Shown one piece after another: positions 1-43,131 of a stretch of 43,131 nucleotides of DNA; position 1 is the first letter of the stretch; every line of letters starts with the position of its first letter. Origin of the DNA: Actinomycetes bacterium (GTDB lineage: Bacteria > Actinomycetota > Thermoleophilia > Solirubrobacterales > Solirubrobacteraceae); the NCBI GenBank assembly GCA_021846845.1, contig JAJZWB010000011.1:1-43131 (forward strand), written 5' to 3'. Under the pieces are notes generated by a model that did not search any database, was not told where the DNA came from, and worked only from the letters and a program-made list of their open reading frames with translations. Position numbers and translations under genes: made by a program.

Positions 1-1
1 G

Positions 2-814
2 GTGGAGCTTGCCTGGCAGGCTTTCCAGTCTTTCCAGAGCTACTCGCAACAGCAGGTTGACGCCATTGTCGAGGCGATGGGCGCGGCCGGCAGAGCGAAT
101 GCCGCGCCGCCGCGAGCGAGAGCGGCCGGCCGCGACATGGGATCGGTCGCCGCGGCGGGCGCCGGGGGCTACGTCGCAGGCCGCGACAGGCCCGCCGCCG
201 CGGGCGGCGCCAGGGTCGACGGCCGCGCTCGCGCAGGGAGCGCCGCGCGTGGCGCCCGGAAGCGGACGCAGCCGAGCGGCGCGAGCCTGCCAAGGCGCGC
301 GGCCGTGGCGGTGCTGACGCTGCCCGACCACCCGCTGCTGGACCGCCTGATCCGCGGGCGCGTGTGGATCCCGCTGCTCGGGGCGCTGCTCGCCGGCATC
401 GTCGCGATGCAGGTGGCGGTGCTGAAGCTCAACGCGGGCATCGGTAGAGGGCTCGAGCAGGCGACCGCCCTGCAGGCCGCGAACCAGTCGCTGCAGGCGA
501 GCGTCGCGGAGCTCTCAAGCGAGCAGCGGATCGAGCGCCTCGCGGCCGCCCAGGGGATGGTGATGCCGGCCACGCAGCAGGTCACATTCGTCCACGCCGG
601 CGCCGGAGTGGCCCGGCAGGCGGCCGCGAGCATCCAGGCGCCCGACCCGACCGGCTTCGCTGCGCGCGTCGCGCAGCTGGCCGCCGCGGCCGCCGCGGCC
701 GACATCTCGCCCGGCGGCGTGGCGAGCCCGATCACCACGACCGGAGCGACCGCGGGCGGGGCGGTGGCGAGCGGCGCAGCGACCGCCGCCGCGACCGCCC
801 CGCCGGGCGGCTGA
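2..814 (+). CDS. ftsL: FtsL-like cell division protein (5' end uncertain)
   Basis: The gene sits directly before ftsI, where dcw clusters carry ftsL. Residues 118-140 form one membrane segment (VWIPLLGALLAGIVAMQVAV). A coiled-coil-like stretch follows (EQATALQAANQSLQASVAELSSEQRIERL), then a GMVMPA motif; this is the layout of FtsL/DivIC septum proteins. The C-terminus is Ala/Gly/Thr-rich and probably disordered. FtsL bridges FtsQ and FtsI at the septum. The frame is open to the window edge, so GTG at 2 may not be the start. GTG at 305 would give a compact 169-residue FtsL and is plausible. The first ~33 residues look unlike FtsL and resemble the N-terminus of acylating aldehyde dehydrogenases (see findings). 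The role is fairly sure from position and architecture; sequence identity to any one family is weak. Confidence 0.72.
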   Translation: MELAWQAFQSFQSYSQQQVDAIVEAMGAAGRANAAPPRARAAGRDMGSVAAAGAGGYVAGRDRPAAAGGARVDGRARAGSAARGARKRTQPSGASLPRRAAVAVLTLPDHPLLDRLIRGRVWIPLLGALLAGIVAMQVAVLKLNAGIGRGLEQATALQAANQSLQASVAELSSEQRIERLAAAQGMVMPATQQVTFVHAGAGVARQAAASIQAPDPTGFAARVAQLAAAAAAADISPGGVASPITTTGATAGGAVASGAATAAATAPPGG

Positions 815-824
815 CCGACCGCCG

Positions 825-2540
825 ATGGCCGCGATCGATCGTCGGATCGCCTGGCTCCTGGTCGGCTTCTTCGCGCTGCTCGGCCTGGCGGCGCTGCGAG
901 CCGGGCAGCTGGGCGTGCTGGACGCATCCACGCTGCGCCAGCAGGCGGTCAGCGAGCACGTCGTGGTTCAGCCGCTGCCGGCGCTGCGCGGCTCGATCGT
1001 GTCCTCCGACGGCATCACGCTGGCGATGTCGGAGGCAGCGGACGATGTGATCGCAGATCCGTTCCTGACGTCGGGGGCCAATGCGTCCACCAGCGCCCGC
1101 GAGCTCGCGCCACTGCTGGGAATGAGCGACTCGGCCGTGCTCGCCGGGCTCACGAAGCCCAACACCGGCTACGTGGTGCTGGAGCGTGAGGTCTCGACGG
1201 CGACGGCGCGCGCGATCATGGCGCTCGGGATCAACGGCATCTCCCTGAATCCCGACGTCAAGCGCGTGTACCCGCTGCCGTGGACGGCGGCCCAGGTGAT
1301 CGGCGGCGTCAACGCCGCCGGCGTCGGGGACGGCGGGCTGGAGCTCGAGTACAACAACGTGCTCGCGGGGCGGGCGGGCGAGCGTCGGATCGTCCAGGAC
1401 GCGCTCGGGCAGTCGCTGTCGGTCACCGACACGCGCGCGATGAAACAGGGCAAGTCGCTCAAGCTGACGCTGAACGCCGCGCTGCAGTCATACGTGGAGC
1501 AGGTCCTGGCCGGCGTGGGCGCGCAGTACCGGCCCACGAGCGCCACCGCGGTGGTGATGAACCCGGACACCGGCTCGATCCTGGCGCTGGCCAACTGGCC
1601 CCAGGTCAACGCCAACCAGCCGGGCCTGCCCAACGAGCAGGACTGGATGGACCAGGCGGTCGGCTTCAGCTACGAGCCCGGCTCCACGTTCAAGGCGATC
1701 ACGGTCTCGGGCGCGATCCAGGACGGGCTGATCAGCCCGAGCACCCAGATCTACGTGCCCTCTGTGCTCCAGGTCTACAACCGCCAGATCCACGACGCCG
1801 AATGGCACCCCGGCGAGATGATGACCGTCGCCCACATCCTGAAGGTCTCCAGCAACATCGGCGCCGCCAAGATCGGGATGATGCTCGGCCCGAACCGGTT
1901 CAACTACTGGGTGCGAAGGTTCGGCTTCGGGGCGCCCACCGGGGTGGATCTTCCGGGCGAGCAGACCGGGATCGTCCCCGAGCCCTCCCAGTACTCGGGG
2001 GTGTCGCTGGCGAACCTTCCGTTCGGCCAGGGGGAGTCGGTCACGCCGATCCAGATGATGACCGCCTATTCGGCGATAGCCAACGGCGGCTGGCTGCGAT
2101 CGCCTCACATCGTCTCGTCGATCGGCGGCAAGCCGACGCCGCTGCCCCCCGCCCACCGGATCATCTCCGCGCAGACGGCCGCCGACCTCCGCGACATGCT
2201 GCGAGGCGTGCTCGACGACGGCGGGACCGCCTCCGGGGCGGCGATCCCGGGCTACGACCTGGCCGGCAAGACGGGGACCTCGAACGTCGCGATCAACGGC
2301 CAGTACTCCAACACCGAGTTCGTCGCGTCGTTCATCGGGATGGTGCCGGCGGCCGCTCCGAAGCTGGTGGTCGAGGTGATGGTCTACGAGCCCCAGGGTT
2401 CGATCTACGGCGGCCAGGTGGCGGCACCGGCGTTCAAGCGGATCGTCGGCTGGGCCGTCCCCTACTTCGGCATCAACCCCAACCCGGCGAACGTGAACAC
2501 CAACCCGGCCACCGCCTCGGCGAGCATCCCCGGCGGCTGA
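825..2540 (+). CDS. ftsI: Peptidoglycan D,D-transpeptidase FtsI (class B PBP)
   Basis: This septal class B penicillin-binding protein cross-links peptidoglycan at the division site. The 571-residue protein has an N-terminal membrane anchor (residues 9-30), a PBP dimerisation region containing RGSI, and a C-terminal transpeptidase domain. All three active-site motifs are present: S287-T-F-K, S342-S-N344 and K482-T-G484. The signature GQGESVTPIQMMTAYSAIANGG region is also there. No PASTA domain follows; the protein ends in a short Asn/Pro/Thr tail. The ATG at 825 lies 10 bases after the ftsL stop. FtsI acts with FtsW (7851) on lipid II made by the neighbouring mur genes. Confidence 0.96.
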   Translation: MAAIDRRIAWLLVGFFALLGLAALRAGQLGVLDASTLRQQAVSEHVVVQPLPALRGSIVSSDGITLAMSEAADDVIADPFLTSGANASTSARELAPLLGMSDSAVLAGLTKPNTGYVVLEREVSTATARAIMALGINGISLNPDVKRVYPLPWTAAQVIGGVNAAGVGDGGLELEYNNVLAGRAGERRIVQDALGQSLSVTDTRAMKQGKSLKLTLNAALQSYVEQVLAGVGAQYRPTSATAVVMNPDTGSILALANWPQVNANQPGLPNEQDWMDQAVGFSYEPGSTFKAITVSGAIQDGLISPSTQIYVPSVLQVYNRQIHDAEWHPGEMMTVAHILKVSSNIGAAKIGMMLGPNRFNYWVRRFGFGAPTGVDLPGEQTGIVPEPSQYSGVSLANLPFGQGESVTPIQMMTAYSAIANGGWLRSPHIVSSIGGKPTPLPPAHRIISAQTAADLRDMLRGVLDDGGTASGAAIPGYDLAGKTGTSNVAINGQYSNTEFVASFIGMVPAAAPKLVVEVMVYEPQGSIYGGQVAAPAFKRIVGWAVPYFGINPNPANVNTNPATASASIPGG

Positions 2541-2632
2541 CCGGGCCCGGTCGAGCCCGTGCACCTCGACCCGGAGCCAGGTCGGCGCTCGGCGGATCCG
2601 CTCTCCGGAGGTCCGACGGCCGCCCCGGCGGC

Positions 2633-2638
2633 TACGCT
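2633..2638 (+). promoter_or_regulatory. Candidate -10 box (TACGCT) before murE
   Basis: TACGCT lies 9 bases before the murE ATG in the 107-base gap after ftsI, and I see no good ribosome binding site between them. The same TACnnT-to-start spacing recurs before murD, murC, gmd and the amidohydrolase, which suggests near-leaderless transcripts. No clear -35 is visible here. Confidence 0.4.
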
Positions 2639-2647
2639 TGGGCCGCG

Positions 2648-4087
2648 ATGGACCTCGGGAAGCTGATCCCCGGCGCGCCGCCAAGCGCGCGGGAAGTCGA
2701 GATCGCCGGCCTCGCATACGACAACCGTGCCGTCGAGCCCGGCTCGCTGTTCTTCTGCGTTCCCGGCTTCGCGCGCGACGGGCACGACTTCGCCGCCGAC
2801 GCGGTGGCCAGGGGCGCCGCCGCGCTGGTGGTGGAGCGACCGCTCGGGCTGGGGGTTCCGGAGGTGATCGTGACCGACGCCCGCGAGGCGATGGCACCTG
2901 CCGCGGCGGCGTTCTACGGCGATCCCACGGCCGAGCTGCGGACGGTCGGGGTGACCGGCACCAACGGCAAGACCACGAGCGCGTTCCTGGTTCGGGCGCT
3001 GCTCTCGGCGGGCGGCGGGTCCGTCGGCCTGCTCGGCACCGTCAAGAGCGTGATCGGCGGGATCGAGCAGGAGGTGCACCGGACCACGCCGGAGGCGATC
3101 GACCTGCAGCGCACCTTCCAGCGCATGCTGGAGCTCGGCGATCGCGCCTGCGCGATGGAGGTCTCCTCGCACGCGCTGGCTCTGCACCGCGTCGACTCGA
3201 TCCACTTCGCGGCGGCGCTGTTCACCAACCTGACCCAGGACCACCTTGACTTCCACGGCACGATGGAGGGCTACTTCGCCGCCAAGCGCCGGCTGTTCGT
3301 GGACCTGGATCCCGCTGCGTCCGTCGTCAACGTCGACGACCCCTACGGGGCTCGGCTGGCGGCCGAGCTGCCGTCCGCGGTCACCTTCGCGCTGCGAGCC
3401 GACGCCGACTACCGAGCGACGGACCTGGTGACGGGCCTGCGCGGATCGACCTTCCGGGTGCTGGCACCCGACGGCGAGCTGGACTGCAGCTCGCCGCTGC
3501 GCGGCGAGTTCAACGTCTACAACGCCCTCGGGGCGCTCGCGACCGCGCGGGCGCTGGGCATCCCGGCCGACCGCTGCCTCGCCGCGATCGCCGCGGCGTG
3601 CGAGGTGCCCGGGCGGTTCCAGACGGTCGACGAGGGTCAGCCGTTCGCGGTCCTGGTCGACTATGCGCACACCCCCGATTCGCTTGAGAACGTGCTGCGC
3701 GCCGCGCGGGAGCTGACCGGCGCGCGACTGCACGTCGTGTTCGGCTGCGGAGGCGATCGTGATCGCGGCAAGCGCCCGTTGATGGGCGAGATCGCCCGGC
3801 GTCTGGCGGACCGCGCGATCGTGACCTCCGACAACCCGCGCTCGGAGTCGCCCGAGGAGATCATCGACGAGATCCTGCAGGGCGCGGGGCCCGGCGTCGA
3901 GCACGACGCGGACCGGAGGGCGGCGATCGAGCGCGCAATCGAGGGCGCGGACGCCGGCGACGTGGTCGTTATCGCCGGCAAGGGCCACGAGCAGGGGCAG
4001 GAGTTCGCCGGCGGCCTCAAGCTGCCGTTCGACGACGTGGCCGTCGCGAGGGAGGTCCTCCGGACGCGAGCCGCCGCTCCGCGATGA
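2648..4087 (+). CDS. murE: UDP-MurNAc-tripeptide synthetase (meso-DAP adding)
   Basis: MurE adds the third residue of the peptidoglycan stem peptide to UDP-MurNAc-L-Ala-D-Glu in the cytoplasm, using ATP. The 479-residue protein has the Mur-ligase P-loop G104-TNGKTT110, followed by the usual central and C-terminal ligase domains. The motif D395-N-P-R398 is the one that binds meso-diaminopimelate, so the cell wall is predicted to be DAP-type rather than Lys-type. I chose the ATG at 2648 because the longer open frame upstream is only the shadow of ftsI in another frame. The stop overlaps the murF start as ATGA (4084-4087), indicating coupled translation. Confidence 0.96.
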   Translation: MDLGKLIPGAPPSAREVEIAGLAYDNRAVEPGSLFFCVPGFARDGHDFAADAVARGAAALVVERPLGLGVPEVIVTDAREAMAPAAAAFYGDPTAELRTVGVTGTNGKTTSAFLVRALLSAGGGSVGLLGTVKSVIGGIEQEVHRTTPEAIDLQRTFQRMLELGDRACAMEVSSHALALHRVDSIHFAAALFTNLTQDHLDFHGTMEGYFAAKRRLFVDLDPAASVVNVDDPYGARLAAELPSAVTFALRADADYRATDLVTGLRGSTFRVLAPDGELDCSSPLRGEFNVYNALGALATARALGIPADRCLAAIAAACEVPGRFQTVDEGQPFAVLVDYAHTPDSLENVLRAARELTGARLHVVFGCGGDRDRGKRPLMGEIARRLADRAIVTSDNPRSESPEEIIDEILQGAGPGVEHDADRRAAIERAIEGADAGDVVVIAGKGHEQGQEFAGGLKLPFDDVAVAREVLRTRAAAPR

Positions 4088-5448
4088 GGGCCTGGACGGC
4101 CGAGCGGGTCGCCGGCGCCGCCGGCGCGCGCCTGCTGAGCGCGCCGGCGACCGCGGGGGGGCCGTCGCGCGCGACGATCGACTCGCGCACGGTCGGCGCC
4201 GGAGCGCTGTTCGTCGGCCTGCCCGGCTCGGCGCTCGATGGCGGCGCGTTCGCCGCGGACGCGCTCAGGGCCGGGGCGTGGGGGGCGCTCACCGCACCCG
4301 CCCATGCGGCGGAGGCGGCCGAGGCAGCCCGCTCGCGCCCCGAGGGCGCCGCGGTGATGATCGCCGACGATCCCCTGCTCGCGCTCCAGGAGCTTGCCGC
4401 TGCATGGCGGCGCGGGCTCGGCGCGCGCGTCGTCGGCGTCACCGGCTCGACCGGCAAGACGTCCACGAAGGAGTTGCTCAGGGCCCTGCTCGAGCCGCAC
4501 GCCCGCACGGTCGCCTCAGCCGCCAACTTCAACACCGAGATCGGGCTGCCGCTCGAGATCATCGGCGCGCCGGAGTCGACCGAGGCCCTGGTGCTGGAGA
4601 TGGGCATGCGCGGGCGCGGCCAGATCGCGCAGCTGGCGCGAATCGCGGCGCCGGAGGTGGGCGTGATCGTCAGCGTCGGGCCGGTTCACCTGGAGCTGCT
4701 GGGCACCGTGCAGAACATCGCCGCCGCCAAGGCCGAGCTGATCGCCGGACTGCCCGCCGGCGGCACGGCGATCGTGCCGGCCGACGAGCCGCTGCTGGCG
4801 CCTCATCTGCGCGCGGACGTCACGACCGTCACGTTCGGCGAGCGAGGTGACGTTCGCCTGGTCGGGCGCCGCGGTCGGCGGCTGGCGATCGATGCGTCCG
4901 GGCGCCCGGTCGAGCTGGAGGTCGACTTCCAGCAGGCGCACCTCGTCAGCGACCTGCTGGCCGCGGTCGCAGCGGCGCTGGCGGTCGGCGTCGTCCCGTC
5001 CGGGCACGTGGCCTACCAGCCGGGCGAGGGCCGCGGCCGGCGGCGGACGCTGGCGGGCGGCGTCACCGTCATCGACGACTGCTACAACGCCAACCCGATC
5101 TCGATGCGCGCCGCCCTCGACGACCTGATGGCCACCGTCGGAGCGCGCCGCGTCGCCGTGCTCGGGGACATGCTGGAGCTCGGGCCCGAGGAGCGCCGCT
5201 ACCACGTCAGCCTGGGTGAGCAGGCCGCCGCGGCGGGCGTCGACGTGCTGGTGGCGGTCGGCCGGCTGGCGGCGGCCGTGGCCGAGGGGTTCGCGGGCGA
5301 GTGCCACGCGCTCTCCGACGCCCAGCAGGCGTCCGAGGTGGTGACCGGGCTGCTCACGCCCGGTGACGTGGTGCTGGTCAAGGGCTCGCGCGGGGTAGGG
5401 CTGGAGCGGGTCTGCCGGGCGCTCGGGGCGCGGGAGGACACCCCGTGA
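4084..5448 (+). CDS. murF: UDP-MurNAc-tripeptide-D-Ala-D-Ala ligase
   Basis: MurF attaches D-Ala-D-Ala to UDP-MurNAc-tripeptide, the last cytoplasmic ligase step. The 454-residue protein carries the P-loop G121-STGKTS127 and, in the C-terminal half, the DDCYNANPISM motif typical of MurF. Its length is normal for the family. It overlaps murE (ATGA) and mraY (GTGA at 5445-5448), so the three genes are almost certainly co-translated from one message. Confidence 0.96.
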   Translation: MRAWTAERVAGAAGARLLSAPATAGGPSRATIDSRTVGAGALFVGLPGSALDGGAFAADALRAGAWGALTAPAHAAEAAEAARSRPEGAAVMIADDPLLALQELAAAWRRGLGARVVGVTGSTGKTSTKELLRALLEPHARTVASAANFNTEIGLPLEIIGAPESTEALVLEMGMRGRGQIAQLARIAAPEVGVIVSVGPVHLELLGTVQNIAAAKAELIAGLPAGGTAIVPADEPLLAPHLRADVTTVTFGERGDVRLVGRRGRRLAIDASGRPVELEVDFQQAHLVSDLLAAVAAALAVGVVPSGHVAYQPGEGRGRRRTLAGGVTVIDDCYNANPISMRAALDDLMATVGARRVAVLGDMLELGPEERRYHVSLGEQAAAAGVDVLVAVGRLAAAVAEGFAGECHALSDAQQASEVVTGLLTPGDVVLVKGSRGVGLERVCRALGAREDTP

Positions 5449-6428
5449 CCGGTTCGGCGGATGGGCGGATCCTGATCGCGGGCACCGCATCGCTGCTGAT
5501 GTGCCTGTTCCTCAGCCCGCGGTTCATCGCCTTCCTGCGCAACCGGGAGTTCGGCCAGAACATCCGAGAGGAGGGGCCCAGGGGCCACCAGACGAAGGCC
5601 GGCACGCCGACGATGGGAGGGATCGTGATCTTCCTCGCGATCGCGGTCCCGTACCTGCTGCTGTCCGGGCGAGACTGGCCGTCGATCGGCGTGTTCGGCG
5701 CGGCCGTCGCCTGCGCCCTGCTCGGGTTCGCCGACGATTACACCAAGATCGTCAAGCGGCGCTCGCTCGGCCTGCGCGCGCGCACCAAGCTCGTGGTCAC
5801 GATCGCGATCTCGCTCGGGCTGTGGTGGGTCGCCACCCGCAAGGCGGGGATCAGCTCCACGGTGCACTTCAGGTTCGGCGACATCACGGTCGATCTCGGA
5901 CCGCTGTTCCCCGTGTTCATCTACCTGGTCGTCGCCGGGACCACGACCGCGGTCAACTTCACCGATGGGCTCGACGGCCTCGCGGCGGGCTGCGCCGCGA
6001 TCGTGCTGCTGGCCTACATCGGGATCACGTTCATCAGCGGCCAGCGAGACCTCGCGCTGCTCGCCGGCTGCCTGGTCGGCGCGTGCGTCGGATTCCTGTG
6101 GTTCAACAGCTTCCCGGCGAGCATCTTCATGGGCGACACCGGGGCGCTCGGGCTCGGTGGCGCGATCGCGGGGATGGCGATCATGACCAACACGGAGGTC
6201 CTGCTGATCCTGCTGGGCGGGATCTTCGTGCTGGAGGTCCTGTCGGTCGTCGTCCAGGTCCTGTCGTTCCGGCTGTTCGGCAAGCGCGTGTTCCTGATGG
6301 CCCCGATCCACCATCACTTCGAGCTGCGCGCATGGTCGGAGACCAAGATCATCCTGCGCTTCTGGATCGTGGCGGCCGCGCTCGGCGCGGCCGGGTTCGT
6401 CGTCTATCAGCTCAGCATCCGCCCCTGA
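5445..6428 (+). CDS. mraY: Phospho-MurNAc-pentapeptide transferase MraY
   Basis: MraY transfers phospho-MurNAc-pentapeptide to undecaprenyl phosphate, forming lipid I in the membrane. The 327-residue protein is strongly hydrophobic, with about ten membrane segments. It has the family motifs: a GTPTMGG loop after the first segment, the paired aspartates in FADDYTK, NFTDGLDGL, and the HHHFEL loop near the C-terminus. The GTG start overlaps the murF stop. An 83-base gap to murD follows. Confidence 0.96.
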   Translation: MTGSADGRILIAGTASLLMCLFLSPRFIAFLRNREFGQNIREEGPRGHQTKAGTPTMGGIVIFLAIAVPYLLLSGRDWPSIGVFGAAVACALLGFADDYTKIVKRRSLGLRARTKLVVTIAISLGLWWVATRKAGISSTVHFRFGDITVDLGPLFPVFIYLVVAGTTTAVNFTDGLDGLAAGCAAIVLLAYIGITFISGQRDLALLAGCLVGACVGFLWFNSFPASIFMGDTGALGLGGAIAGMAIMTNTEVLLILLGGIFVLEVLSVVVQVLSFRLFGKRVFLMAPIHHHFELRAWSETKIILRFWIVAAALGAAGFVVYQLSIRP

Positions 6429-6452
6429 GGCCAAGCCGTCGGCGCGTGCCTC

Positions 6453-6458
6453 TACGGT
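6453..6458 (+). promoter_or_regulatory. Candidate -10 box (TACGGT) before murD
   Basis: TACGGT lies 9 bases before an ATG (6468) that opens a 15-codon reading frame ending on the murD start. The spacing matches the box before murE. No good -35 is visible. The gap 6429-6511 holds nothing else that I can see. Confidence 0.35.
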
Positions 6459-6467
6459 AGGGGCCGG

Positions 6468-6515
6468 ATGCGCGATCGCCTGCACCAACCGCTCGGCCGG
6501 AGCTTCCGCGCGTGA
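6468..6515 (+). CDS. Possible 15-codon leader peptide coupled to murD
   Basis: This frame encodes MRDRLHQPLGRSFRA. Its stop overlaps the murD GTG start as GTGA (6512-6515). Its ATG sits 9 bases after a TACGGT box, so it could be translated from a near-leaderless message and deliver ribosomes to murD. The arrangement may equally be chance, since the frame is only 15 codons long and has no recognisable function. Confidence 0.25.
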   Translation: MRDRLHQPLGRSFRA

Positions 6516-7858
6516 AGCCCCGGCCGCCGCTTCCCGGGGGTCCCTACCTCGTCGTCGGCCTCGCCCGCTCGGGCGAGGCGGCCGCGCTGGCGCTCCGTGC
6601 CCGCGGAGAGGAGGTGATCGGCTGCGATGCGGGCGGGGCGGGGGAGCGGCTCCTGAATGCGGCGCGAAGGCTTTCCCGGGCCGGCGTCGAAGTCCACCTC
6701 GATGCGTCAGGCGACGCCCTTGCCGCCCGCGCCAGGACGCTCGTCAAGAGCCCCGGCGTGCCCTGGAACGCCCCCCTCGTGGCGGCGGCGCGCGCCCGTG
6801 GGATTCCGGTGCTCGGCGAGCTCGAGCTCGCATGGCGGCTGGTCGGAAACGAGTTCATCGCAGTGACCGGCACCAACGGCAAGACGACCACGACCGAGTG
6901 GATCGGCCACATCCACCGTGAGGCCGGTGTCCCGGTGGCCGTCGTCGGCAACGTCGGGACGGCGGCCAGCACGCTCGTCGACGATGTCTCGCCGGACACG
7001 ACGGTGGTCTGCGAGGCCTCCTCCTTCCAGCTGGAGGACACGCTGAGCTTCTCGCCCGAGGTGGCCGTGCTGCTCAACCTCGCGCCCGACCACCTGGATC
7101 GTCACGGCAGCTTCGAGGCCTACGTGGCCGCGAAGCTGCGCATCTTCGCCAACCAGGATGAAGGCGACGCGGCGGTTTTCCCCGCCGACCTCGGCCTGGG
7201 CGGCACGCAGGCGCGCGCCAGACGGATCGCGTTCGGGACCGGCCCGGACGCGATGGCGACGGAGGCCGCGGGCCGGCTGCTCTGGGACGGCGCGGAGCTG
7301 CTGGCGATCGACGAGATCGCCCTGCCCGGAGCCCACAACCGCGCCAACGCGATGGCCGCCGCCGCGGCCTGCCTGGTGCGGGGCGTCGACCGTGAGGCTG
7401 TCGCCCGCGGACTGCGCACATTCCGCGGCGTGGCCCACCGCCTGGAGCTCGTGGCGGTGCGCGACGGGGTGTCCTACGTCAACGACTCCAAGGCGACGAA
7501 CGTCGCGAGCGCGCTCGTCGGCCTGCGCAGCTTCAGGTCTCGCGTGCACCTGATCGCCGGCGGTCGCGCCAAGGGCGAGTCCTTCGCCCCGCTCGCGCCC
7601 GTCGTCGCCGAGCGCTGCGCCGCCGTCTACCTGATCGGCGAGGCGGCCGCGCAGATCGAGGCCGCGCTCGAGCCGGCGCGGGTGCCGCTGCGGCGGCTGG
7701 CCGATCTGGAGCGCGCGGTGTCGGCCGCGACGGAGGCCGCGCGCCCGGGCGACACGGTCCTGCTGTCGCCCGCGTGCACGAGCTTCGACCAGTACCGGGA
7801 CTTCGAACAGCGCGGAGAGCGTTTCCGCGCGCTGGCTACCGGAGCGGAGCGTGGCTGA
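6512..7858 (+). CDS. murD: UDP-MurNAc-L-Ala-D-Glu ligase MurD
   Basis: MurD adds D-Glu to UDP-MurNAc-L-Ala in the cytoplasm. The 448-residue protein opens with an N-terminal Rossmann-like segment (YLVVGLARSGEAAALAL). The P-loop GTNGKTTTTEW follows at about residues 121-131, and then NLAPDHLDRH, a motif shared by Mur ligases. Late motifs include NDSKATN and LLSPACTSFDQY, both characteristic of MurD. The GTG at 6512 fits the normal N-terminus. The gene overlaps ftsW by 8 bases. Confidence 0.95.
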   Translation: MKPRPPLPGGPYLVVGLARSGEAAALALRARGEEVIGCDAGGAGERLLNAARRLSRAGVEVHLDASGDALAARARTLVKSPGVPWNAPLVAAARARGIPVLGELELAWRLVGNEFIAVTGTNGKTTTTEWIGHIHREAGVPVAVVGNVGTAASTLVDDVSPDTTVVCEASSFQLEDTLSFSPEVAVLLNLAPDHLDRHGSFEAYVAAKLRIFANQDEGDAAVFPADLGLGGTQARARRIAFGTGPDAMATEAAGRLLWDGAELLAIDEIALPGAHNRANAMAAAAACLVRGVDREAVARGLRTFRGVAHRLELVAVRDGVSYVNDSKATNVASALVGLRSFRSRVHLIAGGRAKGESFAPLAPVVAERCAAVYLIGEAAAQIEAALEPARVPLRRLADLERAVSAATEAARPGDTVLLSPACTSFDQYRDFEQRGERFRALATGAERG

Positions 7859-9146
7859 GGTCGCGGCGGAGCCGCGCCGCCGCGCCCGGATCATCGGCGC
7901 GCGCAGCCGCCGTCGCCCGGCGAGCGCGCGCGTCGCGCCGCCGCTCGAGCACCGGATCCTGATGACCGCGACGCTGTGCCTGCTGGCGTTCGGCTGCGTG
8001 ATGGTCTACAGCGCCTCCTCTCCGATCGGGATCTTCGGCGGTGGCAGCGGGACGGGCGAGTTCGTGCGCTACCTCGCCTTCGCGGCGATCGGCCTGGCCG
8101 CGATGCTGTTCCTGGAGCGCCGGGGCCTGACTCTGCTCGACGACAGGCTGATCAAGCTGATCCTGATCGCCGCGCTGGGCCTGCTGATGATCGTCCTGGT
8201 CCCCGGGTTCGGGGTCGACGTCAACGGCGCGCGACGCTGGTTCGCCGCGGGCCCGATCCAGTTCCAGCCCTCGGAGCTGGCCAAGCTGGCGCTGGTGCTC
8301 TACGCCGCGCGGTATCTCGGCGACCACCCGAAGTGGCTCGCTCACGGCTTCCGCCGCGCGATCGCCCCGATCGCCGTCTTCGTCGCGCCCGCCTGCCTGA
8401 TGATCGTGCTCGAGCCCGACATGGGCACCGCGCTGGCGGTCGCGGTGACGATCGGCGCGCTGCTGCTGGCGGCCGGGATGCCGCCGCGCCAGCTCGGCAT
8501 GCTGGCCGCGGGCGGCGCCGGCCTGGTGCTGCTGCTGGCGCTCGCGCGGCCCTACGAGGGCGCGCGCCTGTCGTCGTTCCTGCACCCGTGGGCCGTCGCC
8601 CAGGGCAACGGCTTCCAGGAGGTCCAGGGGCAGATCGCGCTCGGGTCGGGCGGGCTGTTCGGAGTGGGCCTCGGCAAGTCGGTGCAGAAGGTCTACTGGC
8701 TGCCGGAGGCCCAGACCGACTTCATCCTGGCGGTGGTGGGGGAGGAGCTGGGGGTGCTCGGGATCTGCGGCGTGATCTTCCTCTACGGGATGATCGCCTA
8801 CGCCGGGCTCCGGACCGCCCGCCGTGCCGCGACCCGGTATGCGAAGCTGCTGGCGACAGGCCTGACCTCGCTGATCCTCTGCCAGGGAATCCTCAACATC
8901 TTCGTCGTGCTCGGGCTGGCGCCGCTGACGGGCGTGCCGCTCCCGTTCATCTCCTACGCTCCGACCAACCTGTGCGTGATGCTCGCCTCGGTCGGGCTGC
9001 TGCTGAACATCTCGCGGCCCGGTGCGCGCCGGCTGAGGGTGGTCGAGGCGCCCGCGGGTGACGCCGACGCGGATCGTGATCGGCGCCGGCGGGACCGGCG
9101 GTCACATCGTGCCCGCGCTGGCGGTGGCCGACGCGCTGCGGGCTGA
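7851..9146 (+). CDS. ftsW: Septal peptidoglycan glycosyltransferase FtsW (SEDS)
   Basis: FtsW polymerises lipid II at the septum together with FtsI. The 431-residue protein has a basic cytoplasmic N-terminus, then about ten membrane segments. SEDS family motifs are visible: VMVYSASS, NGARRWF, QPSELAKLALV, EPDMGTAL and EAQTDFILAVVGEELG. The usual PFISYGGSS motif reads PFISYAPTN here, an unusual substitution. The last ~29 residues (after VVEAPAG) are Arg/Asp-rich and are read from DNA that also encodes the first part of murG in another frame. That 89-base overlap is either genuine or hides a small frameshift, because a stop exists at 9059-9061 one frame over. Confidence 0.93.
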   Translation: MAEVAAEPRRRARIIGARSRRRPASARVAPPLEHRILMTATLCLLAFGCVMVYSASSPIGIFGGGSGTGEFVRYLAFAAIGLAAMLFLERRGLTLLDDRLIKLILIAALGLLMIVLVPGFGVDVNGARRWFAAGPIQFQPSELAKLALVLYAARYLGDHPKWLAHGFRRAIAPIAVFVAPACLMIVLEPDMGTALAVAVTIGALLLAAGMPPRQLGMLAAGGAGLVLLLALARPYEGARLSSFLHPWAVAQGNGFQEVQGQIALGSGGLFGVGLGKSVQKVYWLPEAQTDFILAVVGEELGVLGICGVIFLYGMIAYAGLRTARRAATRYAKLLATGLTSLILCQGILNIFVVLGLAPLTGVPLPFISYAPTNLCVMLASVGLLLNISRPGARRLRVVEAPAGDADADRDRRRRDRRSHRARAGGGRRAAG

Positions 9147-10110
9147 CGGCGCGGAGGTCGTGTTCATCGGCGGCGAGCGCTCCGAGCGCGAGCTGGTGCC
9201 CGCGGCCGGCTACGAGCTGCACTCGCTGACGGTGCGCCCGCTGACGCGCGGGCGCCCGCTCGCTGCCGCGCGCGCCGTCGCGGTCGACCTGGGAGCGGTC
9301 GCCGGTGCCCGGGGCCTGATCGCCCGCCTGCGGCCGGCGGCGGCGCTCGGCGCCGGTGGCTACGCGGCCGGTCCGGTCGGCCTGGCGGCGGCGCTGTCGC
9401 GGGTGCCGCTCGTGCTGATGGAGGCCGACAGCCACCTGGGCATCACCAACCGCCTGCTGGCTCCGTTCGCACGGCGCGTCTGCCTGGCGGTCCCGATCAC
9501 GGGGCGCGACGGTGGGCGCTACCGTGTCACGGGACGCCCCATTCCGGAGCCGGCCGGCGACCGCAGCGCGGCGCGGGCTCGGTTCGCGATCCCTGAGGGC
9601 GATCGCTGCGTGCTGGTCTTCGGAGGATCGCAGGGGGCGCGGTCGATCAACGAGGCCGCGCTGGAGGCGTTCACGGGCGCCGGGTTCCGCGTCCTGCACG
9701 CCGCCGGAGAGCGTGATCTGGGGATGCTGCGAGCGCCGGGCCCCCACTACGACCTGCGCGGCTGGATCCCGGACCTGCGCGACGCGATCGCGGCCTGCGA
9801 CGTCGTCGTGGCGCGCTCCGGCGGCTCGGTCTGGGAGATCGCCGCCCACGGCCGCCCGATGGTCCTGATTCCCTACCCGCACTCGGCGGCCGGGCACCAG
9901 GAGCGCAACGCGGAGATCTTCGAGCGCCGCGGCGCGGCGGTCGTGATCGACGATCGGCAGCTGAACGGCGCTCGTCTCGCCCAGGAGGTGGGCAGGCTGC
10001 TCGCCGACCCGGGCCTGATGGCGGCCATGGGTCGCGCGGCCGCGGCTCTGGCACGGCCTCAGGCCGCGCGCGAGGTCGCCGACGAGCTGCTCGCGGCCGC
10101 CGGCCGCTGA
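9058..10110 (+). CDS. murG: Lipid II synthase MurG (GlcNAc transferase)
   Basis: MurG adds GlcNAc to lipid I at the inner face of the membrane, giving lipid II. The 350-residue GT-B protein starts with the glycine loop GAGGTGGHIVPA near residue 9, so the GTG at 9058 cannot be moved downstream. GAGGYAAGP, FGGSQGARSINE and the PYPHSAAGHQERNA acceptor/donor region are all present. The stop codon lies inside a hairpin shared with the convergent GH6-like gene. Confidence 0.95.
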   Translation: MTPTRIVIGAGGTGGHIVPALAVADALRADGAEVVFIGGERSERELVPAAGYELHSLTVRPLTRGRPLAAARAVAVDLGAVAGARGLIARLRPAAALGAGGYAAGPVGLAAALSRVPLVLMEADSHLGITNRLLAPFARRVCLAVPITGRDGGRYRVTGRPIPEPAGDRSAARARFAIPEGDRCVLVFGGSQGARSINEAALEAFTGAGFRVLHAAGERDLGMLRAPGPHYDLRGWIPDLRDAIAACDVVVARSGGSVWEIAAHGRPMVLIPYPHSAAGHQERNAEIFERRGAAVVIDDRQLNGARLAQEVGRLLADPGLMAAMGRAAAALARPQAAREVADELLAAAGR

Positions 10111-10143
10111 CCGCGGGTCGCCCGCCGGGCGCTCGGCCGGTCA
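10108..10143. terminator. Hairpin between convergent murG and GH6-like gene
   Basis: TGACCG (10108-10113) pairs with CGGTCA (10138-10143), and inside it CGCCC pairs with GGGCG. The two outer arms contain the stop codons of murG and of the opposing gene. No T-run follows, so this is an intrinsic-terminator-like element serving both directions at best. Confidence 0.45.
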
Positions 10144-11355
10144 GTATGGCCGGCTCGGGTAGCCGGGGCCGAGCTGCTGGTTCGCGCGCTCGGCGAGGCC
10201 GATCGCGTATGCGGGCCAGAACACTCCCCCGGGCGGCCCGCCGCCGCACCCGGAGCTGTTCCCTGGCGGGTGCGTCCACATGAACGCGTCAGCGTAGGCG
10301 AAGCCGGTGTCGGTGCTGTCAAGCGGCCCCAGGCCGCGTCCCGGCGGGTTGCAGAGATCCTCGTTGCCGTTCCTGACCCGGTTGCGCTCGAGCAGCGGCC
10401 CGCGGCCGTTGGTGGCGGTGTCGACGATGAAGTGGGCGCCGTGGGTGCGTCGTGCGATCGCGGTCGCCCATCGAACCTCGTTGATCGTCCAGTTCTCGTG
10501 AGTGTCGTTGGTGAAGAAGCCGCGGATGTGGCCGATCCCGACCGCGTTCAGGGCCCGGGCGGTGTAGCCGACGGAGTTGCCGTCGGAGTAGCCGGCCTCG
10601 AGGTAGACCACGGTGTGCGGCAGCGAGCCGATCGTGTCGACCTCGTAGCGGAGGGCCATCTCCCACGCGTGCAGCGAGCCGATCCTGGCCATGCACGCCG
10701 ACGAGCCGAGGCCGTCGATCTCCAGCAGGAAAACCGCCGGACGGCGGGCGACGGCCGCCGCGACCTCGTCGACGCGCCTGCGGAACACCGGCATGTAGCT
10801 GCGGATCTCGGCCGTGGTCGCGCAGCCGCCGAGCGCCGGGTGCAGGAAGTAGGTGTTGAAGATCGGGATCGTTCCGGGGTCGGCCTGCATGTTGGAGCAG
10901 AGGATCTTCTCGGTCTGGGCGAAGAGCGCGCCGGGCCCGCCACCCTCGGAGTAGATGCTGAGCCGCTGGGACTCCGGCTGCGAGGCGATGATCGACAGCA
11001 TCGCCACCTCGTGCGCGAGCGCCGGATCCGCGGCCAGCCTGGACCGCCACCGACCCGTTCTCAGCTGCGCCCGGAACCCGGCCCAGGACTCGCTGACCGG
11101 CAGCGTCGCGGGGTCCAGGCCGAGCAGCCGCGCGATCGCGCCCGCGGCCGCGCCCCGGGCGGGGCCGGGCACGAAGAACCGCGCCCCGGTGAGCGGATCG
11201 GCGCCGGGGGGCGTCGGCAGGTCCAGCGGGTTGGCCGCCTCGCGCCGCGCCGGGAACGGATCGGGGCAGAGCTGGCGCAGCCGCGCCGCGTGAGCGCTGC
11301 CGGCGGAGCGGGCGCCGGCGCCGGCGGGGGCGATCGCCACCGCCAGCAGCGACAT
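10141..11355 (-). CDS. Secreted glycoside hydrolase family 6-like protein
   Basis: The 404-residue protein has the GH6 (cellobiohydrolase/endoglucanase) fold signature in its C-terminal half: VVYLEAGYSDG, GFFTNDTHENWT, FIVDTATNGRGP, CNPPGRGLGP and DAFMWTHPPGNSSGC. LLEIDGLGSS matches the family's E-P-D region and keeps its aspartate. However, the segment aligned to the catalytic-acid motif (usually NxPxRDC) reads FLHPALGGC, and the late aspartate region (usually GECDG or GESDG) reads GNSSG, so the usual general acid may be missing. The visible ATG gives a signal peptide with no basic n-region. The frame continues upstream through an ideal one (RLRLSLALASTLAA), but only CTG at 11394 is available as a start there. 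It lies inside the dcw cluster on the opposite strand. It may act on envelope or external glucan; the substrate is unknown. Confidence 0.8.
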   Translation of the reverse strand: MSLLAVAIAPAGAGARSAGSAHAARLRQLCPDPFPARREAANPLDLPTPPGADPLTGARFFVPGPARGAAAGAIARLLGLDPATLPVSESWAGFRAQLRTGRWRSRLAADPALAHEVAMLSIIASQPESQRLSIYSEGGGPGALFAQTEKILCSNMQADPGTIPIFNTYFLHPALGGCATTAEIRSYMPVFRRRVDEVAAAVARRPAVFLLEIDGLGSSACMARIGSLHAWEMALRYEVDTIGSLPHTVVYLEAGYSDGNSVGYTARALNAVGIGHIRGFFTNDTHENWTINEVRWATAIARRTHGAHFIVDTATNGRGPLLERNRVRNGNEDLCNPPGRGLGPLDSTDTGFAYADAFMWTHPPGNSSGCGGGPPGGVFWPAYAIGLAERANQQLGPGYPSRPY

Positions 11356-11518
11356 CGCGGCGAGCGTGGACGCGAGCGCCAGTGAGAGCCGCAGCCTCCA
11401 CGTGGCCCGGCCTCTCGGTGCCCCCTCTGGACCTCTCGATGCGGCGCGCAGAGCAGTCTGAGGCTAGCACCGGTCAGACGGATGGCACCCCGCACGCCGA
11501 GCGATCCCGGGCCCCGGG

Positions 11519-11524
11519 TACCCT
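11519..11524 (+). promoter_or_regulatory. Candidate -10 box (TACCCT), leaderless murC
   Basis: TACCCT ends 6 bases before the murC GTG start (11531), a distance at which transcription would begin at or next to the start codon. No Shine-Dalgarno sequence is visible. Together with the GH6-like start at 11355 this defines a divergent intergenic region (11356-11530). No convincing -35 is seen. Confidence 0.45.
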
Positions 11525-11530
11525 CGGCGC

Positions 11531-12865
11531 GTGCCCGCAACCCAGCATTCCGACCCCGGGTCGCCGAGACCGTGGACCGGTCGACGCCTGCATCTCGTGG
11601 GGATCGGCGGCGCCGGGATGAGCGGACTGGCGCTCATCGCGCTCGCGCTGGGGGCCTCGGTGACAGGCTCTGACCGGGCGCCCTCGCCATACGGCGACCG
11701 GCTGCGCGAGCGCGGCGTGCAGCCGGCGATCGGACACGCCGCCGAGAACGTGCCCGAGGGCGCCGAGGTCGTCTACTCGAGCGCCATTGCGGCCGACAAC
11801 CCGGAGCGCCGGACGGGTGCCAGGCAGCTGCACCGGGCAGACCTGCTCGCCGAGATCGCGGCGCTGCGCCGTTGCGTGGCCGTGACCGGCACGCACGGCA
11901 AGACGACGACCTCCGCGATGATCGTCCACGCGCTGCGCGGCGCGGGTCTCGACCCGTCCTACGTGGTCGGCGGCGAGCTGCGGGGAACGGGCTCGAACGC
12001 GGGCTGGGGAAACGGCGAGTGGATCGTGGTCGAGGCCGACGAGTCCGACCGGTCGCTGCTAAAGCTGGCGCCCGAGATCGCCGTGCTGACCAATGCCGAG
12101 CTGGATCACCACGCCACCTACGCGTCGCGTCTGGACCTTGAGCGGACCCTGTCGCGGTTCATGGCCGGCGCCCGGGAGGCGGTCGTCTGGGACCGCCCGC
12201 GGCTGCGCTCGCTGTGCCCCGGCGCGGTCGGCTACGACACCGGTGAGGTCGTGCTCGGTCCGGAGGGATCGACGTTCTCCTGGCGCGGCCTGCGCGTCTC
12301 GCTGAGCGTGCCGGGCGCTCACAACGCGGTCAACGCCGCCGGCGCGCTGACAGCCTGCGCGCTCGCCGGGGCAGATCCGGCCGCGGCGGCCGCCGCGCTG
12401 GCCGACTTCCGCGGGGCTCGCCGGCGCATGGAGCTGCTGGGCCGGACCGCGCGGGGGGCGCGGGTGTACGACGACTACGCGCACCACCCGACCGAGGTCG
12501 CGGCGGCGATCGCCGCGGCGAGGACGCTCGCGCCCAGGCGCCTGGTCGCCGCCTTCCAGCCGCATCTGTACTCGCGCACGGCCGCGCTCTGGCGCCAGTT
12601 CGGCGCGGCTCTGGCTGCCGCCGATTCCGTCTGCGTCCTGCCCGTCTACGCGGCGCGGGAGCGGGCGCAGGACTTTCCCGCGGTCAGCGGGAGGCTCGTG
12701 GCGGCGGCGGCGGCGGACGCCGGCGCCGGCCGGCGGGTGGCCTGGATGCCGAGCCTCGAAGATGCCCGCGCGCACCTGCTCGCGACCCTCGGGAGCGATG
12801 ACGTGTGCCTGATGATGGGCGCCGGGAACATCGACTCCCTGGCGCGCTCGCTGGTCGCCGCCTGA
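11531..12865 (+). CDS. murC: UDP-MurNAc-L-alanine ligase MurC
   Basis: MurC adds L-Ala to UDP-MurNAc, the first ligase step. The 444-residue protein has the N-terminal glycine motif HLVGIGGAGMSGLA, the P-loop G120-THGKTT126, an EADESDRS segment, NAELDHHATY, and the C-terminal DDYAHHPTEV and FQPHLYSRT motifs, all typical of MurC. The GTG start lacks a ribosome binding site and follows a -10-like box by 6 bases. The gene restarts the dcw run after the opposite-strand GH6-like gene. No intact murB follows. Confidence 0.96.
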   Translation: MPATQHSDPGSPRPWTGRRLHLVGIGGAGMSGLALIALALGASVTGSDRAPSPYGDRLRERGVQPAIGHAAENVPEGAEVVYSSAIAADNPERRTGARQLHRADLLAEIAALRRCVAVTGTHGKTTTSAMIVHALRGAGLDPSYVVGGELRGTGSNAGWGNGEWIVVEADESDRSLLKLAPEIAVLTNAELDHHATYASRLDLERTLSRFMAGAREAVVWDRPRLRSLCPGAVGYDTGEVVLGPEGSTFSWRGLRVSLSVPGAHNAVNAAGALTACALAGADPAAAAAALADFRGARRRMELLGRTARGARVYDDYAHHPTEVAAAIAAARTLAPRRLVAAFQPHLYSRTAALWRQFGAALAAADSVCVLPVYAARERAQDFPAVSGRLVAAAAADAGAGRRVAWMPSLEDARAHLLATLGSDDVCLMMGAGNIDSLARSLVAA

Positions 12866-12889
12866 GTCGGGTTCCGGCCGCCCCTGCAT

Positions 12890-13021
12890 CTACCCTGGCC
12901 GCCGCATGCCCGAGCAGCCGGCATCCAGGTAGGTGTCCAGGTCGCGGGGTCGAACCTGGTGAAGGGTGCGCACGCCGTCGGCGAACTCGTCGTGAGAGAA
13001 CCAGACAACCAGCCAAGTCAC
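12890..13021 (-). CDS. Possible 43-residue ORF in the murC-ftsQ gap
   Basis: Reading leftward from GTG at 13021 gives a 43-residue frame with a gene-like mixed composition (VVWFSHDEFADGVRTLHQ, then RPRDLDTYLDAGC). By my count about 84% of its third positions are G or C, closer to real genes here than the plus-strand reading of the same bases. A weak GGAG lies just upstream. GTG at 13048 would lengthen it to 52 residues. I recognise no family. It overlaps a candidate murB remnant on the other strand; at most one of the two is likely real. Confidence 0.22.
   Translation of the reverse strand: MTWLVVWFSHDEFADGVRTLHQVRPRDLDTYLDAGCSGMRRPG
12891..12896 (+). promoter_or_regulatory. Candidate -10 box (TACCCT) after murC
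   Basis: TACCCT lies 9 bases before ATG 12906, which opens only an 8-codon frame (MPEQPASR). The spacing copies the boxes before murE and murD. It could serve transcription of ftsQ, whose start is about 200 bases further on. Confidence 0.3.
12905..12997 (+). pseudogene. murB: Possible murB remnant between murC and ftsQ
   Basis: In the murC frame, just past the murC stop, the bases read ARAAGIQVGVQVAGSNL and then VKGAHAVGELVVR. This resembles the MurB FAD-binding region, in which an A-R-A-x-G-L-P-V stretch leads into GAGSNLL and, about 8-10 residues later, G-L-V-V-R. It lies where many dcw clusters carry murB. Third-position GC is lower than in intact genes, as expected for decay. There is no MurB-like sequence on either side, so at most ~30 codons survive. 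The match was judged by eye against a remembered motif and may be chance. Confidence 0.3.
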
Positions 13022-13095
13022 GCAGCTCCGATCGGTGCGCGGGCCCACCGCGGCCCGGCCCGCCGCGCGCGCGGCGCGACGCCCGGGGGCCGTCC

Positions 13096-13902
13096 GTGAT
13101 CGGCGTGCGCGGGCAGGCCGCCACCCGAAGCCCCGCGTCGGTGGGTCCCGAACGCCGCGCTCGCTCGCTCGCGCGCTCGGCGACGGGCGTCCGACGACTG
13201 GCCTGGCGCGCGGTCGCGTCGCTCGCGCTGCTGGCGGCGCTCGCCGGCGGCGGCTGGCTCTGGCTGCGAGACTCGTCCCTGGTCGCGATCGACCGCGTCG
13301 TGATCGTCGGTGCCGGCGGACCGCAGGGGAGGCAGATCCGCCGCGCGCTCGATCTGGCCGCGCGCAACATGACCACGCTTGACGTGCGCCTCTCCGTGCT
13401 GAGGGCGGCCGTCTCGCCCTACCCGAGCGTCGTGCGCCTGAGCGTCACGACGAGCTTCCCGCACACGATGCGGATCAGCGTCCGGGAACGGCGCGCGGTC
13501 GCGGTCCTGAGCGCCGACGGGACCAGCGTCGAGGTGTCGCAGGACGGGACCGTGCTGCGCGATCAGGCGGTCGACCCGTCGTTGCCGGTGATCGAGCTGG
13601 CGGCCGATCCGAGCGGGCCGCGCGTGACGGGGTCGGCGATGACCGAGGTCGCGCTGCTGGCCGCCGCGCCCCGACCGCTGCTGGCCCGTGTCGGGCAGGT
13701 GTGGATCGACGCGGTCCACGGCCTGGTGGCACAGCTGCGCGGCGGGCCGCGGATCTACTTCGGCGGTGCCGGCCTGCTTGCGGCGAAGTGGGCGGCCGCC
13801 GCGGCGGTGCTCGCCTCGCCGACCTCCGCGGGCGCACAGTACGTCGACGTGACCGTGCCGCAGCGGCCAGCCGCAGGGTCCGGACCGGACGCTTCCGGGT
13901 GA
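13096..13902 (+). CDS. ftsQ: Cell division protein FtsQ/DivIB (POTRA domain)
   Basis: FtsQ links the FtsL complex to the septum. After a short basic cytoplasmic segment comes one membrane helix (AVASLALLAALAGGGWLWL). A POTRA-type domain follows, opening with LVAIDRVVIVGAGG and continuing to the TTSFPHTMRISVRERRAVAVL strand-helix-strand pattern, as in FtsQ/DivIB. I chose the GTG at 13096, which overlaps a TGA (13097-13099) of a short upstream frame; GTG at 13141 is an alternative. The longer open frame upstream has Arg/Pro-rich shadow composition and was not used. Length (268 residues) is normal. Confidence 0.88.
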   Translation: MIGVRGQAATRSPASVGPERRARSLARSATGVRRLAWRAVASLALLAALAGGGWLWLRDSSLVAIDRVVIVGAGGPQGRQIRRALDLAARNMTTLDVRLSVLRAAVSPYPSVVRLSVTTSFPHTMRISVRERRAVAVLSADGTSVEVSQDGTVLRDQAVDPSLPVIELAADPSGPRVTGSAMTEVALLAAAPRPLLARVGQVWIDAVHGLVAQLRGGPRIYFGGAGLLAAKWAAAAAVLASPTSAGAQYVDVTVPQRPAAGSGPDASG

Positions 13903-13975
13903 GGCTAACCCTTGAGTAGAGCTTTACCCTAGCCAAGGAGACAACCCTTCGCTATCGTCCAGAGTTCGCCGATCT

Positions 13976-13989
13976 GCAACGATCGTTGC
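13976..13989. promoter_or_regulatory. Perfect 14-bp palindrome upstream of ftsZ
   Basis: GCAACGATCGTTGC is its own reverse complement. It ends 16 bases before the -35 of the ftsZ promoter, a usual place for a dimeric regulator. No regulator can be named from the sequence. Confidence 0.5.
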
Positions 13990-14005
13990 GACTGCGTGCG
14001 CAGAG

Positions 14006-14035
14006 TTGACTTCGCGCATCGCCAGCCCCTAACGT
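14006..14035 (+). promoter_or_regulatory. ftsZ promoter (TTGACT / TAACGT)
   Basis: TTGACT (14006-14011) and TAACGT (14030-14035) are separated by 18 bases, a good sigma70/SigA-type match in the 201-base gap between ftsQ and ftsZ. Transcription would start near 14042, leaving a leader of about 60 bases. That leader contains a small hairpin (ACCCT 14076-14080 with AGGGT 14087-14091) close to the ribosome binding region. Confidence 0.65.
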
Positions 14036-14103
14036 GCCAAACTGGCCGTGCAGGCAGATTTGAACCAAGCCTTCAACCCTAACTAGAGGGTCGGACGAGA
14101 ACC

Positions 14104-15195
14104 ATGGAAAGCGGTAGTTATCTGGCAGTCATCAAGGTCGTCGGCGTCGGCGGCGGCGGCACCAACGCCGTCAACCGGATGGTCGACGCGGGGCTGCGAG
14201 GGGTGGAGTTCGTCGCCTGCAACACCGACGCCCAGTCGCTGGCGATGTGCGACGCGGACATCAAGCTCAACATCGGCCACGAGCTGACGAAGGGCCTCGG
14301 CGCCGGCGCCAATCCCGAGGTCGGCCACGGCGCCGCGGCCGAGTCCCGTGACGCCATCAAGGAGGCGCTGAAGGGCGCCGACATGGTGTTCGTCACCGCG
14401 GGCGAGGGGGGCGGCACGGGGACCGGCGCCGCGCCCGTGATCGCCGAGATCGCCAAGAACGAGATCGGCGCGCTCACGGTCGGGGTGGTGACGCGGCCGT
14501 TCCAGTTCGAGGGCACCCAGCGCGCCAAGCAGGCCCAGGAGGGCATCCAGCGGCTGCGGGAGAACGTGGACACGCTGATCGTGATCCCCAACGAGAAGCT
14601 GCTGGCGATCGTCGAGCGGCGGACGACGATCCTGGAGGCGTTCCGGGAGGCCGACAACGTCCTGCGCCAGGGCGTCCAGGGGATCACGGACCTGATCACG
14701 ATCCCCGGCCTGATCAACCTCGACTTCGCCGACGTGCGCACGATCATGCAGGACGCCGGCAGCGCCCTGATGGGGATCGGGAGCGCCTCGGGCGAGAACC
14801 GCGCGGCGGAGGCCGCGAAGATCGCCATCTCCTCGCCGCTGCTGGAGGAGTCCGTCGAGGGGGCGACCGGGATCCTGCTGAACATCACGGGCGGTCACGA
14901 CCTGGGCCTCTTCGAGGTCAACGAGGCGGCCGAGATCGTCCAGAGCGCGTCGGACGCCAACTCGAACATCATCTTCGGCGCGGTGATCGACGACGCCCTC
15001 GGCGACGAGGTGCGGGTGACCGTGATCGCCACCGGCTTCGAGCACGGGCGCGGGCCGGGCGGGGTGACCAGGGCGCGGGAGACCACCCGGCGGGAGCGGC
15101 GCGACCGAGACGTGACCATGGACGAGCGTCAGCGCTCATCGCTGGCGATCTCCGATGACGAGATCGACATCCCGTCGTTCCTGAAGGACCGCTAG
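14104..15195 (+). CDS. ftsZ: Cell division GTPase FtsZ
   Basis: FtsZ is the tubulin-like GTPase that forms the Z-ring. The 363-residue protein has the nucleotide-binding start [14 protein letters not shown], the tubulin signature G102-GGTGTG108, and the T7 region [11 protein letters not shown]. The conserved C-terminal peptide [13 protein letters not shown] that binds partner proteins is present too. Length is near the usual size with a short linker. It has its own promoter and an upstream palindrome, so its level can probably be set separately from the genes before it. Confidence 0.97.
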
Positions 15196-15244
15196 GCCCG
15201 CCCGCGGGACCGACGCCGCCGCGGTCGATGACGACCACGTGTAA

Positions 15245-16228
<984 letters not shown>

Positions 16229-16505
16229 GGCCGTTCACCGGTGGGCGGGCCGCCGGGCGCCTCTGACGCGCGCCGCCGGTCGGCCGGGCGCCGCAGGCCG
16301 CGGAGCCAGGTCGCCGGGCGCCTCTGACGCGCACCCGCAGATGGGCGCCTGCCGCCCGCGTTCGCCCGTCCTCGGCGCGGGCGACGGCGGCCGCCCGCGG
16401 ATGCGACGGACGGGTCGGTGCGCGGGAGCGTGGGCGCCCTCCCAGCCGGCCGACTCCGGCGCCTACCCGGTCCCGCGCCGGAGAGCCTCCGACGACCCCT
16501 GCCGC
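16229..16505. other. Non-coding gap after gmd, before the catabolic operon
   Basis: The stretch is very GC-rich and holds a pair of 21-bp direct repeats (16251-16271 and 16312-16332) but no convincing gene. A 68-codon frame at 16341-16547 has Arg/Pro/Ala-rich shadow composition and runs through the promoter, so I do not call it. No strong terminator is visible after gmd. Confidence 0.5.
16251..16332 (+). repeat. Pair of 21-bp perfect direct repeats
   Basis: The same 21 bases, starting CGCCGGGCGCCT and ending CTGACGCGC, occur at 16251-16271 and 16312-16332, 61 bases apart. A partial third copy (GGCCGGGCGCC) lies between them. This may be a local duplication or a binding-site pair. Confidence 0.75.
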
Positions 16506-16534
16506 TTGACAGCCGCCGGCTGCGCCGATAGGGT
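16506..16534 (+). promoter_or_regulatory. Promoter of the SDR / Mo-hydroxylase operon
   Basis: TTGACA (16506-16511), a perfect -35, and TAGGGT (16529-16534) are spaced by exactly 17 bases. Transcription should begin near 16541, about 45 bases before the SDR GTG. It is the best sigma70-type promoter in the window. Confidence 0.72.
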
Positions 16535-16545
16535 GGACCAAAAGT

Positions 16546-16565
16546 GAGAATGAGATCTCAGTCTC
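16546..16565. promoter_or_regulatory. Candidate operator: 20-bp dyad at the transcription start
   Basis: The sequence reads GAGA-N2-GAGATCTC-N2-TCTC: 16 of 20 positions are symmetric, with the core TGAGATCTCA perfect. It lies just downstream of the -10, where a bound repressor would block transcription. The IclR-type regulator at the end of this operon is a natural candidate, but this is inference. Confidence 0.55.
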
Positions 16566-16584
16566 TGAAAATTGCGAGGAAACG

Positions 16585-17439
16585 GTGGCGCAAGTGAACC
16601 CGACGGGCCCGAGTCCGGCTGCTGAGACGACCGCGCCGATGCGTCCGCGCGCGCTGGAGCTCCACGGCCGGGTGGCGATCGTGACCGGTGCCGCGAAGGG
16701 GATCGGCGCGCTGGTCACCGAGCTGTTCGTGCGTGAGGGCGCGCGGGTCGTGCTCGGCGGGCGCGACCTGGGAGCGCTTGAGGCGCACGCCGCCAGGCTG
16801 AGGGAGATCGAGCCGTCCAGCGAGGTCGTCTGCCAGCCCTGCGACGTGACCGACGAGGCCCAGACCCAGAGGCTGGCCGCGAGGGCGGTCGAGGCGTTCG
16901 GCAGGATCGACGTCCTGGTCAACACGGCGGGCGGGACCGGGCCGATCGAGACACCGTGCCGCGACTATTCGGCCGACGAGTTCCGGAAGATCCTGGAGCT
17001 CAACGTGATCGGGACCTTCCTGCCCTGCAAGGCGGTGATCCCCTCGATGATCGCCAGCGGATACGGGCGGATCGTCAACATCGCGGGCACGTCCGGACTG
17101 CGCGGCTACGTGAACCGGAGCGGTTACTCGGCATCCAAGTGGGCGGTGCGCGGCTTCACGCGAACCCTGGCGCTCGAGCTCGGCCCCCATGGGATCACCG
17201 TCAACGACGTCTGCCCGAACGTCACCAACGGTGACCGGATGGACAGGATCGTGGCGACGAAGGCGGCGGCGCTGGGCAAGACGCCGGAGCAGGTGCGCGC
17301 CGACTTCGAGTCCCAGACGGCGCTGGGACGCTTCGTCGATGAGGTGGACGTCGCCGAGGCGGTGCTCTTCCTGGCCAGCGAGCGCGCCCGCAACATCACC
17401 GGGCACGACATCCCGGTCGACGCCGGCTGGGACGTCTGA
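16585..17439 (+). CDS. SDR-family oxidoreductase
   Basis: This classical short-chain dehydrogenase of 284 residues would oxidise or reduce an alcohol/ketone with NAD(P). It has the cofactor loop TGAAKGIG, NTAG (usually NNAG), the catalytic Ser in NIAGTSG, and YSASK (Tyr-x-x-x-Lys). The C-terminus ends ITGHDIPVDAGWDV, as in the 3-oxoacyl-ACP reductase-like subgroup. The GTG start is preceded by GAGG at good spacing. It is the first gene of the operon, 3 bases before the FAD subunit gene, so it probably handles a product or precursor of the hydroxylase. The substrate cannot be told. Confidence 0.85.
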   Translation: MAQVNPTGPSPAAETTAPMRPRALELHGRVAIVTGAAKGIGALVTELFVREGARVVLGGRDLGALEAHAARLREIEPSSEVVCQPCDVTDEAQTQRLAARAVEAFGRIDVLVNTAGGTGPIETPCRDYSADEFRKILELNVIGTFLPCKAVIPSMIASGYGRIVNIAGTSGLRGYVNRSGYSASKWAVRGFTRTLALELGPHGITVNDVCPNVTNGDRMDRIVATKAAALGKTPEQVRADFESQTALGRFVDEVDVAEAVLFLASERARNITGHDIPVDAGWDV

Positions 17440-17442
17440 GCG

Positions 17443-18318
17443 ATGCTGCCGCGTCCATTTGATTTCGTCCGTGCCGGCTCCGCGGGCGAGGCGAGCGCGA
17501 TCCTCGCCGAGAGCGATGGCGCAAAGGTGATCGCCGGCGGTCAGAGCCTCGTGCCGATGATGTCGCTCGGGCTGGTTACGCCGACGTGCCTGGTGGACAT
17601 CACCGGGCTGGAGCTCGACGGCGTCGAGGTCCTCGGCGGCCTTGTTCGGATCGGCGCGCTCACCAGGCACCGTGAGCTGGAGCGCAGCGCCGAGCTGCGA
17701 TCGGTGCTGCCGCTCGCCGCCGAGGCGGCCGCGGTCATCGGCAACCCTCGCGTGCGCAACCGCGGCACCTTCGGCGGGAGCCTCAGCCACGCGGACCCGA
17801 CGGCGGAGCTCTGCGCCGTGGCGCTGGCGCATGGCGGCCGGGTGTCGCTGGAGGGTCCCGAAGGCGAGCGGTCCGTCGAGATCGAGGACTTCCTGATCGG
17901 CTACTTCGAGACGGCGGCGCGACAGGGAGAGCTGCTCACCGGTGCGGAGCTCGCGCTTCCCTCGCCGGGCAGCGGCACGGCGTTCGTGGAGATCGCCGAG
18001 CGCGACGGTGACTTCGCCACCGCCGGCGCCGCGGTGATCCTCACCCTCGACGAGGGCCGCGAGCGCTGCGCTGCCGCGCGCGTCGTCGTGATCGGCATCG
18101 ACGGGCTCCCGGTGCGCCTGGCCGAGGTCGAGGAGCTGTGCGTCGGCGAAGCGGTCACCGACTCGCTGCTGGACGCGGCCGCCGCCATCGTGGAGCGTGT
18201 CGCGATGGCCGAGGACGACGCGTTCGTCTCGGCTCGCCATCGAGTCCGATGCGCGCGGGCCTGCACCGGGCGGGCGCTCAGGATCGCCTTTGAACGCGCG
18301 AGAGGAGAGCGACAGTGA
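17443..18318 (+). CDS. Mo-hydroxylase FAD subunit (CoxM/XdhB-like), set 1
   Basis: This is the medium, FAD-binding subunit of a three-subunit molybdenum hydroxylase; it passes electrons from the iron-sulfur subunit to an acceptor. The 291-residue protein has the two FAD-contacting motifs A31-GGQS35 and RNRGTFGGSLSHADP (around residues 105-119), then a CO dehydrogenase flavoprotein C-terminal domain. Length is normal. The stop overlaps the start of the small subunit (GTGA, 18315-18318). It belongs with the genes at 18315 and 18787. Confidence 0.92.
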   Translation: MLPRPFDFVRAGSAGEASAILAESDGAKVIAGGQSLVPMMSLGLVTPTCLVDITGLELDGVEVLGGLVRIGALTRHRELERSAELRSVLPLAAEAAAVIGNPRVRNRGTFGGSLSHADPTAELCAVALAHGGRVSLEGPEGERSVEIEDFLIGYFETAARQGELLTGAELALPSPGSGTAFVEIAERDGDFATAGAAVILTLDEGRERCAAARVVVIGIDGLPVRLAEVEELCVGEAVTDSLLDAAAAIVERVAMAEDDAFVSARHRVRCARACTGRALRIAFERARGERQ

Positions 18319-18773
18319 ACATCTCTCTGAAGGTGAATGGGGTCGCGGCGGAAGTCGACGTGCCCCCGCACTGGACCCTGCTGCGGATGCTCCGTGACAT
18401 GCTCCTGCACCACGAGGTCAAGCACGGCTGCGGCGAGGGCGTGTGCGGAGCGTGCACGGTGCTGCTCGACGGCGTGGCGGTCAACGGCTGCCTGGTGCTC
18501 GCCGTGCAGGCCGACGGCGCCGACGTTCGGACGGTCGCGAGCCTCGCTGAGGGGGACGCGCTGCATCCGCTCCAGCGCGAGCTCGTCGAGCGCGGCGCCG
18601 TGCAGTGCGGCTTCTGCACGGCGGGAGTGGTGCTCGGCGCGCTGGAGGCGACCACGATCGGCGCCGCCGGCAGCCGAGAAGAGATCCGCCGCAGCCTCGC
18701 GGGCAACCTCTGCCGCTGCACCGGCTACGCGACCATCGTCGACGCCGTCGAGGCGTATCAACTCACCAGGTGA
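18315..18773 (+). CDS. Mo-hydroxylase [2Fe-2S] subunit (CoxS-like), set 1
   Basis: The small iron-sulfur subunit carries two 2Fe-2S clusters. In 152 residues the plant-ferredoxin-type cluster is bound by C39, C44, C47 and C59, and the second cluster by C98, C101, C133 and C135 (QCGFC and LCRC motifs). All eight ligands are present, so the protein should be functional. It overlaps the FAD subunit gene upstream and is followed after 13 bases by the Mo subunit gene. Confidence 0.94.
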   Translation: MNISLKVNGVAAEVDVPPHWTLLRMLRDMLLHHEVKHGCGEGVCGACTVLLDGVAVNGCLVLAVQADGADVRTVASLAEGDALHPLQRELVERGAVQCGFCTAGVVLGALEATTIGAAGSREEIRRSLAGNLCRCTGYATIVDAVEAYQLTR

Positions 18774-18786
18774 AGCGAGCATCATC

Positions 18787-21105
18787 ATGAGCATTGCCGA
18801 TGTGAAGGCCAAGCACCGCGTGGTGGGGGAGGAGATCGTCCGCCACGACGCTGTGGAGAAGGTGTGCGGCCGAACCAGCTACAGCGCCGACGCGGCACTA
18901 CCGGGGATGCTGCACGCGATGCTCAGGCGCTCGGACGTCTGCCATGCGCGCCTGCGCTCGATCGACGTCGAACGGGCGAAGGCGATCGATGGCGTGGTGG
19001 CGGTGCTGCTCGCCGACGACGTGCCCAACAACCGCATCTGGGTGGACGTGCCGGGTCAGACCCTTGAGGTCGGCGCCCTGAAGTCCTTCCAGAACGTCCT
19101 CGCCGACGGCATCGTGCGCTATCACGGCGAGCCGGTGGCGCTGGTGATCGCGCGCAGCGAGGACGCCGCGCTGGCTGCCGTCGATGCGATCGAGATCGAC
19201 TACGAGCGGCTGCCCGTCGTCGACGATCCTGGACGGGCGCTCGACGACGACGCGCCGAAGGTGCACGAGAGCGGGAACCTGCTGACCGAGTGGGTTCTGG
19301 AGGAGGGCGACGTGGACGCCGCCCTGCGCGACGCGCCCGTCGTGGTCGAGGACAGCTACCAGACGCAGTTCATCGACCATGCGTACCTGGAGCCGGAGTC
19401 TGGGCTCGCCTGGCTCGACACCGACGGCGTGATCGTGATCAGGGCCTCGACGCAGGTGATCGAGCACTTCCGTGATGTCGCCCACATCCTCGGGGTCGAC
19501 GAGAACCGTGTTCGCGTGATCGCGCCCTACGTCGGCGGGGGGTTCGGCGGCAAGGAGGACATGACCGTCGAGCCCTATCTGGGCCTGGCCGTGAGCAGGA
19601 CCGGTCAGCCGGTGCGGATGGTCTGGTCGCGCCAGGAGTCGCTCCAGGCGCGCCAGAATCGCCACGCGGTTCGCATGCGCTACCGGACCGCGGCGGACGA
19701 GCAGGGCAACCTGATTGCGCAGGACATCGAGATCCTGTCGGACGGTGGCGCCTATGCCTTCCTGTCGGCGCTGGTCCTGCTGTACTCGACGACGTGCGCG
19801 CCGGGTCCCTACCGCTGCCCGAACGTGCGCATCCACAGCCGGGTCGTCTACACCAACCACACGCCGTGCAGCGCGATGCGCGGCTTCGGCGGCATGCAGG
19901 TCGCGCTCGGCTACGAGGGCCAGATGGACAAGCTAGCGCGCAGGCTGGGAATGGATCCGCTTGAGCTTCGGCGACGCAACTTCGTCGAGAAGGGCGACAC
20001 GCTCGCGATCGGGCAGCCGCTGCCGACGCACGTCGCGCTGCCTGAGCTGACCGAGGCGGTGGAGAGCCGGATGGGCCCTCGGCCGCTGCCGTCCGGCCCG
20101 GACAAGCTCGTCGGGCGGGGCTTCTCCTGCAACCTTCAGTCGTATGGCCGCTGCGTCTGGCTGGACGACTGGTCCAGCGCCTGGATCGGGTTCGAGCTGG
20201 ACGGCAGCCTGGTCATCCGCATCGGGGTCCCGGACATCGGCTGCGGGCAGGCGTCGTCGCTGGTGCAGATCGCGTCGGAGGTGCTCGGCGTCGCCCCCGG
20301 AAGGATCACGATCCACATCGGCGACTCGGCCCTGAACCCCCTGACCGGCACGACGACAGCCACGCGCCAGCTGTACATGTCGGGCAACGCGGTCCTGAAG
20401 GCGGCGACCGAGCTGCGCGACGGCCTGAGCGAGGTCGCGGCCGCCATGCTGGATGTCGAGGCCGACCGGGTCGTCTTCTCGCCCGACGGCGTTCACGACG
20501 GCGACGAGCCCGATCGGACGGTCGGCTTCCCGGCGCTGATCGCGGAGTGCGCCCGTCGCGACGTCCCGTGGCAGAGGCTGTCGGTCTTCAACGGCCCGAA
20601 GGGCGCCGCCTGGAAGGCGGATGAGCGCTGGCGCGGGCGCGTGCTCCCCGACTTCACCTATGGCTGCCACGCCGTCGACATCGAGCTGGATCGAGAGACC
20701 GGCCACGTGCGGGTGCTGCGCTACGTCGCCGCGCACGACGTCGGACGCGCGATCAACCCCGCGTCGGTGCGGGGGCAGATCGTCGGCGCGGTGGCGATGG
20801 GGCTCGGCCAGGCCCTCTCGGAGCGCGTCGTCTTCGAGGAGGGCCAGAACCTGACCGGCACCTTTGCCCAGTACCTGATCCCCACCGCGGTGGAGATCCC
20901 CGACGTCGAGGCGATCGTGCTGGAGAGCGGCGAGGGTCTCGGACCCTTCGGGGCGCGGGGCATCGGGGAGCCGCCGGTCGGGCCGCCGATCCCGGCCATC
21001 GCCGCGGCGCTGCACGACGCCGCGGGCGTCACGATGACCGTAACCCCGTTCACCTCCGAGCGGATCGCGGACGCGATCGAGGGACGGACCGGTGCCGCAG
21101 ATTGA
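18787..21105 (+). CDS. Mo-hydroxylase large subunit (xanthine dehydrogenase family), set 1
   Basis: The catalytic subunit holds the molybdopterin cytosine dinucleotide cofactor and hydroxylates a substrate with water. In 772 residues it has the cofactor loop G250-GGFGGK256, the active-site loop A363-MRGFGG369, AHDVGRAINP, and the C-terminal G725-IGE728 whose Glu is the expected base. The loop lacks the CSFR motif of true CO dehydrogenase, so CO is unlikely; AMRGFGG is closer to xanthine dehydrogenase-type hydroxylases of N-heterocycles. I start at the ATG at 18787, since the longer frame upstream is the shadow of the small subunit gene. The substrate is unknown. Confidence 0.92.
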   Translation: MSIADVKAKHRVVGEEIVRHDAVEKVCGRTSYSADAALPGMLHAMLRRSDVCHARLRSIDVERAKAIDGVVAVLLADDVPNNRIWVDVPGQTLEVGALKSFQNVLADGIVRYHGEPVALVIARSEDAALAAVDAIEIDYERLPVVDDPGRALDDDAPKVHESGNLLTEWVLEEGDVDAALRDAPVVVEDSYQTQFIDHAYLEPESGLAWLDTDGVIVIRASTQVIEHFRDVAHILGVDENRVRVIAPYVGGGFGGKEDMTVEPYLGLAVSRTGQPVRMVWSRQESLQARQNRHAVRMRYRTAADEQGNLIAQDIEILSDGGAYAFLSALVLLYSTTCAPGPYRCPNVRIHSRVVYTNHTPCSAMRGFGGMQVALGYEGQMDKLARRLGMDPLELRRRNFVEKGDTLAIGQPLPTHVALPELTEAVESRMGPRPLPSGPDKLVGRGFSCNLQSYGRCVWLDDWSSAWIGFELDGSLVIRIGVPDIGCGQASSLVQIASEVLGVAPGRITIHIGDSALNPLTGTTTATRQLYMSGNAVLKAATELRDGLSEVAAAMLDVEADRVVFSPDGVHDGDEPDRTVGFPALIAECARRDVPWQRLSVFNGPKGAAWKADERWRGRVLPDFTYGCHAVDIELDRETGHVRVLRYVAAHDVGRAINPASVRGQIVGAVAMGLGQALSERVVFEEGQNLTGTFAQYLIPTAVEIPDVEAIVLESGEGLGPFGARGIGEPPVGPPIPAIAAALHDAAGVTMTVTPFTSERIADAIEGRTGAAD

Positions 21106-21841
21106 GGGCAGCGAGCATCTGGCGCTGTCGGTCGAGGAGGTCTGGAAGCGGCTGAACGAGCCCGCGATGCTCGCCGAGGCCATCCCGGGCTGCCGAACCA
21201 TGACGGCCGAGGACGAGGGCCGGTTCCGCACGACGCTCGACATAGCCGTCGGTGCGGTGCGCGGCACCTACGACGGATTCGTCTTCTATGAGGACCTGGA
21301 GCCGCCTGAGCGCTGCACGATCGCGATCGAGGGGAAGGGAACTCACGGCTCGATCGAGGGTCGCGGCACGCTCTCGCTGGTGATGACCGCCGACGGCACC
21401 GCGGTGAACTACGTCGGAAGGTTCGACGTGCAGGGGCGCGTCGCCGGAGTCGGAGCGCGCGTCATGTCGGGAGTCAGCCGCAAGCTGATCGTGGAGACGC
21501 TCCGCAACCTGGCGGCGCTCGCGCCGGCGACCGAGGGCCCGGTCCCCGAGGCCGGCGCCCAGGGCGCGGCCGGGGAGGCCGACTCCGAGGGCGCGGCCGG
21601 GGGGGTCGGGTCCACGGAAGAGGCCGGGCGGTTCGGCTCCAGCGGCGCGGCCCCGGAGGCCGGTCCCCAGGGCGCGGGCGGTCAGCCCGGCTTCCAGCGC
21701 GCGGCCGGGCAGGCCGGCCCGCGGGGCGCGGGCGGTCAGGTCGAGCCATTCCGTCCGCTGGCCTCCCCGCTGCACGACCTGGGCGGCCGCATCCGCCGGT
21801 GGTGGGCACGGGTCGTCGCGTGGACGCGCCGAAGGGCGTGA
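21092..21841 (+). CDS. CoxG/SRPBCC-family protein with low-complexity tail
   Basis: Residues 1-150 match the CoxG (CO dehydrogenase subunit G) branch of the SRPBCC fold. SVEEVWKRLNEPAMLAEAIPGC and the late IEGRGTLSLVM strand are typical. CoxG proteins help place Mo-hydroxylases at the membrane. The next ~70 residues are a degenerate Gly/Ala/Gln/Glu repeat (units like AGAQGAAGE, AGPQGAGGQ), and the end is a short basic, Trp-rich helix (RIRRWWARVVAWTRRRA) suited to membrane binding. The GTG start overlaps the large-subunit gene by 14 bases, so the two are co-expressed. The family call is good; the tail function is inferred. Confidence 0.83.
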   Translation: MPQIEGSEHLALSVEEVWKRLNEPAMLAEAIPGCRTMTAEDEGRFRTTLDIAVGAVRGTYDGFVFYEDLEPPERCTIAIEGKGTHGSIEGRGTLSLVMTADGTAVNYVGRFDVQGRVAGVGARVMSGVSRKLIVETLRNLAALAPATEGPVPEAGAQGAAGEADSEGAAGGVGSTEEAGRFGSSGAAPEAGPQGAGGQPGFQRAAGQAGPRGAGGQVEPFRPLASPLHDLGGRIRRWWARVVAWTRRRA

Positions 21842-22028
21842 GCGGGCATGGACGCGCGTCGTGGTGAGCGAGGGGGCCGCGATCGCCCGGCGCCCGCCGG
21901 CGGCTGCGCGCCGTCGCGGCCGACGATGACCGGGGAGACGGCGGGCGCTCGCCGGGGGCGACAGGCAGGCGGCGCGGCGGATGCGACCCGCGCCTCGGCG
22001 CAGTTCCGTGACCAAGCAAAGGAGCCAC
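21842..22028. other. 187-base gap between the CoxG-like and DUF6282-type genes
   Basis: The gap is GC-rich, with one small hairpin (CGGCG 21938-21942 with CGCCG 21949-21953) and no credible promoter. A good ribosome binding site (AAAGGAG) ends 4-5 bases before the next ATG. I see no gene in it. Confidence 0.45.
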
Positions 22029-22916
22029 ATGTCAAGAGCAGACCTCGATCTTCTCCGCGACGCGATCGACATGCACGCGCACACGCACCCGGCCCTGTTC
22101 TCCAGACCGATCGACGACACGGATCTGGCGAAGCAGGCGCTCGACTACGGGATGCGCGGGTTCGTGCTCAAGGATCACGACAGCTCGACGACCGGCCGCG
22201 CGCACCACGTCAACAAGATCTACAACGAGACGGAGGCGTTCGGCGCGATCGTTCTGAACCGCACCGTTGGCGGGATCAATCCCTACGTCGCGCAGGGCGC
22301 GCTGCACTATGGCGCGAAGGTCGTCTGGATGCCGAGCAACCACTCGAAGTGGCACGCGACCTACTTCGACATGCCGGACTACCCGCAGCTGGGGCGCAGG
22401 CGCAAGCAGCTGGCGGGGCCCGGGGTCACGGTGTTCGACGAGCACGACCAGCTGACCGAGGAGACGCTGCTCGTCCTTGACATGGTCGCCGAGGCGGACG
22501 CCTGCCTCGCGACGGGCCACCTGAGCATCGCCGAGATCCGGGCGCTGCTCGACGAGGCCAACAAGCGCGGCGTGAAGAAGTTCCTCGTCACCCACGCCAA
22601 CTGGGCGCTCTGCAAGCTGGACCTCGACGTCCAGCGAGAGCTGATCGACAAGGGGGCCTACCTCGAGTACGTCGCCGTCTCGTGCTGCTCGCCGACGTTC
22701 TGGGAGCAGAACCCGACCGAGCTGGCGGAGTGGATCGACACGATCGGCGGCGATCGCCTCGTCCTCAGCTCCGACCTGGGCCAGCCATCCGCCCCGCCGC
22801 ACCCGGAGGGCATGCGCATGCTGATCAGGGCCCTGCTCGACGTCGGTGCCAGCTACGATGAGCTTGAGAAGATGACCAAGGCCAATCCGGCGGCCCTGCT
22901 CGGAATGTCCGCGTAA
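22029..22916 (+). CDS. DUF6282-type metal-dependent hydrolase
   Basis: This 295-residue predicted TIM-barrel hydrolase has likely metal ligands spread in amidohydrolase fashion: D14-x-H-x-H18 near the start (DMHAHTHP), then LKDHDSSTTGRA, MPSNHSKWH, TGHLS, VTHANW and SSDLGQ. The pattern fits the uncharacterised DUF6282 group related to amidohydrolase/PHP enzymes. The ATG at 22029 has a strong AAAGGAG site; the longer frame upstream is not needed. It follows the Mo-hydroxylase set on the same strand, so it may open a ring or hydrolyse an amide of the oxidised product. The reaction is not known. Confidence 0.75.
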   Translation: MSRADLDLLRDAIDMHAHTHPALFSRPIDDTDLAKQALDYGMRGFVLKDHDSSTTGRAHHVNKIYNETEAFGAIVLNRTVGGINPYVAQGALHYGAKVVWMPSNHSKWHATYFDMPDYPQLGRRRKQLAGPGVTVFDEHDQLTEETLLVLDMVAEADACLATGHLSIAEIRALLDEANKRGVKKFLVTHANWALCKLDLDVQRELIDKGAYLEYVAVSCCSPTFWEQNPTELAEWIDTIGGDRLVLSSDLGQPSAPPHPEGMRMLIRALLDVGASYDELEKMTKANPAALLGMSA

Positions 22917-22953
22917 GCGGGCTCGGGCCAGCGCAACGACTGCGAGCTCCGCC

Positions 22954-23748
22954 GTGAAGCGCGTCGGTCGGCCAGCCAACGTCGATGGTCCCAAGGTGCT
23001 GGAGCGAGCCCTCTCGGTGCTCGACCTGTTCACCGAGAGACGTCCCGAGTGGACGATGACCGACATCAGCGAGGCGGCCGGGCTGCCCGTCTCCACGACC
23101 TACAGGATCGTCAACGCCCTCGAGTACCACGGTCTCCTGCGTCACGCCGGGGCCGGCTATCGCCTCGGCGTGGCGGCCGTCTCGCTCGGCCGCCGCGCCT
23201 CGGCCGGGTTCGACATGGTCGCGGCCCTGCACCCGGTGCTCGAGGGGCTGGCGCTGGAGGTCGGAGAGACCGCGGTCCTCTCGATCTTCGACGCCACCCA
23301 CATCGGCGCGCTCTGCATCGACCGCATCGAGGCGCCACAGCAGCTGCGGCTGTCGATGGAGGTCGGCTCGATGGTTCCGCTGCACGCCGGCGCATCGGCC
23401 AAGGCGGTCCTGGCATCGCAGGGCGACGAGGTGCTGGAGGCGGTCGTCGCCCGCCCGCTGCCCAGGCTCGCGGCCAACACGATCACCGATCCGGAGCGGC
23501 TGCGCGAGGAGGTCCGGACCATCCGTGAGCAGGGCCATGCCGTCAGCTTTGAGGAGACCAACGCCGGCGCCTGGGGGCTCGCCGTGCCGATCCTCGGCGG
23601 TGACGGCCTGGGCATCGCGGTGATCGGGCTGGCGGCACCGATCTCCCGCCACTCCGATGCGGTTCAGCGGGAGGCGACGCGCGCGCTTAGAGAGGCATGC
23701 CGGCGCGCCGCGACGATCCTCCGGGTCGGCGTCGACGGCGCGGACTGA
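22954..23748 (+). CDS. IclR-family transcriptional regulator
   Basis: The 264-residue regulator has a winged helix-turn-helix at residues ~10-65 (VLERALSVLDLFTER, then TDISEAAGLPVSTTYRIVNALEYHGLL), followed by an IclR effector-binding domain with ISFEETN-like and LAVPILGGDGLGIAVIGL segments. IclR proteins commonly control aromatic and heterocycle catabolism, binding short palindromes near promoters. It is the last plus-strand gene of this unit, 37 bases after the DUF6282-type gene. The dyads at 16546-16565 and 25314-25329 are candidate targets; they do not share an obvious core, so it may bind only one. Confidence 0.93.
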   Translation: MKRVGRPANVDGPKVLERALSVLDLFTERRPEWTMTDISEAAGLPVSTTYRIVNALEYHGLLRHAGAGYRLGVAAVSLGRRASAGFDMVAALHPVLEGLALEVGETAVLSIFDATHIGALCIDRIEAPQQLRLSMEVGSMVPLHAGASAKAVLASQGDEVLEAVVARPLPRLAANTITDPERLREEVRTIREQGHAVSFEETNAGAWGLAVPILGGDGLGIAVIGLAAPISRHSDAVQREATRALREACRRAATILRVGVDGAD

Positions 23749-23753
23749 TCGGC

Positions 23754-23772
23754 GCCGCGTCGGCGACGCGGC
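23754..23772. terminator. Hairpin between convergent IclR and aminotransferase genes
   Basis: GCCGCGTC (23754-23761) and GACGCGGC (23765-23772) form an 8-bp perfect stem with a 3-base loop, in the 46-base gap between two converging genes. No T-run follows in either direction. Confidence 0.5.
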
Positions 23773-23794
23773 CGACCCGGTTGCGCGGTGGGCG

Positions 23795-25105
23795 TCAGCC
23801 GACCTCGGCGTCGGCCACCGTGAGGCCGTGATGGAGCGCCTCGAAGATCTGCTCCAGCTCGGAGTCGCCGACGATCAGAGGCGGCGCGATGAACAGCGAC
23901 GTCTGCTCGCAGCTGGTGGCGATCAGAACGCCGCTCTCCATGGCGCGGGCCGCGACTCGGCCGGCGAGGGGATCTGCCTCCTCGCCGCGCCAGGTCCGCC
24001 AGTCCGGGCCTTGCAGCTCGACGGTCCAGTGAAGGCCACGGCCGTCGATGCGCGCGACGCTCGGATGAGCGCCCGCGACCTCCCGCATGCGCTCGAGCAT
24101 GTAGCCGTCGCGGGCCAGCGCCCGCTCGTAGATCCGGTCGCGCTGCGAGACGCGCAGGTGGGCGATCACCGCGGCCACCGTGAGCGGATGCCCGCGGAAG
24201 GTGCTGTAGCTCTGCCAGGCACGGCCGTCCAGCTGCTCTAGGACCCGCCGGGAGAGCACGACCGCGCCCGCCGGCGAACCGCCGGCGGCGAGGCACTTGC
24301 CCATCGTGACCATGTCCGGGCGCGAGGTGCCGTGCTGGAACTGGAACCAGCCGCCCACGCGACCGAACCCGGTGACCGTCTCGTCGGCGATCCACAGCGC
24401 GCCCGCCCGCTCGGCGAGCCCCGCCACCGTGTCCTGGTAGGCGGGCGTGTGATAGGTGCCGCCCTGGCTGTAGTCGATCAGGACGGCGGCGCTGCGCTCC
24501 AGCTGCCTCAGCGCGTCCCGGTGCCAGTCGTCGCCCGCGGTCGGGTCCGGCTGCCCGGTCACGCGCGCGCCCGTGGGGGCGGGGAGGGCGTGCACCCTGG
24601 CCAGGCGCGGGGGCTCGGCGCTGGATCCCGGGCGGTCCCCGGCGAGTCCACCATGCCACTGCGGCTGGATCGTCATCTCACGCGCGAGGCCGGCGCCGCC
24701 GTGGTACGCGCGTTCGCGGGTCGCCAGCTCCGTCCGGCCGGTGAGCGCCTGGGCGAGCGCCAGGGCCGCGTCGTTCGCCTCGCTGGCGCTGATGAAGAAG
24801 CGCACCGCGCCGACCCATTCCTCGTCGCCGAACGCGACCCGCACGAGGTCCTCGGCGGCCTGTCTGCGCGGCCCGAACCCCCAGCCCTCGTTGATCGCGA
24901 GCCCCGTCGCGCTCTCACGCAGTGCCTGGGCGATCTCAGGGTGACAGTGACCCAGGGGTGCCGCGGTGTTGCTGGCGTCGATCACGCGGCGCCCGTCGGA
25001 GAGATGGAACCAGACACCCTCCCCGCCGACGACATCGGGGAGGGCCCCCTTACCGGACGCGAGGCTGGTGCTGAGGAGCCGCTGCCCGGTGGCGGACATC
25101 GTCAT
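23795..25105 (-). CDS. Class III PLP-dependent aminotransferase
   Basis: This 436-residue fold-type I enzyme is of the aminotransferase class III / glutamate-1-semialdehyde aminomutase type. It has the PLP aspartate motif WIADETVTGFGR and the Schiff-base lysine K270 in MGKCLAAGGSPAGAV. The phosphate loop reads FFISASEANDAA in place of the common SGSEAN. I start at 25105 because that ATG overlaps the tautomerase stop as ATGA (25102-25105), with AGGA just before it. With the tautomerase it forms a short operon diverging from the amidohydrolase run. The substrate is unknown; a beta- or omega-amino acid is usual for this class. Confidence 0.87.
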   Translation of the reverse strand: MTMSATGQRLLSTSLASGKGALPDVVGGEGVWFHLSDGRRVIDASNTAAPLGHCHPEIAQALRESATGLAINEGWGFGPRRQAAEDLVRVAFGDEEWVGAVRFFISASEANDAALALAQALTGRTELATRERAYHGGAGLAREMTIQPQWHGGLAGDRPGSSAEPPRLARVHALPAPTGARVTGQPDPTAGDDWHRDALRQLERSAAVLIDYSQGGTYHTPAYQDTVAGLAERAGALWIADETVTGFGRVGGWFQFQHGTSRPDMVTMGKCLAAGGSPAGAVVLSRRVLEQLDGRAWQSYSTFRGHPLTVAAVIAHLRVSQRDRIYERALARDGYMLERMREVAGAHPSVARIDGRGLHWTVELQGPDWRTWRGEEADPLAGRVAARAMESGVLIATSCEQTSLFIAPPLIVGDSELEQIFEALHHGLTVADAEVG

Positions 25106-25290
25106 GTCCTCAGCTTCCCGCCAAATCCCCACCGGTTGGGCGCGACGCCGTTGAGCACGACCCACGTCTCGGCGCGCGAGGCCTCGCCGTACACGCTGAC
25201 CAGAGCGTCGGTCAACGCCTCGATCAGTCGCCGTGACTTCTCCTCGTCCTCGAACCTCGGCTCGAAGGCCGTCACCTCGATGAGGGGCAT
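25102..25290 (-). CDS. 4-oxalocrotonate tautomerase-like small enzyme
   Basis: The 62-residue protein begins MPLIEVTAFEPRF; removal of Met exposes the N-terminal proline that is the catalytic base in this superfamily. The helix with RRLIEALTDALVSVYGE and the strand ETWVVLNGVAPNRWGFGG fit the family. AAGGAG lies 8 bases before the ATG. The longer open frame upstream has no homologous sequence and runs through the promoter. Such enzymes isomerise unsaturated keto acids after ring cleavage, so its presence suggests a ring-derived intermediate. Confidence 0.87.
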   Translation of the reverse strand: MPLIEVTAFEPRFEDEEKSRRLIEALTDALVSVYGEASRAETWVVLNGVAPNRWGFGGKLRT

Positions 25291-25313
25291 CGACAGGCTC
25301 CTTTTCTCATGGC

Positions 25314-25329
25314 GCGAGAAATTTATCGC
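25314..25329. promoter_or_regulatory. 16-bp dyad over the tautomerase promoter
   Basis: GCGAG-AAATTT-ATCGC is symmetric at all but one pair. It covers the -10 of the tautomerase promoter on the minus strand and lies in the intergenic region shared with the divergent amidohydrolase run, as expected for an operator. Confidence 0.5.
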
Positions 25330-25347
25330 ACCAAATGGAAGAGGCAA
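25320..25347 (-). promoter_or_regulatory. Promoter of the tautomerase-aminotransferase operon
   Basis: Read on the minus strand, TTGCCT (25347-25342) and TAAATT (25325-25320) are 16 bases apart. Transcription would begin near 25313, about 23 bases before the tautomerase ATG. The region is clearly more AT-rich than its surroundings. Confidence 0.55.
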
Positions 25348-25484
25348 TATCATAGCTTCTCGGTGTCTGGCGCGCAACCGCCGCTCGACGCGCCGCAACA
25401 GGGGCGCTCGCCGCCGCCCCCTCGCCGCCGGTGGCCTGTCTCGCTCATCCCGGCACCGGATCCGCGACAAGTTGCGCAGGGCAC

Positions 25485-25513
25485 TTGCGGAGGGGGTGAG
25501 TGGATGATACGCT
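25485..25513 (+). promoter_or_regulatory. Promoter of the amidohydrolase run (TTGCGG / TACGCT)
   Basis: TTGCGG (25485-25490) and TACGCT (25508-25513) are spaced 17 bases apart. The -10 ends 7 bases before ATG 25521, so the transcript would begin at or next to that ATG and be leaderless. An earlier GTG at 25500 has a GGAGG-like site but lies between the two promoter boxes. Confidence 0.55.
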
Positions 25514-25529
25514 GGCCCAAATGGATGAT
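25501..25529 (+). repeat. 8-bp direct repeats (TGGATGAT), 21 bp apart
   Basis: TGGATGAT occurs at 25501-25508 and 25522-25529, two helical turns apart, flanking the -10 and the start codon. The second copy also begins an inverted repeat (TGGAT 25522-25526 with ATCCA 25536-25540). Either may bind a regulator, or the similarity may arise by chance. Confidence 0.4.
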
Positions 25530-26453
25530 AAAGTGATCCAAGCGAAGCCCAACCCGGTGTCGTCGAGGCGCGCGATCGACATCGTGTGCAACCCCTTCAC
25601 CCCCGTCGAGGTGTCCAACGGGCAGGTCGGTCTCGACGACACCTTCTTCGACAAGGTCCGCCTGCCGCGCGACCAGCGCGGTGGCCTTCCGATGGAGCGC
25701 TATCTGGCCATGATGGACGAGGCCGGGATCGAGCGCTCCCTTCTGATCGCGGTGCGGGCCGGCGACCTGAGGATGAAGTACTCCTTCGCGATCCCCTACG
25801 AGCAGGTCGCGGGTTACTGTCAGGCGTGGCCGGAGCGGTTCAGCGGCCTGGCCGGCATCGATCCGAGCCGTGGGATGCGGGGTGTGCGCGAGTTCGAGCA
25901 GGCGGTCACCACCCACGGGTTCGTCGGCGCTCACCTGTATCCGCACTGGTTCGAGCTGCCACCGGATCACGCCAGGTACTACCCGTTCTACGCCAAGTGC
26001 TGCGAGCTCGACGTCCCGATCATGATGCAGATCGGCCACTGCCTCGATTACCAGCGGGATCGCATCCTCCCCAGCGTCGGGCGGCCGATAACGCTCGATC
26101 GGGTGGCGATCGACTTCCCGGAGCTGAAGCTGATCGGCATACATCTCGGCTGGCCCTGGACCGAGGAGATGATCGCGGTCTGTTACAAGCACGCGAACGT
26201 GTACATGGCCGGTGACGCCTACGGGCCCAAGCACTGGCCACGGGAGTTCGTCCACTTCATGAACAGCTGGGGCCAGGACAAGTGCATGTTCGGCACGGAC
26301 TGGCCTGTCGTCAACCCCGTCAGGGCGATGCGCGAGGTGGGGGAGCTGGGGTTGCGGCCCGAGTCCGAGCGCAAGCTTCTCCGTGAAAACGCGCTCCGGG
26401 TGTTCAAGCTCGGCGGCGCCCCTGCGGAGCTGGCCGGAGCGACGGTGCCGTGA
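25521..26453 (+). CDS. Amidohydrolase-2 family protein (ACMSD-like)
   Basis: This 310-residue TIM-barrel protein is of the amidohydrolase-2 family, which includes decarboxylases such as ACMSD and several hydrolases. It has FVGAHLYPHWFELPPDHARYYPFY, QIGHCLDYQ, GIHLGWPW and the late FGTDWPVVNP with the metal aspartate. The N-terminal metal motif is usually D-x-H-x-H; here it reads AIDIVCNPF, with no histidine. I prefer the leaderless ATG at 25521; GTG at 25500 adds seven residues. The stop overlaps the ligase start (GTGA, 26450-26453). It probably decarboxylates or hydrates an unsaturated acid; this is inference. Confidence 0.82.
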   Translation: MDDKVIQAKPNPVSSRRAIDIVCNPFTPVEVSNGQVGLDDTFFDKVRLPRDQRGGLPMERYLAMMDEAGIERSLLIAVRAGDLRMKYSFAIPYEQVAGYCQAWPERFSGLAGIDPSRGMRGVREFEQAVTTHGFVGAHLYPHWFELPPDHARYYPFYAKCCELDVPIMMQIGHCLDYQRDRILPSVGRPITLDRVAIDFPELKLIGIHLGWPWTEEMIAVCYKHANVYMAGDAYGPKHWPREFVHFMNSWGQDKCMFGTDWPVVNPVRAMREVGELGLRPESERKLLRENALRVFKLGGAPAELAGATVP

Positions 26454-27994
26454 CCGTGGGGCACGGATACGTGCCTCTGACCGTGGCCGACGGGATCCGG
26501 GCGTCGCTGCACCACGGGGCGGGCAGGGTGGCGCTGCGGGAGGCGGACCGCTCACTCACCTACGGCCGGCTCGTCGAGCGGATCGATCGGATCGGGAACG
26601 CCGCTCACGGCCTGGGACTGCGCCGCGGCGACCATGTGGCGCTGATGGCGCCGAACTGCCTTGAGTTCGTCGAGATCGTCTGCGGGCTGGCGGCGGTGGG
26701 CGTGGCCGTGGCGATGATCAGCCCCCGCGCCACCGCGGCCGAGGTGGGCGAGATCTGCGGCGACTGCGAGGCCCGGATGCTGATGGTGCACCCGGACACG
26801 GCCGAGGTCGCGCATGCCGCCGATCTGTCAGGGGTCGAGAGCGTGGTCGAGATCGGCGAGCCCTACGAGGCGCTGCTGTCGAGGGCGTCCACCGCGGCGC
26901 CGTCGGTGGACATCGACGAGAGCGACATCTTCTGCATTCCATACACCTCCGGGACGACCGGGCGCGCGAAGGGTGTGCTCCTGCCGCACCGTGCGCGGGC
27001 ATGGACGTTCTTCGCCATGGCCGTCGAGTTCGGCTGCTTCGGGCCGGGCCGGCGGGCGCTCGCGGCGACGGGGCTCAACTACGGCGCCGGGTTCTCGTTC
27101 GCGGTCGCGCCGCTGTTCTTCGGCGGCACCACGATCATCCTCGGCCGCTTCGAGCCGGATGCCATGCTGCGGCTGATCGAGAGCGAGCGCGTCACGAGCG
27201 CGTTCACGGTGCCCACGCAGCTCAACGACGTGCTGTCGCTCGGGGAGAGCGAGCGCGCTCGCCACCGGACCTGCTCGCTGCAGGCGCTCATCTCCAACGC
27301 CGCGCCGCTCTCGCAGCCCGCCAAGGAGCGGCTGGTGCAGTGGTTGGGCGACGACACGCTGTTCGAGGCGTACGGGTCCACAGAGGGAGGGTGGATCTCC
27401 GCCATCCACCCTCGTGACCAGCTCACCAAGCCGGGCAGCGTCGGCCATCCGCTTCCGTGCACCAGGGTCAGGATCGTCGACGCGGACGGGGACGAGGTGC
27501 CCGTGGGCGAGACGGGTGAGCTTCTGGTCCGCTCGCCGTTCATGTTCTCCGGGTACTGGCGGCGTGAGGCCGAGACGGCCGCCGCCTTCCGCGACGGCTG
27601 GTTTGCGACGGGGGACGTGGCGCGATTCGACGACGACGGCTACCTGTACCTCGTCGATCGCATGAACGACCTGATCATCTCCGGCGGGGTGAACGTGTAT
27701 CCGCGGGAGGTCGAGGACGCGCTTCTGCGACACGTCTCCGTGGCGGAGGTCGCCGTGTTCGGTATTCCGGACGAGCGCTGGGGGGAGGCGGTGCACGCGA
27801 CGGTCGCCCTGCGCCCGGGCGCGCAGGCCAGCGAGCGCGAGCTGCTGGACCACTGCTCGAAGCTGCTGGCCGGACCCAAGCGGCCCAAGGCGATCGACTT
27901 CGCGCCGAGCCTGCCCCACAACTCGGCCGGCAAGGTTCTGCGCCGAGAGCTGAGACAGCCCTTCTGGGAAGCGCGCGACCGCCTCGTGAGCTGA
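26450..27994 (+). CDS. Acyl-CoA synthetase (AMP-dependent ligase)
   Basis: The enzyme activates a carboxylic acid to its CoA thioester through an acyl-AMP. The 514-residue protein shows the family motifs in order: the P-loop Y165-TSGTTGRAKG175, YGSTEGG, DGWFATGD, the hinge DRMNDLIISGGVNVYPREVE, and the C-terminal catalytic lysine K495 (NSAGK). Length is standard. It overlaps the amidohydrolase gene and is separated by one base from the next FAD subunit gene, so it is part of this operon. The acid cannot be named; fatty, aromatic and heterocyclic acids are all possible. Confidence 0.92.
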   Translation: MTVGHGYVPLTVADGIRASLHHGAGRVALREADRSLTYGRLVERIDRIGNAAHGLGLRRGDHVALMAPNCLEFVEIVCGLAAVGVAVAMISPRATAAEVGEICGDCEARMLMVHPDTAEVAHAADLSGVESVVEIGEPYEALLSRASTAAPSVDIDESDIFCIPYTSGTTGRAKGVLLPHRARAWTFFAMAVEFGCFGPGRRALAATGLNYGAGFSFAVAPLFFGGTTIILGRFEPDAMLRLIESERVTSAFTVPTQLNDVLSLGESERARHRTCSLQALISNAAPLSQPAKERLVQWLGDDTLFEAYGSTEGGWISAIHPRDQLTKPGSVGHPLPCTRVRIVDADGDEVPVGETGELLVRSPFMFSGYWRREAETAAAFRDGWFATGDVARFDDDGYLYLVDRMNDLIISGGVNVYPREVEDALLRHVSVAEVAVFGIPDERWGEAVHATVALRPGAQASERELLDHCSKLLAGPKRPKAIDFAPSLPHNSAGKVLRRELRQPFWEARDRLVS

Positions 27995-27995
27995 C

Positions 27996-28868
27996 GTGAA
28001 GCCGGCATCCTTCGAGTACGTGACCGCTCGGACAGTCGAGGAGGCGGTGCGCGCCCTGGCCGACTCCGAGGGCGAGGGCAAGTGCCTCGCCGGCGGGCAG
28101 AGCCTCGTGCCGCTGATGAACTTCCGCCTCGCGCGGCCGCCGCTGCTGGTCGACCTCGGTCAGGTGGACGAGCTGCGCCAGCTCAGGCACGACGACGACG
28201 GCTCGCTCGTGGTGGGCGCGCTCGTCACGCATCGGGAGGTGGCGGGGTCGCCGCTGATCGCAGAGCGCGTGCCGCTGCTCGCCGAGGCGGCGCGTGAGGT
28301 CGGGCACGCGGCGATTCGCAACCGAGGGACGATCGGCGGGAGCTTCGCGCACGCCGATCCCGTGGCCGAGCTGCCGTGCGTCGGGCTCACGCTCGATGCC
28401 GAGATCGTCGCGGCCGGCCCGCACCGGCGCCGCACGATCGCCGCGGCGGACTTCTTCCAGGGGCCGTTCACGACCGCCCTGGCGGCGGACGAGGTGCTCG
28501 TGGAGATCCGCTTTCCGGCCTCGGGCGCCGAGCGATCCGGCTGGGCGTTCTGCGAGCTCGCGCGCCGTCGCGGGGACCTCGCCGTCGTCGGCGTCGCGGC
28601 GCAGCTCGAGCGCCGGGGGCAGCGGCTGTCCGCGCGGATCGGCCTCGCCGGGGTCGCGGGCCGGCCGGTGCGAGCGGTGGCGGCCGAGGCCGGGCTGAGC
28701 GGCGCGACGCCCGACGCCGCGAGCTTCCGCGCCGCGGGCGAGGCGGTCGCCGCGTCGCTTGCCCCCCCGAGCGACATCCACGGATCGGCGGCGCTGCGCC
28801 GCCGTGTCGCATCTGTCCTGACGGAGCGCGCCCTGGAGCGCGCGGCGAGGAGGCTCGAGGCCGCATGA
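27996..28868 (+). CDS. Mo-hydroxylase FAD subunit (CoxM-like), set 2
   Basis: This is the FAD subunit of the second Mo-hydroxylase. In 290 residues it has A32-GGQSL37 and NRGTIGGSFAHADP (around 109-122), then the C-terminal domain with CELARRRGDLAVVGVA. It is clearly homologous to, but diverged from, the set 1 subunit at 17443, so the two are distinct enzymes rather than a recent duplication. The stop overlaps the small-subunit ATG at 28865. Confidence 0.92.
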   Translation: MKPASFEYVTARTVEEAVRALADSEGEGKCLAGGQSLVPLMNFRLARPPLLVDLGQVDELRQLRHDDDGSLVVGALVTHREVAGSPLIAERVPLLAEAAREVGHAAIRNRGTIGGSFAHADPVAELPCVGLTLDAEIVAAGPHRRRTIAAADFFQGPFTTALAADEVLVEIRFPASGAERSGWAFCELARRRGDLAVVGVAAQLERRGQRLSARIGLAGVAGRPVRAVAAEAGLSGATPDAASFRAAGEAVAASLAPPSDIHGSAALRRRVASVLTERALERAARRLEAA

Positions 28869-29359
28869 GTGAGCGTGTGTTTCGTTTCCGTCTCAACGGG
28901 ACCGAGGTCGAGGGCCGAGCCGAGCCCCGGCGCCTGCTGAGCGACTACCTGCGAGACGATCTCGGCCTGACCGGCACGCACGTCGGATGCGAGCACGGCA
29001 TCTGCGGCGCGTGCACGATCCATCTCAACGGCAGGGCCGTGCGGTCCTGCCTGCTCTTCGCGTGCCAGGTCGACGGCGCGGAGGTCCGGACCGTCGAGGG
29101 CCTGGCCGACGCGCGCGATCCACTCTCGCCCCTTCAGGAGGCGTTCTGGGAGCACCACGGGCTCCAGTGCGGCTTCTGCACGCCGGGGATGCTGATGACG
29201 GCGGCCGAGCTGCTCGAGACCAACCCGGACCCGACCGAGGGCGAGATCCGTGAGGCGATCAGCGGCAACCTCTGCCGCTGCACGGGCTACGTGTTCATCG
29301 TCGATGCGATCCGGGCGGCGGCCGACAAGCTGGGAGCCCGGGGAGCCGAGCGTCAATGA
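28865..29359 (+). CDS. Mo-hydroxylase [2Fe-2S] subunit (CoxS-like), set 2
   Basis: The 164-residue iron-sulfur subunit keeps all eight cluster ligands: C42, C47, C50 and C62 for the first 2Fe-2S cluster, and C102, C105, C137 and C139 for the second. I start at the ATG at 28865, which overlaps the FAD-subunit stop; the longer frame upstream is a shadow. The stop overlaps the large-subunit start (ATGA, 29356-29359). Confidence 0.94.
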
Positions 29360-31752
29360 CCGAGCAGGCTCGCCCGAGCTTCATCGGCGCGCGGGTGAAG
29401 CGGCTCGAGGACCCGCGCCTGCTGCGGGGGCACGGACGGTATGTCGCGGACGTGCGCCTTCCCGGCGCCCTGGAGGTGGCGTTCGTGCGCAGCGAGATGC
29501 CCCACGCGGACATCACGGCCGTCGACGCCGGCGCGGCGAGGGAGCACCCCGGCGTCGTGCGCGTCCTGACCGGCTCCGACGAGCTGGTCGCCGGGCGCGA
29601 GATCAGGGGCGACTGGCGCGGCGAGATCTGGCAGACATCCGCGCAGCCGGCGCTCGCGGGCGACCGGGTCAGGTTCGTCGGACAGCCGATCGCGGCGGTG
29701 GTCGCGACCAGCCGCTACGTGGCTGAGGACGCCGCCTCGCTCGTCGTCGCCGACTACCGGGAACTGCAGCCGCTCACGTCGGCGCGGGCGTCGCTGTCGG
29801 ATGGGGCGCCGCTGCTGCACGAAGGCTGGACCCGGAACTTCTTCCGGCACTCGCACTTCCTCGGAGGCGACCCCGACGCGGCGTTCGCCGCCGCCGACGG
29901 GGTGCTCGAGCTGCGGACGGCCACCCAGCGCCAGACCGGCATGCCGCTCGAGACGCGGGGCTGCGTCGCCGACTATGACGTCGTCTCGGGCTCGCTGACG
30001 GTGTGGATGACCAACCAGATGCCGTCGGTGGTGCGAACCAGCCTCGCCGACGTGCTGGGCGTCGAGGAGAACCGCGTGCGCGTCGTGGCCCCGGACATCG
30101 GAGGCGGCTTCGGAGTCAAGGCGTACCTGTACCCGGAGGACGTCGTAGTCTGCCTGCTGGCGATGGAGCTCGGGCGCCCGGTCAGGTGGATCGAGGACCG
30201 GCGCGAGCATCTCCTGGCGGCGATCCACGCTCGCCAGCAGGAGCACCGGGTGCAGGTCGCCTACCGTGCCGACGGCAAGGTGCTCGCGATCAGGGCCGAG
30301 GTGCTCGTCGATTCGGGCGCCTTCTCGGTGCATCCCTGGACGGCCGGTCTGGAGGCGGGCAACGCCCTGAGCCTGCTGCCCGGCCCCTACACGATCGGGG
30401 ACTACGAATGCGACGCGTACGCGGTCGCGACCAACAAGTCGCCGTTCGGCCCGGTCCGCGGTGTCGCCCGCCCCGCGGCCGCGCTCTCGACCGAGCGCGC
30501 CATGGACCAGGTGGCCAGGGCCACCGGGCTGGACCCGATCGAGGTCCGCCGTCGCAACCTGATCGATGCCCGCGACTGTCCCTACACGACGGTCACCGGG
30601 AACCTGATCGACAGCGCCAGCTTCCAGGAGGCTCTGGATCGGCTCTGCGAGGTGGCCGACTACCCGCAGCTGCGCAGGCAGCAGGCCGAGGCCCGCGAGG
30701 CCGGGCGCCTGCTGGGCATCGGCGTCGCGTGCTACGCGGAGCAGGGCGCCAGCGGCATCCACGAGTACCTGCGCCGCGGGATGCCGACGATCTTCGGATA
30801 CGAGACCGCGCTGGTCCGCATGGACCCCTCCGGGAAGGTGCTGGTGGAGGTGACGACGCACTCGCACGGCCAGGGCCACGAGACGACGATCGCGCAGGTC
30901 GTCGCCACCCGGCTCCAGGTCCCCCTCCAGGACGTCAGGGTCGTGTACGGGGACACCTCCCGGATGCCCTACGGGATGGGGACCTTCGGCAGCCGCAGCA
31001 TCGTGATGGCAGGAGGCGCGGCCTCGGCCGCGGCCGACAAGGTCCGCCTGAAGCTCGAGCAGTTCGCCGCGCACCTCCTGGAGATCTCCGCGGACGACCT
31101 GGAGACCGTGGATGGCGCCGTCCGCGCCAAGGGCGCCCCGTTCCGCTCGATCCCGATCAGCGAGCTCGCGCGGGCGGCCTACCATCAGCCTCACCGGCTG
31201 CCGCAGGGAATGCAGCCGCTGTTGGAGGCGGTGTCGACGTACGACACCGAGCGCGGCACGGGGACCTGGACCAACGCCTGCCATCTGGCGCTGGTCGAGC
31301 TCGACCCGGGGCTCGGGCTGCTCGACGTGCAGAAGTACGTCGTCGTGCACGACTGCGGCGTGATCGTCAATCCGACGATCGTCGAGGGCCAGCTCCACGG
31401 CGGCATCGCGCACGGAATCGGCGGCGCGCTGCTGGAGGAGCTGGTCTACGACGAGTGGGGCCAGCCGCTGTCGACCACGTTCATGGACTACCTGCTGCCC
31501 TCCGCGACCGAGGTGCCGCGCATCGAGGCCCACCACATCGAGACTCCGTCGCCCTTCTCGGCCACCGGGAGCAAGGGCATGGGGGAGGGGGGGGCGATCG
31601 CGCCCGGCCCGGTGCTGGCGGCCGCGCTCGAGGACGCGCTCCGACCACTGGGCGAGGTGGTCGTCACAGAGCTTCCGCTCACCCCGGAGCGAGTGCTGCG
31701 CTACGTCGATGAGGCGCGGGGCGCGGCTGCGGACGCGTCCGGCGATCGGTGA
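29356..31752 (+). CDS. Mo-hydroxylase large subunit (form II CoxL-like), set 2
   Basis: The 798-residue catalytic subunit has the cofactor loop G249-GGFGVK255, the active-site loop V367-RGVARPAA375, a VVHDCGVIVNP segment, and the C-terminal G743-E744 expected to be the catalytic base. Its loop has the R-G-x-A-R-P form seen in form II CoxL-like hydroxylases and lacks the CSFR cysteine of CO dehydrogenase. It therefore differs in active site from the set 1 large subunit (AMRGFGG), which suggests a different substrate or a different position on the same ring. A 49-base gap separates it from the hydantoinase gene. Confidence 0.91.
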   Translation: MTEQARPSFIGARVKRLEDPRLLRGHGRYVADVRLPGALEVAFVRSEMPHADITAVDAGAAREHPGVVRVLTGSDELVAGREIRGDWRGEIWQTSAQPALAGDRVRFVGQPIAAVVATSRYVAEDAASLVVADYRELQPLTSARASLSDGAPLLHEGWTRNFFRHSHFLGGDPDAAFAAADGVLELRTATQRQTGMPLETRGCVADYDVVSGSLTVWMTNQMPSVVRTSLADVLGVEENRVRVVAPDIGGGFGVKAYLYPEDVVVCLLAMELGRPVRWIEDRREHLLAAIHARQQEHRVQVAYRADGKVLAIRAEVLVDSGAFSVHPWTAGLEAGNALSLLPGPYTIGDYECDAYAVATNKSPFGPVRGVARPAAALSTERAMDQVARATGLDPIEVRRRNLIDARDCPYTTVTGNLIDSASFQEALDRLCEVADYPQLRRQQAEAREAGRLLGIGVACYAEQGASGIHEYLRRGMPTIFGYETALVRMDPSGKVLVEVTTHSHGQGHETTIAQVVATRLQVPLQDVRVVYGDTSRMPYGMGTFGSRSIVMAGGAASAAADKVRLKLEQFAAHLLEISADDLETVDGAVRAKGAPFRSIPISELARAAYHQPHRLPQGMQPLLEAVSTYDTERGTGTWTNACHLALVELDPGLGLLDVQKYVVVHDCGVIVNPTIVEGQLHGGIAHGIGGALLEELVYDEWGQPLSTTFMDYLLPSATEVPRIEAHHIETPSPFSATGSKGMGEGGAIAPGPVLAAALEDALRPLGEVVVTELPLTPERVLRYVDEARGAAADASGDR

Positions 31753-31801
31753 GTGCCGTGCACATCGGTGTCGAGAGAAAGCCAAGCGAAGCGGAGGTCT
31801 G

Positions 31802-34800
31802 ATGAAGAGGATCGGAGTCGACGTCGGCGGGACGTTCACCGACCTCATCCTGGTCGACGAGGAGACCGGACGGGTCACCGTGGAGAAGGTCGCCTCGACG
31901 CCGGATGACCCCGCGCGCGCGGTCATCGAAGGCGTCGAGAGGCTGTGCGAGAAGGGCGGGGCGGAGCTCTCGCAGATCGACGGGCTGCTGCACGGGACGA
32001 CGATCGCCACCAACATCGCGCTCACGAACACGGGCGCGGAGGTTGGGATGCTCACCACGGACGGCTTCCGCGACATCCTGCACATCGCCCGCCACAAGAA
32101 GCCGTTCAACTTCTCGCTGCAGCAGGACCTGCCGTGGCAGGCGCGCCCGCTCGTAAAGCGCCGTCACCGGCTGACGCTGCGCGAACGGGTCACGGTGCCC
32201 GATGGGGACGTGCTCGTCGCGCTGGACGAGGACGAGGTCCGCCTTCGGGTGAGGGCGCTCCGCGAGGCCGGAGTCGAGGCGGTCGCCGTCTGCCTCCTGC
32301 ACTCCTACCTGAACCCGCGCCACGAGCAGCGCGTCAAGCAGATCGTGCAGGAGGAGTACCCGGGCTGCTTCCTGTCGGTGTCCCACGAGGTGCTGCCCCT
32401 CTACCGGGAGTTCGAGCGGTTCTCCACCGTGGCGCTGAACGCCTACGTCGGCCCGAGGGTCTCCCGCTATCTCGGTCGCTTCGCCGAGGCGATGAGCGAG
32501 GCCGGCTTCCGGCGTGACGTCCAGCTGATGCAGTCGTCGGGCGGCATGGCGACGATCACGGGCTCCAGCGAGCGCCCCGTCAATCTGCTCATGTCGGGAC
32601 CCGTCGCCGGTCTGATCGGCGGGATCTGGGCCGGCCGCGCGTCGGGATTCGACAGCGTCGTGACGCTCGACATCGGCGGGACCTCGGCCGACATCGGCGT
32701 CGCCGCCGGCGGCAGGCTGCGCATGAGGCACCTGCTCGACACGCGCGTTGGCGACTACCAGGCGATGGTGCCGATGGTGGACATCGACACGATCGGCGCC
32801 GGCGGGGGCTCGATCGCCTTCCTGGACGAGGGCGGGGTGTTCCGCGTCGGCCCTCAGTCAGCGGGCGCGGACCCGGGCCCGGCATGCTATGGCCGCGGGG
32901 GCCTTGAGCCCACGTCCACCGACGCGCAGGTGATCCTCGGCCGCCTTCGCCCGGAGCGGGGCCTGCTCGGAGGTGACCTGGAGCTTGACCCAGATCTGGC
33001 CCGCGAGGCGTTCGAGCCGCTCGCCGGCCGGCTTGAGCTCAGCGTGGAGGAGGCCGCCCTCGGCGCCCTCCAGGTGCAGAAGTTCGGGATGACGCAGGCG
33101 ATCGAGCTCAACTCGGTCCGCCGTGGCTACGACCCGCGTGACTTCACCCTCGTCGCGGCGGGCGGCGCCGGGCCGCTCTTCGCCTGCGACATCGCGCGCG
33201 AGCTCGAGATCCCGCGCGTGCTGGTCCCGCCGCACCCTGGGATCATCGCCGCCACCGGCCTGCTGGCCACCGACATCCAGCACGAGTTCGTGGCCACCGA
33301 ACGCCAGGTCGGCCAGGAGCCCGACCTGGCCCGTCTCGCGGAGCGCTACGACGAGCTCACCCGTCAGGCGGTCGGTCAGCTCGAGCTCGACGGCGTCCCG
33401 GAGGACCGCCGTCTCGTGCGGCGCCTGGCGGACTGCCGCTACGTCGGGCAGGGATATGAGGTGCGCTGCGAGGTCCCGGCCGGCGCGGTGGATCCCGAAT
33501 GGCTCGCTGGGGCCAAGGAGGCGTTCCACCGGGCCCACCAGGAGGAGTACGGTCATCGCTACGACGCCGGCGTGGAGATCGTGAACATCCGCGTGGTCGC
33601 CATCGGCCGCATCGCCGACCTGGAGTGGCCACGGCTGGACGCCGGGGACGGCGACCCGTCACGGGCGCTGATCGGCGCGCACGACGTGGTCTTCGACATC
33701 GACGGACGCCCGGAGCGCCACGCGACCGCCGTCTACGATCGAGCCCGCCTGCTCGCGGGCGACGAGCTGGTCGGTCCCGCGGTGATCGAGCAGTACGACA
33801 CCACGACCGTCGTGCCGCCGGGAGTCGCCCTGACGGTCGATGCGGTCGGCAACCTCCTGATCGACACCAGCGCCGGGGCGCTCGATGGCCAGCGAGGCGA
33901 CCTCGCAGCTCCGATCCTCATGCGGGTGATCGGGGGCGCGTTCAACGCGGCTGCCAAGGAGATGGCCGGCGTGCTGTTCAGGACCTCATACTCGTCGATC
34001 ATCCGGGAGTCCGAGGACCTGGGGGCCGGCCTGTTCGACGCGCAGGGCAACAACATCGCCGAATCGGACTCGACGCCGATGTTCATGGGGGCGATGCCCA
34101 AGATGGTGAAGGGGGTGCTCTCGGTTCTCGGTGACGACATCCACGAGGGCGACGTGATCCTCCACAACGACCCGTACCTGGGCGCCACGCACTCGCCCGA
34201 CGTCGCGATCGTGCTGCCGGTCTTCCACGAGGGCGAGCTCGTCGGCTTCACCGGCGCCTCCGCCCACCTGCTCGACATCGGCGGCGCGTTCCCCGGCCTG
34301 GCGATCGATCTGGTCGACAACTGGTCGGAGGGGAACATCTACCGCGCGGTGAAGCTGGCCGAGCGAGGGGTCTGGCAGGAGGGCCTGTTCCGCCACATCC
34401 TGGAGAACACCCGCACGCCGACGCACAATCGCGGCGACATGCAGGCGATGCTGGCCGCCTGCGAGCTGGCCAGGAAGCGCTTCCTGGAGCTGCTCGGACG
34501 CTATGGCAAGGAGGCGGTGCTCGGTGCCGCCGGCTACTGGATCGACTACTCCGAGCGGATGCTCCGCGCGGAGATCGCCAAGGTGCCCGACGGCGTCTAC
34601 GGCCCCGAGCGCGGCTGGCTGGACGACGACGGGCGAAATTACGGCACCAAGCTCCCCGTGCAGGTGTCGGTCGAGGTCCGGGGAGACCGGCTGATCGTCG
34701 ATTTGACCGGATCCAGCGAGGAGGTCCCGACCGGCTACAACTGCCCGTTCGAGGGCACGACCGTGTCCGGGATGACGTTCATCGCCCGGATGATGTTCCT

Positions 34801-35659
34801 CGACGAGGCGGCGTTCCCGGTGTTCGTGCCCCAGAACGAGGGCATGCTCCGTCCGGTGGAGGTGATCGCGCCGAAGGGCACGATCTACAACCCCAACTAT
34901 CCGCGAGCGTGCTTTGCGCGGTTCTCGCAGGCTCAGCGGGCCGTCGACCTCGTCCTGCGGGCGCTCGCGCCGGTGATACCGGACAAGATCACGGCGGGCA
35001 ACTCGGCCCACATCCACTTCATCTCCTACTCCGGCTACAGGCCCGCCGAGGGCGAGTACTGGGTCTACCTGGAGGTCGACGAGGGGTCCTACGGCGGGCG
35101 TCCCGACCGTGACGCGATGGATTCCGTGGACAACCTGATCGCCAACACGCGCAACAATCCGATCGAGGAGCTCGAATGGCGCTTCCCGATGCGGACCGAG
35201 CGCTACGAGCTGCGCGACGAGCCCTGCGCACCGGGCAAGTGGCGCGGCGGGATCGGCATCGTGCGCGTCAACCGGTTCCTTGAGCCCACGATCGTCACCT
35301 GCGAGGGCGAGCGGCACGAGAGCGATCCCCCCTGGGGCATCTTCGGCGGCCACGACGGGCTCAACGGCTCGCTGATCCGCAACCCAGGCACTGCGGGGGA
35401 GGAGCGCTGGCCGTCAAAGGTGACGGGGCGCGCGCTGGACGCCGGCGACTGCCTGGAGATCACCGTCCCCAGCGGCGGCGGCTACGGCGACCCGCTGGAA
35501 CGGGCGCCGGAGCTCGTGCTCGCGGACGTGCTCGACGGCTTCACCACGGTCAAGCTCGCCGAGCGCGACTACGGGGTCGTGATCGACCCCGCCTCAATGA
35601 CCCTCGATGACAAGGCGACCGATCGCATCAGGCGCGAGCGCCGCGTCGTGTCCGCCTGA
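31802..35659 (+). CDS. Fused HyuA-HyuB ATP-dependent hydantoinase/oxoprolinase
   Basis: This 1285-residue enzyme joins the two subunits that are usually separate in bacteria. Residues 1-~700 are HyuA: GVDVGGTFTD at the N-terminus, HGTTIATN, MSGPVAG, DIGGTSADIG, GAGGGSIAF and GPACYGRGG, the ATP-binding ASKHA-type core. From ~707 (MRVIGGAFNAAAKEM) to the end is HyuB, including LHNDPYLGATHSPD, HRGDMQA, NCPFEGTTVSG and PSGGGYGDPLERAP. The family opens cyclic amides (5-oxoproline, N-methylhydantoin, hydantoins) with ATP; acetone-type carboxylases are relatives. The next gene is an N-carbamoylsarcosine amidase-like enzyme, which favours N-methylhydantoinase or hydantoinase over oxoprolinase. GCGGAGG precedes the ATG at 31802. 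Confidence 0.88.
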   Translation: MKRIGVDVGGTFTDLILVDEETGRVTVEKVASTPDDPARAVIEGVERLCEKGGAELSQIDGLLHGTTIATNIALTNTGAEVGMLTTDGFRDILHIARHKKPFNFSLQQDLPWQARPLVKRRHRLTLRERVTVPDGDVLVALDEDEVRLRVRALREAGVEAVAVCLLHSYLNPRHEQRVKQIVQEEYPGCFLSVSHEVLPLYREFERFSTVALNAYVGPRVSRYLGRFAEAMSEAGFRRDVQLMQSSGGMATITGSSERPVNLLMSGPVAGLIGGIWAGRASGFDSVVTLDIGGTSADIGVAAGGRLRMRHLLDTRVGDYQAMVPMVDIDTIGAGGGSIAFLDEGGVFRVGPQSAGADPGPACYGRGGLEPTSTDAQVILGRLRPERGLLGGDLELDPDLAREAFEPLAGRLELSVEEAALGALQVQKFGMTQAIELNSVRRGYDPRDFTLVAAGGAGPLFACDIARELEIPRVLVPPHPGIIAATGLLATDIQHEFVATERQVGQEPDLARLAERYDELTRQAVGQLELDGVPEDRRLVRRLADCRYVGQGYEVRCEVPAGAVDPEWLAGAKEAFHRAHQEEYGHRYDAGVEIVNIRVVAIGRIADLEWPRLDAGDGDPSRALIGAHDVVFDIDGRPERHATAVYDRARLLAGDELVGPAVIEQYDTTTVVPPGVALTVDAVGNLLIDTSAGALDGQRGDLAAPILMRVIGGAFNAAAKEMAGVLFRTSYSSIIRESEDLGAGLFDAQGNNIAESDSTPMFMGAMPKMVKGVLSVLGDDIHEGDVILHNDPYLGATHSPDVAIVLPVFHEGELVGFTGASAHLLDIGGAFPGLAIDLVDNWSEGNIYRAVKLAERGVWQEGLFRHILENTRTPTHNRGDMQAMLAACELARKRFLELLGRYGKEAVLGAAGYWIDYSERMLRAEIAKVPDGVYGPERGWLDDDGRNYGTKLPVQVSVEVRGDRLIVDLTGSSEEVPTGYNCPFEGTTVSGMTFIARMMFLDEAAFPVFVPQNEGMLRPVEVIAPKGTIYNPNYPRACFARFSQAQRAVDLVLRALAPVIPDKITAGNSAHIHFISYSGYRPAEGEYWVYLEVDEGSYGGRPDRDAMDSVDNLIANTRNNPIEELEWRFPMRTERYELRDEPCAPGKWRGGIGIVRVNRFLEPTIVTCEGERHESDPPWGIFGGHDGLNGSLIRNPGTAGEERWPSKVTGRALDAGDCLEITVPSGGGYGDPLERAPELVLADVLDGFTTVKLAERDYGVVIDPASMTLDDKATDRIRRERRVVSA

Positions 35660-35677
35660 CGGCAGAAGGAGAACGAG

Positions 35678-36400
35678 ATGGCATCAAGCGAAGAGGTCGT
35701 CGAAGCGCTTCGGGTGATCTTCGATGCCGACACCGGCATCTACCAGCGGCGCGGGTTCCAGCGACGGGTCGGGTTCGGCTCCAGGCCGGCTCTCGTGCAC
35801 ATCGACCTGGCCAACGCGTGGACCAAGCCCGGACACGCGTTCTCGTGCGACGGAATGGACGTCATCATCCCGGCGGTCCAGAGGCTCAACGACGCCGGTC
35901 GCGCCAAGGGGATCCCGATCGTCTACACCACCACGGCCTACACGAACGTCGACGGCCAGAACTCGGACTGCGGCCTGTGGCGCCACAAGATCCCGGTGGA
36001 GCTCCTGCACGTCGACGACCCATGGACGCAGATCGACGAGCGAATCGCGCCGCTGCCCGACGAGCTGGTGCTGGTCAAGAAGCGCGCCAGCGGGTTCCAT
36101 GGGACCAACCTCGCGAGCTACCTCAACGCCCACGGCGTCGACACCGTGATCCTGACCGGGGTTACGATGGCCGGGTGCGTGAGGCACTCATGCGAGGACG
36201 CGATCGCCGAGGGCTTTCGCCCGATCGTCGTGCGGGAGGGCGTCGGCGACCGCGTTCCCGGCGTCGTCGAATGGAACCTGTTCGACATCGACGCGAAGTT
36301 CGGCGACGTCGAGCCGCTCTCCCGCGTGCTGGAATACCTCGATGAGATCGAGCCGTTCGTCAGCCGGGCGTCCGGCGTAGCGCAGACCTCGGTGAAGTGA
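35678..36400 (+). CDS. N-carbamoylsarcosine amidase-like isochorismatase-family hydrolase
   Basis: This 240-residue cysteine hydrolase is of the isochorismatase family. The expected triad is visible: D43 (VHIDLANAW), K134 or K135 (VLVKKRASGFHGT) and C167 (GVTMAGCVRHSCEDA). GFHGTNLASYL and the stretch around C167 resemble N-carbamoylsarcosine amidohydrolase, which splits N-carbamoylsarcosine to sarcosine, CO2 and ammonia; N-carbamoylglycine would give glycine. It directly follows the hydantoinase, the enzyme that makes such carbamoyl amino acids, and its stop overlaps the gcvT start (GTGA, 36397-36400). A strong AAGGAG site precedes the ATG. Substrate is inferred from context. Confidence 0.82.
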   Translation: MASSEEVVEALRVIFDADTGIYQRRGFQRRVGFGSRPALVHIDLANAWTKPGHAFSCDGMDVIIPAVQRLNDAGRAKGIPIVYTTTAYTNVDGQNSDCGLWRHKIPVELLHVDDPWTQIDERIAPLPDELVLVKKRASGFHGTNLASYLNAHGVDTVILTGVTMAGCVRHSCEDAIAEGFRPIVVREGVGDRVPGVVEWNLFDIDAKFGDVEPLSRVLEYLDEIEPFVSRASGVAQTSVK

Positions 36401-37491
36401 GCCCCCCCGCCCCCCATCACGAGTCGTTGCGGGGGACCCCGCTCCACGATCGGCATGTCGCTGCGGGGGCGCGGATGATGGGGTTCGCGGGGTGGGAGAT
36501 GCCGGTTTGGTATGACGGGGTCGTGGCCGAGCACATGGCGGTGCGACGTGCGGCGGGCGTGTTCGACGTCTCGCACATGGGCCAGGTCGAGGTCCGCGGC
36601 CCCGACGCCATGGCGCTGCTGCAGCGGTTGCTGTCGGGCGATCTGCGACGGCTGCCCGAGGGCGGAGCTCAGTACGGGTTGATCTGCGACGAGCGGGGCG
36701 GGATCCTCGACGACGTGCTGACCTACCGGCTCGCGGAGCGCCATTTCCTGACGGTGACCAATGCCGCCAACCACGAGCGTGACCTGGGGTGGTTCCTGGA
36801 CCATGCGAGCGGGTTCGACGTGGACGTGCGCGATCGCCGCGAGGAGTTCGCGATGCTGGCGGTCCAGGGTCCCGAGTCCGGCGCCCTGCTGGCGCGGCTG
36901 GCCGATGGGCCCCTGCCGCCGCGCAACCACTGCTGCCAGCGGACGATCGCTGGGCTTGCGATGCTCGTGTGCGCCACCGGCTACACGGGCGAGGCGGGAG
37001 TGGAGCTGATGCTCGATCCGGCCGGCGCCGGCGCCGTGTGGGACGCGCTGGTCGGTGCCGGTGCGCATCCGGCCGGGCTGGGCGCCCGGGACACGCTGCG
37101 GCTGGAGGCCGGCCTGCCCCTGCACGGCAACGACATCGACGAGCGGCGCAATCCGATCGAGGCCGGGCTGGGCTGGGCCTGCGCTGAGCAGACGGGGTTC
37201 ATCGGCGCCGAGGCGGTCGCGGCGGCGCGTGAGCCGGATCCCTCCGCCCGCGCGGAGCGGCTGGTGTGCTTCGAGATCGCCGGGCGGGGCATCGCGCGGC
37301 AGGGGGATCGGATCGAGGGTGGCGGGGTGGTGACGAGCGGCGGATTCTCACCCTGCCTCGAGCGCGGGATCGGGATGGCCTATGTGCCGGCCGACCGCTC
37401 GGCGCCGGGGACCGAGCTGGTGATCGACGTACGCGGCGCCGCGCGCAGAGCCGTGGTCCGCGCAAAGCCCATATATCGGAAGGAGCAGTAA
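36397..37491 (+). CDS. gcvT: Aminomethyltransferase, glycine cleavage T-protein
   Basis: GcvT moves the methylene group from the H-protein-bound aminomethyl to tetrahydrofolate. The 364-residue protein has [41 protein letters not shown], the [14 protein letters not shown] region with the catalytic Asp, [11 protein letters not shown] and [15 protein letters not shown], all standard GcvT features. The C-terminal OB-like domain is complete. The GTG overlaps the amidase stop; the TAA is followed directly by gcvH, whose GTG begins on the next base. Confidence 0.94.
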
Positions 37492-37890
37492 GTGGAGCAG
37501 GCCGGCTACCCGGACGATCTGCTGTATCACCCGGATCACGATTGGGCGCGGATCGATCCCGCCAACCCCGACGAGGCGACCTTCGGGATCACGTGGTACG
37601 CGCAGGACGCGCTGGGCGAGGTGGTGTTCTTCGATCCCCCCAAGCTGGGGACGCGGGTGACCAAGGACGAGCCGTACACGGAGATCGAGTCCGTGAAGGC
37701 GGTCTCGGACGTGATCGGTCCGCTGTCGGGAGAGGTCGTGGCGGTCAACGATGCGCTGGCGGACTCTCCGGAGGCGATCAACGAGGATCCCTACGGCGCG
37801 GGCTGGCTGGTCCGCGTGAGGCTGTCGGATCCCTCCGAGCGGGAGTCGCTGCTGGACGCGGCTGCCTACAGGGCCTCGCTGGGTTCGTGA
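37492..37890 (+). CDS. gcvH: Glycine cleavage H-protein (lipoyl carrier)
   Basis: GcvH carries the lipoyl arm between the P-, T- and L-proteins. In 132 residues it has the lipoylation motif E66-SVK69-AVSD, with K69 as the attachment site, and a typical H-protein N-terminus (DLLYHPDHDWARID). AAGGAG precedes the GTG. It lies between gcvT and gcvPA and is surely co-expressed. The C-terminus is slightly longer than minimal GcvH. Confidence 0.95.
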   Translation: MEQAGYPDDLLYHPDHDWARIDPANPDEATFGITWYAQDALGEVVFFDPPKLGTRVTKDEPYTEIESVKAVSDVIGPLSGEVVAVNDALADSPEAINEDPYGAGWLVRVRLSDPSERESLLDAAAYRASLGS

Positions 37891-37936
37891 TGTCGCACGC
37901 AGCCCGGATCCGAGGGACCGGATTGGGGTGTGTGGC

Positions 37937-39304
37937 GTGAGCCGGTACACGTCGGTGACCGAAGCCGATCGGCTGGCGATGCTCGAGCAGATCGGCGTGG
38001 GCGCGATCGAGGAGCTGTTCAGCGACATCCCGCCGGGGCTGCGGCTCGGGCGCCCGCTGGCGCTCGGCGAGGGGCGCTCCGAGCAGGAGGTCTACGACGA
38101 GCTCCGGGCGCTGGCAGATCGCAACGTGAGCGTCGAGGACGAGATCTGCTTCGTGGGCGCCGGGATGTACGACCACTACGTGCCCGCGCTGGTGGACGCG
38201 ATCACATCGCGTTCGGAGTTCCTGACTCCATACACGCCGTACCAGCCGGAGGTGTCGCAGGGGACCCTGCAGGCGATGTTCGAGTATCAGACGGCGATCT
38301 GCGAGCTGACCGGACTGCCGGTCTCCAACGCCTCGGTGTACGAGGGGCCGAGCGCGGTCGCCGCGGCGGGATGGGTGTCGCGGCTGGCGAACGGCCGGCG
38401 GCGGCTTGTGGTCTCGCGCGGGGTGCATCCGCACGCGCGTGAGGCGCTCGGGACGCTCGCGCACGCCTGGGGGGTGGATGTGACCGAGGCGCCATTGCGC
38501 GACGCCGTGACCGAGCTGCCGCCGCTCGACGAGGAGGTCGGCGCCGTGATCGTCGCCCAGCCCAACTTCCTCGGGGCGGTGGAGGACCTGGAGGCGATCG
38601 CGGCCGCGGCTCACCAGGTGGGCGCGCTGTGCATCGCCTCGTGCGACCCGCTGGCGCTGGCGCTGCTGCGCTCGCCGGGCGAGTGCGGGGTCGACATCGC
38701 GGTCGGGGAGGGGCAGATGCTGGGCAACCGGCTTGATTTCGGCGGTCCGTCGTTCGGCTTCCTCGCGACCACCGAGGCCCTGATCCGCAGGGTGCCGGGC
38801 AGGATCGCAGGCGAGACCCGGGACGTCGACGGGCGCCGCGGTTTCGTGCTCACCCTGCAGACCCGTGAGCAGCACATCCGCCGTGAGCGCGCGACGTCGA
38901 ACATCTGCACCGCGCAGGCGCTCAACGCGCTCGCGGGCGTGATCTACCTCACCTGGCTCGGGCGCGAGGGGATCGTGGAGCTGTGCGAGCTGATGCTCCA
39001 GCGAACCGCCTACGCGCGCCGGCGCCTGGCGGCCCTGCCGGGCGTCTCGCTCCTGCACGAGCAGCCCGTCGTGCGCGAGTTCGCGGTGGCGCTCGACGCG
39101 CCGGTGCGGGAGGTGATCGATCGCTGCGCCGAGCTCGGGGTGAACCCGGGATATCCGCTCGGGCGCGACTACCCAGAGCACTGCGACGGGCTGCTGGTGG
39201 CGATCACCGAGCGGCGCACCCGGTCCGACATCGACCGGCTCGCCGACGCGCTCGCAACGGCCGTCGCGGCCGCGGGCGCCCGACACGCGGTGGGCGCCGG
39301 ATGA
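37937..39304 (+). CDS. gcvPA: Glycine decarboxylase subunit 1
   Basis: This is the N-terminal half of a split P-protein, which with GcvPB decarboxylates glycine. The 455-residue protein starts SRYTSVTEADRLAMLEQIGV, as GcvPA proteins do, and has FVGAGMYDHYVP, LTPYTPYQPEVSQGTLQAMFEYQT and a late IRRERATSNICTAQAL stretch. I take GTG at 37937 because the usual N-terminus begins there; GTG at 37928 adds three residues. A split P-protein is unlike the single-chain form of Streptomyces and fits a deep-branching actinobacterium. The stop overlaps a short ATG frame (39301). Confidence 0.94.
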   Translation: MSRYTSVTEADRLAMLEQIGVGAIEELFSDIPPGLRLGRPLALGEGRSEQEVYDELRALADRNVSVEDEICFVGAGMYDHYVPALVDAITSRSEFLTPYTPYQPEVSQGTLQAMFEYQTAICELTGLPVSNASVYEGPSAVAAAGWVSRLANGRRRLVVSRGVHPHAREALGTLAHAWGVDVTEAPLRDAVTELPPLDEEVGAVIVAQPNFLGAVEDLEAIAAAAHQVGALCIASCDPLALALLRSPGECGVDIAVGEGQMLGNRLDFGGPSFGFLATTEALIRRVPGRIAGETRDVDGRRGFVLTLQTREQHIRRERATSNICTAQALNALAGVIYLTWLGREGIVELCELMLQRTAYARRRLAALPGVSLLHEQPVVREFAVALDAPVREVIDRCAELGVNPGYPLGRDYPEHCDGLLVAITERRTRSDIDRLADALATAVAAAGARHAVGAG

Positions 39305-39336
39305 GCGCCCACGAGAAGACCGGAGGACGACGATGA
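39301..39336 (+). CDS. Possible 11-residue coupling ORF between gcvPA and gcvPB
   Basis: ATG at 39301 overlaps the gcvPA stop (ATGA), and the frame MSAHEKTGGRR ends in a TGA that overlaps the gcvPB start (ATGA at 39333-39336). A ribosome finishing gcvPA could restart here and then hand over to gcvPB, which also has its own GGAGG. The peptide itself has no visible function, and the layout may be chance. Confidence 0.3.
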   Translation: MSAHEKTGGRR

Positions 39337-40859
39337 GCGCCACTGCCGCCGACGACCAGCTGACGATCTTCGAGCGCTCCCGCGCGGGGCGCCGCGCGTT
39401 CGTCGCGCCCGCGAGCGACGTGCCCGAGCGACCGCTCGACGAGCTGCTGCCCGCGCGCCTGCGGCGGGCTGCGCCGGCGCGCCTGCCTGAGGTCTCGGAG
39501 CCCGAGATCGTGCGCCACTACAACCGTCTGTCGCGGCGCAACTTCGATCTGGACACGGGCTTCTATCCGCTCGGGTCGTGCACGATGAAGCACAACCCGA
39601 GGCTGCACGAGCGGGTCGCGGCGCTGGACGGGAACGCGCGCCTGCACCCGCTCCAGGATCCCCGCCGGGCGCAGGGGGCGCTGGAGCTGATGTGGCGCCT
39701 GCAGGAGGCGCTCGGCGAGATCGCAGGGCTCCCGCACGTATCGCTGCAGCCCTCGGCGGGCTCGCACGGAGAGCTGGCGGGGGTGCTGCTGACGCGCGCG
39801 TATCACGAGGACCGCGGGGAGCGGCGCACCAAGGTGCTCGCTCCCGACACCGCGCACGGGACGAACCCCGCGACGGTGACGATGGGCGGCTACGAGGTCG
39901 TTCACGTCGGCACCGACGCCGATGGAAACGTCGACCTGGAGGACCTGCGGGCCAAGGCGACCGAGGATGTCGCCTGCCTGATGCTCACCAACCCCTCGAC
40001 GCTGGGGCTGTTCGAGCGCGGGATCCAGCAGATCGCGGAGATCGTGCACGGCGTCGGGGCGACGCTGTACTACGACGGCGCGAACCTGAACGCGATCATG
40101 GGGATCTGCAGGCCCGGGGACATGGGGTTCGACATCGTGCACTTCAACCTCCACAAGACCTTCGCCCAGCCGCACGGCGGCGGCGGCCCGGGCGCCGGCC
40201 CGGTCGCCGTCGCCGATCACATCGAGCCGTTCCTGCCCCGCCCGCAGGTCGTGCGCCGGGAGGGAGCGCCAGACGACACCATCGGGACGGGCTCCGACGG
40301 ACGCCTCGGGCACTTCGACCTGGACTACGACAGGCCGAGGTCGATCGGTCGGCTGCGCGGATTCCAGGGCAACTACGGCGTGTTCGTCCGCGCGTACGCC
40401 TACATCCGATCGCTCGGCGCGGCCGGGCTGCGTGACGTGTCCGAGACCGCGGTGCTGAACGCCAACTACCTCCTGGCCCGCCTGCGCGCGATCGGCGTCG
40501 CCGAGCGCCTGCCGGTCGCCTACGACCGCGTCTGCATGCACGAGTTCGTGCTGTCCGGCGCCCCGATGAAGCGGGACCTTGAGATCCGCACGCTCGATCT
40601 CGCCAAGCGCCTGCTGGACCACGGCGTCCACCCGCCGACCGTCTACTTCCCGCTCGTCGTCGACGAGGCTCTGATGATCGAGCCGACCGAGACCGAGACG
40701 AGGGAGACGCTCGACCGCTTCGCCGACACGATCGCCGAGATCCTCCGCGAAGCAGCCCAGGATCCTGAGATCGCCCGCACCGCGCCGCACACGACCCCGG
40801 TCCGCCGGCTCGACGAGGCCGGGGCGGCACGCCATCCGGTGATCCGCCAGGCGCTGTAG
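39333..40859 (+). CDS. gcvPB: Glycine decarboxylase subunit 2 (PLP-binding)
   Basis: This C-terminal half of the split P-protein holds PLP. The 508-residue protein has the lysine K275 in NLHKTFAQPHGGGGPGAGP, the PLP-site segment DTAHGTNPATVTMGGYEV, and the N-terminal RHYNRLSRRNFDLDTGFYPLGSCTMKHNPR stretch; all are standard for GcvPB. GGAGG lies 7-8 bases before the ATG. It ends the long plus-strand run. An L-protein (lipoamide dehydrogenase) gene is not in the window and must be supplied from elsewhere. Confidence 0.95.
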   Translation: MSATAADDQLTIFERSRAGRRAFVAPASDVPERPLDELLPARLRRAAPARLPEVSEPEIVRHYNRLSRRNFDLDTGFYPLGSCTMKHNPRLHERVAALDGNARLHPLQDPRRAQGALELMWRLQEALGEIAGLPHVSLQPSAGSHGELAGVLLTRAYHEDRGERRTKVLAPDTAHGTNPATVTMGGYEVVHVGTDADGNVDLEDLRAKATEDVACLMLTNPSTLGLFERGIQQIAEIVHGVGATLYYDGANLNAIMGICRPGDMGFDIVHFNLHKTFAQPHGGGGPGAGPVAVADHIEPFLPRPQVVRREGAPDDTIGTGSDGRLGHFDLDYDRPRSIGRLRGFQGNYGVFVRAYAYIRSLGAAGLRDVSETAVLNANYLLARLRAIGVAERLPVAYDRVCMHEFVLSGAPMKRDLEIRTLDLAKRLLDHGVHPPTVYFPLVVDEALMIEPTETETRETLDRFADTIAEILREAAQDPEIARTAPHTTPVRRLDEAGAARHPVIRQAL

Positions 40860-40893
40860 CCCCCGGCGCCCGTTCCTGCCGGGCCGCCGGCGC

Positions 40894-41730
40894 TCAGGCG
40901 TCCCGGCGCATGATCGTGACGGCGGCGAGCGTGATCGCGACCGCCGCATAGCCGCAGAAGAGCGCGAACCCGGTCCAGGTCGCGAGGTGGTTGGAGCCGC
41001 CGAAGCTGTGCGTGGCGACCGTCGTCCCCGCGTTCAGCGGCAGATAGGGGGAGATCGAGTCGTTCACGCTCGACGGCAGGATCGCGCTGATCCCCGGAAG
41101 GACGAACAGCAGGGCGACGAACGCCGCGATCCCGCCCGCCGTGTTGCGCAGGATCCCGCCCAGTCCGATGCACATCAGGCCGAGCACCGTCTGGTAGAGG
41201 GCCGCGCCCACGACGGTCCGCAGCGCGCCCGGGTCGCCCAGCCCGTGCTGGACGTGGTGCTGGGCGACGATCGCCTGCACCGCGAAGAACGCGATCAGCG
41301 AAGAGGCCAGCATCAGCGCGAAGGTGACCGCCGCGAACACGATCAGCTTCGCCCACAGGACCGGCAGCCGCCTTGGCACCGCCATCAGGCTCGAGCGGAT
41401 CATCCCGGTCGAGTACTCGCCGGTGATCACGAGCACGCCTAGCACGCCGATCGCCAGCTGCGCCAGATGCCAGCCGCCGACGGCGGTCGTGACCGAGTCG
41501 TAGGTCAGGCGCTCATGCGGCCTGAGCTGGTTCCAGCGTGACATCTGCACGGCCGCGACAAGGGGGCCGAGGCCCGCCATCGCGATCACGGAGATCAGCA
41601 GGGTCCAGCGCGTCGAGCGCAGCGTCCGCAGCTTCGTCCACTCCGAGCGGACGACGTGGGGGAGCGTGACCCGAGCCGAGCGAAGACGGCTGACCGGCGC
41701 GCGCTCGGCTGTTGGTGGCGTGACGCTCAC
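40894..41730 (-). CDS. ABC-2 type transporter permease
   Basis: This 278-residue membrane protein has a short cytoplasmic N-terminus, a VRSEWTKLRTLRSTRWTLL segment typical of the ABC-2 permease group, and about six membrane helices. One ends at the ITGEYSTGMIRSSL loop, a hallmark of this group. It is the partner of the ATPase encoded just upstream on the same strand, 43 bases away. The cargo cannot be told; related systems export drugs, lipids or lantibiotics. Confidence 0.88.
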   Translation of the reverse strand: MSVTPPTAERAPVSRLRSARVTLPHVVRSEWTKLRTLRSTRWTLLISVIAMAGLGPLVAAVQMSRWNQLRPHERLTYDSVTTAVGGWHLAQLAIGVLGVLVITGEYSTGMIRSSLMAVPRRLPVLWAKLIVFAAVTFALMLASSLIAFFAVQAIVAQHHVQHGLGDPGALRTVVGAALYQTVLGLMCIGLGGILRNTAGGIAAFVALLFVLPGISAILPSSVNDSISPYLPLNAGTTVATHSFGGSNHLATWTGFALFCGYAAVAITLAAVTIMRRDA

Positions 41731-41773
41731 GCTCCCACCGCCGAGCGGAGCGCGGGCCGGGTGGCGCGCTGGC

Positions 41774-42718
41774 TCACGCCGCCGGCTCCCGGCCCGGCTC
41801 GGGCCCGCCGAAGATGCTCGCGTGGAACTCCACGTCGCCGCCGGTCAGGCGCATGAAGGCCTGCTCGAGCGAGGCCTGCCCGGCGATCAGCTCGTGCAGG
41901 ACGATCCCGTGGCGGGCGGCGGCCTCGCCCACCTGCGCGCTGGTCATGCCCTGGACCTCCAGCACCCCTCGCTCGGGGCTGGCGATCGCGACCCCGTCGG
42001 CCGCGAGCGCGTCGCGCAGCTCGTCGGCCTGGGGGGAGCGGACGATCACCGCGGCGTCGTGCGACGCCTGCGTGACCAGATCGGCGACGGTGGTGTCGGC
42101 GATCAGCCGGCCGCGGCCGATGATCACCAGGTGATCCGCCGTCTGGGCCATCTCGGCCATCAGGTGCGAGGAGAGGAAGACCGTCCGGCCCTCCGCCGCC
42201 AGTCCTCGGAGCATCGTCCTGATCCAGAGGATGCCCTCGGGGTCCAGGCCGTTCGCCGGCTCGTCGAGGATCACGGTGGAGGGGTCGCCGAGCAGGGCCG
42301 CAGCGACCCCGAGGCGCTGTCCCATGCCGAGCGAGAAGCCGCCCGCTCGCTTGCGCGCGACCTCCGAGAGGCCGACGAGCTCGATCACCTCCCGCACGCG
42401 CTCTCTGCCGATCCCGTGCGTCTGGGCCATCGAAAGCAGGTGGTTGTAGGCGGAGCGGCCGGTGTGGATCGCGCGCGCCTCGAGCAGCGCGCCGACCTCG
42501 GTCAGCGGCGCGGGGAGATCCCGGTAGGACCGTCCGTTGATCGTCGCGCGCCCCTCGTTGGGCCGGTCGAGCCCCAGGATCACGCGCATCGTGGTCGACT
42601 TGCCGGCGCCGTTGGGGCCCAGGAAGCCGGTCACGATCCCGGGCCGGACCGTGAACGTGAGGTCCTGAAGGGCCACCTTGTCCCCGAAGCGCTTGGTGAC
42701 GCTGTCGACCTCGATCAT
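41774..42718 (-). CDS. ABC transporter ATP-binding protein
   Basis: This 314-residue ATPase drives the permease at 40894. It has Walker A G34-PNGAGKST42, the signature FSLGMGQR, Walker B TVILDEPANGLDP, and the switch histidine in SSHLMAEM. A C-terminal ~90-residue extension of the DrrA/CcmA-like kind follows. I start at the ATG at 42718 (MIEVDSVTKRFG); the longer upstream frame runs through the hairpin and palindrome and has no homologous sequence. It is the first gene of the two-gene minus-strand operon. Confidence 0.93.
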   Translation of the reverse strand: MIEVDSVTKRFGDKVALQDLTFTVRPGIVTGFLGPNGAGKSTTMRVILGLDRPNEGRATINGRSYRDLPAPLTEVGALLEARAIHTGRSAYNHLLSMAQTHGIGRERVREVIELVGLSEVARKRAGGFSLGMGQRLGVAAALLGDPSTVILDEPANGLDPEGILWIRTMLRGLAAEGRTVFLSSHLMAEMAQTADHLVIIGRGRLIADTTVADLVTQASHDAAVIVRSPQADELRDALAADGVAIASPERGVLEVQGMTSAQVGEAAARHGIVLHELIAGQASLEQAFMRLTGGDVEFHASIFGGPEPGREPAA

Positions 42719-42732
42719 CACGGCGATTGTCG

Positions 42733-42744
42733 GGGACCGGTCCC
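42733..42744. promoter_or_regulatory. 12-bp palindrome before the ABC operon
   Basis: GGGACCGGTCCC is its own reverse complement and ends 15 bases from the ATPase start codon, in the expected operator region. No clear -10/-35 pair was recognised nearby. Confidence 0.35.
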
Positions 42745-42774
42745 GGCAGCGCAATCGGTTGATCGGGTGAGCCG

Positions 42775-42805
42775 CCCCTCCCCCCTCCGCCGCAGGGGGG
42801 AGGGG
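42775..42805. terminator. Strong G/C hairpin between ABC operon and VOC-like frame
   Basis: CCCCTCCCCCC (42775-42785) pairs with GGGGGGAGGGG (42795-42805): an 11-bp perfect stem with a 9-base loop. The purine strand has runs that could also form other structures. It lies upstream of the ABC operon and inside the open frame of the VOC-like sequence, so it is not an ordinary terminator of either; its role is unclear. Confidence 0.4.
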
Positions 42806-42815
42806 GGAACGGCGA

Positions 42816-43131
42816 CTGCCAACCCCGGACCGGGATCGGGCGATCGCGCTCCACGAGTCGATCGGCTTCGAGAAGCGGACCGGCACGCCGTTCGGCGACG
42901 GCCACCGATGGGTCGAGGTCCACATGCCCGGCGCCGAGACGGGGATCGCGCTCGCGCCCCCGCCCGCCGGGCGCGACGTCGCCCCCGCGCAGACGGGCGT
43001 CACGCTGACGACGGACGACATCGATGCCACCCACGCCAAGCCGAGGGCGCGCGGGGTGGACGTCGACGCCGAGGTCTCGCCGATGGGCGCCCCGGTCCCG
43101 CCCCTGTTCTGGTTCCGAGACCCGATGGGCC
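42816..43131 (+). pseudogene. VOC/glyoxalase-like sequence lacking a normal start, cut by the window end
   Basis: The frame reads DRDRAIALHESIGFEKRTGTP and later GDGHRWVEVHMPG, TGIALAPP, GVTLTTDDIDATHA, RARGVDVD, and an FWFRDPMG end typical of glyoxalase/VOC-fold proteins. It continues past the window. The frame is open from 42771, but has no ATG, GTG or TTG; only CTG at 42816 is available, and the first beta strand normally found before DxDRA is missing. It is therefore a 5'-truncated copy, or its 5' end was replaced by the G/C hairpin, or the DNA has a frameshift there. The fold call is good; the function cannot be told. Confidence 0.6.

What the first reader, a model, noticed from the sequence alone, without database searches (positions are those of the whole stretch)
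10141..11355. GH6-like secreted protein inside the dcw cluster, catalytic acid apparently missing
An opposite-strand gene between murG and murC is unusual in a dcw cluster. The GH6 core motifs are clear, but the motif that supplies the catalytic acid (RDC) reads ALGGC and the late Asp region reads GNSSG. It may be a glycan-binding or differently acting protein tied to envelope growth.
Basis: partly seen in the sequence, partly recalled or inferred. Interest (0 to 1): 0.52.

Follow-up and report, generated by a model that had tools for sequence, protein, structure and literature searches.

The report
GH6-fold protein with rebuilt active site
A secreted cellulase-like protein encoded among cell-division genes of a soil actinobacterium keeps the residue that starts the cutting reaction but has lost the usual partner residue and most sugar-gripping residues, so it is probably a rebuilt carbohydrate enzyme or binder and not an ordinary cellulase.

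Summary
In detail: 10141-11355 (-) is a genuine, constrained gene for a 404-aa GH6-fold protein, opposite-strand between murG and murC. In GH6 the proton donor is the Asp of the E-P-D motif, and it is present (D214). Missing are the Asp of R-D-C, the presumed remote base (G177 here), and the late Asp (S368). This is not a quirk of one gene: the protein belongs to a clade of 62 sequences from 37 genomes, found here only in the window's order (Solirubrobacterales). D214 is invariant there (62/62), while residues near-invariant in 53 ordinary GH6s are mostly replaced, and an Asp (D258, 53/62) and a His (H286, 57/62) are new. The dcw position is old (10 of 13 close relatives sit in the slot, all opposite-strand) but dispensable (absent from 13 of 22 genomes whose slot could be judged); a link to envelope growth is unproven. 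Most likely: a secreted GH6-fold hydrolase re-tooled for a non-cellulosic glycan, using the conserved acid with a relocated or water-relayed base. Main rival: a non-catalytic glycan-binding pseudoenzyme. Both await assay.

The parts
10141..11355 (-). GH6-fold secreted protein P0001, 404 aa
10822..10842 (-). H172-PALGG-C178, place of the GH6 R-D-C motif; no acidic residue; C178 kept
10714..10722 (-). E212-I213-D214, place of the GH6 E-P-D motif; D214 = catalytic acid, 62/62 in the clade
10576..10599 (-). E253-AGYSDGN-260: place of D-A-G-H-x-x-W; E for D, Y for H, D258 gained, W lost
10489..10509 (-). N283-DTHENW-289: place of N-x-S-N; T285 and H286 gained
10249..10272 (-). H362-PPGNSSG-369: place of K-x-P-G-E-S-D-G; K, E and D all replaced (H362, N366, S368)
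9058..10110 (+). murG, convergent with the GH6 gene (30 bp between the two stops)
11531..12865 (+). murC, divergent from the GH6 gene (175 bp between starts)

Best explanation
It is a secreted GH6-fold hydrolase whose active site has been rebuilt. D214 still acts as general acid at the mouth of the barrel. The usual remote base (R-D-C Asp) has gone, and with it the residues that grip glucose at subsites -1/-2 and stack at +1. Water is activated either through a new acidic/His set (D258, H286, with E253) or through a long water wire, on a glycan that is not cellulose, probably a surface or extracellular polysaccharide. Shown: gene, fold, retained acid, lost residues, new conserved residues, clade, old dcw location. 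Inferred: catalysis, relocated base, substrate, any tie to envelope growth.
For: Acid D214 kept in 62/62 clade members against 52/53 ordinary GH6s, although nearly everything else in the site changed; a pure binder would be expected to let it drift. Acidic residue at 253 in 62/62, T285 62/62, H286 57/62, D258 53/62. In the model these motifs directly follow the barrel strands at 207-211, 248-253 and 279-282 (model numbering 183-187, 224-229, 255-258), that is, the catalytic face of such a barrel. Fold: pLDDT 86, Z 36.4, 1.9 A over 284 residues to Mtb Cel6. Residues that bind cellulose in TrCel6A (K395, E399, D401, W269, W367; PMC6091422 passages) are H362, N366, S368, G259, L334 here (K/E/D matched by the spacing of the motif, the two Trp by recalled numbering). 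Purifying selection: dN .23-.39 below dS .59-.81 in 7 of 7 comparisons with P0001. One clade, SH-aLRT 99. D175A in TrCel6A keeps 2-3% activity and simulations show water-wire rescue (PMC6091422), so lacking this Asp does not exclude catalysis.
Against: No activity, substrate or ligand is known. The gained and lost residues arose on essentially one branch, so their association is not independent evidence of functional coupling. No coordinates were available, so distances of D258/H286/E253 to D214 were not measured. D258 is another residue in 9/62, H286 is Q or D in 5/62, the late D is kept in 16/62, W259 in 19/62, and the R-D-C column holds D in 1/62 (the dcw-slot relative P0003) and E in 3/62, so the site is not uniform. 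The model's alignment was mostly ordinary GH6 (34 of 37 rows).
Confidence: 0.48

Rival explanations
1. Pseudoenzyme: the GH6 cleft is kept as a glycan-binding surface (lectin-like) at the cell surface, without hydrolysis.
For: Loss of the R-D-C Asp and late Asp in P0001 and of the sugar-binding K/E/W/R set; paralogues differ widely at these places; multi-copy family (up to six matches in one genome).
Against: D214 invariant in 62/62, the acidic 253 in 62/62 and the new T285/H286 are strongly conserved at the catalytic face; no carbohydrate-binding module was found.
Confidence: 0.3
2. Ordinary cellulase or beta-glucanase that works slowly without its base through a water wire.
For: GH6 fold and acid kept; TrCel6A D175A retains 2-3% activity (PMC6091422).
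Against: Residues that bind cellulose at -1/-2/+1 are replaced as well as the base; a 62-member clade is not expected to keep a crippled cellulase.
Confidence: 0.1
3. CslZ-like envelope enzyme (compatible with the best explanation): opens peptidoglycan or trims a surface glucan during growth, and its dcw position reflects co-regulation with wall synthesis.
For: CslZ, a Streptomyces GH6 lipoprotein, hydrolyses cellulose, chitin and peptidoglycan and is needed with an LPMO for tip glycan deposition (PMC9040799 passages). 10 of 13 close relatives lie in the murG-murC slot, all opposite-strand. Another subgroup lies by alaS, with an mltG gene downstream in L060.
Against: Absent from the slot in 13 of 22 judged genomes, so not required; three close relatives lie elsewhere; no LPMO_10 match in the genome; no lipobox seen. 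Old synteny in dcw may be plain inheritance.
Confidence: 0.25
4. Decaying gene or misread frame.
For: Lost catalytic motifs; patchy presence in the genus.
Against: Intact 404-codon frame, codon-position GC .68/.58/.94, dN below dS in 7 of 7, and the pattern is shared by 62 sequences.
Confidence: 0.02

Closest known systems
GH6 endoglucanases (M. tuberculosis Cel6 1up0, T. fusca Cel6A 1tml)
   Same: Fold (Z 36.4 and 33.1), catalytic acid, cysteine near R-D-C, overall motif order
   Different: R-D-C Asp, D-A-G-H-x-x-W, D-T-S-R-N-G Arg, W-C-N Trp and K-x-P-G-E-S-D-G replaced; extra N-terminal stretch; 26-33% identity in the structural alignment
Streptomyces CslZ (GH6 lipoprotein of the cslA-glxA locus)
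   Same: Actinobacterial GH6 encoded beside envelope-synthesis genes, with the acid Asp; transcribed opposite to its neighbours
   Different: CslZ active site described as strikingly similar to other GH6s (PMC9040799); here no cslA-glxA neighbourhood, no LPMO_10 match in the genome, no lipobox
Tunicate GH6-1 proteins
   Same: In many of them the Asp aligned to D221 is kept while signature 1 (with D175) is not conserved (PMC7464555 passages)
   Different: Animal, probably horizontally acquired, unrelated setting; activity undetermined there too

Membership tests
GH6 (Pfam PF01341 / CAZy GH6) | Profile match over the curated cut-off | tested here: met
   63.7 bits, cut-off 27
GH6 (Pfam PF01341 / CAZy GH6) | GH6 fold | tested here: met
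   AF2 model pLDDT 86; Z 36.4 to 1up0; the 50 rows shown are GH6 proteins or scaffolds built on them
GH6 (Pfam PF01341 / CAZy GH6) | Catalytic acid Asp (TrCel6A D221) | tested here: met
   D214; 62/62 of the clade
GH6 (Pfam PF01341 / CAZy GH6) | R-D-C Asp (TrCel6A D175), in PROSITE signature 1 | tested here: not met
   HPALGGC in P0001; Asp directly before the Cys in 1/62 of the clade and in 45/53 ordinary rows
[quoted passage not shown]
   VFLLEIDGLG has three mismatches; pattern as printed in PMC7464555, compared by eye
GH6 (Pfam PF01341 / CAZy GH6) | Late Asp (TrCel6A D401) | tested here: not met
   S368; D in 16/62 of the clade, 53/53 ordinary
GH6 (Pfam PF01341 / CAZy GH6) | Inverting hydrolysis of beta-1,4-glucan | not testable with these tools
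   Needs protein and substrate
CslZ-type envelope GH6 | Beside cslA-glxA | tested here: not met
   Neighbours are murG and murC
CslZ-type envelope GH6 | GlxA-like oxidase in the genome | tested here: inconclusive
   PF09118: no match in G000, but no control genome rang either
CslZ-type envelope GH6 | Partner LPMO in the genome | tested here: not met
   PF03067: no match in the 95.3% complete genome; one control rang
CslZ-type envelope GH6 | Lipoprotein | tested here: not met
   By reading: first Cys is C30 in RQLC, no lipobox (consensus recalled)

The most novel reading that the evidence does not exclude
The Solirubrobacterales clade is a new lineage of the GH6 fold in which the catalytic base has moved from the R-D-C loop to a new Asp/His pair (D258/H286, with the acidic 253) around an unchanged acid, acting on a so far unknown bacterial surface glycan; it would deserve its own family or subfamily.
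Probability: 0.3. Interest if true: 0.68.

Novelty: new variant of a known kind. Interest (0 to 1): 0.48.

Why it matters
The identity of the GH6 catalytic base is still debated (PMC6091422, PMC5968413). A natural clade that keeps the acid in every member while having dropped the presumed base and the cellulose grip makes the question directly testable, and it points to an uncharacterised glycan activity in a little-studied order of soil actinobacteria. It also warns that a GH6 label in these genomes need not mean cellulase: both GH6 matches found in this genome are of the odd type.

Tried and rejected
Pseudogene or misread frame: rejected. 'Catalytic acid missing': rejected, the acid is D214. 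Conserved gene neighbours as a clue to substrate: ORF clusters were shared almost only within subgroups; the 30 neighbouring proteins annotated give no common pathway: GGDEF/EAL proteins in some, mnmA/alaS in others, an Rv2525c-like GH near the own paralogue. The first structure job (3 sequences) was poor, pLDDT 46, and is not used. Sign test of coupled gain and loss on the tree: only 2-4 independent pairs, uninformative. Promoter scan: no sigma-70-like site. Rfam: nothing. NCBIfam: no family. Literature: searches for GH6 with Solirubrobacter, for GH6 pseudoenzymes, for dcw/murG/Solirubrobacterales with glycoside hydrolase, and for GH6-like proteins without a base (listings only) showed nothing on this clade. 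Roles of TfCel6A N190/H159/W162 were not found in the library.

Rows dropped: of 121 GH6 ORFs found in L035-L142, 4 under 200 aa were left out, P0001 and 1up0 were added, then 4 partial rows dropped, giving 115. Of the 35 GH6 places outside G000 in the phylum sample, 28 had loci and were examined. The label 'RD' also took R-S-C as R-D; one search gives the strict counts. In the count of 13 close relatives three partial matches with high local identity (G004:C46, G002:C114, G002:C663) were not counted; the partial one of G018, which lies beside murG, was.

Full report
What is there. The ORF 10141-11355 (-) encodes 404 aa (P0001) and lies between murG and murC, both on the + strand. It converges with murG and diverges from murC. 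Its codon-position GC (.68/.58/.94) and dN below dS against seven relatives (dN .23-.39, dS .59-.81; dS is probably underestimated at this GC content) show a real, constrained gene. Pfam gives GH6 at 63.7 bits (cut-off 27). The nearest solved proteins are M. tuberculosis Cel6, a compost GH6 endoglucanase (6fao) and T. fusca Cel6A. A model built on 37 sequences, 34 of them GH6s from viral contigs, has pLDDT 86 and pTM 0.89 and matches Mtb Cel6 at Z 36.4, 1.9 A over 284 residues. The organism's order is read from the titles of two records ('Solirubrobacterales bacterium') whose contigs have the same lengths as contigs of two genomes of its genus.

Which residues are missing. The papers read (passages only: PMC6091422, PMC5968413, PMC9040799) place the catalytic acid in the E-P-D motif (TrCel6A D221, TfCel6A Asp117, CslZ Asp120) and treat the R-D-C Asp (D175/Asp79) as a candidate remote base, still debated. 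On the alignment to 1tml (positions counted by hand) D117 is D214 of P0001, D156 is E253, H159 is Y256, A161 is D258, W162 is G259, N190 is H286, W231 is L334, K259 is H362, E263 is N366 and D265 is S368. So the acid is present, and the base candidate and the late Asp are absent. In TrCel6A, K395, E399 and D401 bond the glucose at -1/-2, and W269 and W367 interact with the chain. Their counterparts here are all replaced (the Trp counterparts by recalled numbering).

A clade, not an accident. GH6 sequences were gathered from 61 genomes, the window's own and 60 relatives (32 with a match), 201 genomes of the order (44 with GH6) and 246 of the phylum (18 with GH6). In a tree of 115 rows (quick IQ-TREE, trait columns left out) P0001 falls in a group of 62 rows (SH-aLRT 99) from 37 genomes (counted by hand), all in the window's order; the other 53 are ordinary. 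Counts, clade against ordinary: acid D214 62/62 against 52/53; Asp directly before the Cys 1/62 (plus 3 Glu) against 45/53; W at 259 19/62 against 52/53; R at 315 53/53 and K at 362 53/53 in ordinary rows but not among the commonest residues in the clade; W at 334 5/62 against 49/53; late Asp 16/62 against 53/53; H286 57/62 against N in 50/53; D258 53/62 against 5/53; acidic 253 62/62 against D in 53/53. Among 16 diverse clade members E212, D214, N283, T285, H286 and W289 are invariant. The changes sit on essentially one branch, so they are one historical event and not repeated evidence of coupling. Both GH6 matches found in the host genome belong to the clade.

The slot. Thirteen sequences are close relatives (full-length matches of 46% identity or more, P0001 included, plus a partial one in G018). 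Ten lie in the murG-murC slot, all on the strand opposite to murG/murC: G000, G007, G009, G011 (two in tandem), G014 and G015 with both sides seen; G018 and G027 beside murG only; G004 beside murC only. Three lie elsewhere (G001, a third copy in G011, a second in G009). Of 28 genus genomes, 9 have it in the slot, 13 do not (12 short junctions, and G022, where 7.7 kb of other genes lie there) and 6 are unresolved. On a MurG+MurC tree the 9 fall on both sides of the midpoint root, needing 5 changes. G014 and G015 pair in both the species and GH6 trees; G000 pairs with G011 in the species tree, and P0001 groups with G011 copies in the GH6 tree. This suggests an old insertion inherited vertically and lost several times. 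The gene is therefore long-lived there but not required.

Mechanism. Because the acid never varies while the cellulose grip is gone and new polar residues are fixed in loops that follow the barrel strands, I favour a re-tooled hydrolase over a binder, at about 0.48 against 0.30. The base could be D258/H286/E253 or a water wire; TrCel6A D175A keeps 2-3% activity. CslZ shows that an actinobacterial GH6 can act on wall glycans, but the window has none of that system's neighbours and the genome has no LPMO_10 match, so an envelope role is a hypothesis. No activity was tested and atomic distances could not be measured.

Noticed in passing
12866-13160: No murB lies between murC and ftsQ here, though a MurB-like reading frame does in relative G007 (L038, about 12550-13640); the only MurB_C match of this genome is on another contig (G000:C187:23145-23570).
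   Followed up: partly
L167-L246: At least 115 stretches of IMG/VR viral contigs encode ordinary GH6 (80 fetched); many are about 285 aa without an evident signal peptide and keep R-D, E-P-D, N-V-S-N and P-G-E-S-D-G. The one tested (L175) has no PHROG match.
   Followed up: partly
L155:1644-3212: GH6 domain inside a 523-aa protein of a 132-kb viral contig, after two proteins that look like phage structural genes (by eye); its C-terminal part matches phrog_14065.
   Followed up: no
L036:8414-11299: Two GH6 copies in tandem in the murG-murC slot of G011, with a third on another contig.
   Followed up: partly
L040:5824-9370: In G015 the slot also holds MpsC-like, ECF sigma factor and GGDEF genes; in G022 (L143) it holds AAA/LuxR, oxidoreductase and BBE genes without GH6.
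   Followed up: no
L060:8454-16124, L064:2814-8482: Another GH6 subgroup sits on the opposite strand beside a NifU-mnmA fusion, with alaS on its other side in L064; in L060 an mltG (YceG) gene follows.
   Followed up: no
10144-10170: Close relatives end in a conserved P-Y carboxyl terminus, mostly S-x-P-Y (P-W in L044 and in the sister subgroup).
   Followed up: no
L053:3-821 and 2430-4769: The genome's second GH6 (cut by a contig end) is also of the base-less type and lies near a protein with an Rv2525c-like glycoside-hydrolase domain.
   Followed up: no
L104-L113: Ten clade rows replace R-D-C by a conserved P-W-E a few residues before the cysteine position, possibly a different base.
   Followed up: no
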